This document shows, piece by piece, positions 1 through 64,000 of a DNA stretch of 64,000 bases (position 1 is the stretch's first letter; every line of letters starts with the position of its first letter). The position numbers were made by a program, and so were the translations under genes. The stretch comes from Methanobrevibacter sp. Lineage in GTDB: Archaea > Methanobacteriota > Methanobacteria > Methanobacteriales > Methanobacteriaceae. Location: NCBI GenBank assembly GCA_022775905.1, contig JALFJX010000009.1:1-64000 (forward strand). The letters are read 5' to 3'. Below the pieces are notes generated by a model. That model did no database searches. It had not been told where the DNA came from and saw nothing but the letters and a program-made list of their open reading frames with translations.

Positions 1-84
1 GATAAGATTAATTCCAAATTTGATGAAATTAAGAAAATTGACCGTACACCTGTTGAAGAAGAAGATGATGATGAATATTACTGA
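1..84 (+). CDS. C-terminal end of an unidentified protein (partial)
   Basis: An open frame enters from the left edge and stops with TGA at 82-84, giving the last 27 residues of a protein. The tail is strongly acidic, with a Glu/Asp run before a final Tyr-Tyr. Such a tail does not identify a family. A 7-bp inverted repeat starts at the last base of the stop codon. I do not recognise the gene; its body lies outside the window. Confidence 0.55.
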   Translation, partial: DKINSKFDEIKKIDRTPVEEEDDDEYY

Positions 85-103
85 AGTTACCTTTTAGTAA
101 CTT
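84..103. repeat. Inverted repeat between the partial gene and hsp20
   Basis: AAGTTAC (84-90) and GTAACTT (97-103) are perfect arms around a 6-nt spacer. The repeat begins at the stop codon of the upstream partial gene and lies about 20 nt before the TATA element of the Hsp20 gene. It could be a weak terminator hairpin (no T-run follows) or an operator for heat-shock control; the sequence does not decide. Confidence 0.4.
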
Positions 104-117
104 TAAGTAATTAATAG

Positions 118-132
118 ATAAATTTATATACT
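118..132 (+). promoter_or_regulatory. TATA-box promoter of the Hsp20 gene
   Basis: The motif ATTTATATA at 122-130 fits the archaeal TATA box. It predicts a start near 150 and a leader of about 40 nt that includes the GGA ribosome site at 178-180. Confidence 0.5.
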
Positions 133-191
133 AACAAAAAGTAAGTATTACACACTCATAAAAAATTCATCAATTAAGGAACGTGAAAATT

Positions 192-773
192 ATGGTAGAC
201 TCTGAAACCATTGATACTGAATTTACTGAAACAAAAGAAAAATTCGATGAAAAAAAAGAAAAAACCAAAGAAAAAATCAACGAAACTAAAGAAAAATTCG
301 ATGAAACCAAAGAAAAAGGAAAAAACATAGCAGATAATGTCATTAACGACTTATACAAAAGCTTAGATGAATTCAAAGACAGCATTAAAAGTATGCAAAA
401 AACCGCTGACCAAAGATATTCAGAATACAAAAAAGCAACCGTGCAAACAATCGACATTGATTTCGTAGAAACAAAAGAAAACTATTTCATCAAAGCTGCT
501 GTTCCAGGAGTTACAAAAGAAGATATTTCAATTGAAGCAGGAGACAATGATTTAACCATTGAAACCACTTTCAAACCTTACATCGAAGAATTCGATGAAG
601 AAGATGAAGCAGAAGTAATTGTTTCTGCTATTAAAACTGGAAGATGTGTTAAAACTGTAAGATTCTCCAACAGCATTGACATTGAAAAAATTACTGCAAA
701 ATTCTCAAACGGAATTGTTAAAATAACTATTCCAAAATTAATTATACCAAAACATAAAGTAAATGTAGAATAA
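192..773 (+). CDS. Small heat-shock protein, Hsp20/alpha-crystallin family
   Basis: This is a cytoplasmic chaperone of the Hsp20 type, which holds unfolding proteins. The alpha-crystallin domain fills the C-terminal half, with ENYFIKAAVPGV, the ISIEAGDNDLTI strand and the FSNGIVKITIPK end. I chose ATG 192 over GTG 183 because the GGA at 178-180 is 11 nt before the ATG and only 2 nt before the GTG. The N-terminal 75 residues are unusual: a Lys/Glu-rich helix in which TKEK recurs at 7- and 11-residue spacing, so a coiled coil is likely in place of the usual hydrophobic N-terminus. The C-terminal LIIP could act as the oligomerisation motif. Family call is firm; the role of the coil is unknown. 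Confidence 0.9.
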   Translation: MVDSETIDTEFTETKEKFDEKKEKTKEKINETKEKFDETKEKGKNIADNVINDLYKSLDEFKDSIKSMQKTADQRYSEYKKATVQTIDIDFVETKENYFIKAAVPGVTKEDISIEAGDNDLTIETTFKPYIEEFDEEDEAEVIVSAIKTGRCVKTVRFSNSIDIEKITAKFSNGIVKITIPKLIIPKHKVNVE

Positions 774-787
774 ACTCTACATTTTTT
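762..787 (+). terminator. Hairpin terminator embedding the hsp20 stop codon
   Basis: AATGTAGA (762-769) pairs perfectly with TCTACATT (776-783); the TAA stop (771-773) is inside the 6-nt loop and a T-run follows directly. Confidence 0.7.
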
Positions 788-810
788 CTCTTTTTTTATT
801 TTAAAAAAAA

Positions 811-1821
811 TTAATATCTGACTTTTCCGATATGTCTTGTAGCACCAGGATCTTCACCGTTGAAGTGTGCTAAATAATATACAAACCATTCTAATGGAAT
901 TACCAATATGAATGGGGACAATAATTTATCCAATCCAACATAATCATCCAAATCATATACAATATAGTTTAATTCTAGATTTTTAGAAAATTCAATTGCT
1001 TTATCAGTCATTACATCTGATTCAAAACCAGATCTTAAAAATATAGCTGGAACATCTTTTTCAGCACGTTCAATTAAACCATGTCTAAATTCAGCAGCAT
1101 AAACTGGACAAGCATGTTTGATAGCTCCTTCCATAAGCATAGTCATTGCCAATTTATAGGAAAGACCGAAGTTTGGTCCACTACCTAAACAATAGAAAAG
1201 ATCTTCATCTTTAAACTTTTCAGCTAAAGCTTTATTTTCATCTTCAGTTATATCCAATAATTTTTTTAAGATTTTAGGCAAATCATGCAATTCAGCCAAT
1301 AATTCAGTTTTATTTTCATAATCACTAACTGAGAATAAAATTTGATAAAGACAAGCTAATTGAGTAATATAAGTTTTAGTACCTAAAATTGCAGTTTCAG
1401 TTTCGCATCTAGTTATTATTGAAGTTATAGCTTCTTTAGTCATTGAACTTTCAGGTTCATTTGAAATTGATACAGTGTGAATTCCAAGTTCATTACATCT
1501 TCTAAGAGATGCTAAGGTATCAGCAGTTTCACCAGATTGAGATGTAAATATTGCAATAGAATTCTCATTTTCAATTAATCTTTTATTATAATAGAATTCA
1601 TAGCCAGTGAATACTTCAATATCAATATTAGTACTAGACATACGAATTGCATCACGTACACTATAACAAGTTGAAATTGAACTGCCACAACCAATTAAAT
1701 AGACTTTTTCTACATCAGAAACCAATCTAGAAACATCTTCCATTTTAGAAAACTCTGATTTGAAAGTTTTACTAAGGGATTCTGGTTGCTCCATCATTTC
1801 GTCATACATTTTATAGTTCAT
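811..1821 (-). CDS. SIS-domain protein, glucosamine-6-phosphate isomerase/deglycase-like
   Basis: The protein (336 aa) has two SIS sugar-phosphate isomerase folds and no glutaminase domain, so it resembles the isomerase half of GlmS, AgaS or FrlB. The first SIS motif is [15 protein letters not shown], followed by the phosphate-loop motif [12 protein letters not shown]. The second half carries [19 protein letters not shown] and a conserved-looking AEFRHG segment. Start ATG has GGTG 7 nt upstream. It probably aminates, deaminates or isomerises a sugar phosphate in the cytosol; the substrate cannot be read from sequence. It is monocistronic, convergent with hsp20 and divergent from the DUF447 gene, with which it shares a 90-nt promoter region. 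Confidence 0.8.
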
Positions 1822-1911
1822 ATCTAAGCACCTTAAAAATAAATAATATTAATAATATATTGTTAATCAACATATAAAAAGGTTTTTTAAAAAAAAATAT
1901 TACATGATACA

Positions 1912-2538
1912 ATGAAAACAAATTTAAATTTAATCGGAATGGAAAAAGGAAGACAGTACGAAACAATCATCACCACAAAAAATAGTAAAAACATTAAAAA
2001 TGCTGCACCCATTGGAGTAATATGTGCAGGTGAAAATAAAATTTTAAATCGTATTTTTAAAGGAAGCCATACATTAGAAAACATAATATCTCAAAAAGAG
2101 TTTATTGTAAATATTACACATGATCCAAATTTATTTACCGTATCACTCCTTGGAAACTTACCTGAAGAGTATTTTAATGAAGATAACTCACTTAAATGTG
2201 CTGATGCTTATTTTAAATGTAATGTAATCAGTTTAACTGAAGCAGTGAAACAAAGTGATCCGATTAAAAAAAATGGCGAAGCAATTGTTATAAAATCAAA
2301 AGTTACTGAATTAGTCATTAACAGACCAACTCATGCAATGAATAGAGGTTTTGCATATGTTATTGAATCATTAGCTAATTTAACCCGTTTTGACATGGTA
2401 AATGATGATAAAAAAGAAGAATACATTAAAAGATTTAGGGAAGCAAACCGTGTTGTAGTAAAAGTAGGATATAAAGAAGATATAAAAGCAATGCATGAAA
2501 TAAAAAAAGAGTTAATAAAAAAAGGTTATAAACCTTAA
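1912..2538 (+). CDS. DUF447 family protein
   Basis: A 208-aa soluble protein matching the DUF447 family of methanogens and methylotrophs, which is thought to have a flavin-reductase-like split-barrel fold. Visible hallmarks are the N-terminal ETIITTKN...NAAPIGVIC segment and the central [12 protein letters not shown]. The family is of unknown function; its occurrence in organisms with methanopterin suggests a C1 or flavin link, but that is inference. ATG 1912 has no clear ribosome site, so a short leader from a TATA-like element near 1870 is likely. Its 3' end overlaps the convergent adenine deaminase gene by 4 nt. Confidence 0.75.
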
Positions 2539-4250
2539 TTTTTAATAACATCAATAAATTCGAATGAATCTCCATCAAACAGTCCCAAATCAGATATTTT
2601 GAGAGAAGGAATAACTAATAATGCCATAAATGCCATAGTCATGAATGGAGAGTCAAGTTTACAACCTAATGCAGAAGACATCCTATGCAACACATCCAAC
2701 TTATGAGCTACATCAAATGCATCTTCATTACTCATAAGTCCTGCAATTGGAAGTGATAATGATTCGTTGAAGTCTTCGCTTGCTATTGCAAATCCTCCTT
2801 TGTTTTCAATAATCATATTTACAGCTTCAGCCATCATTTCAGCACAATACCCAATAACAATAATATTATGAGAATCATGTGCTACTGAGGATGCAATAGC
2901 TCCTTTTTTAAGACCAAATCCTTTAATAAATGCATTTGTTACATTATTCTTACCGTATCTCTCAACAACAGATATCTTCAATACATCTTCATAGATGTCA
3001 GGTTTTACTATTCCATCTTTAACTTTTAAATTTGCAGTGGATTTGGAGGTTAATAATTCACCATTATAACATTCAATCACATTAACTTCACATTCCTCTC
3101 CATCAAAGTGAATCTCAAAGTCATCTGCAGTTTTTTTAGTTGCATTTATGGAATTTTTTGCATCAACTTCAGGAGCATCAAACAAAACATTTTCCCCATC
3201 AAAGACACATTGGCCTGCAACATATGTTTTTAGGATATTGAAATCATTCAAATTATCAATTACAACAAAATCCGCCTTTGCACCAGTGACAATTGAACCA
3301 GCATCCAAACCATAATGTGCTGCAGGATTTATTGTAACCATTTCAATGGCTTTAATTATATCCACACCCAATTCAGATGCTTTTTTAACAGATTTATTCA
3401 AATGCCCATTAATCAAGTCATTAGGATGCTTATCATCACTTACTATAAAATCAAATATAGGAGAATGAATTCTTCTTTCCAAAACTTCAGTTGGGATTAT
3501 ACCAAAACTATCCTGATTTTTCAAATACTCAATACGTTCAGAAAAATCAAAAAGAGCTTCCATATTTTTAGCAGAAGATCCATCACGTACCATGATTCTC
3601 ATACCTTTCTGCTTTTTCTCAATAGCTTCAGTGAAATTACTACATTCATGGTCAGTAACGATATATTGCTCAATGTATTTATCCAATTCTTTACCAGAAA
3701 GCAATGGAGCGTGACCATCAATTGGTTTTTTATACTGTCTGGCTAGTTCAAGTTTTCTTATAACCTCATCATCAGCATTGATGACACCAGGGAAATTCAT
3801 CATTTCACCTAAAGCTACAACTTCATCTTTTTTAAGTAAAAACTCTATATCATTAGAATCCAAAATAGCACCAGATGTTTCAAAAGAAGTAGCGGGGACA
3901 CAAGAAGGTGCTGAAAAATAAAAATTAAATGGAACTTGACTGGCATTTTCAATCATGAATTCAATACCATCAATTCCACAAACATTAGCTATTTCATGAG
4001 GATCACATACAACAGAAGTAGTTCCATGCATTACAGCAATTTTTGCAAATTGTGCTGGAGTAAGCATAGTACTTTCAATGTGAATATGTGAGTCAATGAA
4101 ACCTGGAAGTAATAATCCTTCCACATCCATTTTAGTTTCATCAGAAACTGAGATAGGAGTAATCTCTTTAAAAATACCATCTGCAATATTAATTTTTGCA
4201 GGATATGCTGAATCAGTCAATACATCAAGAATGTATGCTGTAAATTCCAT
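2535..4250 (-). CDS. ade: Adenine deaminase
   Basis: The protein hydrolyses adenine to hypoxanthine and ammonia in purine salvage. It belongs to the amidohydrolase superfamily: the metal-binding motif [12 protein letters not shown] is near residue 55, PHEIANVCG follows, and the [12 protein letters not shown] aspartate region and a C-terminal VAHDSHNI motif are present. The length of 571 aa is normal. I set the start at the internal ATG at 4250 because it opens directly with the family N-terminus and lies 1 nt beyond the stop of the upstream cyclodeaminase gene; the longer frame would overlap that gene. The two genes form an operon. Confidence 0.92.
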
Positions 4251-4251
4251 A

Positions 4252-5472
4252 TTATTCCTCATGTAATGCATTATAAAGAAGTGGTAAGAATGTTCCAATA
4301 TCTGTTACGATACCGACAACTTGTGCACTTCCCCTATCTGATAATTTAGTAACAGTAGATGGATTAATATCTACACAAATACTTTTTACTCTTGAAGGGA
4401 GCAAGTTACCAGTTGCAATTGAATGGAGCATTGTAGCAATCATAATTACCATGTCGACTTCTTGAGCATGATGTCTCATTAACTTTTGTGATTCTGCAGT
4501 GTCAGTTATTACATCAGGAAGTGGTCCATCATCACGTATTGAACCTGCAAGAACATATGGAACATCATTTTTGATACATTCATACATGATTCCACCAGTT
4601 AAAGTCCCATCTTCAACTGCATTTTTAATAGAACCAGACCTATTGATTCTATTGATTGCTCTCATATGGTGAGTGTGACCATGAGCTACAATTTTACCTG
4701 TTTCAACTTCAATACCTAACGAAGTACCAAATAAGTTTGATTCAATATCATGAGTTGCAAGTGCATTACCTGCCATGATAACATCAATATAACCTTCTCT
4801 AACAAGAGCTGCTAAGTATTTACCAGAACCAGTGTGCACAATAGCAGGTCCACCGACAATACCGATTTTCCCACCTTTAGCTTTGATTTCTTTCATTTCA
4901 TTAGCAATACCATTAATTAAGTTCATTAAAGGTTTTTCTGAAGATACTTCACTGTTCATGAACTCAAATACTTGTTGTTCATCTCTTGATCTGTGAGGTG
5001 GTGTTACTTTAACCCCATCTAAACCAACAACAATCTTATCTCCAACTTTAATATCAGCAATAGGTCTTACAAAAGCACGTTTTTCATCTTCATCAACAAC
5101 AACTAAACAGTCCATTTCAATATCTTCAACAGGAATCCAATCTCCGTCATAGAGAATATGAGTTGTATGATTAGATGATGAATAAAAACCTTCGGGAGCA
5201 ACTTTATCTTTAACAGATGCAACGAGATTAACTTCTTTAATATCATCAATTGCTGCACCAAGTACAGATAATTCATCTAAGATTGATTCTAACAATTCAG
5301 GAGAATCTGCTGAAACTTCAATTTTTGCACGACTAACGTCTGATTTTTTACGTCCAACATCAATTTCCAATATATCAAATTCTCCGCCTTTGTCCATAAT
5401 TATTCCCATTGTCTTAGTTAAAGTCAATGAATCAATAATATGGCCTGAAAGCTCAATAGTTCTTTTATTCAT
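4252..5472 (-). CDS. Archaeal-type ornithine cyclodeaminase (TIGR00300, LOR/SDH-like)
   Basis: The protein matches the LOR/SDH conserved-region family, whose Methanococcus and cyanobacterial members make proline from ornithine with loss of ammonia. A dinucleotide-binding segment is visible as [21 protein letters not shown], followed by [19 protein letters not shown]; the N-terminal third is the LOR-type domain. ATG 5472 is preferred to ATG 5487 because GGAG sits 9 nt before it. First gene of an operon with ade. The proline role is inferred from the family. Confidence 0.8.
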
Positions 5473-5575
5473 AACAATATGCTCCATTTTTTAGTTAATA
5501 ATATAAATTTGGTTTTGGTAATATTTAATGGTATGGTTATGATTTAAAAAGATAAAAGAAATGAAAAATGGTCAA

Positions 5576-6391
5576 TTAGAGCATATTTTTGAATTTAGTG
5601 ATAATGTCTTCGACATTGTCTTTTAGATAGATGTTTGAGACATAAGCTACAACAACACTTAAAATCAACAGAATAATCAGATGGCTGCCAAAGTAGCCTT
5701 CATAAAAACCTGCAGCAAATGGTCCAAACATAAATCCGATTATCGGATTTTCTAAAATGCCTAAAATCAATCCGACAAAAAAACCGAATATACTCGCATT
5801 AACTTCATTATCAATAGGTGCTGCAAAAAATCCTACAGCCAAAATAATGGCCATTACAAATGAAAACCATGAAAAACCGATTAATAATCCAAATATGGAT
5901 AAAACTATAGACACTATTAAAGCTATAACGGATGGTTTTATAATGTTTTCCAAATTAATTTTCTCCTCAAGGGAAGTAGAATCTGATTCATGTTTAGTTT
6001 TCACACCCACATTTACATTAGTTCCGCACTCTGGGCAAAACTCAACATCCTCTTCTACTTCATTTCCACAATTAAGACATGTTTTTATTTGAGCAGTTTT
6101 ATTTGGAAAACTTACCTTTGAACCGCATGTCGGACAAAACAAAACTTTGTCAAGCAATACGGATCCGCATTTTTCACATTTTAGATTTTTATCTTCTTTT
6201 TCAAGTTTATTGCCGCAAGAAGGACATAATTCATTATCAGAACCTATTTCAGCACCACAGCTACTACATTTTATGACATTAATTTTATTTGAGGAATTTA
6301 AATTTTCAGATTCAATATAGGCATTTCCACAATTCGGACAACTTTCAAAACCATCTGGAACATCAATTCCACAATTACCGCATTTAACCAT
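5576..6391 (-). CDS. Membrane protein with four N-terminal zinc ribbons
   Basis: The first 135 residues hold four CxxC...CxxC zinc ribbons (CGNCG/CPNCG, CSSCG/CPSCG, CEKCG/CPTCG, CLNCG/CPECG). After a charged linker come three to four hydrophobic segments from about residue 150, rich in Gly and Ile, resembling the small membrane domains annotated as DUF5518 in methanogens. It is probably an integral membrane protein with a cytosolic metal-binding head. It is the last gene of a three-gene run (9 nt after the previous stop). Function is unknown; such ribbon-plus-membrane proteins are numerous in this lineage. Confidence 0.7.
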   Translation of the reverse strand: MVKCGNCGIDVPDGFESCPNCGNAYIESENLNSSNKINVIKCSSCGAEIGSDNELCPSCGNKLEKEDKNLKCEKCGSVLLDKVLFCPTCGSKVSFPNKTAQIKTCLNCGNEVEEDVEFCPECGTNVNVGVKTKHESDSTSLEEKINLENIIKPSVIALIVSIVLSIFGLLIGFSWFSFVMAIILAVGFFAAPIDNEVNASIFGFFVGLILGILENPIIGFMFGPFAAGFYEGYFGSHLIILLILSVVVAYVSNIYLKDNVEDIITKFKNML

Positions 6392-6400
6392 GATGCTTCA

Positions 6401-7330
6401 CTATCCAAATAATAAGCGTTCTTTTAATTTGTCAAATTCTTCTTGAGTAATCGAACCTGATTCAAGTAATTCCTGATATTCCTTTAATTGTTGGGCTTTA
6501 CTAGGTTCTGCAGCTTGATTTTGAACAACAACTGTTTGTGGTTTGTCTTTTAAGGATTCATATAAATCCACTAAGTTCTGACCAAATTCAAAACTTGGAA
6601 GTCTAATTTCATAAGAAGTGTTGTCAACTAATTTGATTAACAATCTATCAAACATGTCTGCACTATCATTGTTTGCAATCATGTCTTTAAATCGTGTTGC
6701 TTTAAGAGATTGGATTTTATTTTGAATGTCACGCTTGATATCATGAGGAGATGTCCAAGCCCTTTTAGTGATGTCCTCATATCTGCTTTCATCACCAAGT
6801 CTTTTAGTGACCCTCATTGATACTATTTTATCAAAATAAAAATTATTAATTCCTGCATTGACCTTTTCCCAGTCCCTGTTATCAATTTCCATAAAAACAA
6901 ATTTATTTTCCTTAATTAGGAAAAAACCATCAATCATTGTTTCATTGCCAACATATAAATCGGGATTAAAACCTCCAACATATTTATTAATGGTTTTATG
7001 CTTACTAGTGGTCTTTTCTAACATGTTGAAACGTTTTACACTAGTTAAGAAGTAATCTTCGCCTTTGATTCCAAACTCTTCAGCAAGTTTATCATATCTT
7101 GCAAGAACTTCATCACGCCTAGCATTCCATTCCTGTTGTTTGAAAGATACGGCAGCACCATTTTCCAATTTATGACCGCATTCACGGCAAAACGTTGTGT
7201 TTTTATCATTCTTTGTTCCGCATTTTGGACAAACATCAGAAGTGCCTTCAAATTTTTCAACTTTTTCTCCGCAATTAAAACAAAAATCAGACCCGACAAC
7301 TTCTGCTCCGCAATTTTGACATTTAACCAT
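6401..7330 (-). CDS. Zinc-ribbon protein with PH-like middle and C-terminal SHOCT domain
   Basis: Two zinc ribbons occupy residues 1-55 (CQNCG/CFNCG and CPKCG/CRECG). The middle, about residues 110-270, alternates beta strands and ends in a helix, as in PH-like domains (for example FVFMEIDNRDWEKV and SYEIRLPSFEFG). The last 30 residues are a SHOCT motif: LKEYQELLESGSITQEEFDKLK. SHOCT modules are usually oligomerisation or membrane-targeting tails. No catalytic site is visible. It lies 3 nt after the stop of the upstream gene, so both are co-transcribed. Confidence 0.7.
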   Translation of the reverse strand: MVKCQNCGAEVVGSDFCFNCGEKVEKFEGTSDVCPKCGTKNDKNTTFCRECGHKLENGAAVSFKQQEWNARRDEVLARYDKLAEEFGIKGEDYFLTSVKRFNMLEKTTSKHKTINKYVGGFNPDLYVGNETMIDGFFLIKENKFVFMEIDNRDWEKVNAGINNFYFDKIVSMRVTKRLGDESRYEDITKRAWTSPHDIKRDIQNKIQSLKATRFKDMIANNDSADMFDRLLIKLVDNTSYEIRLPSFEFGQNLVDLYESLKDKPQTVVVQNQAAEPSKAQQLKEYQELLESGSITQEEFDKLKERLLFG

Positions 7331-7333
7331 AAT

Positions 7334-7888
7334 TTAACCCCAATTATTATCTCCTAAAGTCTTTTTAAGTTTATTTCCCCAAGATTTTTCTTCCATATCT
7401 TTAACGGTTGAATCCAAATTACTTGAAACATCGGAAATAGAACTATTTAAAGCATTGATTTTATTATCCATAATATCCAATTCCAGTTTCATGAATCCCT
7501 TTTCAATGTCTTTATATGTTTGAGAATTGTCCTCATTAATCATTTCAATTCCATTTCCATCATTCAACATGTCCATCAATCTTAAAAATACATGCTCCTG
7601 GTGCTGTTTTTCATATTCTTTTATATCTGCAACACTGTAAATTTTGTCCAACAACATTTTTAAGACATTAATAAAGTCTTCCCTGTCTGAGTGGTCATTA
7701 ACATTATTTGGAAGAATATCCGTTTTAAGTAAAAACACTGAATCAATTTTTTCATCAGTTTTTAAAACTAAAGAGTATCCTTTCTGTTCAATATAAACTA
7801 ACGCAATAGATTTATTATCATAAATTTCAACTTCTACTTTAGCAAATTCTTTTGGAATAGATAGAAAATCTAAATTACGAACTAGCAT
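7334..7888 (-). CDS. Uncharacterised protein with C-terminal coiled coil
   Basis: I do not recognise this protein (184 aa from the chosen start). It has an N-terminal beta-rich part, a helical middle and a Ser/Asp/Asn-rich coiled-coil stretch near ALNSSISDVSSNLDSTVKDM, and ends in Trp-Gly. ATG 7888 is preferred over the upstream TTG because GGTG lies 5 nt before it. It is the first gene of the zinc-ribbon cluster and probably works with the two ribbon proteins downstream; nothing more can be said. Confidence 0.6.
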   Translation of the reverse strand: MLVRNLDFLSIPKEFAKVEVEIYDNKSIALVYIEQKGYSLVLKTDEKIDSVFLLKTDILPNNVNDHSDREDFINVLKMLLDKIYSVADIKEYEKQHQEHVFLRLMDMLNDGNGIEMINEDNSQTYKDIEKGFMKLELDIMDNKINALNSSISDVSSNLDSTVKDMEEKSWGNKLKKTLGDNNWG

Positions 7889-8113
7889 TTTATCACCTAT
7901 AATATAAACTACTTTCCTCAACGATTGCTTCTTATGGTTAAAGATATTCGATTTTCAATTATTATTTTCTAGAATGAAATAAATTTTATTGAAATATCAT
8001 AACCTCAATAGTTTGTATTGATTATTTTATTAAACACAGAATATAAACATTGCTATTAGCATGCTAATATCATATAGATATCTATTAAATAGCCAAAATT
8101 TAAATTCTGAAAT

Positions 8114-8392
8114 ATGAAACAAAAAGATGACATGAGCATCATTTCTTTACTGGTACGTTCTAAAAAAAGGATTAAAGTTCTAAAATCTTTAGAAAAAGAA
8201 AATAAAATACCCTCAAAAATTAGTAAAGATATTGACGATAATAGCAATCATGTATCTAAATATTTAAAGACCTTAAAAGAAGCCGAACTGGTGGAATGTC
8301 TTAATGAAGAAGACAAACGATATAGGTTTTATGCCATTACAGATAAAGGCAAATATTATCTGAATAAAGTCGAACACAACTATAAAGACTAA
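8114..8392 (+). CDS. Small winged-helix transcription regulator
   Basis: A 92-aa single-domain winged-helix protein. LLVRSKKRIKVLKSL is helix 1, ISKDIDDNSNHVSKYLKTLKEAELVE is the helix-turn-helix and recognition helix, and YRFYAITDKGKYYLNKV is the wing and last helix. This layout is typical of archaeal MarR/ArsR-like regulators; no ligand domain or metal-binding cysteines are present. It stands alone, divergent from the zinc-ribbon cluster, which is therefore a candidate target. Confidence 0.75.
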   Translation: MKQKDDMSIISLLVRSKKRIKVLKSLEKENKIPSKISKDIDDNSNHVSKYLKTLKEAELVECLNEEDKRYRFYAITDKGKYYLNKVEHNYKD

Positions 8393-8397
8393 TTTTT

Positions 8398-8416
8398 AAA
8401 AAAAGAATATTATTCT
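8398..8416 (-). terminator. Terminator of speB at its stop codon
   Basis: On the minus strand AGAAT-AAT-ATTCT is followed by a T7 run; the TAA stop overlaps the loop. The stem is only 5 bp. The run also lies downstream of the convergent regulator gene. Confidence 0.45.
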
Positions 8417-9276
8417 ATTAAAGTTAGAAAATCATAAATCAGTTTAGCCCCAACAACCGCAGTGGAATCACCTAATCTATTGCTTGCAGTTTCAACAACA
8501 TCAAAACCAACAATGTTCTTATGAGATAATGTCCTGATAATATCTTCCAGTTCTGAAACAAATAATCCACAAGGAACAGGATTTCCAACATTCGGAGCGA
8601 TTGACGGGTCAAGTACATCCATATCTATTGAAATATAAATAGGACCACCGATATTTGTCAGATAGTATTCGATTGCATCCATGTGCTTGTGAACGTCTTT
8701 ATTTTTAAATGTTTGAATATTGTAAGTTGATTTTACAAATTCGTCCTCCTCTTTGGAAAAAGACCTAATTCCAATCTGAACCAGATCAGCGCCCAATTCA
8801 TGAACCCTTCTCATAACAGTTGCATGAGAATATTTCTCACCAATAAAATCAAATGCAAGGTCTCTGTGAGCATCCATGTGAACAACAGTTAATTTACCAT
8901 ATTTTTCATATAGTGCTTTAATAGCTCCGATTGATGAGGAATGTTCACCACCAATTATAATTGGCTTAATATCCAATTCAATTAATTCGTTAACAGTGTC
9001 TTCAATGATTTTGCAAGTTTTTTCACAGTTTCCAGGAATTACATTAACATCACCAAAATCATAAAAAGTAGCAGTTAAATCTTTATTAAAAACAGCATTA
9101 TATTTTTCAAAACCAAATGAAGCTTCTCTTACAACAATTGGTCCTAAACGTGCACCGGAGTGATAAGAAGTAGTACTATCAAAGGGAACTCCGATTATCC
9201 CAAATGAATTTTCTTTAATATTTTCATTTTCACTAGAAAATGCAAATTTCCATGGTTCGTATGTATTTAAAAGCAT
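8410..9276 (-). CDS. speB: Agmatinase (ureohydrolase family)
   Basis: The protein (288 aa) is predicted to hydrolyse agmatine to putrescine and urea in the cytosol. The binuclear manganese motifs of the ureohydrolase family are intact: GGEHSSSIG, VHMDAHRD and SIDMDVLDPSIAP. It sits immediately downstream of aIF5A (39 nt gap), and arginine decarboxylase (agmatine source) is about 1 kb away, so agmatine is the most likely substrate rather than arginine. In haloarchaea agmatinases have been linked to aIF5A hypusination, which fits this neighbourhood. Confidence 0.88.
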   Translation of the reverse strand: MLLNTYEPWKFAFSSENENIKENSFGIIGVPFDSTTSYHSGARLGPIVVREASFGFEKYNAVFNKDLTATFYDFGDVNVIPGNCEKTCKIIEDTVNELIELDIKPIIIGGEHSSSIGAIKALYEKYGKLTVVHMDAHRDLAFDFIGEKYSHATVMRRVHELGADLVQIGIRSFSKEEDEFVKSTYNIQTFKNKDVHKHMDAIEYYLTNIGGPIYISIDMDVLDPSIAPNVGNPVPCGLFVSELEDIIRTLSHKNIVGFDVVETASNRLGDSTAVVGAKLIYDFLTLIE

Positions 9277-9315
9277 AATTAATCTTTAAACGGAAAAATA
9301 AATAAGAGAAAGAAT

Positions 9316-9714
9316 CTAGTTAGATCCTCTTGTTCTCATTATTTTCATATTTCCTAAAGCAACGATGTACTCCACTTCAATACCTTCAACGATAGAATCT
9401 TTTAAATCTTCAGGCATTGGTAAATCGAGAGTATCATAGTTTTCCATGTCCATTAATTGAACATTGCTTCCTTGAATAGAAATAACTTGTCCTAATCTTT
9501 TATCAATAATAGGAATATCTACTTTGTTATCTACTGGTTTAACTAAACTTCTTTTTTGGTTATCGAAAACACCAACTGCTTCAATTCTTGCTTTTGCAGC
9601 TCCGTGTTTACCAGGAGATGAAGTAGTGTAACTGATAATCTTACAAGCTTCTCCGCCTAAAACAATGTACTTTCCAACTTTTAAGGTTTTAATCTCTACA
9701 ACTTTTGTTGACAT
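9316..9714 (-). CDS. eif5A: Translation factor aIF5A (hypusine-containing)
   Basis: The 132-aa archaeal IF5A promotes peptide-bond formation at difficult sequences and is active only after hypusine or deoxyhypusine modification. The modification loop is [10 protein letters not shown], with Lys36 as the predicted site, followed by a C-terminal OB-fold domain. Length is standard. The ATG is preceded by GGAGG. The gene is followed by agmatinase on the same strand, coupling polyamine supply and the modified factor. A short stem with one G-U pair surrounds its TAG stop. Confidence 0.95.
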
Positions 9715-9857
9715 AATTTTTCCTCCATAAATAAAAACCGGTTTTTAACCTATGTAATAAGGAATATTACTAGATTAATATAAATTATCTTTTCCATTTT
9801 ATATAAACTATTCGCTAAATAAACATATTTTACAAATAAAAAAAATTTTAAAAAAAA

Positions 9858-10211
9858 TTAAATTAAACCATTATTGAAAGAATACAACCACAGGGAAATA
9901 GCTGCCAAAATTAAAATAATAATAACCCATATTACAATAAATATTTTTTTAGTATCCCTTGGACCTTTAACCAAATAATCTTCATCAGGCACATCACTTG
10001 AATGATTTCTATTGTTTTTATAAAATTCATCATTTCTCAAGTAATTATAGAACATACGTGCCATAAAATAAAAAATTACAACAAAAATAAGACCAACATA
10101 TGAAACTGAACTTCCATTAAAGAATACAACAATAATTGAAGATACAATCAACATAAGTAACATAAAAAAACATGCAGATAAAATAATTGATAAGGATTTA
10201 TTTAAAATCAT
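9858..10211 (-). CDS. Small membrane protein of unknown function
   Basis: A protein of 117 aa with three hydrophobic segments (about residues 9-30, 35-55 and 90-110) separated by a charged loop with NDEFYKNNRN. No family recognised. The ATG at 10211 is preferred to the GTG three codons upstream because that GTG is part of the GGTG ribosome site. It is divergent from pdaD, with an 80-nt shared promoter region. Confidence 0.6.
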   Translation of the reverse strand: MILNKSLSIILSACFFMLLMLIVSSIIVVFFNGSSVSYVGLIFVVIFYFMARMFYNYLRNDEFYKNNRNHSSDVPDEDYLVKGPRDTKKIFIVIWVIIILILAAISLWLYSFNNGLI

Positions 10212-10292
10212 TAGGTACACCTAAATTTAATTACTTTTTTATCATTTAAATATTTATTTAATATAAAAAACAAATCTAAAATTAGTGATAAA

Positions 10293-10754
10293 ATGAGAAT
10301 AGCTATTGTATCTGGAAAAGATGAAGGTCCAAGTAAATTAAACGCATTCGATAATGCATTAACTGATGCTGGAATTGGTGATGTGAACTTAATAAAAGTA
10401 TCTAGTATGCTTGCAGGCAATGCTGAAATTAATGAGCTACCTAAACTCAAAGCAGGAGCTATGGTAAACTGTGTTTTATCAGATGTAACCTCAGATAACC
10501 CCGGAGATCAAATAACTGCTGTCGTTGCAGTAGCTATTGGTGAAGAATTAGGATGCGTTGTTGAAACAACAGGAATCAACAAAGATCCCAATGAATTAAT
10601 TGAAGAAGCAAAAATGATGGTCAATTATATGATGGATAAACGAGGAGTTGAAATGAAACAGGATTTAATAGTTGAGTATTCAACAACAACTGTTCGTGAA
10701 ATCGCATCTGTAGTTGCATCAGTAGTTTATTTGAAAGATGAAATTATAGAGTGA
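10293..10754 (+). CDS. pdaD: Pyruvoyl-dependent arginine decarboxylase
   Basis: PdaD decarboxylates arginine to agmatine, the first step of archaeal polyamine synthesis. It is made as a proenzyme (153 aa) that self-cleaves between two serines; the site is visible as KVSSMLAG near residue 40, and the second serine would become the pyruvoyl group. ELPKLKAGAMVNCVLS and the downstream VAVAIGEE segment match the family. It is followed after 4 nt by the phosphatase/NAD kinase gene, so the two are co-transcribed. Confidence 0.93.
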   Translation: MRIAIVSGKDEGPSKLNAFDNALTDAGIGDVNLIKVSSMLAGNAEINELPKLKAGAMVNCVLSDVTSDNPGDQITAVVAVAIGEELGCVVETTGINKDPNELIEEAKMMVNYMMDKRGVEMKQDLIVEYSTTTVREIASVVASVVYLKDEIIE

Positions 10755-10758
10755 TAAA

Positions 10759-12612
10759 ATGGATGCAAAAGACAAACAAATTGCAACTGATTTATCTTAT
10801 GCAATTATCCGTGAAGTTTCAAGAGCAATCAGACCATATGTTGGAAAACCAGAGTCTGGTGAAAAAGTAAAAATCGGAGCTGACGGGACTCCAACTTCAT
10901 TAATTGACATAATTGCTGAAGATAAAATGATCAATATCTTAAAAAATGCACCTGTCCTATCATACATTGTTAGTGAAGAAATTGGAGAGCTAAAACTTGG
11001 TCGTGGAACCAAAAGAAGCATCAAACTTACTGACGAACTTAGACGTACAGATTTAGAAGAATATGACATTCCAAAATTTATCTTTTTAATTGACCCCGTT
11101 GACGGAACCAACAATGCAATCAAAGAGATTCCAGCATTCGGTATTTCAATAGCTGTTGCCAGCGTGCACCAAGGACGTGTTGCAACTTTAAATGATGTGG
11201 AACTTGGTTTCATCAGTAGTTTTGCAAACGGTAACTTTTTTGAAGCAGAAAAAGGAAAAGGCTGCTGGTTAAATAATGAAGAGGTTCACCCAAGTGATAT
11301 AATCAACATTAGTGATATGACCCTTGGAGGATTTACCAAAAGCGGAACATCACAAGCATCCAAATTAGTAGATAATGCTCGTCGTATGAGAGTTTTAGGA
11401 AGTGTAGTGTTAGAATTATCTTACGTTGCTAGTGGAAGATATGATGCATTTCTTGACCTTAGAGGAAGCAGAATCATTGATATTGCTGCATCTAAATTAA
11501 TCCTGGAAGAAGCAGGATGTATCATCACCAACAAGTACGGTCAAAAACTAAACAACATATTAAGTATTTATGAAAAAACAATCATTGTGGCTGCAAATAA
11601 TAAGATACTCCACAAACAAATGATTGACATCCTAAATGACAATCAAACTGATTTTATTGGAAAAGTTGGAGTAGTATCTAGAATTGATCAAAAAAGACCA
11701 ATACTTTATGCTGCAAAGATTATTGACTACTTATTAACAAATGGTAGAGAAGTTCAAATTGAAGAAAGATTAGCCAATAAACTAAATGAACTAAAAAATA
11801 ACCCGAATTTGAATAATATAATCAAAGATATAAAAGAAAATTATCCTGAAATGGCTGATGCATTTGATAATATCAATTTAAATATAGATTTCAAACAACT
11901 TGAAGAGAAGATTTTTGACTTTGATTGTGATATGGCAATAATTCTTGGAGGAGATGGAACACTTTTAAGAGCACAGGCAAAAATGAACCCTGAAATTCCA
12001 TTATTTGGTATAAATATGGGAACAGTTGGATTTTTAACGGAAATTGAAACACCCCATACATTTAAAGCATTAAATTCCATATTAAAAGGAGATTATTATA
12101 AAGAAAAAAGAAGCAGACTCGTTGTATCACACGAAAATCATCAGTATACTGTGATGAATGAAGTAGTAATAATGACTGACAAACCTGCAAAAATGATGCA
12201 CTTTGAAATACAAGTTGACGGAGAGATAATTGAAGAAGTGAGAGCTGACGGATTGATTATATCAACCCCAAGCGGTTCAACAGCATATGCAATGTCTGCT
12301 GGTGGTCCAATTGTTGATCCTAAAGTTGCAGGATTTGTAATCATTCCAATTTGCCCATATAAACTTGGAGCAAGACCATTTGTAGTATCAGACAGCAGTG
12401 AAATTACTGTTAAATTACTTAAAAAAGGAAAAACTGCAGTATTTGTTATTGATGGCCAAATTAATGAAGAAGCAGCATACGAAGAAGAAATCAAATTCAA
12501 AAAATCAGATAAAAATGCTTATTTCATCCGCACTTCCACCAAATATTTCTATGAAAAAGTTAAAGACAAATTAAATGAAGGTGGATTGCCTAAGAATTCA
12601 AGGTGCGAATAA
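10759..12612 (+). CDS. Bifunctional NADP phosphatase/NAD kinase fusion
   Basis: Two enzymes are fused in one chain of 617 aa. Residues 1 to about 280 form an inositol-monophosphatase/fructose-bisphosphatase-like domain: FLIDPVDGTNNAI is the metal-binding DPxDGT motif and RIIDIAASKLILEEAG the second site. Residues from about 310 form an NAD kinase: ILGGDGTLLRA, NMGTVGFLTE and TPSGSTAYAMSAGG are intact. The known Methanocaldococcus fusion of this type both phosphorylates NAD and dephosphorylates NADP. It overlaps the next gene by 1 nt (TAATG). Confidence 0.92.
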   Translation: MDAKDKQIATDLSYAIIREVSRAIRPYVGKPESGEKVKIGADGTPTSLIDIIAEDKMINILKNAPVLSYIVSEEIGELKLGRGTKRSIKLTDELRRTDLEEYDIPKFIFLIDPVDGTNNAIKEIPAFGISIAVASVHQGRVATLNDVELGFISSFANGNFFEAEKGKGCWLNNEEVHPSDIINISDMTLGGFTKSGTSQASKLVDNARRMRVLGSVVLELSYVASGRYDAFLDLRGSRIIDIAASKLILEEAGCIITNKYGQKLNNILSIYEKTIIVAANNKILHKQMIDILNDNQTDFIGKVGVVSRIDQKRPILYAAKIIDYLLTNGREVQIEERLANKLNELKNNPNLNNIIKDIKENYPEMADAFDNINLNIDFKQLEEKIFDFDCDMAIILGGDGTLLRAQAKMNPEIPLFGINMGTVGFLTEIETPHTFKALNSILKGDYYKEKRSRLVVSHENHQYTVMNEVVIMTDKPAKMMHFEIQVDGEIIEEVRADGLIISTPSGSTAYAMSAGGPIVDPKVAGFVIIPICPYKLGARPFVVSDSSEITVKLLKKGKTAVFVIDGQINEEAAYEEEIKFKKSDKNAYFIRTSTKYFYEKVKDKLNEGGLPKNSRCE

Positions 12613-14030
12613 TGAATCATCTTGTAATCGATTTAACTCATGGAGGAGTTAAAATTGCAATTAGCCTTGCAAAGGAAGGAAAAAATGTATTAGCATATGA
12701 TCTTTACAACACATTAAATGATATTGATGCAAAAATGCTTAACATTTACAATGTCGATTTGATACAGCTAAATGAATTAGCAGATTTTAGGGGAGATATA
12801 AATGTTATCTACCCGATTCATATGCCCTTAGACTTCAAAGACATCATTAAACATAATCCCCGCCTAAATTATACTTTTCAAACACACCATGAGATTATCC
12901 ATGACATTTTAGTTGACTGGGGAAAAGATTTAACAAAAGTTGAAATCACAGGAGTTAAAGGAAAAACTTCAACTGTTTTTATGCTTAAAGAGATTTTAAT
13001 TGATGAAAATCCACTAATATTATCCAGTCTTGGTGCAATATTATATGAAAACAAAAAGAAAATCATGTTGAAACAAAATATCTCAATAGCACCAGCCAAC
13101 ATCAAAGAAACAATTGACCTTGCATACAAAATAGCTAATCCAATTTGCAGGATTGATAATGGAATTGTCAAAGGTGAAAACGCAAGAAAATATAACTCAG
13201 CCCTTTTTGAATCATCATTAGGAGTGAGTGGTATTGGAGATGTAGGAGTGCTAACCAATATTGTTGAGAATTATCCTATTTCAAAAGGCAAACGTAGTGC
13301 AAGTGAAGCTAAAAAACAAGTATTTAACTGCAATACAGTAGTTTGTCAAAAGGAAGCTTATGATACTTACTATTCTAATGTAAAACATGAAAAAATGAAT
13401 ACCTTCTCATTAGTTGATGAAACTTCAAACCTATACTTAAATAATGTCAGTTATTCATTGAACGAAACTAAAATGAATATCATATTTAGGAATATTAAAA
13501 CAATTAATGACAATATAGTTTCAGGTGAAATAAACTTGACTGCTTTTGCACCTGGAAAACACAATGTAAGCAATGTTCTAGGAGTTATTTTAACTGCATT
13601 AAGTTTAGAAATTCCAAAAGATAAAATAATTAATGGAATTGAAAACTATAAGGGAATTCCTGGAAGAACAAATAAAAGACAAATAGAGAATATCACAGTA
13701 ATCGAAGAAATTAATCCTGGAATTAACACAAAAGCAATAGAAGAATCCATTAACATGATAGACAATCCTGATGACTATATAATTGCGATTGGTGGGGATT
13801 ATGGAATCACCTGCGAAGAAATTAATGAAAATAAAGTCAGCGAATTTTTAGATAAAATGAATTGCAACATAATTTTAACCGGAGAAGTGGGTAGTTCAAT
13901 TCAGAAAAAAATGTCCAAGAAATGTCAAATTATTGAAGATTACAATGAGGTTTACAATATTGCCTTAAAAAATGATAAAAATCTTCTTTTCATTTATAGA
14001 TCAGATTACAGAAAATTAAAACAAAGATAG
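12612..14030 (+). CDS. cfbE: Mur-ligase-like coenzyme F430 synthase
   Basis: A Mur-ligase family protein (472 aa) with the ATP loop EITGVKGKTST near residue 115 and the C-terminal ligase domain (CIIAIGGDYG-like). The N-terminus VIDLTHGGVKIA is typical of the CfbE group, which activates a carboxylate of seco-F430 for ring closure in the last step of the methyl-CoM reductase cofactor. The following gene is hemC, a tetrapyrrole enzyme, which supports this over a pseudomurein ligase, though that alternative is not excluded. ATG 12612 is chosen because AGGTG is 6 nt upstream; the GTG at 12603 is inside that site. Confidence 0.78.
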   Translation: MNHLVIDLTHGGVKIAISLAKEGKNVLAYDLYNTLNDIDAKMLNIYNVDLIQLNELADFRGDINVIYPIHMPLDFKDIIKHNPRLNYTFQTHHEIIHDILVDWGKDLTKVEITGVKGKTSTVFMLKEILIDENPLILSSLGAILYENKKKIMLKQNISIAPANIKETIDLAYKIANPICRIDNGIVKGENARKYNSALFESSLGVSGIGDVGVLTNIVENYPISKGKRSASEAKKQVFNCNTVVCQKEAYDTYYSNVKHEKMNTFSLVDETSNLYLNNVSYSLNETKMNIIFRNIKTINDNIVSGEINLTAFAPGKHNVSNVLGVILTALSLEIPKDKIINGIENYKGIPGRTNKRQIENITVIEEINPGINTKAIEESINMIDNPDDYIIAIGGDYGITCEEINENKVSEFLDKMNCNIILTGEVGSSIQKKMSKKCQIIEDYNEVYNIALKNDKNLLFIYRSDYRKLKQR

Positions 14031-14171
14031 CAAATGTAATTTCCTTTTAAAAAATTTTGTTTGTAAAAAATTATAAACATTTAATAATTATTAATTTCAT
14101 ACTTAACAATGTAACAAAATTATATAACTTATAACTTATACAATTAATTTTTAAAAAATTGGAGATGCTAA

Positions 14172-15041
14172 ATGATTGTTGGAACTCGCGGAAGTCAATT
14201 AGCTTTAACCCAAACCAAACAAGTATGTGCTTGGTTAGAGAAAATAACTGGAGAAGCTATTGATTTAGAAATTATTAAGACCAAAGGAGATAAAATTACT
14301 ACTTCACAATTGTACAATATGGATTCAAAAGGATTATTCACAAAAGAACTCGATATTGCACTTTTAGACGAAGAAGTTGATTTTGCAGTACATAGTTTTA
14401 AAGATTTACCCACCGAGCTAAATGAAGATTTAGAGATTGCTGCAGTTCCTAAACGTGAATCTCCAAATGAAGTGCTTATCTCAAAAAAATCATGGGCAGA
14501 ACTTGGACCCGGATCAAAACTTGGAACAAGCAGCCTTAGAAGAGAAGCATTCTGTAATCGTTACGAAAAAGAATTCGATCTTAAACCTATCAGAGGAAAT
14601 ATTGAAACTAGAATTGATAAAGCACTTAATAGTGATTTGGATGCTACTATTATGGCTGAAGCTGGTATTAAAAGATTAAATCTTACAAAATACATTAAAG
14701 AAGTATTTCCTGTAGATTACATTACACCTCCAGCAGGACAAGGAGCACTCGCAATCATTACTAGAAAAGACTCTGATAAGAAAGAAACAATTCAAAAGTT
14801 AAATGATTACATTTCCATGCAAGAAGTACTTGCTGAAAAAATGATTTTAGAAGAACTTGGTGTGGGATGCCAATGGCCTATAGGAGCCATTGCTCGCATG
14901 AATGATAAAGAATTCAAACTTTATTCAATCTTATTAACTAAAGAAGGAGAAATCCTTAAAGAGGAAACCCAGAAAGGTTCTATTAGAAATGCGATTGAAC
15001 TTGGCAGACGCATTGGAGAACATTTCCAGGATTATGTTTAA
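14172..15041 (+). CDS. hemC: Porphobilinogen deaminase (hydroxymethylbilane synthase)
   Basis: HemC polymerises four porphobilinogens to hydroxymethylbilane, feeding sirohydrochlorin, cobamide and F430. The N-terminal VGTRGSQLALTQT, the HSFKDLPTE loop, GTSSLRREA and PIRGNIETRIDK are standard substrate and cofactor contacts, and ELGVGCQWPIGA contains the cysteine that carries the dipyrromethane cofactor. Length of 289 aa is typical. The start has GGAG about 7 nt upstream and a TATA-like region near 14110-14140, so it has its own promoter; the Gfo/Idh gene follows after 14 nt. Confidence 0.95.
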   Translation: MIVGTRGSQLALTQTKQVCAWLEKITGEAIDLEIIKTKGDKITTSQLYNMDSKGLFTKELDIALLDEEVDFAVHSFKDLPTELNEDLEIAAVPKRESPNEVLISKKSWAELGPGSKLGTSSLRREAFCNRYEKEFDLKPIRGNIETRIDKALNSDLDATIMAEAGIKRLNLTKYIKEVFPVDYITPPAGQGALAIITRKDSDKKETIQKLNDYISMQEVLAEKMILEELGVGCQWPIGAIARMNDKEFKLYSILLTKEGEILKEETQKGSIRNAIELGRRIGEHFQDYV

Positions 15042-15055
15042 ACGGAGGAATTAAA

Positions 15056-16009
15056 TTGAGAACTGTTAACGTAGGAGTTATTGGTGTAGGTGCAATGGGT
15101 GAAAACCATGTTCGTGTCTATCACAAAATCGAAGAAGCAAATTTAGTCGCTGTAAGTGATGTAAGTGAAAGAGCACTTAAAAAAATTGAGAAAAAATATG
15201 GTGCTAAAGGATACACTGAATACAGTGAATTACTTGAAAACCCTGAAATTGAAGTAGTAAGCGTATGTGTTCCTACTACCTTCCACCACAATGTGGTAAT
15301 GGAAGCAATTAAAAATGGAAAACACGTTTTAGTTGAAAAACCAATTGCATTCACATTAGAAGAAGCAGAAGAAATGATTGCAGCTGCTAAAGAAGCTGGA
15401 GTATTACTTGCAACTGGACATGTTGAAAGATTTAATCCTGCTGTTCAAAAAGCTAAAGAACTTGTAGATGATGGAGTAATTGGAGATATTGTATCTGCAT
15501 TTGCAAAAAGAGTAGGTCCATTACCACCAAGAATCAAAGACGTTGGTGTTGCAATAGATTTAGCTATTCACGATTTAGATATAATGAACTATTTATTCGA
15601 TGAAGAAGTCACACAAGTTTATGGTAGCATGAACAATATATTAGGTGATTGTGAATTTGAAGATCATGCTGAAATTATGGTTAACTTCGACAATGAATCA
15701 ACTGGAATTATTGAAGTAAACTGGTTAACTCCTTACAAACGTAGAGAATTAGAACTTACCGGTACTGCAGGAATCATATCCGTAGATTACATCCAACAAA
15801 GCATTGAAGTTTACGGTAAATTCGCACAAGACATACAAATTAAACATGAAGAACCTTTAAAAGGAGAATTAATTTCATTCTTAAATGCTGTAGTAAATGG
15901 TACTGAACCAGAAATTACTGGTGAAGATGGACTCAAAGCACTTAAAATGGTTATTGCAGCAAATAGATCCTCTAAAGAACATAAACCAATTAGTTTTGAT
16001 GAATTATAA
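15056..16009 (+). CDS. Gfo/Idh/MocA-family NAD(P)-dependent dehydrogenase
   Basis: A 317-aa oxidoreductase with an N-terminal Rossmann motif ([15 protein letters not shown]), the family motif VEKPIAFT and a C-terminal beta-sheet domain with [10 protein letters not shown]. The family oxidises sugars or sugar nucleotides; the sequence resembles the methanogen UDP-N-acetylglucosamine 3-dehydrogenase group, which would fit surface glycan synthesis, but no aminotransferase partner is adjacent. It starts with TTG, supported by GGAGG at a normal distance. It is probably co-transcribed with hemC and gfcR. Confidence 0.8.
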
Positions 16010-16023
16010 TCAAAGGTGATAGT

Positions 16024-16632
16024 GTGAAACAAAAATTAATCGCAAAAGCACAAGAATTAAGAAAACATGGTTTTACAACCGGTGAAATCGCTGACGAACT
16101 TAATGTAAGTATGGATACTGCAAGATGGTTAATTCTTCAAAAAACAGAAAAAAAAACCGATGCTCCAGTAGACTTTGCTATCAATTGGAAAAGCATTGGT
16201 GGAAATTCCACACGTTTAAGTTACGTTTCAGGTGCTTTAAGTGATATGGCATTATCCCATGGAGAAGCAGATACTGTTGTTGGAATTGCAGTGAGTGGAG
16301 TTCCATTTGCAACTGTAATGGCTGACTTCATTGAAGACATGACTGGAATTGATACTTCTCTTGCTATTTTCCACCCAAACAAACACAGAAAAGACCAAGA
16401 TTCAACCGAAGATAATGGAGCAATAAGTACTAACTTCGGAACTGTTGAAGGTAAAAGAGTAGTTATTGTTGACGATGTTATCACCAGTGGAAAAACTGTA
16501 AAAGAAGTAATTCATACAGTAAAAGACTTAGGTGGAGAACCTACCTGTGTTACTGTATTAATTGATAAAGCAGGCCTTTCTGAAATCGAAGGAGTTCCTG
16601 TTGAATCTTTAATTAAAATTAGTAGATTATAA
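16024..16632 (+). CDS. gfcR: PRTase-like transcription regulator GfcR
   Basis: The protein (202 aa) joins an N-terminal helix-turn-helix (residues 1-40, [19 protein letters not shown]) to a phosphoribosyltransferase fold with the PRPP motif [13 protein letters not shown]. This is the orotate-PRTase-like regulator family; the haloarchaeal member GfcR controls sugar catabolism genes. It probably binds a phosphorylated metabolite and DNA rather than making nucleotides. Start is GTG. The stop codon lies inside a hairpin. Targets in this organism are unknown. Confidence 0.85.
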
Positions 16633-16656
16633 ATCTACTTTACTTTCTCTTTTTTA
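16621..16656 (+). terminator. Hairpin terminator around the gfcR stop codon
   Basis: AGTAGATT-ATA-AATCTACT is a perfect 8-bp hairpin overlapping the TAA stop; a T-rich tract with T6 follows within 20 nt. Confidence 0.6.
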
Positions 16657-16706
16657 AGATAAAAAAACCAGAATGCAACTTATACATTCATAATTATTAA
16701 AATAAT

Positions 16707-18395
16707 TTAAAAGTTAATATTTAACTCATCCATCATTTCATCAATCTTTTTATTTAATCTTTTGATATTTGAAGTGATTTCCTCTTTTTCATGAACCAAA
16801 TCTTTTAGTTGAATAAATTCTCCTTCAAATGTATCCACATATCTTGAAACAGATAAATTAAAATCATTATTTTCAATATCTGAAATAGATACAACATTAG
16901 AATATTTATCAATTATTTGATTGTTCTTATAAACATCAATTAATTTATTTATACTATCCTCAGACAATAACAAATTCCTTTTAAACATCCCTGGCAATGC
17001 ATTTGAAGATTTTTTTGTTTTAAAATTTTGTGATAAATCAACAAACAGTAAATTATCACTATTCCTATTTTTTCTAAATACACAGATAATTTCAGGCCTT
17101 GCAGATCTGCCCAATTCATCAGGAATACTAATTATAGTATCAAGGTAATTATGTTCAAGAGTTAAATATTTTCTTAATGTAGACAATGAATTCTTAAATA
17201 AAAAACTTTGAGGAATAGCAACAACCATTACTCCATCATTTTTAAGGTTATTTATTAAATTAATCAGGAATAAGTATTCACTGTCTTTGAGTGATTCATA
17301 TTCTCCATTAAATTCAATTTCAGAACCTAAATCCATGTCCATTTTTTCAAGTAAGCTTTCCAAAGCATCATTCAGTTGAGCATCATCAGCAAAAGACTTT
17401 TCACTCATCTTGAAGTTTGATGAAAGAACATTTTCAAGCTTTCTTCTTTTGCTTCTTTTAGAAAGTTCAATATTTTGAGTTTTATTGGATATTCTGGAGC
17501 TCCAACCTCCAATTTGAGGTAATTTTGATATAATTACATCATAGGAAGCACCATCAATATCAACAGAGTCAATTGCATTTCCAAATTCTAAAAATACTCC
17601 ATCCAAATCAAAATAGTTCATAAAAAGTCTGACCATACCAACACAGTAAGTTAATTTATCAAAACATTTTCCATATGATTTGCCGTAAGGAAATGAGAAT
17701 TTATCAGATAAATTAATTAAAGAAGATGCATCATTTAAAAATGGATTATATACATCCATAGGAGATGATTTTGTTGCACAGACCAATTCAGTTAAAATGG
17801 TATTGATATAATCTGGATCATGTTCAATACCCATATATCTTGATTGACAAATTTGATCAAAAACTTCAGTAAATGAGAACTCATCTTCAAATAGATCTAA
17901 TTTTGAGATTGAATAAATTAAATCTTTATAAAGAAGATTATGTTCATTATCAAATTCCAATTTCTTAAGATTTATTTCACTTTTAAATGATTCAAATAAA
18001 AAATTAAAATATTTTTCATAATTTGAATTTGGCATGAATTCAATATTATTAAAAAATGTCCTAACAAAAGAAGTCAGGAAAAACCTCTCAGGATATTCAT
18101 TATTAATTACTTCATCAATATATGCTTCAGGTTTATTGATATAATACCCAAACATATGAAATGCATCATTTCTAAATACTTCCTGATAGTACGGATCTCT
18201 GAACGCTTCATCGAGAGTAATTTCTTTATCTTCAACAACACTTAAAAAATAGTCTTTAAGTGAATCAGAACAGTATTTGTATAAAAATGTTAAAACTAAA
18301 AGATAATTGGCATCACTGGAGTATTCAGATTGTCTAAGATTAGTGCGAATATTCCTGAAAATTGTATAATTATGAGACTTTCTACGTTTAATCAT
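16707..18395 (-). CDS. HsdM-like protein with degenerate methyltransferase motifs
   Basis: The 562-aa protein has the architecture of a type I modification subunit. There is an N-terminal helical part (IRTNLRQSEYSSDANYLLV...YKYCSD), a Rossmann-like core, the usual late segment (DGVMVVAIPQSFLF, then DTIISIPDELGRS and ICVFRKN) and a C-terminal coiled coil. However, motif I, normally DPxCGSGG, reads VYNPFLNDASSL at 215-226, and motif IV, normally NPPF, reads DVIISKLPQIGG at 286-297. Both the SAM-binding glycines and the catalytic NPP are missing in a long intact frame, so it is probably a DNA-binding pseudoenzyme. It overlaps the HsdS-like gene by 8 nt. No HsdR is nearby. Confidence 0.75.
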   Translation of the reverse strand: MIKRRKSHNYTIFRNIRTNLRQSEYSSDANYLLVLTFLYKYCSDSLKDYFLSVVEDKEITLDEAFRDPYYQEVFRNDAFHMFGYYINKPEAYIDEVINNEYPERFFLTSFVRTFFNNIEFMPNSNYEKYFNFLFESFKSEINLKKLEFDNEHNLLYKDLIYSISKLDLFEDEFSFTEVFDQICQSRYMGIEHDPDYINTILTELVCATKSSPMDVYNPFLNDASSLINLSDKFSFPYGKSYGKCFDKLTYCVGMVRLFMNYFDLDGVFLEFGNAIDSVDIDGASYDVIISKLPQIGGWSSRISNKTQNIELSKRSKRRKLENVLSSNFKMSEKSFADDAQLNDALESLLEKMDMDLGSEIEFNGEYESLKDSEYLFLINLINNLKNDGVMVVAIPQSFLFKNSLSTLRKYLTLEHNYLDTIISIPDELGRSARPEIICVFRKNRNSDNLLFVDLSQNFKTKKSSNALPGMFKRNLLLSEDSINKLIDVYKNNQIIDKYSNVVSISDIENNDFNLSVSRYVDTFEGEFIQLKDLVHEKEEITSNIKRLNKKIDEMMDELNINF

Positions 18396-18954
18396 TATTT
18401 TCCCCCCAAAGTTTATTTAAAATGCCCTCTTTGAGGCGTCTATCATATTCAACAGCTTTCAAGTCTTCAGCGATTTTTTCATTAATTGTATTTAAAAGTT
18501 GACCATATTTTATCTGTGTTTCAAAATCAGGAACTTTAAGAACAATTTCTTTAATTTCTTTAATGGATATGTGAGGTATCCTTTCAGTACTTCCACTTTC
18601 ATGAAGTTGTTTTTTAACGTGAGCATTAGTTAACATATGAGCAATAAATGCAGAATCAAAACCCGGATTCAATCGTATAATAGCTATTCTATCACTTACC
18701 ACAAGTCCTTCCTGATTTAATTGGACTACATCAAATGGATATGGCATTTTCATTAGTACATCACCAGACTTTGAGAAAAATCTTTCTTTAATATTCTCTT
18801 TTAATTTGACTTTTTCAAAATCTGCAACAATTCCATCTCCTTTAATTGATCTTTGAACTATAACATTATTATATGATCCATTATCATCCAAATAACGCCT
18901 GTATGAAAGGCCAGAATAAATCTCTGCAATATCATTTAGTTTTACAGTTTGCAT
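18388..18954 (-). CDS. Half-size HsdS-like specificity subunit (single TRD)
   Basis: At 188 aa this is about half a normal HsdS. Residues 5-130 resemble one target-recognition domain (LNDIAEIYSGLSYRR at the start, SGDVLMKMPYP in the middle), followed by the conserved helix with HISIKEIKEIVLKVPD and a final coiled helix. A homodimer could recreate two recognition domains. ATG 18954 is chosen over the GTG 9 nt upstream, which is part of a GTGAG-like site. It is transcribed ahead of, and overlaps, the HsdM-like gene. Expected role: sequence-specific DNA binding with that partner. Confidence 0.75.
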   Translation of the reverse strand: MQTVKLNDIAEIYSGLSYRRYLDDNGSYNNVIVQRSIKGDGIVADFEKVKLKENIKERFFSKSGDVLMKMPYPFDVVQLNQEGLVVSDRIAIIRLNPGFDSAFIAHMLTNAHVKKQLHESGSTERIPHISIKEIKEIVLKVPDFETQIKYGQLLNTINEKIAEDLKAVEYDRRLKEGILNKLWGENND

Positions 18955-18996
18955 TTTTCTCACTAATAATAAATTTAGTTAATTTAATATAAAAAA

Positions 18997-19392
18997 TTAG
19001 GTTCCAAAGCACCTGCCCGGAACCATTGTTGAGCCAATACATTTGGCCCACATAGCAATATGATGGGGAACTTGGTGGTATTCTTCAAGATAAACAAAAT
19101 ATGTGAAGCGTTTCCACATCATATACATTGATTTGAAAAGGGAGAGTTGGCTGAAATAAGCATGTTTACGGTTATATGATTTTTGCCAGACCTGATACTC
19201 TTGAAGTCCGAACAAATGTTTAATTTCTTTTCTTAATGCATCCATTTGGTGATATTCGAATGCAATTGGAGGATTCGAAAGATTATAGAAGTCATGTTGA
19301 AACTTCCTAATCTTTCTGTTGAGAAGTTGCTCCCTTTTATAATATTCATTGTGTTTTTTTCTTGACCTTTTGTAGAATTTATATCTAGACAT
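18997..19392 (-). CDS. Small very basic protein of unknown function
   Basis: A 131-aa protein rich in Lys, Arg, Tyr, His and Trp, with a basic N-terminus (YKFYKRSRKKHNEYYKREQ) and a mostly helical prediction by eye. No family recognised. AGGAG upstream favours ATG 19392. It begins about 10 nt after the stop of the acidic gene upstream, so the two are an operon; the HsdS-like gene follows after 42 nt, a gap that contains a T6 run and a possible TATA element. Its charge suggests nucleic-acid binding, which is only an inference. Confidence 0.6.
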   Translation of the reverse strand: MSRYKFYKRSRKKHNEYYKREQLLNRKIRKFQHDFYNLSNPPIAFEYHQMDALRKEIKHLFGLQEYQVWQKSYNRKHAYFSQLSLFKSMYMMWKRFTYFVYLEEYHQVPHHIAMWAKCIGSTMVPGRCFGT

Positions 19393-19400
19393 TTCCACTC

Positions 19401-19754
19401 CTATTGATACAATGCACTTACATCATCAACAAGCTGTTCTTTAGGTGCTTCAGAAATATCTACTTTTTCAGCAGAAACCCCACCAATAACACCCACACTT
19501 TGAATGTTGTTCTTTAAAACGGCAGTAGAAATAAGGCCAGACCCTTGTGGAGATAAAACAAATAAATCAAGGAATGTATCATCTTCCCCGACTATGAACG
19601 CTGGTTCGATGGCTTCAGAAGAGTTGGTTTGAACTTTAATGAGAATATGTTTTGCTTCATTGTCCCCTTCGAGTCCAATTTCACGCCTAATATTTTCATC
19701 CAAGATTTTAACTTTTTCACTCCAGTTAACAGAGTTAGATTGGTAATCATTCAT
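19401..19754 (-). CDS. Small acidic protein of unknown function
   Basis: A 117-aa acidic protein without recognised domain. The middle (HILIKVQTNSSEAIEPAFIVG, then FLDLFVLSPQGSG) looks like alternating strands, the ends helical. ATG 19754 has GGTGAT directly upstream; the longer frame starting at 19781 is not favoured. It is the first gene of the run that leads through the basic protein to the HsdS/HsdM-like pair. An acidic gene followed by a basic one is reminiscent of antitoxin-toxin pairs, but no family match supports that. Confidence 0.6.
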   Translation of the reverse strand: MNDYQSNSVNWSEKVKILDENIRREIGLEGDNEAKHILIKVQTNSSEAIEPAFIVGEDDTFLDLFVLSPQGSGLISTAVLKNNIQSVGVIGGVSAEKVDISEAPKEQLVDDVSALYQ

Positions 19755-20052
19755 ATTATCACCTACTATTTTTAAATCCACTTTTTGTGGAAGAATTCAA
19801 CAATATTTTTACAAAATACAATTATATAAAATCTGCATTTTTACAATGAAGATTTAATTGTGTAATTATATCTTATATACAATAGTATATAAACTTAACT
19901 ATTTTAAACATCTTTTAGTAAAAAATACAATTACTAAGAATGTAATCACTAGTATATTTGTTATCATATATAAACTTTTTGCATATTATTAAAAAAGACA
20001 ATGAGGATATGCAAAATTACACAAAAATTTGAAAAAATAAAATAAAAAAAGT
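19755..20052. other. Non-coding gap with repeated TATA elements and inverted repeats
   Basis: No gene is seen. On the minus strand there are TATA-like boxes at about 19825-19835, 19884-19895 and 19976-19987, the last two sharing AAGTTTATATA, all reading toward the acidic-protein operon. Two inverted repeats are present: TTAGTAA (19915-19921)/TTACTAA (19931-19937), and TTTTGCATAT (19977-19986)/ATATGCAAAA (20007-20016). The upper end receives the mtrA terminator. Confidence 0.5.
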
Positions 20053-20081
20053 AAAAAAAAGCTGAAATTAATCTTCAGCTT
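20053..20081 (-). terminator. Hairpin terminator of the mtrA paralogue
   Basis: On the minus strand AAGCTGAA pairs with TTCAGCTT (20074-20081 with 20059-20066) around a 7-nt loop that contains the TAA stop; a run of T follows at once and further T-runs come after. Confidence 0.75.
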
Positions 20082-20616
20082 CTTCAACAACTAACACTAG
20101 TTTTTGATTTTCTTCGTCGACTTCCATAACAATAGGAGTTTCTTCAAATGCACCAGGATCCTTTTCAACACATTCATTGATTTTAGCTTGAATGGTTCCG
20201 ACATCTTCAGTATCAATCAAGTCAACAATTTCCAATTGTTGTTGGAATCTTTCAACACCTTCAAGAGGAACGTTTTCAACAAATGGAATAGCCCCTGTTG
20301 CTCCAACGATTTTCTTTTTATCCGGATCTGCCCCATTAGCATGAAGCGCCTTGAAACTTTGACCAGTAATGTGACCTTGAACCTCAGCACCAGCCAAAAT
20401 TAAGAACCTTATATTCGGATTAGAAATAATATTCGCAACTACTTTCTCAATACCTAAGTTTTCAGTTTTACATGGTCCTGCAATTGCCGCTCCAGTTAAA
20501 TCAGGTTCAATATGAGAAGCAAGAGTTGTAACAGCCACTGGACTTTCAGGGTCCCCAACAATGTAATCCCCACTGATTACAGGCCAGCCTTCTGCAGGTG
20601 CTTTTTTATCAGCCAT
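20068..20616 (-). CDS. mtrA: Soluble MtrA-like corrinoid protein
   Basis: This is a homologue of subunit A of the sodium-pumping methyl-H4MPT:coenzyme M methyltransferase. The corrinoid-binding region is intact: [13 protein letters not shown] holds His82, the counterpart of the cobalt-ligating His84 of the Methanothermobacter protein. At 182 aa it lacks the C-terminal membrane helix of the true complex subunit (about 240 aa) and ends in an acidic tail. No other mtr genes are near. It is therefore probably a cytosolic paralogue that carries methyl groups for another methyltransferase. A strong AGGAGG precedes the ATG. Confidence 0.88.
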
Positions 20617-20654
20617 AATTAAATCCTCCTAATTTTTGTGATTAAGAATATAGT

Positions 20655-20695
20655 TTATACATATTTAATATTTTGTAACTTAATTACAGTAATTA
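20655..20695 (-). promoter_or_regulatory. mtrA promoter with upstream palindrome
   Basis: A minus-strand TATA-like element lies near 20655-20667. About 20 nt upstream is the perfect palindrome TAATTAC-A-GTAATTA (20681-20695), positioned like an activator site or operator. Confidence 0.4.
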
Positions 20696-20775
20696 GGAAA
20701 CATAAAACAAAATATATAATCTAATCTAAAAATTAAAAAATAGTAAAAAAGAGGGGTGACAGTTTAGTTTAAGGT

Positions 20776-21066
20776 TTAAAAATACAAATCAGCTGGTTTT
20801 CCAATATATTCAAAGTCATCTTTGTTTTCTAAGTATTTAACTCCAATAATTTTTTTATCAGGAAATACACTTACAACACTCATACCATCATCAACATCAA
20901 TGACAATGACTTTGGTGTTTTTTTCACCTTCAACTTTGATTTTGATTATTTCGTCATTTTCAACAAGGTCAGCATCTTCAAATTCATTACTTACATCAGT
21001 AGAATACCAATGTTGAGGTAAATCGACTCTAATATCCAAATCATCTAATACGTCTTTAACATGCAT
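20776..21066 (-). CDS. Small acidic protein of unknown function
   Basis: A 96-aa acidic soluble protein that I do not recognise. By eye it is mostly beta: VVIVIDVDDG-like strands in the middle and EYIGKPADLYF at the end, with a conspicuous LPQHWYSTD near residue 17. A strong AGGAGG sits before the ATG, so it is likely translated well. It precedes the mtrA paralogue on the same strand but with a 160-nt gap containing a separate promoter. Confidence 0.6.
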   Translation of the reverse strand: MHVKDVLDDLDIRVDLPQHWYSTDVSNEFEDADLVENDEIIKIKVEGEKNTKVIVIDVDDGMSVVSVFPDKKIIGVKYLENKDDFEYIGKPADLYF

Positions 21067-21179
21067 TTAAAAATCCTCCTTATAAATTGAGTAACTATAT
21101 CTACAGTAAAATATATGAAAAAATACATATAAATATATTGTAACTATTCAAGGGTTAAAAGTAGTTAAAGTTCCAATCA

Positions 21180-21698
21180 CTAAATTAAAAAGTGTATTTT
21201 GTTCTTATCAACATCATCTATAGTATGTGGTTTTGGAATATTCTCAGAATGACCAATTGCTAAAATACCTGCAATCCTATAATGAGAATCAATTTTTAAA
21301 ATATCCCTTACAATTTCTTCTGAATTTTTACCATCCTTTGATCTTAAATGGATCTGAACCCAACAACTTCCCAAATCCAACTCAGATGCCATCAAATGCA
21401 TATATGTTAAAGCGATTGAAGAATCTTCACACCAAGTATCTGCAATCATTGTGTCAGCAAGAACTACAATAGCTTTATCAGCACCAGATATTAAATCAGC
21501 ACCATGGTCTTTTGATTTGGCTAATTTTTCAAGTGTTTCACGTCTTTCAACAACCATAAAATTACATGGTTTTCTATTCATACTAGTTGGAGCTAAAAGT
21601 GCTGCTTGTAAAATTTTATCAAGCTCTTCTTTTGTTACTGGTTTATCTGTAAATTTTCTTGTACTTCTTCTTTTAAGCATGGTATCTAGTAATGTCAT
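21180..21698 (-). CDS. Nitroreductase-family flavoprotein
   Basis: A 172-aa FMN-dependent nitroreductase-fold protein. The N-terminal RRSTRKFTDKPVT is the family FMN-phosphate motif, followed by APTSMNRKPCNFMVV; the C-terminal part has MASELDLGSCWVQIHLRS and GILAIGHS. The natural substrate is unknown and could be a quinone, flavin or nitro compound. It appears monocistronic with no ribosome site, so a leaderless message is possible; it is divergent from lysC. Confidence 0.85.
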   Translation of the reverse strand: MTLLDTMLKRRSTRKFTDKPVTKEELDKILQAALLAPTSMNRKPCNFMVVERRETLEKLAKSKDHGADLISGADKAIVVLADTMIADTWCEDSSIALTYMHLMASELDLGSCWVQIHLRSKDGKNSEEIVRDILKIDSHYRIAGILAIGHSENIPKPHTIDDVDKNKIHFLI

Positions 21699-21808
21699 GA
21701 TTAAAAATTAAACTTTGATATATAAAATATTTTATCTAAAAAAATCTTACAATACATAAAACTTTAATAAAAATACCACACATATATTAAATTATTAGGT
21801 GAATTTTA

Positions 21809-23002
21809 ATGGATTTAATAGTAGCAAAATTTGGTGGAACTTCTGTCGGTAATGGGCGGAGAATTAAAAAAGCTGCCGAATCAATAGCAAAAGAATATAA
21901 AAAAGGTAATCAGATTGTTGTCGTGGTATCAGCTGTTAACAAAACAACTGATGATTTAATAAAGCTTGCAGACGATGCAATAACATATAATATCACAGAT
22001 AAACAACATGCTGAAATAGTAGGTATGGGAGAAAGAATTAGTGTTAGATTATTCTCAGCTACGTTAGAATCCTTAGGCGTTAAATCCATATTCATTGACC
22101 CTTACTCAGAATTATGGCCAATTATGACCGATTCAAATTATATGGAAGGTAAAATTGACCTTGAACAAACAAAAGAAAAAGTGAATAATCTTAAATCTTT
22201 GATTGACCAAGATATTGTTCCAGTAGTTTGTGGATTTTTAGGTAAATGTGGTGACCAGGTAACTACATTAGGTCGTGGCGGAAGTGACATTACTGCATTT
22301 TTAATTGGTGAATGTTTAAATGCAAATGAAGTTGTTATCGTAACTGATGTAGATGGTGTTTTATCAACTGATCCAAGAAAGATACAGGAAGCAGTTTTGT
22401 TAGATGAAATCACAGTTGATGAAATGAAAACTCTTGCTACACATGGAGCGCAAGTATTGCATCCTCATGCACTTGATTACAAGCATCCAAAAATTGATGC
22501 TAAAATCATTAATTTCAAAAATGGTGATTTAAGTTCTAAAGGAACTTACATTACAGGACCTAAAGATTACAAGCCAATTGACTTATATGAGAATCCTGTA
22601 GCCTCAATAACAATTGTTGGAAAAAGTTTATTGAACAAAGTTGGAATTGTATCATCACTTGCAAATATCCTTTTGGAAAATGGAATTAATCTTTTTAAGA
22701 TGAATCCTCATCATAATTCAATAACAGTATTTATTGACAGTGCAGATGCAAATAAAGCATATGAATTATACCATGATCACGTAATTAAAACTGACGATTT
22801 AAGTTCCATTTCACGTGATAAAGATACTGCAATGTTCAGTATTACTAATCCTGACATTACTGAGCTCACATTAGCTAATCTTTTAACAGAAAACAATATT
22901 GATGCTGTTTTAATCAATTACACTAAAACAGAAATCTTATTATTTGTCGAGTGGGAATTCAAATATGAAGTTTCCAAATTACTTGATAATTATAAAAATT
23001 AA
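21809..23002 (+). CDS. lysC: Aspartate kinase
   Basis: The enzyme phosphorylates aspartate at the start of lysine, threonine and methionine synthesis. The N-terminal KFGGTSVGNG, the central GRGGSDITA and the VVIVTDVDGV segment mark the amino-acid kinase domain; the C-terminal 150 residues are two ACT domains (SITIVGKSLLNKVGIVSSLA), which usually give feedback control by lysine or threonine. Length of 397 aa is slightly short but complete. GGTGA precedes the ATG. It stands alone, followed by 440 nt of non-coding DNA. Confidence 0.93.
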   Translation: MDLIVAKFGGTSVGNGRRIKKAAESIAKEYKKGNQIVVVVSAVNKTTDDLIKLADDAITYNITDKQHAEIVGMGERISVRLFSATLESLGVKSIFIDPYSELWPIMTDSNYMEGKIDLEQTKEKVNNLKSLIDQDIVPVVCGFLGKCGDQVTTLGRGGSDITAFLIGECLNANEVVIVTDVDGVLSTDPRKIQEAVLLDEITVDEMKTLATHGAQVLHPHALDYKHPKIDAKIINFKNGDLSSKGTYITGPKDYKPIDLYENPVASITIVGKSLLNKVGIVSSLANILLENGINLFKMNPHHNSITVFIDSADANKAYELYHDHVIKTDDLSSISRDKDTAMFSITNPDITELTLANLLTENNIDAVLINYTKTEILLFVEWEFKYEVSKLLDNYKN

Positions 23003-23410
23003 ATCAATTGATGTAGACCAAACAAGAAAATATATTATATTTTAAAACTGCATCACATATTTTTATTTTTTCAAATAAAATACTATCAAAAACTAAAATA
23101 AAACTAATTTTAATTAACTGGAAAATCAATTAAATTAAATGAGAATATGTAACTAAAATATAATATGATTGTTGCATATAGCAACAATTAGTTATTGTAT
23201 AAAAAATTCGAAGTGCGGCAGGCAACTTCGAATGGCATTTTTTCACGACTTGTTTTTAGCCAATTTATACTTATTAATTTTCTATAATATAAATTAAGTG
23301 GTTTTAACTTTAATCGTGAAAATATTTTATAAAAGTTTGTTTTTAAGTTAACAAACTATTTAATTAATCAATAATCCTAAAAAAATATTCAAATAAATGT
23401 CATTTAAATA
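23003..23410. other. Non-coding region with a cluster of hairpins
   Basis: No gene fits here. Between 23166 and 23357 five inverted repeats follow each other: TGATTGTTGC/GCAACAATTA (23166-23190, one G-T pair); ATTCGAAGT/ACTTCGAAT (23206-23233) with a G+C-rich loop; TTTTCACGA (23240-23248)/TCGTGAAAA (23314-23322) enclosing AATTTATA (23262-23269)/TATAAATT (23288-23295); and AGTTTGTT/AACAAACT (23334-23357). The order suggests a folded RNA or a multi-site regulatory region. No known RNA family is recognised. Confidence 0.45.
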
Positions 23411-23438
23411 AAATAAAAAAAATGAGAATTAATCTCAT
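23411..23438 (-). terminator. Hairpin terminator downstream of the thioesterase gene
   Basis: On the minus strand ATGAGA-TTAAT-TCTCAT starts just after the stop codon and is followed by a T8 run. Confidence 0.65.
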
Positions 23439-23441
23439 CAT

Positions 23442-23849
23442 TCATTGTTTTTGTAATTTAAAACCAGTACCCACAAACTGTGCAACATCACGACCAACAT
23501 CATCTGAAATATTCACAATAACAATAGATGATGTCCTTCCACTTTTTCTGCAAGTTGCCTCAGCAATTAACTTATCCCCTTTTGGAGCAGACAGATAATT
23601 AATACTTACTTGTTGAGCAACAGTTAACTGATGGATTTGATTAGACAATACAGCAAAAGCAAAATCAGCCAAGGTAAAAATTACACCACCCATTACTCCC
23701 CCATAAGCATTCTTATGAACATCGGATACCATCAAAGAACAAATAGCTTTATCTTCTGTTAATTCATCTAATGTAACTCCAGTATTTACTGCGAATTTAT
23801 CTTTATAAAAAAATTCACGTGCTTCTTCTAACGAATTAAAATTAGCCAT
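23442..23849 (-). CDS. PaaI-type hotdog-fold thioesterase
   Basis: A 135-aa hotdog-fold protein of the PaaI/YdiI type, expected to hydrolyse acyl-CoA thioesters. The segment NAYGGVMGGVIFTLADFAFA contains the Gly-Gly and the acidic residue used in this family, and VSINYLSAPKGDKLIAEA follows as the next strand pair. ATG 23849 is chosen because the upstream in-frame start lacks a ribosome site. Substrate is unknown. It is divergent from the GNAT gene. Confidence 0.82.
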   Translation of the reverse strand: MANFNSLEEAREFFYKDKFAVNTGVTLDELTEDKAICSLMVSDVHKNAYGGVMGGVIFTLADFAFAVLSNQIHQLTVAQQVSINYLSAPKGDKLIAEATCRKSGRTSSIVIVNISDDVGRDVAQFVGTGFKLQKQ

Positions 23850-23934
23850 AATTAACACCTCATTAAATAATTGTTATGCATATTAAATAAATCATTCCAT
23901 AATTGTATAATAAAAGATTAACCAAAATAATATT

Positions 23935-24411
23935 ATGTCCGAGTTAACATTTAAAATAGCTGAAAGAAAAGATTCTGGATTAATTTTAGAATATATAAAA
24001 AAGCTTGCAGATTATGAAAAAAGATTAGATGAGGTTATCGCTACTGAAGATGCAATTGAAAAATGGGTATTTGATGAGAAACAAGCAGAAGTAATATTTG
24101 CTCTTGTTGATGGAACACCAGTTGGCTTTGCATTATACTTCTTAAGTTTCTCAACATATATCGGAAATGTCAATATGCATTTAGAGGATTTATTTGTAGA
24201 TCCTGAACATCGTGGAAAAGGATATGGTAAAGCATTACTTAAAGAGCTTGGAAAAATAGTTATTGATAGAAAATATGGTAGATTCGAATGGACTTGCCTT
24301 TCATGGAACAAACCTAGCATTGATTTTTATTTATCCATTGGTGCTGAAAAAAAAGATTGGAACATATTCCACTTTACAGGAGATGCACTAAAAGACTTTG
24401 TTAATGAATAA
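23935..24411 (+). CDS. GNAT-family N-acetyltransferase
   Basis: A 158-aa GCN5-related acetyltransferase. The acetyl-CoA loop is visible as VDPEHRGKGYGKALL near residue 90, preceded by strand LEDLFV and followed by FEWTCLSWNKPSIDFYLSIGA. The closest visible resemblance is to the diamine/amino-acid acetyltransferase group (the SLSFSTYIG-like strand region and ERKDSGLILEYIKKLADYEK start). A polyamine substrate is possible but not shown. No clear ribosome site; possibly leaderless. Confidence 0.82.
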   Translation: MSELTFKIAERKDSGLILEYIKKLADYEKRLDEVIATEDAIEKWVFDEKQAEVIFALVDGTPVGFALYFLSFSTYIGNVNMHLEDLFVDPEHRGKGYGKALLKELGKIVIDRKYGRFEWTCLSWNKPSIDFYLSIGAEKKDWNIFHFTGDALKDFVNE

Positions 24412-24812
24412 TAATCCAATTAAACACCATCACCAAAAATAAACAAAATATAATAAAAAGAATATGGTTGAAATTAAAGATTGCTTTTTTATAAAATATA
24501 AAGTTCAGTACTAAAAAAAGCAATCTTATGTTTAAGAACATACCCTTAAAATTTATAAAAAACGGGAAAAGAGACTGATATGGTAATACTATAAATAAAT
24601 TTTAAGATATATTCTTATTAATAACTATTCGTTTGATAATATATAAATCTTTCGTACAAATACGAATGAATATTTTTTAATACAAATCATAATTTTATAA
24701 AAATACAACATCATTTTACAAATCTGAATAATAAACAATAATGATTATAATAAAAATATGAAACTTGTTAAAAAAATAGTTAGAAAATGAATAAGTTAAA
24801 AAGATTATTAAA
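24412..24812. other. Non-coding region with a long perfect hairpin
   Basis: No gene is seen in this A+T-rich stretch. Its only strong structure is a 14-bp perfect inverted repeat, AAGATTGCTTTTTT (24477-24490) and AAAAAAGCAATCTT (24514-24527), around a 23-nt loop. The rest is low complexity. Confidence 0.5.
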
Positions 24813-26600
<1,788 letters not shown>

Positions 26601-26603
26601 ACA

Positions 26604-26666
26604 TCTATTTATATATTATAATTTATAAATTAATCTACAAAGTATACTAAAAATTTAATTTTAGTA
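26604..26666 (+). promoter_or_regulatory. Promoter and leader hairpin of the following small gene
   Basis: TTTATATA at 26608-26615 predicts a start near 26638. The perfect repeat TACTAAAA (26645-26652)/TTTTAGTA (26659-26666) would form a hairpin at the 5' end of the mRNA, about 15 nt before the GGTGA ribosome site. Confidence 0.45.
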
Positions 26667-26689
26667 GACAAAAACATAAGGTGAGAAAA

Positions 26690-26941
26690 ATGACTGTAGA
26701 AAAATTAACTAAATCCCAATATAATGATTTGAAAAATAGTTATCTTACAAAAAATAGAACAATGCATTCATTATATGCTGAGATAAATAAAGAAAATAAA
26801 GTCAATAAGCAATTATTTTTCAAATTAATTAACAAAATAAGACAAGAAGAAGGATTAAACGATTATTATACAATAAAAAAAGAGAAAAAAAGAAATAATA
26901 TTATAGAAAATTTGGACAAATCTCCAAAATACTATAATTAA
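26690..26941 (+). CDS. Small basic protein of unknown function
   Basis: An 83-aa basic protein, Lys/Asn-rich, with a central helical stretch ([32 protein letters not shown]) that could be a DNA-binding fold, but no family is recognised. The ATG is placed by GGTGA at 26680-26684; the GTG at 26681 belongs to that site. The gene has a good TATA box and a leader hairpin, which support it being real. It overlaps the convergent aRF1 gene by 4 nt. Confidence 0.6.
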
Positions 26942-28182
26942 TATTCTACGTAATATCTTAAAACAGCAGCAATACCACCGAATGCTCTGAAAAGTTGCAT
27001 ACCTTCTTCAGTTTCAGTGGAAATGAATTCAACGTTTGTGTTCATTTCTTCTGCTTTTTCAACAAATTCATCGGTTAAATCTTTTGAAGCGATTTCTTTG
27101 AAAGTATCATTACAATTAGGACATTTTTCATCATATTTATCAGCTTCTGCTTGAGTTTTAACAGTGACTTCTTTTTGAGTACCACAGTTAGTACATTCAA
27201 ATGTTTTACGCATGCTAGACAAATCTTCAGATAAAAGTAAAGTGTCAACAGCACCCATTATCAAATTATTTCTAACTTGATTTTCACCATAAGAACATAA
27301 ACCTTTATCTTTGGTCAACTCTTTTAAGAATCTTTGAACTTGTTTTTTCTCATGCATTACATCCAAGTTATCTAAAATATCTGCAGATTTATCAATAACT
27401 TCACGAATACCAGGTTCTCCAGTATAAGATGTATCCACAGTTGCAATGATTTTATCTTTAAGTTCATATTGGAGATAATCCCCTTGGATAAACTCTTCTT
27501 TGGTAAATCCAGGTCCACCAACAATGATTCCTTTTAAATCATCTTTAAGATCTAAAAAGTCATCATTCATGTGTTCACCAATACGTTTTTTAAATTCGTG
27601 AGCAGCAAGGTCAATTACACGATCGAACCTTCTTTGAGATTGTCCCCCTGCTTTGTGTTTTCCAGGAACACCACTGGTTAAGTGAGTTAAGATGTTAACT
27701 TTTTTACCTTTTAAAGTAGCTACAGTAGCTTCTTTCCTGTCAACTACAGCAAGACCGTAGGTATCCCTTTCTTCAATAATTTCTTCTAAAGGTTCAATGA
27801 AAAATTCATTGTTACATTTATACCAGTAAGTTGTGATTGGTTCCGGTGGTTCTAAAACATATTTTTCCATTTTTTCAGTACCAGGACCGCCTTTAGGAAT
27901 CATTCCTACAAATAAAACTAAACCATTTTCAGGTGGTTGCTTGTATAAACGAATACTTTGTAAAATTACTTCGATAGCAGATTGTACATTTTTTCTTGTT
28001 TGTTTACTCTTAATGTTAGCACTTTGTCCAAGTTCATCTCTCATGTGCTTACCAACATCACTTAATTGTTTATCAGGTGGAATGTAAACGGAAACAAGCT
28101 CTGTACCTCTACCTCTTTTTCCAGATAGTTCTTTTAAAGTTTTTTTGAATTCATATAATTCTTTTGATGATACTTCAGCCAT
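26938..28182 (-). CDS. prf1: Peptide chain release factor aRF1
   Basis: aRF1 reads all three stop codons and triggers peptide release. The stop-decoding NIKS motif ([10 protein letters not shown]) is near residue 55, the catalytic GGQ motif (AGGQSQRR) near 178, and a zinc-binding C-terminal segment follows (CTNCG ... CPNC). Length of 414 aa is standard. The ATG has GGGAT close upstream. It is a single-gene unit divergent from the dus gene. Confidence 0.96.
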
Positions 28183-28307
28183 GTTATCCCTATAAAAATT
28201 AAATTAGTATAATAGTATTAACTATCTTTTTTTATATATAAATAATTAATTAAAAAATAATAAAATTTACAAAAATATAATATATAATTAAAAGAAATAA
28301 AAATGTA

Positions 28308-29315
28308 ATGAAATGGAAAATTGGTAATGTCAAAATAGCAAATCAAGTAGTTTTAGCCCCCATGGCAGGAATATGTGACCATGCATTTAGAAGCATAGTT
28401 AAATCCATGGGTTGTGGTTTAATTGAGACTGAAATGGTTTCTGATAAAGCCATAATGTACAATAATTTCAAAACACAAGAAATGTTATTTATGAAGGATG
28501 AAGAAAGACCCATTTCCCAACAAATCTTCGGTTGCGGTACAGATTCATTTAAAATTGCTTCTGAATATATCTATGAAAATATGAAACCAGACATTATCGA
28601 TATAAATATGGGATGTCCAGTTAAAAAAGTAGCTATTAAATCAAAAGCAGGCAGTGCTCTTTTAAAGGATCCTGAAAAAGCAAAACGTATTGTTGAAACC
28701 GTTGTTGAAACTGTTCCAATACCAGTTACTGCAAAAATTAGAAGCGGATGGGACAAAAGTAGTATCAATGCAGTGAAAATGGCACAGATTATTGAAGATG
28801 CAGGTGCTTCAGCAATTACTGTCCATCCACGTACCAGACATCAGAGATACGATGTTCCAGCAGACTGGTCAATAATCAAAGAGGTTAAAGATGCAGTGTC
28901 AATTCCAGTAATTGGAAATGGTGATATCAGATCATGTTATGATTCAAAAAGAATGCTTGATGAAACTGGTTGTGATGCAATAATGATTGGACGAGCAACC
29001 CTTGGAAATCCCTGGCTCATAAAACAATGCGTTGATTACTTAGAAACTGGTGAAGAACCTGAAAAAGTTACTGTTGAAGAAAAAATAGCTATGGCAAAAA
29101 GACATGCAAACATCCTTGAAGAAACACAACCTAAAAAACTAGCAATTTCAAGAATGAGAACACAGACTGCATATTACATGAAAGGAATGTATAGGACTGT
29201 TGATATTAAACCAAAATTATTTAAAATGAACTCAAAAGAAGAGATATTTAAATTGTTAGATGATTATTTAGCCACCGAACATGCACATATTTCCAAATTT
29301 GTCAAACAAGATTAA
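28308..29315 (+). CDS. dus: tRNA-dihydrouridine synthase
   Basis: A 335-aa FMN enzyme that reduces uridines in tRNA loops. The TIM-barrel FMN motif VVLAPMAGICDHAFRS starts it, the catalytic cysteine is in DINMGCPVKKV, and ITVHPRTRHQRY and IGNGDIRS match the family. The C-terminal helical tRNA-binding domain is present (ISRMRTQTAYYMKGM). The last 48 nt overlap the convergent unknown gene at 29268. No ribosome site is obvious, so initiation may be leaderless. Confidence 0.93.
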   Translation: MKWKIGNVKIANQVVLAPMAGICDHAFRSIVKSMGCGLIETEMVSDKAIMYNNFKTQEMLFMKDEERPISQQIFGCGTDSFKIASEYIYENMKPDIIDINMGCPVKKVAIKSKAGSALLKDPEKAKRIVETVVETVPIPVTAKIRSGWDKSSINAVKMAQIIEDAGASAITVHPRTRHQRYDVPADWSIIKEVKDAVSIPVIGNGDIRSCYDSKRMLDETGCDAIMIGRATLGNPWLIKQCVDYLETGEEPEKVTVEEKIAMAKRHANILEETQPKKLAISRMRTQTAYYMKGMYRTVDIKPKLFKMNSKEEIFKLLDDYLATEHAHISKFVKQD

Positions 29316-30242
29316 ATCTTCATCTGAAATTGTATTAAGTTCTAAAAGATCCATACGAGTTATTTTTTCAACTTCACGAGCAAGACCCACATAAGTATCT
29401 GGATAATCATTATAACCAAACAGATGCCAAATAATGTTGTCTTCAAACACAAATTCCAAATACCAATCATACCCTTCTAAATCATCAGGATCTCTTGTAT
29501 TGGATTTATTATGATACTCGTCAAAAATCCAGTTATATACATGATACTTTTCCAACAAATCTAGAATTATTGTTTCATCATTATCTGACAAATCCTTATC
29601 AATGTAACCCTCAATCCGTTTTTTATTGAAATCTATGATTAATCTAGGCTTTGGAATATCATAAGGATAAGTTTGATAATGTCCAAATTCAATAGTTTTA
29701 AGATTTAATTGTTTTTCATCAAGATAAACTCCGTTTGAGCGAATATCATAAAATAATGGAGTAACCATTTGTTTTTGATAATCCAAATGTAGAACATCAA
29801 ACTTGAACAAGTCTTTTAAAAGTTCCCCAAACTTAACCCAATTAGCTGGAAAATTATTTTTAAATGAATATTCCTCATAATTATCACTAGAGTAAATGAT
29901 GACATTACAAGAATAAATCAATTCAATTTTTTCAAAATAAGAAAACTTCTCCGATTCGAAATTCTTAAATAGTTCCAATCCATTAAAACCATACAAAAAC
30001 TTATCAGCCTGTTTAAAGTTAAAATGACGAATTTCACTTGTCATATTGCGACGCAGTTCACTTAGAATGCTAATCCAAGAATCATCACAAAGATCACTTT
30101 CAGATAAAAACTTATCTCCACTACCTCTCTCTGAGATTTTATAATATGCGGAATTGTTTAAAAAATCTATTGTGAAACATTCATAATGACGATTAAGACG
30201 TTTAAAATTAAATCTCTGCGTAATTTCTATTTTTTCAATCAT
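29268..30242 (-). CDS. Unknown protein with two related internal halves
   Basis: A 324-aa protein I cannot assign. It seems to contain a duplicated module: a predicted strand pair, then Trp, then a conserved pattern of the type F-x-NN/Y-P followed by a helix. It appears as YSFKNNFPANWVKFGELLKDLF near residue 125 and FGYNDYPDTYVGLAREVEKI near residue 285, each preceded by a strand ending in an aromatic residue. The protein is acidic and rich in Asp, Tyr and Phe, with no signal peptide. Its 3' end overlaps dus by 48 nt. The start lies close to a TATA-like element, so the message may be leaderless. Confidence 0.6.
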   Translation of the reverse strand: MIEKIEITQRFNFKRLNRHYECFTIDFLNNSAYYKISERGSGDKFLSESDLCDDSWISILSELRRNMTSEIRHFNFKQADKFLYGFNGLELFKNFESEKFSYFEKIELIYSCNVIIYSSDNYEEYSFKNNFPANWVKFGELLKDLFKFDVLHLDYQKQMVTPLFYDIRSNGVYLDEKQLNLKTIEFGHYQTYPYDIPKPRLIIDFNKKRIEGYIDKDLSDNDETIILDLLEKYHVYNWIFDEYHNKSNTRDPDDLEGYDWYLEFVFEDNIIWHLFGYNDYPDTYVGLAREVEKITRMDLLELNTISDEDLILFDKFGNMCMFGG

Positions 30243-30340
30243 AATTAGATTAAACTATCTAATGCAAGTTTAATATAATTATTGTAAATAATTAAAAAAC
30301 TATATAACATATTATCATTTAATTATAAGTAAGTGATAGT

Positions 30341-30856
30341 ATGGTTTTAAGAAGATGCCCTCAATGCGGTTCAACAAGTGATGACAAATATGGTTTTTGT
30401 ATAAAATGCGGTTGGGAATTTACAAAAATGACTCCTGCACAAAATGCATGCCCATTATGCGGATACGAAAATCCAGACGAAGCAGATTTTTGTGTGAAAT
30501 GCGGAACACCCTTAGTCTTTAAGAGTCAGTTCAATGGACCACAAGAAATTAATCCAATAATAATAAACAAAGAAGTTACAGGCACAAGTTCACCGATAAA
30601 ACAAAGTGGATGGCTTAAATGGATAATAATATTTGGATATATATTCTCAATTTTAGGTGGTCTTTTAGGATTAATAATCGCAATATATTTAGTTACAAGA
30701 AAAGATGCAAATGTAAGAAAACACGGAATTATACAACTTGCAATATTTGCATTCTACATAGTGCTAATTGCAGCATTATACGCAACTGGAATGATTCCAG
30801 CAGATGCATTAACCAACTATCAGCAATTAATCGCCGGAAACATGACATTTCCTTAA
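30341..30856 (+). CDS. Double zinc-ribbon membrane protein
   Basis: Residues 1-60 hold two zinc ribbons (CPQCG/CIKCG and CPLCG/CVKCG); residues 90-115 and 128-150 are hydrophobic segments (IIIFGYIFSILGGLLGLIIAIYL and LAIFAFYIVLIAALYATGM). It is thus a small membrane protein with a cytosolic metal-binding head, like the one at 5.6-6.4 kb. Function unknown. Its end overlaps the convergent acetyltransferase gene by 30 nt. Confidence 0.7.
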   Translation: MVLRRCPQCGSTSDDKYGFCIKCGWEFTKMTPAQNACPLCGYENPDEADFCVKCGTPLVFKSQFNGPQEINPIIINKEVTGTSSPIKQSGWLKWIIIFGYIFSILGGLLGLIIAIYLVTRKDANVRKHGIIQLAIFAFYIVLIAALYATGMIPADALTNYQQLIAGNMTFP

Positions 30857-31282
30857 AGGTAAATACATTATAATGGCGCCATCACCATCAGTATAATAAT
30901 TTGGAACTACTCTATCAGTTCTAAAATTAAATTTTTTATAAAATTCAATAGCTCCATGATTATTTTCATTTACTTCCAAATAGATAGTATCTAGATTTAG
31001 CAATGACAAAATTGAAATGGCCTTAACAAGAAGTTTAGTTCCAGCACCCAAACGTCTATACTTTTCATCAACAGCTATTGAAATAATATGGCCATTAAAT
31101 TCATATTTAATCCAAAACATTACATAACCAATTACATAACCTTCATGTTCGGCTACCAAAAAACCAATACCCATTTCATATAGTTGTTGAAACATTTTCA
31201 ATCCATAAGATTGGTTAAATGACATGTTTTCTATTTCAAAAACTCTATTTAAATCATTTGGATTAACTTTTCGTATAATCAT
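30827..31282 (-). CDS. rimI: RimI-type N-terminal acetyltransferase
   Basis: A 151-aa GNAT protein of the RimI/Ard1 type, which acetylates protein N-termini. The order MIIRKVNPNDLNRVFEIEN, ISIAVDEKYRRLGAGTKLL (acetyl-CoA loop) and LEVNENNHGAIEFYKKFNF is characteristic. ATG 31282 is chosen because the family N-terminus starts there; the longer frame adds a hydrophobic stretch that overlaps the neighbouring gene. It is divergent from the UPF0146 gene. Confidence 0.85.
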   Translation of the reverse strand: MIIRKVNPNDLNRVFEIENMSFNQSYGLKMFQQLYEMGIGFLVAEHEGYVIGYVMFWIKYEFNGHIISIAVDEKYRRLGAGTKLLVKAISILSLLNLDTIYLEVNENNHGAIEFYKKFNFRTDRVVPNYYTDGDGAIIMYLPLRKCHVSGD

Positions 31283-31351
31283 AATAACACTAATTATAAA
31301 AAACAATGTATTTAATAGTTTGGTTATATTAAATATTAATTGAGGATAACT

Positions 31352-31741
31352 ATGTGGCAAGATTTTGGAGATTACATTTTAAATGAAATTGGAGATAAAC
31401 AAGTAAAAATTGCAGAAATTGGTGTTGGAAATTTTGATAGAATATCTAATATACTATCTCAAAAGGATAACGTGACTTTAATCAAAACTGACATCATCCC
31501 AAAAGATTCAAGTGTTATAAAAGATGACATTACAAATCCCAACCTTGAATTATACAAAGATGTTGATATCATTTACTCAATTAGGCCTCCAAGTGAACTT
31601 CAACCACATATAATAAATCTTGCGGAAAAAATAGGCTCCCAGTTAATCATAAAACCATTGACAAATGAAGATCTAAATACTGGTAGGGTCAAAATGAAGT
31701 TAAAAAATTATAAAAAAGCAAGTTTTTACATATTGAGGTAA
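31352..31741 (+). CDS. UPF0146 family protein
   Basis: A 129-aa protein of the archaeal UPF0146 family, with a small Rossmann-like core (VKIAEIGVGNFDRIS near residue 18, TLIKTDIIP, then DIIYSIRPPSELQPHI). It resembles a truncated methyltransferase fold, but no activity is known. GAGG 6 nt upstream fixes ATG 31352. It ends 4 nt before the cation ATPase start, with the ribosome site of the latter overlapping its end, so they are one operon. Confidence 0.8.
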   Translation: MWQDFGDYILNEIGDKQVKIAEIGVGNFDRISNILSQKDNVTLIKTDIIPKDSSVIKDDITNPNLELYKDVDIIYSIRPPSELQPHIINLAEKIGSQLIIKPLTNEDLNTGRVKMKLKNYKKASFYILR

Positions 31742-31745
31742 TTTA

Positions 31746-34175
31746 ATGGATAAATTCCTAAAAAAATATAACACATCACATCAAGGATTAAGTGAAAGTG
31801 AAGTCTTAAAAAGACAACAGGAATACGGTTTAAATGAACTTGATGAAAAAAAACCAACACCCCTATTAATCTTATTTTTATCACAATTTGTTGATGTATT
31901 AATTGCACTTTTAATAATAGCAGCCATTGCTTCAATTGCAATTGGCGATTTTATTGATGCAGGAGTAATTTTACTTGCTGTAATGCTTAACACAATTCTT
32001 GGATTCATTCAAGAGTACAGATCAAGAAAAGCTGTGGATAGTCTTAAAAATATAATAGTTAAAAAAGCAATTGTTAAAAGAGATAATGAAATATTTGAAG
32101 TTGATGCAAATACATTGACAATTGGAGATATTGTAATTCTCGAAGAAGGAAATAAATCTCCTGCTGACATAGTATTGATTGAATGTAATGATATTCATTG
32201 TGATGAATCATTCCTCACAGGAGAATCCAAAGCAGTAGCAAAAGAAATAAATGACACAATCTTTATGGATTCAAACATCATTTCCGGTCATGGAATAGGT
32301 ATTGTAACTGACATTGGAATGAAAACTGAAATCGGGAAAATTGCAAAAATTGTCCAAGAGGAAGATGAAGAAACTCCACTTGAGATAAGAGTGGGGAAAC
32401 TTGGAAAAGTATTATCTGCAATTGCAATTACAGTTTGTATAGGCATATTTATTTTAGAAACCCTGCAAGGAGTTGGCCTTGTTGAAACTTTCATGACTGC
32501 TGTTTCACTTGCAGTTGCCGCAATCCCTGAAGGCCTTCCAGCAGTTTTGACATTGACACTTGCACTTGGAATGTCTGAAATGGCTTCATCAAATGCAATC
32601 GTTAAACGATTACTGTCTGTTGAAACTTTAGGATCATGTACAATAATCTGCAGTGATAAAACAGGAACTTTAACTGATAATAACATGAGTGTTGTTGAAA
32701 GTTATTTACTGAATGAAAACAAGACTTTAATGATTTCAAAATTATGCAATAACGCCATCATAAAAGACGAAACTGCAATTGGAAATCAGACAGATGTAGC
32801 AATTCTGAGATTTGGAAAAGATTGTAAAAGCAACTTTGAGCGTGTTGATGAAATTCCACTTGACAGCAATCGTAAAATGATGACAACCATACATAGACTA
32901 GATAATGAAAATAAAATTGTTTTGACAAAAGGTGCACCAGAAATAATTTTAGATAAATGTAAACATGTAGACTATAATGGAACTATAAAAATAATTGATG
33001 CTGAAACAAAGGAAACCATACTTCAAAAAATTGACGACATGAGTGAAGATGCATTGAGAGTAATCGGTTTTGCATATAAAATCAATGATGAAGAAAACCC
33101 TGAAGAAAATCTCATATTCACAGGATTACTCGGATTAATAGATCCTCCAAAAAGGAATGCGAAAAAAGCGGTAAAAGAATGTATTAATGCAGGGATTGCA
33201 GTGAAAATGATTACAGGAGATCATAAAAAAACCGCAATCGCAATCGCAACACAACTTGGAATATTGACAGATGGTCAAGTGATTACCGGAAAAGAACTAG
33301 AAAAACTTACAGATGAAGAATATTTATCTATAGCAGATGACATCCAAGTTTATGCAAGGGTAAAACCTGCTCAAAAGATGAGAATTGTTGAAACATTAAA
33401 AAGTTTAGGAAACATTGTTGCAATGACAGGAGATGGAGTTAATGATGCTCCTGCTCTTAAAAAAGCATCAATTGGTGTTGCAATGGGTGATGGGACAGAT
33501 GTTGCTAAGGAATCATCCGACATGATTTTACAGGATAATGATTTTTCAACAATTGTAAAAGCCATAAAAGAAGGACGTAAAATCTATGACAACATTAAAA
33601 GGTTTGTTAAATTCCAGGTATCAACAAATGTTGGAGCAATTTTAACAATAGTTGGAACAAGTTTACTCAATTTGCCATTGCCATTCAATCCAGCACAATT
33701 ATTATGGCTAAATATTGTAATGGATGGTCCCCCAGCACAGACCTTAGGAATGGAAGGTGCTGAAAAAGATACCATGCAGCGTCCACCTGAAACTGGAGAT
33801 ATCCTCACAAAAAAGACATTGATAGACCTATTCCTATTAGGAGCAGTAATGGCTATTGGAACCATTATTGTTTTTTATTGGGAAATTTATTCAGGTGCAT
33901 CAACCAAAAAAGCTATGACAGTTGCATTTACATTATTTATAGTCTATCAATTATTAAATGCATTTAACGGAAGATCAAACTCTGAAAAATCAAGCAAATA
34001 CTTATATATTGGACTTGCATTATCATTTGTACTTCAATTACTAATCATATACATACCACAATTACAAATAATATTCAGAACAACTGCAATTAGTATTATT
34101 GAATGGATAATTATAATCATCGTTGCTTCAAGCATTTTATTTGCTCAAAAAATAATGGACAAAGTGATAAAATGA
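31746..34175 (+). CDS. SPCA/PMR1-like P-type Ca2+/Mn2+-transporting ATPase
   Basis: An 809-aa P2-type ATPase. Visible are the actuator motif LTGESKAVAK, the phosphorylation site CSDKTGTLT, the nucleotide motif LTKGAPEII, the hinge MTGDGVNDAPALKKA and the transmembrane-4 motif PEGLPAVLTLTLALG. The transmembrane-6 motif NIVMDGPPAQTLG is like that of yeast PMR1 and SPCA pumps rather than SERCA, which suggests a single Ca2+ or Mn2+ site. About ten membrane helices, cytoplasmic-membrane export pump. It overlaps cbiJ by 4 nt (ATGA). Confidence 0.9.
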   Translation: MDKFLKKYNTSHQGLSESEVLKRQQEYGLNELDEKKPTPLLILFLSQFVDVLIALLIIAAIASIAIGDFIDAGVILLAVMLNTILGFIQEYRSRKAVDSLKNIIVKKAIVKRDNEIFEVDANTLTIGDIVILEEGNKSPADIVLIECNDIHCDESFLTGESKAVAKEINDTIFMDSNIISGHGIGIVTDIGMKTEIGKIAKIVQEEDEETPLEIRVGKLGKVLSAIAITVCIGIFILETLQGVGLVETFMTAVSLAVAAIPEGLPAVLTLTLALGMSEMASSNAIVKRLLSVETLGSCTIICSDKTGTLTDNNMSVVESYLLNENKTLMISKLCNNAIIKDETAIGNQTDVAILRFGKDCKSNFERVDEIPLDSNRKMMTTIHRLDNENKIVLTKGAPEIILDKCKHVDYNGTIKIIDAETKETILQKIDDMSEDALRVIGFAYKINDEENPEENLIFTGLLGLIDPPKRNAKKAVKECINAGIAVKMITGDHKKTAIAIATQLGILTDGQVITGKELEKLTDEEYLSIADDIQVYARVKPAQKMRIVETLKSLGNIVAMTGDGVNDAPALKKASIGVAMGDGTDVAKESSDMILQDNDFSTIVKAIKEGRKIYDNIKRFVKFQVSTNVGAILTIVGTSLLNLPLPFNPAQLLWLNIVMDGPPAQTLGMEGAEKDTMQRPPETGDILTKKTLIDLFLLGAVMAIGTIIVFYWEIYSGASTKKAMTVAFTLFIVYQLLNAFNGRSNSEKSSKYLYIGLALSFVLQLLIIYIPQLQIIFRTTAISIIEWIIIIIVASSILFAQKIMDKVIK

Positions 34176-34957
34176 AAATATTATTATTAGGGGGTACAAA
34201 AGACTCCATAAACATTATAAAATTTATTAAGAAAAATTTTGATGCATTTATTCTAACTACAACCACAACTGAATACGGTGCAAAATTAGCAAAAGACGGA
34301 GGAAGTGATGCAACCATAGCTCGCCCACTTCCAAAAAATGAACTAATTGACATAATCACAAAGGAAAGTTATGAAATTTTAATTGATGCAACACATCCAT
34401 TTGCAGAACATATTACTCAGACCAGCGTTAGTATTGCAAAAGAGTTAAAAATACCATATTTACGCTTCGAAAGACCTATCACAAACATGGAAAATATTGA
34501 TACATCACATATACAATATGTAAAATCATTTGTTGAAGCAGGAGAATTAATAGCCAATGAATTTAATGAAGGAAATGTATTACATTTTGCAGGAGCCAAC
34601 ACAATGGCAGACATCGTGAAAAATGTTTCAATAGACAGATTCTACCCAAGAATATTAAAAGTGGAGAAATCTATTGAAAAATGTCGTGAATTAAATATTA
34701 GTCAAGATCATATTATTCCAATGACTGGTGCTGCAAGTACCGAAGAGAACATTCAACTAATTGAAAAATATGATGCTATCGTAATGATTACAAAAGAAAG
34801 CGGAGAAATTGGTGGTGTTATTGATAAAATTCAAGCAGCCAATGAAAAAGATATTGCAGTAATCATGATTCAAAGGCCCGAAATAAATGAAATAAACAAA
34901 GAAAATATTGTATCCAATTTAGATGAATTGGATATTAAATTAAAAAAACTTTTATAG
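34172..34957 (+). CDS. cbiJ: Cobalt-precorrin-6A reductase
   Basis: CbiJ reduces cobalt-precorrin-6A in anaerobic cobamide synthesis. The N-terminus MKILLLGGTKDS starts the Rossmann core; ILIDATHPFAEHIT, LRFERP and MTGAASTEENIQLIEKY match the family, as does VMITKESGEIGGVIDKI. ATG 34172 is fixed by the ATGA overlap with the ATPase stop; the longer frame is an artefact of overlap. Other cobamide genes are not in the window, so this is an isolated pathway gene. Confidence 0.9.
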   Translation: MKILLLGGTKDSINIIKFIKKNFDAFILTTTTTEYGAKLAKDGGSDATIARPLPKNELIDIITKESYEILIDATHPFAEHITQTSVSIAKELKIPYLRFERPITNMENIDTSHIQYVKSFVEAGELIANEFNEGNVLHFAGANTMADIVKNVSIDRFYPRILKVEKSIEKCRELNISQDHIIPMTGAASTEENIQLIEKYDAIVMITKESGEIGGVIDKIQAANEKDIAVIMIQRPEINEINKENIVSNLDELDIKLKKLL

Positions 34958-34963
34958 AATAAA

Positions 34964-35046
34964 CGCCGAGACTGGGATTTGAACCCAGGCGGAGAGACTC
35001 CACAGGATTTCAAGTCCTGCGCCTTACCAGACTAGACTATCTCGGC
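34964..35046 (-). tRNA. tRNA-Ser(UGA), copy 1
   Basis: The minus strand folds as a class II tRNA of 83 nt with acceptor GCCGAGA/TCTCGGC, a long variable arm, GGTTCAAATC T-arm and anticodon loop CTTGAAA (anticodon TGA). Discriminator is G and no CCA is encoded. Identical to the copy at 35128. Confidence 0.93.
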
Positions 35047-35127
35047 ATACATAAAAATAATATTTAAGAATAAAATAAAATAATTAGAATTAAAGTTAAA
35101 ACTTTTTTTAAAAATAGATATAATAAA

Positions 35128-35210
35128 CGCCGAGACTGGGATTTGAACCCAGGCGGAGAGACTCCACAGGATTTCAAGTCCTGCGCCTTACCAGACTAGA
35201 CTATCTCGGC
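35128..35210 (-). tRNA. tRNA-Ser(UGA), copy 2
   Basis: Same 83-nt sequence as the gene at 34964, same strand, anticodon TGA. The identity extends a few nucleotides into both flanks (AATAAA before, CATA after in plus-strand orientation), while the remaining 70-odd nt of spacer is unrelated. The pair is a tandem duplication. Confidence 0.93.
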
Positions 35211-35247
35211 ATATATGAAAAGGAATATTTAGAAAGAATCTAAATAT

Positions 35248-35556
35248 CTATCCTTTAAGTTCAATTTCAATACTTACATTATCAGGAACGTTAATTTTCA
35301 TAACTTGTCTCATAGCACGTTCGTCAGCTCCAATACCGATTAAACGTTTATGAATTCTGAGTTCCCATTTTTCCCAAGAAGCTTTACCTTCTCCATCTGG
35401 AGATTTTCTTGTAGGTACTACTAATTTTTTAGTAGGTAATGGAATAGGACCAGATAAGTCTACACCAGTTCTTTCAGCAATTTTTTTGAGTTGATCACAA
35501 ACATATGCTAATTTTTCTGGGTCTGTTCCTGTAAGCTTAATTCTTGCTTGATTCAT
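35248..35556 (-). CDS. rpsJ: 30S ribosomal protein S10 (uS10)
   Basis: A 102-aa S10 protein of the archaeal type: [13 protein letters not shown] at the N-terminus, [21 protein letters not shown] in the loop and [12 protein letters not shown] toward the C-terminus. It follows EF-1alpha as in other archaeal str operons. GGAGG precedes the ATG. A hairpin with a T-tract lies between the two genes, so S10 may be expressed at a different level from EF-1alpha. Confidence 0.97.
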
Positions 35557-35570
35557 TTATTATCCTCCAA

Positions 35571-35607
35571 TAAAACAAAAAGAAAAGAAAGTAAAATAAT
35601 TACTTTC
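35571..35607 (-). terminator. Hairpin and T-tract between EF-1alpha and S10
   Basis: GAAAGTAA (35587-35594) and TTACTTTC (35600-35607) form a perfect 8-bp stem with a 5-nt loop; on the minus strand T4 and T5 runs follow. It lies inside what is normally one operon, so partial termination or processing is possible. Confidence 0.55.
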
Positions 35608-35625
35608 TAATTATTGTTTACAAAC

Positions 35626-36867
35626 TTATTTTGCAGGGGTAACGTTGAGACATAAACCAGCTGCAACAGTTTGACCCATATCTCTGATAGCAAATCTTCC
35701 CATTTGAGGGATTTCTTTTGCGTTTTCGAGACACATTGGTTTGGTAGGTTTAATTTTAACAATAGCTGCGTTACCAGTTTTTAAGAAGTCTGGGTTTTCT
35801 TCATCAACAGCACCGGTAGCAGGGTTTAATTTTTTAGATAATTCTAAGAAAGTACATGCTACTTGAGAAGTGTGACAGTGGAATACAGGAGTGTATCCAA
35901 CGGTAATTACACCAGGGTGTTGTAAAACAACAACTTGTGCGTCGAATTCTTTAGCAACAGTAGGAGCGTTGTCAGTGTGTCCAGCTACATCTCCTCTTCT
36001 GATATCGTTTTTACCTACACCTCTTACGTTGAATCCAATGTTGTCACCAGGTTCAGCTACATCGAATACTTCGTGGTGCATTTCGATAGATTTAACTTCT
36101 CCGGAAGCTCCAGCAGGTTCAAAGATAACGTTTTCACCTTTTTTCATGATACCGGTTTCAACTCTTCCTACAGGTACGGTTCCTACACCAGTAATGGAGT
36201 AAACGTCTTGAATAGGAATTCTTAAAGGTAAATCGGTAGGTTTTTCAGGTGGAGTTAATTTGTCTAAAGCATCCATTAAAGAGTCACCTTTGTACCAAGG
36301 AGTGTTTTCACTTGCTTCTTTAATGTTGTCCCCTTCAAATGCAGATAATGGGATGAAAGGTACGTTTGCTGGGTTGAATCCTACGGTTTTGATTAAGTTA
36401 GAAACTTGTTCTTTTAATTCGTTGTATTTGTCTTCAGAGTAATCTACAACATCAATTTTGTTAATTGCAACGATTAATTGATTAATACCTAAAGTTCTGG
36501 ATAAGAAAACGTGTTCTTTAGTTTGAGGCATTACGCCGTCGTCTGCTGCAACTACTAAAACACCAGCGTCTGCTTGGGAAGCACCAGTGATCATGTTTTT
36601 AACGAAGTCTCTGTGTCCAGGACAATCTACTACAGTGTAGTCGTATTTTTTGGTGGAGAATTTTTGGTGAGCTAAATCGATAGTTACTCCTCTTTCTCTT
36701 TCTTCTCCTAATTTGTCCATAACAAATCTGAATTTGTTTTCTCCGTCGTCTAATTGTTGTTCAGCGATTGCACCAGCTTTTAATAATAAGTGTCCAACTA
36801 AAGTGGATTTTCCGTGGTCAACGTGTCCAATAAATGCTAAGTTAAGATGTTCTTTATCTTTTGCCAT
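35626..36867 (-). CDS. tuf: Translation elongation factor 1-alpha
   Basis: EF-1alpha (413 aa) brings aminoacyl-tRNA to the ribosome. GTP-binding motifs are intact: GHVDHGKST (G1), DCPGHRDF (G3) and NKIDV (G4); the C-terminal domains with HTSQVACTF are present. The start at 36867 is preferred over the upstream in-frame codon because MAKDKEHLN is the family N-terminus and GAGGT lies 7 nt before it. Sits between EF-2 and S10. Confidence 0.97.
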
Positions 36868-36983
36868 TATAATAACCTCTTTGTAATATATTAACAAACA
36901 ATATCTATAAGCTTAAATGATAGCTTAAATGTATTTTTATATTTTAACATATAAATAGATAATGTTTTTTTATAAATTTTAAT

Positions 36984-37017
36984 AAAAAAAATATAAAAAT
37001 AAAAATTTTATATTTTT
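36984..37017 (-). terminator. Long hairpin at the EF-2 stop codon
   Basis: AAAAATATAAAA (36987-36998) pairs with TTTTATATTTTT (37006-37017), a perfect 12-bp A/T stem that touches the stop codon; a short T-run follows on the minus strand. EF-1alpha downstream therefore probably has its own promoter (TATA-like elements near 36935-36955). Confidence 0.55.
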
Positions 37018-39217
37018 ATAAGTCTCCTAAGTAGTGGCTTGCAGGGAATGGATCTGCGGATAAGCCTTTTCTTTGTCTGATTTCTTTAACAATATTATGT
37101 TGCATCTCACGTGGGAGTGGTTCAAATCCTGCAATTTCAGTAGACCATAAACATCTACCTTCAGCAGCAGATCTGATGTCTCCAGCGAAACCAAACATTT
37201 CAGCTACAGGCACTTTAGATTCAATTCTTGCCATATCTCCAGTTTCTTGACCCATGTTTACAATTTGACCTCTTCTGTTTTGGATTTCACGAGTACAGGA
37301 ACCCATGTAATCATTAGGAGTGTCAATAACTACTTTTTGCATTGGTTCGAGTAATGCTGGTTCAGCAAGCATCATAGAACCTAAAACTGCATTTCTGATA
37401 GCAGGTAATACTTGAGCAGGTCCTCTGTGAACTGCATCTTCGTGAAGTTTTGCATCGTGGAGTTTGAATTTTAATCCCATTGCAATTTCTTCACCTAAAG
37501 GACCGTTTTCTAATGCAGATTCAAATCCTTCAATTAAAAGTTCTTTAACTTCATCTAAGTATTGAATACCACGAGTCATGTTAAGGAAGATACTTCTGTT
37601 GTGAACAGCCCATACTCTTCTAGCTTCTTCTTTTTCTAAACCATGTTCCATGAAGTCGTTAGCAGATTCTTTACCTTTAACTTTACCTTCTTTAATGTCA
37701 CCATTTTGGATAGCGGCATATAATTCAGGTTCAATAGGTTCAACAGTAAGGTAGAATCTATTGTGTTTGTTAGGTGATTTACCTTCAACTTGTGGAGATA
37801 ATTGTCTTACAGTTTCTCTGTATACAACAATAGGTTCGGAAGTAGTGATATCTACACCTTTTTCTCCGATTCTGTAACCGATAACTTCTAAGTGAAGTTC
37901 TCCCATACCAGATACTAAGTGTTCACCAGTTTCTTCGTTAATGTTAATTTTAACGGTAGGGTCTTCTTTACCTACTTGTCTTAATACTTCAATTAATTTT
38001 GGTAAATCTTTAGTGTTTTTAGCTTCTACAGCAACAGTAACTACAGGTTCAGAGATGTGTTCTAATCCTTCGAACTCAACAATTTTGTGTTCAGGATCAC
38101 ATAAGGTTTCACCAGCAATAGCTCCTTTTGCACCAGCAACGTATACAATGTTACCAGCAGGGACTTTGTCAGTGTTAACTCTTTCAGGTCCGAAGTAGAC
38201 ACCTACTTGTTGAACTCTGGATTTACCGTGAGAACCAACGAGATATACTTCAGTACCTTTTTCGATAGTTCCTCCGTAAACCCTACCAGTTGCAATTTCA
38301 CCAGCGTGTTTATCAACAGATACATTGGTAACCATTACAGCTAAAGGTCCGTCAGGTGAAGTGGTAATCATACCTTCTCCAGCAGGAGATTCGATGTCAC
38401 CATCCCATATGTTAGGTACTCTGTAAACTTGTGCTTCTTTAGGGGAAGGTAAGTGTTCAACTACCATACCTAATAATACATCAGATAAAGGTACTTTATG
38501 TGCTAACTCTTTTTGTTTATCATCGTTACAGAATTGGATGATATCATTGAAGTTAACTCCAGTTTCTTGCATAGTTGGTACATTAATAGCCCAATTGTGG
38601 TATGCTGAACCGAATGCTACACTACCATCAGTGAAATCTAAAGACCATTCTTCTTTTTTATCTTCAGGAGCCATGTTTTTGATTAATTTGTTAGCTTCCA
38701 TGTAGATGTTAATGAATCTTTTTTGTAATTCTTCTGGTTCTAATTTTAACTCGTTGATTAATCTGTCAACTTTGTTAATGAATAAAACTGGTTTTACGTT
38801 TTCTTTTAATGCTTGTCTGAATACAGTTTCAGTTTGAGGCATGATACCTTCTACAGCACAAACTACAACTACTGCACCATCTACAGCTCTCATAGCACGA
38901 GTTACGTCTCCACCGAAGTCAACGTGTCCAGGAGTATCAATTAAGTTGATTAAGTATTCACCATCTTTGTAATTGTGTACCATAGATACGTTAGCTGCAT
39001 CGATAGTAATACCACGTGCTTGTTCTTGTTCGTCAAAATCTAAGAATCTTTGGTCACCAGCAAGTTCTTCGGAAATCATTCCTGCACCTGCAAGTAAGTT
39101 ATCAGATAAAGTGGTTTTACCGTGATCGATGTGAGCACAGATACCAATGTTTCTGATTTGATCTGGTTTGTACATTAATTCTTTGATTTTTGCAATCATT
39201 TTGTCTCTTCTACTCAA
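37016..39217 (-). CDS. fusA: Translation elongation factor 2
   Basis: EF-2 drives translocation. G-domain motifs are visible ([23 protein letters not shown]), and the domain IV tip DAVHRG contains the histidine that is modified to diphthamide. The length of 733 aa is normal. I place the start at a TTG (39217), giving the N-terminus [14 protein letters not shown], because the AGGTGG ribosome site is 5 nt upstream; the longer GTG-initiated frame would begin within that site. Confidence 0.95.
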
Positions 39218-39246
39218 AATAACCACCTAAAAAACATTAATATAAA

Positions 39247-39807
39247 TTAGTGTGCTGCTTTAGCAACTCTTTCTTTCTCTTCAGCTTTTCTTAAAGCAAA
39301 GCTTCTTGAATCTTCTTCGGATGCAAGAATTAATTCATCAGCTAAACATTCAGCAACAGATTTTCTGTTTTTGAATGAAGATTGTAAAGTACCTCTAGTT
39401 AAGAAACCTAATGAAAGGTCAACTCTTCTTTGTGGAGAAATATCTACAGCAACTTGGTATCCAATACCACCGTATTTAATACGGGTAGTTTCTTCACGAG
39501 GTGCAGTGTTTTCAACTGCTTTAACTAAAACTTGAACAGGGTTCTTTTTAGTTCTTCTGTTGATAATTTCTAAAGCATCTTTAACAATATTGTAAGCTTT
39601 ATTCTTTTTACCAGAGTTGAGATGGGTTCTCATGATTTTGTTCATTAACCTTTCAACAATGGATACTTTAGATTTTGCGAATTGTCTTTTTACATGTCTA
39701 CCAGAAGTATGTGGAACTAAGGTTTCATCTAAGCAGATGTATTTTACTAAACCTAAGTCATCTACTTTTACTTCATCGAGATCCCATTTATCGAATAATT
39801 TACTCAT
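39247..39807 (-). CDS. rpsG: 30S ribosomal protein S7 (uS7)
   Basis: Archaeal S7 (186 aa), a 30S head assembly protein. VPHTSGRHVKRQFAKSK, LMNKIMRTHLNSGKK and GGIGYQVAVDISPQRRVD are characteristic. ATG 39807 is chosen with GGTGG 8 nt upstream. It lies between S12 and EF-2 in the conserved str order, with 13 nt to S12. Confidence 0.97.
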   Translation of the reverse strand: MSKLFDKWDLDEVKVDDLGLVKYICLDETLVPHTSGRHVKRQFAKSKVSIVERLMNKIMRTHLNSGKKNKAYNIVKDALEIINRRTKKNPVQVLVKAVENTAPREETTRIKYGGIGYQVAVDISPQRRVDLSLGFLTRGTLQSSFKNRKSVAECLADELILASEEDSRSFALRKAEEKERVAKAAH

Positions 39808-39820
39808 AAATATAACCACC

Positions 39821-40246
39821 TTATCTTACAGGTTTTTCGATTTTCCCACTTACCATTTCTGATAAAGCTACGTTATTAACTTTGGAAACTTTCCAACGAA
39901 CTCCCGGAATATCCCCCATGGATCTTCCAGATGGTCCACCGATTCCTTCAATCATTACTTCATCGTGCTCATCGATAAATCCAATAGCGCCATCACCTGG
40001 TGCGAAAGCGGTTAATTGTTTACCGTTTTTAATTAATTGAACACGTACACATTTACGAATAGCAGAGTTAGGTTGTTTTGCTTCTATCCCTACTTTCTCG
40101 ATTACAATACCTCTAGCTTGAGGAGCTCCTTCGAGAGGATCTGCTTTAACATCTAATCTTAAAGCTCTTCTTTTGTAATCTACATCTTTCCACTTAAAAT
40201 TTTGTCTATTTTTTTTAAGTTTTTTTGCAGCAAAAAGTCCTGGCAT
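39821..40246 (-). CDS. rpsL: 30S ribosomal protein S12 (uS12)
   Basis: Archaeal S12 (141 aa), decoding-site protein. The universal [15 protein letters not shown] segment and the [19 protein letters not shown] end are intact. GAGGA precedes the ATG. Unlike the usual close link with NusA, 325 nt separate it from nusA, and that gap contains a terminator and a promoter region, so S12 starts its own transcription unit here. Confidence 0.97.
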
Positions 40247-40529
40247 AATTTTTCCTCGAATTTTTTTATCTTAAAAACATATCAAAGAATCCACCGCTGC
40301 GATTTATACTATAATCTTATAGTACAATCTAAATTCTAAGATATAAATCAGTAATAATAATATAATAGATAAAACAAGTTTACCTAAGAAGATATCTTGA
40401 AATAATATTAAAAACCTTGACAAAAAGCACACGTAGTCAAGTTATAACCAGTACAGATATCTTATGATAATTTATATAGTTTAACCTTTATAAAGGTATG
40501 TATTCAATATATTAATAAATAAAAAAAAG
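40247..40529 (-). promoter_or_regulatory. Promoter/leader region of the S12-S7-EF-2 unit
   Basis: This gap has no gene. It contains minus-strand TATA-like elements near 40300-40312 and 40338-40350, and between them the palindrome TACTATAA-TC-TTATAGTA (40307-40324). Further perfect palindromes lie upstream: AAGATATCTT at 40388-40397 and CCTTTATAAAGG near 40485-40496. A small G+C-rich patch (CCACCGCTGCG) lies close to the predicted mRNA start. The layout suggests specific control of ribosomal protein expression. Confidence 0.5.
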
Positions 40530-40578
40530 TAATTTTTAAAAAAAATAAATTAAAATAAAATAGCTCGAAAGCTATTTT
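40530..40578 (-). terminator. Hairpin terminator at the nusA stop codon
   Basis: AAAATAGCT and AGCTATTTT (40557-40578) form a 9-bp stem capped by TTCG on the minus strand; the TAG stop is in the stem and several T-runs follow, including T8. It closes the rpo unit. Confidence 0.75.
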
Positions 40579-41003
40579 AAAATAATATTATCAATATCAT
40601 GTTGTCTATTAGCTAATAATTTAGCTCTTTCGATATTAATTCCGTTTTTACCGATAGCAATACGTTTGTTGGTATTGTCTGCTGTGACAATAGCTATTTT
40701 TTCACCTGACTGTTTTTGACTTATTTTAACAGACTGTAACTTTGCAGGGGATAAAACATTTTTGATAAATTGTATTGGATCATCATCTAATTCGATAATT
40801 TCAACACTTTTATCTACTGCTCTTTGAACTTTAGAAACAGAACTTCCACCTTTACCGATAGCAAGTCCCATGTCACCATTTTTGACAATGAAAGTGACTT
40901 TTCCATGTTCATCATCGATAATGCAATCTTTAACCATTGCTCCAGTCATGCTTTCGAAAAGAGCTATGAATCTAATTTCATTTGCACTAAGTTTAATAGA
41001 CAC
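40572..41003 (-). CDS. nusA: NusA-like transcription factor (two KH domains)
   Basis: The archaeal NusA homologue (143 aa) has only the two KH RNA-binding domains and none of the bacterial RNAP-binding or S1 parts. The KH signatures are MGLAIGKGGSSVSKVQ and RIAIGKNGINIERAK. It starts with GTG, with AGGT 8 nt upstream, and is 6 nt downstream of L30e. Expected role: RNA binding during transcription elongation or termination with the polymerase encoded upstream. Confidence 0.94.
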   Translation of the reverse strand: MSIKLSANEIRFIALFESMTGAMVKDCIIDDEHGKVTFIVKNGDMGLAIGKGGSSVSKVQRAVDKSVEIIELDDDPIQFIKNVLSPAKLQSVKISQKQSGEKIAIVTADNTNKRIAIGKNGINIERAKLLANRQHDIDNIILK

Positions 41004-41009
41004 TTAAAT

Positions 41010-41309
41010 CTACCTCAAATCGTCTAATATTGTAGAATCTCCTGGATCGTTAACGATTAATGTAGCAACTGTGAAAGGTTTACCACAAACAGACCCTAAA
41101 TCTACACTAGTTCCATCATATACAATAGATGGGATTTCGGAAAGATTTGCATAATATTCAACATCTTCAATAATTTCTTTAGGAGCGTTAGCAGCAACAA
41201 CAACGAGTTGGCCTTTTCCTAATTTTAAAGATTGAATTGATTTTTCAGAGCCTAAAGTTACATCACCAGTATCGACAGCTACTCTGATTCCTCTATCTAC
41301 GTCCATCAT
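41010..41309 (-). CDS. rpl30e: 50S ribosomal protein L30e
   Basis: A 99-aa member of the L7Ae/L30e RNA-binding family. The kink-turn binding segment VVVAANAPKEIIEDVEYYA and the ending GKPFTVATLIVNDPGDS fit L30e rather than L7Ae. Two ATG codons are adjacent; AGGAGG makes either possible, and the second gives better spacing. Its place between rpoA2 and nusA is the conserved archaeal order. Confidence 0.95.
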   Translation of the reverse strand: MMDVDRGIRVAVDTGDVTLGSEKSIQSLKLGKGQLVVVAANAPKEIIEDVEYYANLSEIPSIVYDGTSVDLGSVCGKPFTVATLIVNDPGDSTILDDLR

Positions 41310-41317
41310 CTAGCCTC

Positions 41318-42496
41318 CTATTCATTTTTATAATCCATTTTGACACCGATAGAACCGGTACCAAGAGGTATTGGTTGTCCAATAATAATATTTTCGATGA
41401 TACCTGTTAAATCATCTACTTCACCACGAATACTTGCGTGGAGTAAATGTTTACCAGTTTCTTCAAAAGCTGCACGAGCTAAAACACTTGATTTTTCACC
41501 ACTAATACCATGTCTTCCAATAGATTTAACAACACCTTCGGAAGTCATAATATCTGCAACTAACATAATGTGTCTTACATCAACACTAAGACCTTGTTCT
41601 GAGAGAGTTTTTTGAGCTTCGTTGATAATTGATCTACGAGCTGCTTCAATACCCAAAACTTGACCGATTTCGTGAATATTGTTGGTGGTAGTTCTAACTT
41701 GGTCAATACCTTCCATACTGAGAACCTTTTTAAGGTTGGATCCTTCAGTGTGAATAATCCATTCTTCATCACGACGGATAATGACTCTTCCAATATTTTT
41801 AATACCACTGATTTGTAAATCACGGAATTTGTCTGCTAAAAGACGAAGTTCCCTAATAATGAAATCTGAATCGGTTTTAGTGCTTGATAAAACAATATTG
41901 TCACCATTAATTGTAGCTTTTTTAAATGCTTTTAAGATTTTTGCATCAATTTCTTCTCTGTCGAGTCTTTTTTCTGCAATTTTCTTATTATCTAAAACAG
42001 CTTCAACTTCCATGGTTCCATAATTTAAATTGAAATCTGAAAGAATATCGTTAATAGTACTTTTACCAATTTTATTAGCTAAAGTTCTAACAAATTCTTC
42101 ATCATCACGTTTATCTTCAGTGAAATAAATATCCATAGTTGGAGTTTTGATTTTTTCTCTAGCATCCACAATTTCAATAAGTCTCGGAAGACCTAATGTT
42201 ACGTTTAACTCAGTTACCCCTGCATAGTGAAAAGTACGCATAGTCATCTGAGTACCAGGTTCACCTACAGATTGTGCAGCTACTGTTCCAACAGCCTCTC
42301 CAGCTTCAACATGAGCTCGGTCATAGGCCTGTTTGAGCTTAATAATGAGTTTACGTAATTCATCATCAGTCAAATTTTTACTGATATAATGTTCAGCTAA
42401 ATCTTCGATATAACTATCTGCAAAATCAATGCCGAGATTTTCAGTCTCATTAATTTCATCAATCATATCAATAACTTTAGTTATAATTTCATCCAT
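41318..42496 (-). CDS. rpoA2: DNA-directed RNA polymerase subunit A''
   Basis: The C-terminal part of the archaeal largest subunit (392 aa), carrying the jaw and the bridge-helix end. [22 protein letters not shown] near residue 60 is the universal trigger-loop region, and [24 protein letters not shown] is near the end. No intein. GGTG precedes the ATG and the gap to rpoA1 is 8 nt, so the two halves are translated from one message. Confidence 0.97.
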
Positions 42497-42504
42497 AGTT
42501 ACAC

Positions 42505-45500
42505 CTATTTACCTTCCATTTCAATTTCATCAGCATCTTTCTCTGAAGAAGAATCCATCATCCTAATTTCGCTAATAAGTTTATTTAAATCAGCAGGTTT
42601 ACCGAAGTCAGATTTAGCTGGATCTACACCATCTTCACCGAACATGGTTTGGATAACGTTTCCTTGGTTATCAGTAACAAGTCCTGTGGATTTTACTTGT
42701 AAATCTTGTAAAGCGTTTACAAGTCTTCTTTGCATGTAACCGGATTGTGCGGTACGAATCGCAGTATCTACAAGACCTTCTCTACCACCCATTGCGTGGA
42801 AGAAGAATTCAATTGGGTCAAGTCCAGATTTATAACTTGAGTGAACAAATCCTTTCGCTTTTGCCCCTAACTCACCTTTCTTGAAGTGAGGTAAAGTTCT
42901 TTTAATGTATCCTCTTTCGATACGTCCACCCCTAACTGCTTGTTGTCCTACACAAGCAGTAATCTGAGTAAGGTTCAACATGGATGCCCTTGCACCAGTA
43001 CGTGCCATTACTACAGAGTGGTTTTCAACTGCCATTACATGGTCATAAGGATCATCGAGAGATTGTTTACCCATGTTAAGATAATGTTCTGCAATTTGAC
43101 CAGACATATCCCTTGCTTCACCAAGTACTTGCATGATTTTCATCTCTAAAGTCTCTTCAAGACTTCTACCAGGTAAAGCTTCAAGATAACCATCTTCATA
43201 AGCTTCAACAAGTTTATCTACTTCTGCCATCTTATTTTCCAAGTGCTCGTTAATACGATCTTGAGCTTCACGAGGAATTTCTTCATCGTTTAAACTGGTA
43301 GTAATACCGGTTTTCATGATTCCACAGATAGCAAGGTCAGTAGACCTATCTAAGAACTCTTTAGCTCTTCCAGGACCATATTCTTTAACAATCTTATCTA
43401 AGATTTTACCTGAGAAAGAACCATATGCACTTTCATCTATTGCACCTTGTGTGAGAATTCCGTTTTTAATTACTACTTCTGCATCTTCAGGTGGGTAAAC
43501 TACAGGACATTTGGAAATTTCAGCACTGTAAGATAAGTTTAAGTCATTAGGTAATAATAAAGAGAATAACTCTTTACCAGTCCAATTCTCACCTTTATCT
43601 TTGTAAATATAAGACTCTTCAACATCAATTGGAATTTCAGAGTCAGGTTTTAAATCAAGAGTAGTTTTTAAAACCCATTGACCTTTTTTGAATTCTGGTA
43701 ATTCAAGGTGAGATTTTCTGATAATTTGCAATGCTTGTTCTTCAGTAAATTCAACACCATCACGAGTTAAGAGGTAAGCACCACTAATATGATCGTGAAT
43801 TGCACCAATAATTGGTCCTCCAAACCTTGGAGATAAAATGTGTTCTTGTACACGCATTAATGATTTTGCCTCAGCACGAGACTCATCAGTCTGGAAAACA
43901 TGCATGTTCATTTCGTCCCCATCGAAATCTGCGTTGTAAGGAGGACATACACACAAGTTTAACCTGAAAGTTTTATATGGTAATACTCTTACTTCATGTG
44001 CCATCATACTCATTCTGTGAAGAGAAGGTTGACGATTGAATAAAACCATATCCCCATCTTTAAGATGTCTTTCAACAATAATACCTGGTTCTAATGTTTC
44101 AAGAATGTACTCTTTAGATTCATCAGTTACTCTTCTTTTTCTTCCATCCTTCATGATTACATAATTTGCACCAGGATGAACATCAGGACCATTTTCAATG
44201 CAATTTCTCATTTCATCAAGGTTCCATTCATTTACATAAACAGGTACAGTTACCTCTTTTGCAATCATTTCAGGAACACCGACTTCGTTAATACTGATGT
44301 TTGGATCAGGTGAAATTACAGTACGAGCTGAGAAGTTAACCCTTTTACCTGAAAGGTTGGATCTGAACCTACCTTCTTTACCTTTTAACCTTTGTGTTAA
44401 GGTTTTGAGTGGTCTTCCGGATCTGTGTCTTGCAGGTGGAACTCCACTAGCTTCATTATCAAAGTAAGTAGTTACGTGATATTGTAATAATTCCCATAAA
44501 TCTTCAACGATTAATTGTGGAGCACCAGCTTCCATGTTTTCAAGTAAACGTTGATTAATACGTAAAATATCAACAAGTTTGTGAGTTAAGTCATCCTCAG
44601 ACCTTTCACCAGTATCAAGAATAATTGAAGGCCTTACAGTTACAGGAGGAACAGGAAGAGTAGTTAAAACTAACCATTCTGGTCTTGCAACTTCAGGATT
44701 AACACCTAAAACAAAAGAATCATCATCAGAAATTCTTTCAAGCCTTTCACGAACTTCAGAAGCAGTTAACTTATAATCCTCAGTCAAATTATTAAGAGAT
44801 ATAATGTCCTTGAAGATTTGTTTTAAACGAGTGTTATTTACTTCATAAGTCTCATCAATATCATCAGCAGTAGTCAAACGAGATTTAACAATGTCAATTA
44901 CAGTATCAACATCATTCAATTTCTCACATAAACGGGTTAATAAATTACTGTTGATTAATAATTTGTTCTGGAAGTTTGATTCAATTACATCTTGAAGGAT
45001 TACAACTTTAGTTTTTGTTTCAACTTCTTCTACAGTTTCAGTTTCACCAGTTTCTTCATCAGTGACTTGTTTTGTAACTGGTTCCTCATATTCTTCTGAA
45101 GTATATCCAACAATTTCTTCAGCTAATGGACCAATATCTGCAATAGTAATACTATCAGAAGGTTTAGCTTCATTGAATACTTTTTGGAATTCTAAAAGAG
45201 GATCAATACGTTGAACGATTGAAACTGGTTTATCAAGAATAATTTTATCTTGGATAGCTGCACAGTGAGGGCATTCATCCTTTTTAGCCTTATCATAAAT
45301 CTCTTTAAGAATATCAGAGATACTTTCATTTTGAGCTTTAAGTTCTAAAATGTCATGAGTGTATTTTTTAATTTCATCATCATCTAAAAGAACACGTCCA
45401 CACTCATTACAAGTAGATTTTAAAAGTTTATGAATAACATCCCCAAAACCAACGTGAATAACCGGTCTTGCTAATTCAATACGACCGAAGTGACCTTGAC

Positions 45501-45708
45501 AAACTCCACCTTTAGAACCACAGGTTTTACATTTTAAACTAGGATCAATAACTCCTAACTGAGGATCCATTAAACCTTTATCAATAGGGAATCCGTCATC
45601 ACCATAGGTATCAGGATATTCTACCCTAACAACAGACATCTTACGAATATCATCAGGAGACATTAAACCAAAATTAATTCTTTCAATTTTTTTAATAAAT
45701 GCTGTCAT
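42505..45708 (-). CDS. rpoA1: DNA-directed RNA polymerase subunit A' with large insertion
   Basis: The catalytic largest-subunit half. The active-site NADFDGDEM motif is intact, as are the clamp zinc cysteines (CKTCG...CQGH and CNECG...CPHC). At 1067 aa it is about 200 residues longer than I expect for related methanogens. Most of the excess seems to lie between DKPVSIV (residue 160) and [15 protein letters not shown] (residue 312): about 145 residues including an acidic, Thr/Val-rich stretch ([19 protein letters not shown]). The frame is intact and composition similar to the surroundings, so it is a lineage insertion in the clamp region, not a sequencing fault. Confidence 0.95.
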
Positions 45709-45729
45709 GTATTAACTCCTTTAATAATT

Positions 45730-48027
<2,298 letters not shown>

Positions 48028-48036
48028 TCCACCTCC

Positions 48037-49587
48037 TTAAATCAATTCAACATCCATTTGTTCAATAACATCAATAATCTCTTGTTCGTCAGAACCTTCA
48101 GAAATATTACACAATAAAGCTAAGTTCTTTACCAAACCACAGTTAGGTCCCTCAGGAGTCTCATTTGGACAGATTTTACCAAATTGAGTTGGGTGCAAAT
48201 CTCTTGCTTCAAAGTGAGGTTGACTTCTAGTTAACGGAGATACAACACGTCTTAAGTGAGAAAGGGTTCCCATATAACTTGTTCTATCTAAAAGCTGACT
48301 TACACCAGCTCTTCCACCAACCCAGTTTCCAGTAGCAATTGCATGTTTAATGTTTTCAGTTAGAACATCACTACGAACTGCTTGTTTGATTGAAAGTTCT
48401 TTACCACGAGAAAGACTTCTTTCAAGTTGATAACTCATATCTCTTGTTAAATTAGTAAAAGCAACTCTGAATAAATCTTCCATTAAGTCACCGGATACTC
48501 TAAGCCTTTTGTTAGTGTAGTGGTCCTTATCGTGAGGATCTCTTTTTTCTTCAATAACTTCCAATAACATTTCAGTCATTTCAGCAAGATAGATTGCTTT
48601 ATCATAACATCTTTCTTCTTCAATACCCATATGAGGTAATAAATAACGGTTGATAACATCCTTAGCACGTTTATAACGATAATCTTTAGGCATGTTTTTA
48701 GCTACTCTATTACCAATGTATTTAATAGCAGCATCTTGTAAATGTTGTCTTCTTTCTTCTTCAGTACCATTTTTAATTACAGACTGATCTATGAATTTAT
48801 CTAATTCTTCAGAAGAAACTTGAATATCATCTGCAATCATCATCTGGAAATTATTATCATCAGAAATAGCAGTAATAATCTCTTGATCAGTAGATAATCC
48901 AAGAGCTCTTAATAATACAACTAATGGAACTTCTCCAGGAAGATATGGGAAAGAAATTCTTAAAAATGCTTTATTTTTACGTGGTTTTTTATATTCTAAA
49001 GTAATTCTAGCCCTAAAACCACTTTTAATTGAAGTTACAACAGCTTTAGCATGTCTTTCTTCAACTTCACCTATACGTTCAAGAATAATTTTATTCGGTG
49101 CAATCTCTTCCATAGTAACAACAGCTCTTTCAGAACCGTTTACAATGAAGTATCCTCCTAAATCTTGAGGGTCTTCGTGTTTTTCAATTAATTCTTCATC
49201 ACTAAGACCATTAAGATGACAAATATCAGATTTAAGCATAACTGGCAATTCACCAATATATACTTCTTCTAACTTATTATCTTCTCCTTCTTCATTTAAT
49301 GCCATTTCAAGATACATATCTGCAGAATAATTTAAATTCCTAAGTCTAGCTTCAGTAGGGTCAATAATACTTCTAGAACCATCTGCTTCTTTGTTAGATG
49401 GTTTTTCAATACGTATTTTACCAGTTTTTAAAGTATATTTACCATCATCTAATGAAATAGGTTCAGTAATATCAATAATATTTTGAATCCTATTATTTAC
49501 AAAATCATTGTAGGATTTTATATGATGGTCGACTAAATCATATTTATCGAAAAATGCATCAACTAATTTCCAATTATTCACTGTCAT
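48037..49587 (-). CDS. rpoB2: DNA-directed RNA polymerase subunit B''
   Basis: The N-terminal half of the split second-largest subunit (516 aa). LNGLSDEELIEKHEDPQDLGGYFIVNGSER and, near the end, LHPTQFGKICPNETPEGPNCGLVKNLAL (fork and rifampicin-like pocket region) are universal. ATG 49587 is selected by GGAGG 6 nt upstream; the longer frame from 49614 includes that site. The split of B into B'' and B' is typical of methanogens. Confidence 0.97.
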   Translation of the reverse strand: MTVNNWKLVDAFFDKYDLVDHHIKSYNDFVNNRIQNIIDITEPISLDDGKYTLKTGKIRIEKPSNKEADGSRSIIDPTEARLRNLNYSADMYLEMALNEEGEDNKLEEVYIGELPVMLKSDICHLNGLSDEELIEKHEDPQDLGGYFIVNGSERAVVTMEEIAPNKIILERIGEVEERHAKAVVTSIKSGFRARITLEYKKPRKNKAFLRISFPYLPGEVPLVVLLRALGLSTDQEIITAISDDNNFQMMIADDIQVSSEELDKFIDQSVIKNGTEEERRQHLQDAAIKYIGNRVAKNMPKDYRYKRAKDVINRYLLPHMGIEEERCYDKAIYLAEMTEMLLEVIEEKRDPHDKDHYTNKRLRVSGDLMEDLFRVAFTNLTRDMSYQLERSLSRGKELSIKQAVRSDVLTENIKHAIATGNWVGGRAGVSQLLDRTSYMGTLSHLRRVVSPLTRSQPHFEARDLHPTQFGKICPNETPEGPNCGLVKNLALLCNISEGSDEQEIIDVIEQMDVELI

Positions 49588-49756
49588 GAACATCCTCCAA
49601 TTACATAAACGCAATAAAAATAATTAACTAAATAAAAATAATAAATAAAGGAAAATCCTAATAACTAAATCATTTAATCATTATTCTTAATTTACTCCTA
49701 ACTATCTTTTCTAAGATAATTCCTCTCAAACTAAGTTCAAATTTATTATAATGAAT

Positions 49757-49800
49757 TTCCAAAAAAAACAAAAAAAATATAGAAATTAATATATAAACTT
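49757..49800 (-). promoter_or_regulatory. Promoter and T-tracts between rpoH and rpoB2
   Basis: On the minus strand AAGTTTATATATTAA (49787-49800 region) is a strong TATA box, followed by T8-G-T8 at about 49760-49779. The T-tracts could end the rpoH message while the TATA box starts a separate rpoB2 message near 49765. Confidence 0.5.
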
Positions 49801-49819
49801 CACTAATTCTAAATTTATA

Positions 49820-50065
49820 TTACTCTTCAACAATCCTATAAGTAACAAAAACACCCGCAGTTTGACTTTCACGAGTTATTCTTAAAATATCGCCTTTTCT
49901 TGCACCAATAGCTAAAACAACAGGGTCATATACTTTAATTTTAGGAAGATTCTTAAAATCATAATCCACATCACTAAATTCGCTTGAAATTTCTTCTTCA
50001 GTCATGATTTCATGCTTTGGTACAAGCATGTGTTTTTGAATATTAAATTTAGTTTCACTTTTCAA
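49820..50065 (-). CDS. rpoH: DNA-directed RNA polymerase subunit H
   Basis: Archaeal RpoH (81 aa), equivalent to the C-terminal part of eukaryotic Rpb5. LVPKHEIMTEEE, LPKIKVYDPVVLAIGARKGDILRI and the YRIVEE end are diagnostic. I place the start at the TTG 50065 because GGAGG is 8 nt upstream; the longer frame starts inside that site. It heads the polymerase cluster and lies directly downstream of a tRNA array. Confidence 0.95.
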   Translation of the reverse strand: MKSETKFNIQKHMLVPKHEIMTEEEISSEFSDVDYDFKNLPKIKVYDPVVLAIGARKGDILRITRESQTAGVFVTYRIVEE

Positions 50066-50109
50066 AATAATTTCCTCCAAATAGAAAAGTTAAAATATAA
50101 AATTAGAAA

Positions 50110-50183
<74 letters not shown>

Positions 50184-50216
50184 ATGAGATATGTTAACAC
50201 TATTTAAGTTTCGAAG

Positions 50217-50288
50217 CGCCCTGGCCGGGATTTGAACCCGAGTCGCGGGCTCGACAGGCCCACATGATAGCCCCTACACCACCAGGGC
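50217..50288 (-). tRNA. tRNA-Asp(GUC)
   Basis: 72-nt cloverleaf on the minus strand: acceptor GCCCTGG/CCAGGGC, discriminator G and anticodon loop CTGTCGA (GTC). Confidence 0.94.
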
Positions 50289-50413
50289 ATAGAACCTCAA
50301 ACAGTATAACAATACACTATTCAATTATTATGTTTCTTATCATATATAAATGTTTCGGAAAAACATATTTTTTTCCAAATTTTTAAATATGATTTCAAAC
50401 AATTAACTGAAAA

Positions 50414-50487
<74 letters not shown>

Positions 50488-50491
50488 TAAA

Positions 50492-50566
<75 letters not shown>

Positions 50567-50685
50567 ACACACATAATAATGTATGCAGATAACATACTAA
50601 TTATAAGTTTATACGATGTAGTATATAAATGTTTCTATAATTATTCATAATTATGAAAAAATTACTACATGAATACAAAATTAAA

Positions 50686-50759
<74 letters not shown>

Positions 50760-50875
50760 ACAGTTTTAATATTGTATAACAAAATTAATTATGTTAAAAG
50801 TCACTTAAATAGTTTACTATAATTCAAATTAAATCAAGTAAAATTATAAATAATAAAAAATTATAATTAATAATC

Positions 50876-51742
50876 ATGACAAATAAAGAGACTGAATTAT
50901 TTAATAATATAAAAGGAAATTTAACAAAAATTAAAGAAAAAAATGCTCTAACTCATTGTATCACCAATTCAGTTACAATTAATGACTGTGCAAATGCAAT
51001 TCTCGCTATAGGAGGATCACCATTTATGGCAGAAGATGCAGAAGAACTTGAAGAAGTTGTTACAATAGCTGATGTTTTAGTAATAAATATCGGAAAATTA
51101 AGCAAAAACCAAATTGAAGCAATGAAAATTAGTTGCAAAACTGCTGATGAAACTAACACCCCAATCATATTAGATCCAGTAGGAGTTGGAGTAACAGAAC
51201 TTAGAAATAAAACAACTATGGAACTGATTGAAAACCATAACATTACTGCAATTAGAGGAAACATAAGTGAAATCAAAGCAATTGCAAAATTATCTGGAGT
51301 TTTAGATGAGAGTAACGCAGCAAAAGGCGTTGATGTAAATGCTGATGATATCATAACCAAAGAAAATCTAAAAGCTAATGGTGAATTAATATCCACACTG
51401 GCTTCAAAATTAGACACTGTAATCCTAGCAAGTGGACCTATTGATATATTAACCGATGGAAAAACAACAATTGCTATTAATAACGGAGATGATATGATGC
51501 CATTAATTACAGGAAGTGGCTGTATGTTATCTTCAATTGTTGGAAGTTGTATTGGAGGATCAAATCCATTAGAAGGAACTCTTATTGCAATTTTAGCAAT
51601 GAACCTTGCTGGTGAAAAAGCAAGAGCAAAAGTTGATGAAAGAAATGAAGGTACTGGATCATTCAGAACATACCTAATTGATTACTTATATAAAACAAAC
51701 AGCGAAACTTTAATTAACGAATCAAACATTATGATATTATGA
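50876..51742 (+). CDS. thiM: Hydroxyethylthiazole kinase
   Basis: ThiM phosphorylates the thiazole alcohol for thiamine salvage. The ribokinase-like fold is marked by LTHCITNSVTINDCAN near residue 25, LDPVGVGVTELR, and the catalytic GSGCMLSSIVGSCIG near 220. Length of 288 aa is slightly long owing to the N-terminus. No ribosome site precedes the ATG, so initiation may be leaderless. It overlaps thiE by 4 nt (ATGA). I see no thiamine riboswitch fold upstream. Confidence 0.93.
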   Translation: MTNKETELFNNIKGNLTKIKEKNALTHCITNSVTINDCANAILAIGGSPFMAEDAEELEEVVTIADVLVINIGKLSKNQIEAMKISCKTADETNTPIILDPVGVGVTELRNKTTMELIENHNITAIRGNISEIKAIAKLSGVLDESNAAKGVDVNADDIITKENLKANGELISTLASKLDTVILASGPIDILTDGKTTIAINNGDDMMPLITGSGCMLSSIVGSCIGGSNPLEGTLIAILAMNLAGEKARAKVDERNEGTGSFRTYLIDYLYKTNSETLINESNIMIL

Positions 51743-52359
51743 AAACTATTGATTTATCCCTTTATCTTGTAACCGACAAAAGTGATGATGTTGAAAAATT
51801 CCTGAAAACCATAGAAGAAGCCATAAAAGGTGGAGTTAGTGTAGTTCAAATTAGAGAAAAAACTGCTGAAACATTAGATTTCTATAATTTAGCTTTGAAA
51901 GTTAAGGAAATTACAACAAAATACAATGTACCTTTAATAATCAATGATAGAGTTGATATAGCATTAGCCATAGATGCAGACGGCGTGCATGTTGGTCAAA
52001 GTGACATGCCCTGTGAAGTTACAAGAAAACTAATCGGGACAGATAAAATTTTAGGCGTCTCAGCTGCAACAATAACCGAAGCAAAAAAAGCACAAAAAGA
52101 TGGTGCAGACTACATTGGAACTGGAGCAGTATTCCCAACTGCAACCAAAGATGACGCACCTTCAATTACAAAACAAAACTTAAAAGAAATTGTTGAATCA
52201 ATTGACATACCAGTAGTTGCGATTGGTGGAATTAATAATGATAATGCATCTGAACTAACAGATACTGGAATTGCAGGATTGTCTGTCGTAAGTGCAATAA
52301 TGAGTGCTGATGATCCCAAAAAAGCATCAGAAGAGTTATTAAATATTTTTAATAACTAA
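51739..52359 (+). CDS. thiE: Thiamine-phosphate synthase
   Basis: ThiE joins the pyrimidine and thiazole phosphates to make thiamine phosphate. The TIM-barrel motifs VVQIREKTAETLDFY, LIINDRVDIALAIDADGVHVGQ and YIGTGAVFPTATKDDAP are complete. Length of 206 aa is typical. Translationally coupled to thiM through a 4-nt overlap; together they use salvaged thiazole. Confidence 0.94.
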   Translation: MKTIDLSLYLVTDKSDDVEKFLKTIEEAIKGGVSVVQIREKTAETLDFYNLALKVKEITTKYNVPLIINDRVDIALAIDADGVHVGQSDMPCEVTRKLIGTDKILGVSAATITEAKKAQKDGADYIGTGAVFPTATKDDAPSITKQNLKEIVESIDIPVVAIGGINNDNASELTDTGIAGLSVVSAIMSADDPKKASEELLNIFNN

Positions 52360-52363
52360 TTTT

Positions 52364-53139
52364 TTATTTTTCAAAAATATATGATGTCATAGACATTGAT
52401 CCCAATTCACAAACATTATTAAATATTTTTACATCCTCTTCTTTTGATACAGCGCCCAAAATATTTAAAAGAGGATAGAAATGGTCTGGAGTTGGTATTG
52501 CAAGTTCACTGAATTCCAAGTCATTATAATTAACTATTTTTTCGAAATCTCCTTTTAAAATAGTACTTTTAATATCGCTGTCAAATTTATAAGCCCAATC
52601 ATAGCCATCATCCATTCTCCAGTCAACCATTCCCAAATTATGAACAATATTTCCACTTCCAATGATTAAAGCACCGTCTCCCCTCAATGGCTCCAATCTT
52701 TTTCCAATTTCAAATTGTTCAAGAGGTGTTAAGTTTCTATTGACACTTACCATTACAACAGGAACATCTGCATCAGGATACATATTTGATAAAACTGACC
52801 AAACGCCATGGTCAATGCCCCAATCATTATTTACCTCAGCATCATCCCAAGCAACTTCAATGCCTTTTCAGCATATTGAGGATGACCTTCAGGTTCATAA
52901 TGCACCTGATATAGTTCATCAGGAAATCCATACATATCATTAATCTGTTTATTAACATCAGCAGTTCTTACAAACAACTTTTCACAATACCAATGAGATG
53001 ATATGGCTATTATTACTTCAGGTTTTCCTAAGTATTCTCCCATTTTTCTCCCTTGAGGAATGTATATATTGTCACCTATTGCATTGGTTGGTGAACCATG
53101 CCCTACAAAAACAACAGGCATCATCTGTTTTTCAGTCAT
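52364..53139 (-). pseudogene. Frameshifted DODA-type extradiol dioxygenase
   Basis: Two frames together make one protein of the LigB/DODA (YgiD-like) family. The first part (53139 to about 52860) has VVFVGHGSPTNAIGDN and ISSHWYCEKLF; it ends early at LKLLGMMLR. The second part is open from about 52865 in the -1/+2 frame relative to the first and continues EVAWDDAEVNNDWGIDHG and MYPDADVPVVMVSVNR to the normal C-terminus. The break falls near a GAAAAGG. The junction seems shorter than the homologues I know, so an indel of more than one base is possible. Either a recent pseudogene or a sequence error; metal-ligand histidines are present in both parts. Confidence 0.7.
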
Positions 53140-53230
53140 TTTATATCTCCTATAAACTTTCCATTACAATTATCTAAATATGATATATCATATAAATGTT
53201 TGTATATTAACGAACAAAAATATTAATTAA

Positions 53231-53266
53231 TAAAAAAAATAAAAAAGTAAAAGATTATTTTTTACT
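53231..53266 (-). terminator. Hairpin terminator around the pgk stop codon
   Basis: AGTAAAA (53246-53252) pairs with TTTTACT (53260-53266); the TAA stop is in the 7-nt loop and T6 and T8 runs follow on the minus strand. Confidence 0.7.
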
Positions 53267-54469
53267 GTTTTTTAAGGCTTCAACAGCAGCAAGTTTTTTA
53301 CCGGCCAACATACTGATACAAGCTCCACCACCACTACTTACATGACTCATTTGATCTTCACAGCCAAGTCCAGCAGTAGCTGCGGCAATATGTCCTCCAC
53401 CAATAATTGAAAAACCATCAGAGTTTGCAATAGCATTAATCAAATCTTCTGTACCCATTGCAAAATTAGGGTTTTCAAATACACCGGCAGGACCGTTAGC
53501 AAATATTGTTTTAGCATCCCTTATTTCTTTTGCATACAAATCAATTGTTTTTACACCAATGTCAAAAATAGCTTCATTTGGGAGTTTGTCAATGTCAATA
53601 TCTAATCTTTCACCATCTATTTCACAAGCTGCATCAATAGGATATTTTACTTTATCCCCAAACCTTTCGATTAACTCCCTAGATTTTTCAACCATATCCT
53701 CATAACCTCGACTTACAATGAAATCCCTATTAACTTGACCAATATCTGCACCAGATGCCCATAAAACAATATTTCCAACAATACCTGTTGTCAAAATAGC
53801 ATCTGCAGTTCCATTGCTTAATACATTTTCCATCACATCAATAGAATCATCAGGTTTCATTCCACCAAGCAAGAATACGCAAGGATGCTGCACATTATCC
53901 AATGCATCCTGAATTACAGTTAGTTCTTTTTCCATCACTCTACCTGCAGCAGAAGGAGTGTTAACAGTAAAACCAACTAATGATGCCTGAGATCTATGAG
54001 CTGCTGCAAATGCATCATTTACAAAATAATCAATCAAAGGAGATAAATGTCTCACAAGCAATGTTTTTGATTGTTCTTCAGGTGTTCTTGAAAGTGATTC
54101 TTCAGAAAAGAAACGTGCATTTTCAAGCAAAAGAATTTCATGAGGCTTCAAATCACGAATAGCTTCCTTTGCAGTACTTGAAAATAATGAATCAATATAT
54201 TTAACCCTTAAGTTTAAAATATCTGATAAAGCATCAGCATGTTGGGACAAAGTTGTGAAATCCTTTTTGCCCGGACGGCTTTGGTGTGCAAGAAGCACTA
54301 CTTTGGCTCCTCTTTTAGACAATTCCTTGATAGTCTGAGCATGCAATTTCAATCTAGTATCATCCAAAATAATTCCAGAACCTGGATCTACAGGAGAATT
54401 AATATCAACTCTTACAAGAACAGTCTTATTTTCAATATCAAAATCATCAATTGTATTAAATTCAGCCAT
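53255..54469 (-). CDS. pgk: Phosphoglycerate kinase
   Basis: Interconverts 1,3-bisphosphoglycerate and 3-phosphoglycerate, used mainly in gluconeogenesis in methanogens. VLVRVDINSPVDPGSG near the N-terminus, LLLENARFF, and the C-terminal FSIIGGGHIAAA and GGGACISML nucleotide loops are intact. Length of 404 aa is typical. It follows tpiA by 9 nt, so the two glycolytic genes form an operon. Confidence 0.96.
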   Translation of the reverse strand: MAEFNTIDDFDIENKTVLVRVDINSPVDPGSGIILDDTRLKLHAQTIKELSKRGAKVVLLAHQSRPGKKDFTTLSQHADALSDILNLRVKYIDSLFSSTAKEAIRDLKPHEILLLENARFFSEESLSRTPEEQSKTLLVRHLSPLIDYFVNDAFAAAHRSQASLVGFTVNTPSAAGRVMEKELTVIQDALDNVQHPCVFLLGGMKPDDSIDVMENVLSNGTADAILTTGIVGNIVLWASGADIGQVNRDFIVSRGYEDMVEKSRELIERFGDKVKYPIDAACEIDGERLDIDIDKLPNEAIFDIGVKTIDLYAKEIRDAKTIFANGPAGVFENPNFAMGTEDLINAIANSDGFSIIGGGHIAAATAGLGCEDQMSHVSSGGGACISMLAGKKLAAVEALKNSKK

Positions 54470-54478
54470 TTTCTCACT

Positions 54479-55147
54479 CTATAATTTACTTACCAAATCA
54501 AGTAAAGCATCTTTTGGGCTTTCTGCCTTAATGATACCTGATGCAAGCAATACTCCAGCAGCACCTAAATCCATAGCTGCTTTCATGTCATCACCAGTAG
54601 TGATACCTGCACCACATAAAACTTTAATGTTTTTGTTTATTTTTTTAACTTCCTTGACAGTATCTTCAACAACTTCCGGCTGAGCTTGAGATACAGGAAT
54701 TCCAGTTCCAATGAGTTCAGGAGGTTCAACAGCAACAGCAACTGGATTTAAAGCAGCAACTGCTTTTGAAGTTTCAATATTATTAGTGCACACACATGAT
54801 TCAATTTCGAAGTCATTGCATAGTTTTATAACTTCAGCAATGTCTGCTAATTTCATTCTGTTTTCAGAATGATTAATTAAAGTTCCGCTGATTCCTGCAT
54901 CAACTAATGTATTAATCAAATTAGAACCAGTATGTCCTCCCGGAGCTACCGGATCAATGTGCTGAGCAAAAATAGGAAGTGAAGTTTCCTCACTTACTCT
55001 GTAAATATCTGCTGCCTGAGGAGCTGCAACCATAGTAATTCCAGATTCATTAGCAGCACTTTCCAAATCGTTTGCAAGTTCTAAAGCTTTTATACCGCTT
55101 GATTCTAAATAAGTTTTATAATTTAATATCACAATTGGTGTATCCAT
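54479..55147 (-). CDS. tpiA: Triosephosphate isomerase, archaeal type
   Basis: Interconverts glyceraldehyde 3-phosphate and dihydroxyacetone phosphate. The short archaeal form (222 aa) is seen, with VILNYKTYLES at the N-terminus, the histidine segment FAQHIDPV, the catalytic-loop region AVEPPELIGTGIPVS and LCGAGITTGDD. The ATG at 55147 is preferred to the upstream in-frame start because the family N-terminus begins there. First gene of the tpiA-pgk operon. Confidence 0.95.
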   Translation of the reverse strand: MDTPIVILNYKTYLESSGIKALELANDLESAANESGITMVAAPQAADIYRVSEETSLPIFAQHIDPVAPGGHTGSNLINTLVDAGISGTLINHSENRMKLADIAEVIKLCNDFEIESCVCTNNIETSKAVAALNPVAVAVEPPELIGTGIPVSQAQPEVVEDTVKEVKKINKNIKVLCGAGITTGDDMKAAMDLGAAGVLLASGIIKAESPKDALLDLVSKL

Positions 55148-55194
55148 AATATCCCACAACAACTATTAATAATAATTATATTTGATTATCACCA

Positions 55195-56073
55195 TTAAAT
55201 AAATTTTTGATTATAAAGTCTATTTCTTGATAATTGAATATACTTTTCTTCAATATCATATCCAATATAATTTCTTTTGTTCTGAGCAGCTGCAATGCAC
55301 GTTGTCCCACTGCCACAGAATGGGTCCAAGACAACATCACCCTCATACGTGTAGAGATTTATAAGCCTATGGGGCAGTTCAATTGGAAAAGGTGCCGGAT
55401 GACCAATACGCTTTGCATTGACTGCTGAAAATGTCCATATGCTTTTTGTCCATTGAATAAACTCATCTCTCCCAATAGTATCTCTTTTTTCCTGTGATTT
55501 ATTTTTAGAATAAGATTCTTTTGAAAATATTAATATGTACTCATGAAAATCCCTAAGCACAGGATTTGAAGCAGACATCCAGCTTCCCCAAGCACAAGAA
55601 CCCCCAGCACTCGTAGATTTATCCCATATAATTTCACCACGCATCAAAAAGCCAATGTCAATCATGATTTCAATAACCATGGCATGAAGAGGAATATATG
55701 GTTTTCTTCCAACATTTGCAATGTTAATACACGCTCTGCCACCTGTGACCAGTTTTTTATATGTTTCACCAAAAACAGATCTTAACAAGTTTAAATATTC
55801 CTCCAATGTCAAATCATCATCATATTCCTTTCCAACATTATACGGTGGAGAAGTAATCATCAAATGAATACTGTTATCTGGAATCTCATCCATATTTTCA
55901 CTGGATTTACAATAGAACTTATTTAAATTCTCATTTCTAATTTTTAATTCATTAAAATTAATAGTTTCACAGTTATTGAACTTTTCACACATTTTTAAGT
56001 TATAAAACTTTTTTGAATCATGAGATTGCCTTAAAACAGAACCAAATGATGATGTTTGAGTTTTTCTCTTCAT
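55195..56073 (-). CDS. Type II DNA methyltransferase, TSPPY type (probable m4C)
   Basis: A 292-aa amino-methyltransferase of the beta order: the catalytic motif TSPPYNVGKEY comes first (near residue 75) and the SAM motif VLDPFCGSGTT last (near 255). The Ser-Pro-Pro-Tyr form favours N4-cytosine, though N6-adenine enzymes of this type exist. The conserved-looking middle CAWGSWMSASNPVLRD is shared by several type II methylases. AGGAGG precedes the ATG, which directly follows the stop of the restriction gene; the two are one operon. Confidence 0.9.
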   Translation of the reverse strand: MKRKTQTSSFGSVLRQSHDSKKFYNLKMCEKFNNCETINFNELKIRNENLNKFYCKSSENMDEIPDNSIHLMITSPPYNVGKEYDDDLTLEEYLNLLRSVFGETYKKLVTGGRACINIANVGRKPYIPLHAMVIEIMIDIGFLMRGEIIWDKSTSAGGSCAWGSWMSASNPVLRDFHEYILIFSKESYSKNKSQEKRDTIGRDEFIQWTKSIWTFSAVNAKRIGHPAPFPIELPHRLINLYTYEGDVVLDPFCGSGTTCIAAAQNKRNYIGYDIEEKYIQLSRNRLYNQKFI

Positions 56074-56943
56074 TCAATTCCTCCTTATTAACTTTAAAAA
56101 TTTCAATCCCTTGCTTTCATAATTATTTTCATCATTAGCCAATTCAATATATCTCCCCAAAGTTTTTGGATTTTCCATACCAGAAAAGAAATTCAAATCC
56201 TGTGAAAATAAATTATTGATGCTCTGTTTTAGTTCAGAAGTATTATTAAATCTAATATAACCCCCATGAGGAGTTGTCTTTCTGGTATTTCCATGATTTA
56301 AAGGAAATGGATTTAAAGACCAAAAACCCTGAATCACCCCAACTCTCTTTAGATAATCTGCTTTTTTACAAAATCCATTGGACAATGGAGCATTACCAAT
56401 GACAATAATTGGAATCTTTGATGATTCGAAATTTGAAACCCTAATCCCAATGCATTTTCCAATAGCTTTTAATATTGAATCTGATCTTGTGAAACTAGGT
56501 TTTCCCTGATGATTTCTATAATCCCCAATTTCCACAACATTACCAGATTCTTCAAAATATTGCCAGTTCCAGACTATTGACATTTTAATCTCAAAAATGA
56601 CCTTCACTTCACTTGGCTTTAGAATTTGTTTATTGGAAGTTGAAATGACAAGATCTGCTGGAGAACGTGAAGTAATACCCAATGCAGGAATTCTTGCTTG
56701 CCTAATTAAAAACAGATTTTCATTTTCAATCAACTTTTTAAATAATTCACAAACCCAATTTTCAGTGAATTCACCTATCAGAGAATTTCTTGACTGCAAG
56801 GTTGATTTTTTACCCCGATATCCTTTTGGCCAATATGCCAAATATCTCCCGTCAGTAGCCTTATAAAACAATTGACTTGGAAATGCAACTTTAACCGAAT
56901 TAATGAAAAATAATTTTTCTTGATTTTTATTCCACAATCTCAT
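56074..56943 (-). CDS. Type II restriction endonuclease, PD-(D/E)xK type
   Basis: A 289-aa protein immediately upstream of the methyltransferase. A PD-(D/E)xK nuclease core is visible as SPADLVIS near residue 105 and VIFEIKMS near residue 125. Recognition site cannot be read from the sequence. The longer frame from 57006 would add a hydrophobic segment, but a TATA box at about 56965-56977 places the mRNA start near 56945, so ATG 56943 is the likely leaderless start. The nuclease gene precedes its methylase, which needs some control to avoid self-cutting; no C protein is seen. Confidence 0.78.
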   Translation of the reverse strand: MRLWNKNQEKLFFINSVKVAFPSQLFYKATDGRYLAYWPKGYRGKKSTLQSRNSLIGEFTENWVCELFKKLIENENLFLIRQARIPALGITSRSPADLVISTSNKQILKPSEVKVIFEIKMSIVWNWQYFEESGNVVEIGDYRNHQGKPSFTRSDSILKAIGKCIGIRVSNFESSKIPIIVIGNAPLSNGFCKKADYLKRVGVIQGFWSLNPFPLNHGNTRKTTPHGGYIRFNNTSELKQSINNLFSQDLNFFSGMENPKTLGRYIELANDENNYESKGLKFLKLIRRN

Positions 56944-57071
56944 GCTAAAAAATATAATTACTAAACATATAAATAGTTTTAAAAAATATAATACAATTTT
57001 GTTCAATGATTATTAAATTTATTTTACAGTGAAAAAGGTATATATAATCAAAAACTAAACATAAAGATAAT

Positions 57072-57989
57072 ATGTCATTTAATGAAACCCAAATTGCAAA
57101 ATTAGAAAAAAGCGGATATAGATTTGTAGGTGAACACGGACATGCTGCCGTTAAAACCTGCCATTGGACTCGTCACAGCATAGTCGACAAAGGAGTTTGT
57201 TATAAAGAGAAATTCTATGGAATAAAATCCCACAGATGCCTTCAGATATCTCCTGCAGTTCCAAATTGCCAGCAAGAATGTGAATTCTGCTGGAGGGATC
57301 TAACATACACCCAAACTAAATGGGAAGATAATGAATATGATGACCCAAAAACAATAATTGACAGTGCTATTGAAGCTCAAAATAATTTGTTATGCGGTTA
57401 TTATGGAAATGACAAAGCAAATAAAAAGAAACTGGAAGAAATGAAACATCCAACAAATGCTGCAATATCACTTGCAGGAGAACCTACACTTTATCCTAAA
57501 ATTGATGAACTGATTGGTGAATTCAACCGTAGAGATTTTACAACATTTGTAGTAAGTAACGGTCAATGTGTAGACAGATTAAGAAATCTAGAAAACGATC
57601 CATACCAACTATATCTTTCCTTGGATGCACCTAATGAGAAAATATTTAATGACGTATGTAGACCAAGAATAAACAATGCTTGGGACAATTTAAATGAATC
57701 ACTTGAAACATTATCCAGTTTTAACTCACGTACATGTATAAGAAATACTTGTGTTAAGGGAAGAAACATGGAACAACCTGAAAAATATGCTGAACTGATT
57801 AAAAAAGCAGACCCAGATTATGTAGAAGTAAAAGCATATATGTGCGTTGGTTCATCACGTGACCGCTTGACTTTAGACAACATGCCAACATTTGATGAAG
57901 TTAAAGAATTTGCTAGAAAAATAGGCGAAGCATGTGGTAAAGAATTAGTAAATGAATCTGAAATCAGCCGCGTAGTATTACTAGAATAG
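57072..57989 (+). CDS. taw1: 4-demethylwyosine synthase (TYW1/Taw1)
   Basis: A radical-SAM enzyme (305 aa) that forms the tricyclic wyosine base at position 37 of tRNA-Phe using pyruvate. The cluster motif is CQQECEFCW (Cys-x3-Cys-x2-Cys) near residue 65; additional cysteines in the N-terminal segment (AAVKTCHWTRHSI, KSHRCLQISP) match the second cluster of the family. LAGEPTLYPKI and LYLSLDAPNEK are core barrel motifs. A TATA-like element near 57035-57050 implies a short leader. It is divergent from the restriction gene. Confidence 0.93.
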   Translation: MSFNETQIAKLEKSGYRFVGEHGHAAVKTCHWTRHSIVDKGVCYKEKFYGIKSHRCLQISPAVPNCQQECEFCWRDLTYTQTKWEDNEYDDPKTIIDSAIEAQNNLLCGYYGNDKANKKKLEEMKHPTNAAISLAGEPTLYPKIDELIGEFNRRDFTTFVVSNGQCVDRLRNLENDPYQLYLSLDAPNEKIFNDVCRPRINNAWDNLNESLETLSSFNSRTCIRNTCVKGRNMEQPEKYAELIKKADPDYVEVKAYMCVGSSRDRLTLDNMPTFDEVKEFARKIGEACGKELVNESEISRVVLLE

Positions 57990-58041
57990 TTTACACATTT
58001 CAAATTCACTTTTTTTATTTAAATTTTAAAAGAAATGAAAA

Positions 58042-59160
58042 TTATTTTCCTTCTTGTTTTAATTCATTGCAAAGATCAACTGCTTTTTTAGCTGCTTTTT
58101 CCATTGAAGTTTCATATGGAATTCCAGCTTCCTCTAAAAGTCTTTGACCTTCTTCTTCATTTGTACCAGTCAATCTGATTACAATTGGTACTTTGCGTTC
58201 AACTTGTTCTAAAGCTTTAATTACACCACGAGCAACATCATCTGCTTTGGTAATACCACCTAAAACATTTAAGAATACAACTTTAACCGGTTCATAGTTC
58301 AATACAATGTTTAAAGCTTGGTTAATGATTTGTTCTGAAGCCCCACCACCAATATCCAAGAAAGTTGCCGGTTCCCCACCATTAAGTTTAATCATATCCA
58401 TAGCAGTCAAGGTTAAACCTGCACCATTACCAATAACAGCGATATCACCATCTAATTGAACAAAATCAACAGTTTTTTTCTTATAATGTAATCGTTTAAC
58501 CAAATCTTGGTGTCTGAATAAAGAATCGTTTTCAACGACCAATTTAGCATCAGCAGCAATAATTCCATCAGGAGTGGTAATTAATGGGTTGATTTCAGCA
58601 GTATCACAATCGTATTTTGTAAATACATTATATAATTTCCAAATTACAGAACCTAATGGAGAGATTAATTCAGAAGGAACATCCATTTTACGTGCAATTT
58701 CACGTGCTTCATAAGGTAAAAATTCAATTAAAGGATTTGGATAGTATTTAATAAGTTTTTCAGGGTTTGTTTTAGCTAAGTTTTCAATTTCAACCCCACC
58801 TTCTTTACTTGCAATAATAACTGGTCTTCTAGCACCTCTGTCTACAGAAACAGTTACGAAAAACTCATTTAAGATTTCAGCTTTTTCTTCAACTAATAAA
58901 TGTTTTACAGTTTCACCTTTAATTTGCATTCCTAAAATTTCATTAGCAACTTTAAAAGCTTCACCAGGGTTGTTAGCAAATTTAACACCACCAGCTTTAC
59001 CTCTTCCACCGGTTAAAACTTGTGCTTTGATAACAACTGGAACACCCATTTCAGAGGAAAGCTCCATAGCTTCTTCTGGAGAGTAAGCAACATGGCCTTC
59101 TAAAATTGGGATTCCTGCATTATGGAAAATTTGTTTTGCAATATTTTCAAAAAATTTCAT
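58042..59160 (-). CDS. sucC: Succinyl-CoA synthetase beta subunit
   Basis: Makes succinyl-CoA from succinate with ATP hydrolysis, feeding the 2-oxoglutarate synthase encoded upstream. The ATP-grasp domain has VVIKAQVLTGGRGKAGGVKFA, and the C-terminal domain GNGAGLTLTAMDMI and DIGGGAS. 372 aa is the normal length. The alpha subunit is not in the window. GGTG precedes the ATG, 8 nt after korC, so it is the last gene of the kor operon. A 5-bp stem with the TAA stop as its loop lies at the end. Confidence 0.95.
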   Translation of the reverse strand: MKFFENIAKQIFHNAGIPILEGHVAYSPEEAMELSSEMGVPVVIKAQVLTGGRGKAGGVKFANNPGEAFKVANEILGMQIKGETVKHLLVEEKAEILNEFFVTVSVDRGARRPVIIASKEGGVEIENLAKTNPEKLIKYYPNPLIEFLPYEAREIARKMDVPSELISPLGSVIWKLYNVFTKYDCDTAEINPLITTPDGIIAADAKLVVENDSLFRHQDLVKRLHYKKKTVDFVQLDGDIAVIGNGAGLTLTAMDMIKLNGGEPATFLDIGGGASEQIINQALNIVLNYEPVKVVFLNVLGGITKADDVARGVIKALEQVERKVPIVIRLTGTNEEEGQRLLEEAGIPYETSMEKAAKKAVDLCNELKQEGK

Positions 59161-59168
59161 TATAACAC

Positions 59169-59717
59169 CTATTCTGCAAGAGCATATCCTGCTTCAAAAG
59201 CACCAATATTTTTCTTTTCAGTTCCTTTAGGAACACTATCTTCAATTGCTTTCATAGCAGATTCTTTGGATATAACTCCAGTAATTTTTGTAATAGCCCC
59301 AACCATAACAATATTTGCTACAATTTTAAGTCCTATCTCATCAGTAGCTGTTTTAGTAGCAGGAGCTTCATAAACTTTAATATTATGTTCTTCAATAAAT
59401 TCTTTAACATCTTCTATATCAGTTGTACCTGGATCAACAATCAAAGTTCCATTGTCTTTTAAATCCACAATATATTTGATTAATGCTTCATTGGACATTG
59501 CAACTAAAATATCCGGACTTTGAACTTTAGGATAATCAACTGTGTCATCACTAATTACAACTTCACATTTTGAAGCTCCACCACGAGCTTCAGGACCATA
59601 AGATTGAGTTTGAACAGCTTCTTTATTATCAAAGAGACTTGCAGATTTACCTAAGATAATACCTGCAAGGATAATTCCTTGACCTCCGAAACCACAAATT
59701 CTAATTTCAGTTCTCAT
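59169..59717 (-). CDS. korC: 2-oxoglutarate:ferredoxin oxidoreductase, gamma subunit
   Basis: The gamma subunit (182 aa) of the four-subunit KorABCD. IRICGFGGQGIILAG starts the family domain, then QSYGPEARGGASKCEVVISD. The ATG at 59717 is chosen since the GTG 9 nt upstream lies within the GGTG ribosome site. It overlaps no gene but is closely spaced between korB and sucC. Confidence 0.94.
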   Translation of the reverse strand: MRTEIRICGFGGQGIILAGIILGKSASLFDNKEAVQTQSYGPEARGGASKCEVVISDDTVDYPKVQSPDILVAMSNEALIKYIVDLKDNGTLIVDPGTTDIEDVKEFIEEHNIKVYEAPATKTATDEIGLKIVANIVMVGAITKITGVISKESAMKAIEDSVPKGTEKKNIGAFEAGYALAE

Positions 59718-59726
59718 ATTATCCAC

Positions 59727-60590
59727 CTATAACTCTGTTTCATATGCAGAATTGATAACAGTTTTATTACCTGATTTTTCTACACTTAATTTCTCAATAT
59801 TCTCAGTAAATTCGTTTCTTTGAGTATTAGCAAATTCACCAACAACAATTTTTCCTTCTAACTCTTTTGATCTCATTCTATCTGCAGCAGATTTGAATAC
59901 AGTATTTGCTTTCATGACAGCTGCCATTGCAGTAGGAGTTTTAAGTTTATTCTTACGGCCAAAATAAGTTGGACATTGGGTTGCAACTTCAATAAATGAA
60001 AATCCAGGGTTTTGTAAACCTTGTTTAATGGAAGTTACTAAATTTTCCATTTGGACAGTAGTCCATCTTGCAGAATATGTAGCACCTGCAGCTGCAACGA
60101 GTTCTGCTAATTTAAATGGAGTGTCTTGATTACCATATGGTGCAGTTGTTCCAAAACTGCCTTTAGGAGATGTAGGGCTGATTTGACCACCAGTCATACC
60201 ATAAATATTATTATTGATACAAATTACAGTTAAATTAATATTTCTTCTAGCTGCATGAATTAAATGATTACCCCCGATAGAAGCTGCATCACCATCACCA
60301 GTAAATACAACAACATCCAAATCTTTGTTAGCTGTTTTTAAACCTGTTGCAAAACTTAATGCTCTTCCGTGTGTAGTGTGTAAAGAATCACATTTTAAGT
60401 ATCCTGGAATCCTTGAAGAACATCCAATTCCAGAAACCATTGCAATATTATCAAAGTCCATATCTGCTTTTTCCATAGCTACAAGGAATGCATTTATAAT
60501 TGCACCATTCCCACAACCTGGACAGAAAATGTGTGGTAATCTGTCTTCTCTTAAGTACGGAAGAAATCTATTTTGTTTTCCTTCAGACAT
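59727..60590 (-). CDS. korB: 2-oxoglutarate:ferredoxin oxidoreductase, beta subunit
   Basis: The TPP-binding subunit (287 aa). HIFCPGCGNGAI carries cysteines of the iron-sulphur/TPP region, and FTGDGDAASIGGNHLIHAARRN with the following INNNIYGMTGGQ is the TPP motif. AGGAGG precedes the ATG, 1 nt after korA. With KorA it fixes CO2 onto succinyl-CoA in the reductive direction. Confidence 0.95.
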   Translation of the reverse strand: MSEGKQNRFLPYLREDRLPHIFCPGCGNGAIINAFLVAMEKADMDFDNIAMVSGIGCSSRIPGYLKCDSLHTTHGRALSFATGLKTANKDLDVVVFTGDGDAASIGGNHLIHAARRNINLTVICINNNIYGMTGGQISPTSPKGSFGTTAPYGNQDTPFKLAELVAAAGATYSARWTTVQMENLVTSIKQGLQNPGFSFIEVATQCPTYFGRKNKLKTPTAMAAVMKANTVFKSAADRMRSKELEGKIVVGEFANTQRNEFTENIEKLSVEKSGNKTVINSAYETEL

Positions 60591-60591
60591 T

Positions 60592-61710
60592 TTAGTTTCC
60601 TCCTATTTTATCAATTTCATCTAATATTTCATCAGGAGTTGGTAATAATCCTCCGATTTTACCAAGTAAATAAACATTTTTATCTTTAATTACACGATCG
60701 ACTTCATAATACATTTGTCCCAAGTTCATTTCCACAACAAGAACATCTTTTGCATTTGCAGTCAATTCTTTGATTTGCTCATCTGGGAATGGCCATGGAG
60801 TATCGATTTTAATATAACCAACTTTTTTATCTGTTTTTTTAACTGCTTCAATAACAGATCTTACAGGAGCACCGTATGAAACAATGACAACATCAGCATC
60901 TTCACAGTTTTCACTTTTTACAGAACAGATTTTATCCCTGTTCATTAAAATTTTATTACAAATTCTTTTAATAAGATTTTCATGGGTTTCAGGAGTATTT
61001 GTATCAGGATAACCTCTTTCATCGTGAGTAAGACCAGTTACGTGTATATTAAATCCATCACCAAATGCCGGCATTGGAGTTGTTCCATTTTCAACATGTT
61101 CAAATGGTAAATAATCATCACTTTTCTCAGGTCTTTTTCTAGCAACGGTTTCAATATCATCAGGAACAGTGATTTTTTCTCTCATATGACCAATAACTTC
61201 ATCAGCCATTACAAATACAGGAACTCTGTATTCTTCAGCTAAGTTAAATGCTTTGATTGTGAAATCAAAGAATTCTTGAACGCTTGAAGGAGATAATGCA
61301 ATAGGTTCGTAATCCCCATGTGATCCCCAACGAGCTTGCATCATATCAGCTTGTGCAGCCATAGTCGGTTGAGCTGTAGATGGTGAACCTCTTTGAACAT
61401 TAACAAATACAATAGGTGTTTCTGTCATGAATGCATAACCGATATTTTCTTGCATTAATGATATACCAGGACCTGAAGTTGCAGTCATTGCTTTAGCTCC
61501 ACCCCAGGAAGCACCAATAATAGCTCCAGCAGAAGCAATTTCATCTTCCATTTGAACAAATGAACCCCCTACTTTTGGTAATTCACGGGATAAAGTTTCT
61601 GCAATTTCTGTAGATGGAGTAATTGGATACCCTGCAAAGAACCTACAACCTGCAGCCAATGCACCTTTAGCACATGCTTCATTTCCTTGAACAAAAAATT
61701 CTTCAGCCAT
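60592..61710 (-). CDS. korA: 2-oxoglutarate:ferredoxin oxidoreductase, alpha subunit
   Basis: The alpha subunit (372 aa). FFAGYPITPSTEIAETLS, QMEDEIASAGAIIGASW and TATSGPGISLMQENIG are hallmarks of the 2-oxoacid oxidoreductase alpha chain; the form with GNEACAKGALAAG matches Kor rather than Por or Vor. ATG 61710 is preferred to the GTG at 61719, which belongs to the GGGTG ribosome site. korD ends only 3 nt upstream. Confidence 0.95.
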   Translation of the reverse strand: MAEEFFVQGNEACAKGALAAGCRFFAGYPITPSTEIAETLSRELPKVGGSFVQMEDEIASAGAIIGASWGGAKAMTATSGPGISLMQENIGYAFMTETPIVFVNVQRGSPSTAQPTMAAQADMMQARWGSHGDYEPIALSPSSVQEFFDFTIKAFNLAEEYRVPVFVMADEVIGHMREKITVPDDIETVARKRPEKSDDYLPFEHVENGTTPMPAFGDGFNIHVTGLTHDERGYPDTNTPETHENLIKRICNKILMNRDKICSVKSENCEDADVVIVSYGAPVRSVIEAVKKTDKKVGYIKIDTPWPFPDEQIKELTANAKDVLVVEMNLGQMYYEVDRVIKDKNVYLLGKIGGLLPTPDEILDEIDKIGGN

Positions 61711-61712
61711 TT

Positions 61713-61985
61713 TTAACACCCACTTTTTCCTTTTGTGAATCTAGGATTAAAGTTAACATTATTGTCATCTTTCATCCACCAGTTTTCAGGCAAATCTACT
61801 GTAATCGCTTGGTCAGGACATGCTACTTCACAAGTACCACATTTGTTACATCTTTCTTCAAATTTAACGAAAGGCAACTGTACACCTTTTTTATTGACCT
61901 CTGAAGAGATTGCATATACATTTGCATGACACATGAATAAACAGAGATGACATCCTTTACACAAATTTTCATCAATAATAATCAA
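61713..61985 (-). CDS. korD: 2-oxoglutarate:ferredoxin oxidoreductase, delta (ferredoxin) subunit
   Basis: A 90-aa polyferredoxin-like subunit with two 4Fe-4S motifs, CKGCHLCLFMC and CNKCGTCEVACP, which pass electrons from ferredoxin to the catalytic subunits. It begins with TTG (61985), supported by GGAG 9 nt upstream; the N-terminus IIIDENLC follows. First gene of korDABC-sucC. Confidence 0.93.
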   Translation of the reverse strand: MIIIDENLCKGCHLCLFMCHANVYAISSEVNKKGVQLPFVKFEERCNKCGTCEVACPDQAITVDLPENWWMKDDNNVNFNPRFTKGKSGC

Positions 61986-62127
61986 TTTTTGAATCTCCTA
62001 ATAATTCTATAATAAATTAATTTAGAATGTTTTATATCTTTGTTAATAAACATTTAAATATCTTATGTAAAATCGTGATAAATTGAAAAAATAAAAACTT
62101 ATTAAAAAAATAATACAATTAATAAAT

Positions 62128-62619
62128 ATGAAATATTTAACTACACCAATTACTGATGATGATTTATCAAATCTCCATATAGGAGATCAAATTACAATTT
62201 CCGGAACCATATATACTGGTCGTGATGCTGCACTTCCGCAATTAGTTGAGTTAATTAAAAAAAATAAAGTTCCATTCGATTTAAACGGAATTGTAATAAT
62301 GCATACTGCATTCAGTGATGCAGGAATTGCTCCAACAACAAGCAGCAAAGTGGAAATTGAATCTACAATCCCTACTTTAAGTGAAAATGGAGTTAAAATC
62401 CACATTGGAAAAGGAATGTTGAATGAAGAAACAATCAAAGAACTGGATAAAAATAACTCTATTTTTGTAATAACTCCTCCAGTTGCTGCATTACTTACAA
62501 GCAAAGTTCTAGAAAAAAAGTGTGTTTTATTTGAAAACGAAGGAATGGAAGCTATGTTTGAACTAAAAGTAGAAAAAATTCCTGGAATTGTAGCAATCAA
62601 TAATGGATTGAAAATTTAA
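62128..62619 (+). CDS. Class I fumarase beta subunit
   Basis: A 163-aa C-terminal-type subunit of the two-part iron-sulphur fumarate hydratase. It opens with YLTTPITDDDLSNLHIGDQITISGTIYTGRDAALPQL, and GIAPTTSSKVE and the late FENEGMEAMFELKVE match the fumarate/tartrate dehydratase beta family. The alpha subunit is elsewhere. It hydrates fumarate in the same partial TCA branch as the adjacent kor operon. No clear ribosome site; probably leaderless. Confidence 0.9.
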   Translation: MKYLTTPITDDDLSNLHIGDQITISGTIYTGRDAALPQLVELIKKNKVPFDLNGIVIMHTAFSDAGIAPTTSSKVEIESTIPTLSENGVKIHIGKGMLNEETIKELDKNNSIFVITPPVAALLTSKVLEKKCVLFENEGMEAMFELKVEKIPGIVAINNGLKI

Positions 62620-62621
62620 TT

Positions 62622-62658
62622 AAAAAAAAGTAAATTGAGAAGAATAGAACTATTCTTC
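62622..62658 (-). terminator. Hairpin terminator at the FKBP stop codon
   Basis: GAAGAATAG (62639-62647) and CTATTCTTC (62650-62658) form a perfect stem overlapping the TAG stop; a T8 run follows on the minus strand. Confidence 0.65.
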
Positions 62659-63384
62659 TTCAGCATCGTCTTCAGATTCTTCTTTTTTCTCGAATTCATC
62701 GACGAAATTAACTTTGGTAATTCCTTCAACGTTATCCCAGATGTCTTTAGCGATTCTGAATCTTGCGAAAGTAACATCCATGTAGGATTTTTGATCGAAT
62801 TTAGCCATTTCATCTAATTTGATGTTTGCAACACCATCAACGATGTCAATTTCAGTTTTGTCAATATCCACATTAGGGCTTGCGTAATGTAATTCAATCA
62901 TACTTTTGATTTTGTCTTCTTCATCAGCAATGATTTCAGTTACTTCAACATCATAGATTAAATCTTTTCCTGCTAATTCGTGGTTTAAGTCAACTTTTAC
63001 TCTTCCACCGTTTACGGTTAAAACTTTTCCGGTTGTACCTTCAAATTGGAGTTTCATACCTGGGAAAGGAGTCATACCTTGTCTTTTGAATTCTTTCATA
63101 GGAATTAATTGAACCATTTTAGGGTCTCTAGGACCAAATGCGTTGTCAGCATCTACTTCAACATGTTTGGTTTCTCCTTCTTCTAATCCAATGATTGCTT
63201 CTTCAATAGCAGGTAATAAGTGGTTTCCACCTACAACAATAGGAATTGGTTTATAAGTTTTGTTTTCATCAAAAAGTCCAGCTTCTTGTGCAATTTCATC
63301 ATAAGTAGTATCAAATACTTCATCAGTTTCTTTAACTTTACCTGTAAAATTTACTCTTACAAAATCTCCGTTATCTACAGCCAT
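62650..63384 (-). CDS. FKBP-type peptidyl-prolyl isomerase, long archaeal form
   Basis: A 244-aa prolyl isomerase and chaperone of the SlyD/archaeal long FKBP type. The FKBP core is split by the inserted flap domain: [43 protein letters not shown], then the flap with [16 protein letters not shown] and the return [16 protein letters not shown]. The last 80 residues are an extra C-terminal domain with an acidic tail, as in the 26-kDa methanogen proteins. GGAG precedes the ATG. Confidence 0.94.
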
Positions 63385-63580
63385 AGTAAATACGCTCCTT
63401 AATAATTTTGATTAAAATAATCTTGTTAATAAATATAACATTAATAATTTTAGTAACCATTATATATTAAAGTTTTGTATATAAATGTAAAAAAATAAGA
63501 TTTTATTAAAAAATAAAAAAAAATACTTTCCAAATGCTCTTTCTAAAAACATAATACTAATTAATCATATAATATTAGTC

Positions 63581-64000
63581 ATGCAAAGAAGAGGAGCAGT
63601 TAACTTACCACTCCATGGAGGCCATCCTCCAAAATGGTTATTTTCCAGAATGGTTGATTTATCAGGAGCACTTGCATCAATTATCATTGAAGAATATAGC
63701 TTATCAGAGTTCTTAAATAGAATATCAAATCCATACTGGTTCCAGGCATTTTCTTGTGTTTTAGGCTTTGACTGGCACTCTTCAGGAACAACCACAACCA
63801 CATTAGGTGCATTGAAGGCATCACTTTCACCAGAAGAACATGGAATATATCTAAGTGGAGGGAAAGGTGCAAAATCCAGAAAAACACCACAAGGAATTGA
63901 ACATGCTGGAGAAATATTTAATCTAAAAACTAAAACAACCGAAAAGTTAGTTGAAACCAGCAAGTTGTCTGCTAAAATTGACAATTCATGCATTCAAGAC
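63581..64000 (+). CDS. DUF763 family protein (N-terminal part)
   Basis: The first 140 residues of a DUF763 protein, cut by the window edge. The N-terminus RRGAVNLPLHGGHPPKWLFSRM and the core FWFQAF-like stretch with FSCVLGFDWHSSGTTTTTLGALK and LSGGKGAKSRKTP are typical. The family is uncharacterised; the basic GGKG segment suggests nucleotide or nucleic-acid binding. No ribosome site is evident. Confidence 0.85.
   Translation, partial: MQRRGAVNLPLHGGHPPKWLFSRMVDLSGALASIIIEEYSLSEFLNRISNPYWFQAFSCVLGFDWHSSGTTTTTLGALKASLSPEEHGIYLSGGKGAKSRKTPQGIEHAGEIFNLKTKTTEKLVETSKLSAKIDNSCIQD

Follow-up and report, generated by a model that had tools for sequence, protein, structure and literature searches.

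Type I restriction-modification systems are the textbook case of rapidly changing specificity. In their class of methylase, SAM is bound at motif I and catalysis takes place at motif IV (PMC3874165), while the C-terminal tail or helix of the M subunit docks on S and is required for assembly of PacII (PMC9613975). Half-size S subunits dimerize and thereby address symmetric bipartite sites, as established for EcoR124I-NT and AhdI (PMC2877798). No account of an inactive or orphan HsdM/HsdS family was found in the literature searched, which included half-HsdS and methanogen type I genes and had subscription papers outside its coverage.

Gene order and the HsdS- and HsdM-like products

The window, which is the whole 64,000-nucleotide stretch of Methanobrevibacter DNA analysed here, carries four co-directional minus-strand genes between 19754 and 16707, and the gene calls agree with the gaps and overlaps that an earlier note on this DNA had read from the sequence. 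The acidic gene A runs from an ATG at 19754 to a stop at 19401 (117 aa; 20 D/E against 9 K/R), and the basic gene B from an ATG at 19392, or a GTG at 19398, to a stop at 18997 (131 aa; 24 K/R against 9 D/E). A 42-nt gap (18955..18996, minus strand) that begins with T6 and contains TTTTTTATATT separates B from the HsdS-like gene S (ATG 18954, stop 18388; 188 aa), which matches Pfam Methylase_S (PF01420, E 3.2e-07) and shares an 8-nt overlap with the HsdM-like gene M (ATG 18395, stop 16707; 562 aa). A full-length M is present in 40 of 67 genomes of the same genus, that of the window included; HsdR is absent from the locus, as first noted, and from every one of the 40 S-M loci. Elsewhere in the window a tandem pair of tRNA-Ser(TGA) genes lies 79 nt apart on the minus strand (34963-35211), and in the loci searched with Rfam the sole match was a tRNA.

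S consists of one Methylase_S domain that has a single TRD, against two in a type I S subunit, and a single coiled-coil helix. At 188 aa it is half-size, as the earlier note described, but a truncation product is ruled out, since S falls in a distinct half-HsdS subfamily. Within the phylum set this subfamily is confined to Methanobacteriaceae, where it also occurs in complete systems, placed between HsdR and an HsdM that bears NPPF. In some complete type I loci (L137, L142, L144, L151, L152, L167, L173 and L174) an extra half-HsdS adjoins HsdM besides the full HsdS; its TRD is 67-77% identical within the genus and, being conserved, may serve a role other than target choice.

Pfam N6_Mtase matches M over residues 370-524 only. 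Structure prediction had been suggested for the S/M pair; a single-chain AF2 model of M, built from the 40-sequence alignment (pLDDT 84.4), shows an HsdM fold, with the HsdM 3lkd as the top Foldseek match (E 7.4e-20), followed by PacII M1/M2 and EcoR124I M, in alignments that span most of the length. The docking helix is likewise retained: it comprises residues 530-557 of the model (16725..16808, minus strand), and K537, L547, I551 and L558 are invariant. The active site fares differently, as the earlier note had recognized in calling the methyltransferase degenerate. The former motif I (17718..17747, minus strand) reads NPFLNDASSL where NPPF-bearing HsdMs have DPTCGSGSLL, and the former motif IV (17517..17528, minus strand) reads SKLP in place of (A)NPPF. 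In the 40 aligned proteins the place of DPxCGSG is taken by (N/D)PFxx(D/N)(G/A) or a similar sequence, and the NPP(F/Y/W) of type I methyltransferases is missing without exception and has given way to S-x-(I/L/F/V)-P or similar. None of the 40 retains the NPPF Asn or the motif I glycines, and the residue at the catalytic position varies (K, R, H or E). Judged by sequence and model, M is a pseudoenzyme that has kept the HsdM fold and lost the SAM and catalytic motifs.

Conservation, inheritance and probable promoter of the pair

The pattern of conservation in the sampled genomes is the reverse of what the genus shows in its complete type I systems. Mean identity for the window-type pair is 68% for S (TRD 68.5%) and 46% for M, whereas in the complete systems it is 78% for HsdM, 36% for the full HsdS and 30% for the N-terminal TRD. 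With the TRD conserved and M diverged, selection appears to act on what S recognizes, with M as a scaffold, and of all the signs of a fixed target we give this inversion the most weight.

The S-M genes occupy one chromosomal position in all 40 genomes, with M always adjoining S and A, and with the stop of S and the start of M overlapping or abutting at nearly all loci. MtrA or its surroundings flank the pair on one side and a phosphoribosyltransferase/oxidoreductase/hemC block on the other, so that its neighbours are metabolic and housekeeping genes. Comparison of close pairs of genomes gives dN/dS values of 0.04-0.2 for the two genes, most of them ~0.1 or below (~0.04-0.12 in the majority of pairs for both genes, 0.04-0.11 for S), and no internal stop occurs in any of the 40 genomes. 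In a 7-gene tree all S-M genomes fall in a single clade (support 100/99), with one gain of the block and three or four losses of S-M inside it, the number depending on the poorly supported branching of G001 and G038. Of the genomes with nested losses, G001, G038 and G018 retain A, and G008 is without the entire block; G001 keeps a relic of B behind A although S-M is gone, which marks its loss as secondary. The fixed synteny and the 7-gene tree also rule out mobile or defence-island cargo for this locus, and phages and plasmids yielded ordinary HsdM only, at ~24% identity over the full length. S-M is under strong purifying selection and is inherited vertically.

The small genes accompany the pair unequally. 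The earlier note had treated the four genes as one set, which stands for A, S and M, found together in 40 of 40 S-M genomes, but not for B, present at 14 of the 40 loci, and A itself persists in four further genomes that have no S-M at the locus. With ~80% mean identity, A is better conserved than the other three proteins. Its AF2 model places a helix before five strands in an Sm-like small barrel (pLDDT 72.8 overall, 83-92 in the barrel), and the best Foldseek matches are mostly Sm, Hfq and Gemin proteins, at E values of 0.016 and up and none at E<=1e-3, so that an Sm-like fold is assigned to it tentatively. The M. ruminantium clade has distant homologues of A in the form of tandem gene pairs that stand apart from S-M (L101 7403-8143, L102 and L104). 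B gave no match of note in Pfam, NCBIfam or PADLOC and belongs to no known family. Where B is absent, a strongly conserved element lies 3' of A, between A and S (L042, L047 and L053-L065, for example L056 at ~7360-7420); it consists of a hairpin, TTAGTTTTGG-CTCACCA-CCAAAACTAA, followed by TGCTCATTCAACCACCA, its reading frame is not conserved, and no further copy turned up in the loci analysed.

Upstream of A lies the 21-bp element ATAGTTAAGTTTATATACTAT (19882..19902, minus strand), in which a TATA box sits within the imperfect palindrome AGT-N6-ACT. When up to 5 mismatches are allowed, 32 of the 40 S-M genomes carry it, but the four A-only genomes offer no match above chance level (Fisher p ~0.004, for a comparison group of four genomes that includes two close relatives and one genome outside the S-M clade). 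Its 18-mer core has an exact match only at this locus in the window's own genome. The promoter core TTTATATACTA occurs 33 times in that genome, one tRNA promoter included, and was not found elsewhere within 615 kb of loci. From these sequence features ATAGTTAAGTTTATATACTAT is read as a strong promoter that may double as an operator; a scan of intergenic DNA for bipartite palindromes returned this element and a hairpin, either of them a putative operator at most. The element precedes A yet tracks S-M, for which the simplest reading is a single unit A-(B)-S-M whose strong promoter would matter on account of S-M. Of the two arrangements that had been left open, one unit or two, the data lean to one promoter for all, as ATAGTTAAGTTTATATACTAT occurs only where S-M is. 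The T6 stretch with TTTTTTATATT before S is conserved among B-bearing genomes and could be a U-tract terminator or a TATA box.

Related pairs in Methanobacteriaceae

Other half-S/M pairs that lack HsdR are found elsewhere in the family. Those of the M. ruminantium clade occur in 13 genomes, with QIPF or EIPF and a polyprenyl-synthase/DHH neighbourhood; a further genus has KPPF, Methanosphaera has HPPF in six genomes and also SLPF, SVPY and NPTY, the genome G006 has VPPF, and others exist too. When a half-S is present and HsdR is missing from the surrounding 5 kb, NPP(F/Y/W) is absent from 66 of the 67 M proteins, and when HsdR is near, NPP(F/Y) is kept in 23 of 25, the two exceptions adjoining a separate complete system; HsdR was detected by two seed sequences and a motif rule, and both counts include many relatives and so bring out a pattern rather than a number of independent events. 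The AU test (p 0.41) does not reject one common origin for the inactive forms, the data fit one or several inactivations, and an A-to-S change before motif IV is common to most inactive lineages. As such, we do not claim several independent inactivations.

Three further arrangements were observed in the family. Methanosphaera has a conserved inactive HsdM with SHPPF (477-489 aa; L176-L181), mostly accompanied by a half-S and without HsdR, with nitroreductase and 3HCDH genes close by in at least one case. The window's genus includes two genomes that hold a second, highly divergent half-S/M pair (457-462 aa, SIPP; L182 and L183). Upstream of S in the M. ruminantium clade (L105-L116) lie ~0.8-1.5 kb that are poor in ORFs and have no Rfam match.

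A broader reading, for which we judge the chances to fall somewhat below even, is that Methanobacteriaceae hold a family of non-catalytic complexes of half-S and pseudo-HsdM that act as fixed-target DNA-binding factors and would form an undescribed class of archaeal sequence-specific regulators, built from restriction machinery.

Proposed role and comparison with known systems

The loss of methylase residues beside a well-preserved recognition part suggests conversion to a DNA-binding device rather than decay. The earlier proposal of a DNA-recognizing complex used for something other than methylation is in line with the loss of motifs in 40 genomes, the conserved TRD and the strong selection, with DNA binding itself a prediction. 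We therefore lean, with guarded confidence, towards S-M as a domesticated, non-methylating clamp on one fixed bipartite site, probably a regulator. Two half-S and two M subunits would assemble as an M2S2 clamp resembling a type I methyltransferase, which would bind one fixed bipartite palindromic site without methylation or cleavage and most likely act as a regulator or organise chromosomal DNA locally, a role to which the stable inheritance, the frozen TRD and the housekeeping neighbourhoods point. The pair would be expressed together with the acidic protein A from the strong promoter and, more speculatively, might regulate itself through the AGT-N6-ACT palindrome that encloses the TATA box. 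If true, a frozen recognition subunit and a disarmed methylase, recurring in a family of methanogens of the gut and rumen, would clearly exemplify the recruitment of restriction genes to another task, and the species that lost S-M, kept A and lost the promoter element offer natural contrasts for function.

Among the alternatives, it is unlikely that the dead M and the half-S join resident type I subunits and shift their specificity or damp restriction in a mixed complex of M1/M2 type. There is precedent for mixed M1M2S complexes (PMC9613975), a half-S from the subfamily of S stands beside NPPF-bearing HsdM in complete systems, and Pfam searches found two other type I systems in the window's own genome, on other contigs and each with its own M, S and R. 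However, these resident systems belong to other HsdM families, HsdM of the half-S-associated type is not seen in most of the 40 S-M genomes, and the patchy restriction systems show nothing like the stability of S-M.

Silencing, sensing and defence had been suggested as roles, and of these defence is the least supported, given vertical inheritance, a fixed locus and housekeeping neighbours. In this case S-M would be a non-cleaving recognizer or decoy, which might detect phage DNA that lacks modification or titrate DNA-mimic inhibitors of the Ocr/ArdA type, which bind type I MTases (PDB titles). Its derivation from restriction genes and a weak PADLOC similarity to mad2 and mad5 would accord with such a role, the latter being common to type I subunits generally, but an arms race would not predict a conserved TRD and a decoy needs none, and we consider defence distinctly improbable. 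The prospect that M continues to methylate DNA through a non-canonical active site is slimmer still: the fold is kept, and the pairs of the M. ruminantium clade hold the DPCCGS part of motif I, but none of the 40 has the NPPF Asn or the motif I glycines, and the residues that stand at the catalytic position vary. Fast divergence of M and absent catalytic motifs would also be expected of a decaying relic, a reading that dN/dS and 40 intact copies rule out barring recent decay in individual lineages.

The favoured reading, a non-methylating clamp, can be placed against the described systems. MADS offers a generic HsdM/HsdS similarity (mad2 and mad5, PADLOC E 1.7e-08 and 3.1e-09), but no further gene of this multi-gene system was recognized at the S-M locus, where the small genes have no PADLOC match, the neighbours are metabolic and housekeeping genes and the motifs of M are lost. 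With the type I methyltransferase HsdM2-HsdS of EcoKI and EcoR124I the pair shares a full-length HsdM fold, the docking helix, a Methylase_S TRD and overlapping S and M genes; it differs in having no NPPF, no SAM motif, a single conserved TRD and no HsdR, with the order S-M and no R. PacII M1M2S demonstrates that the M subunits of a type I enzyme can be functionally asymmetric, yet both of its M subunits keep NPPF/NPPY, whereas the S-M pair has one M gene, whose product is apparently inactive. The half-HsdS methyltransferases M.AhdI and the engineered M.EcoR124I-NT resemble it in their one-TRD S and in the dimer on a symmetric bipartite site that is expected here (PMC2877798), but they methylate, and M of the S-M pair is by its sequence a pseudoenzyme. 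The HsdR-halfS-HsdM-HsdS loci of Methanobacteriaceae have HsdR, a full HsdS and an intact NPPF, none of which the S-M pair has; they share with it the same half-S subfamily and the same S-M order, and are likely its ancestor.
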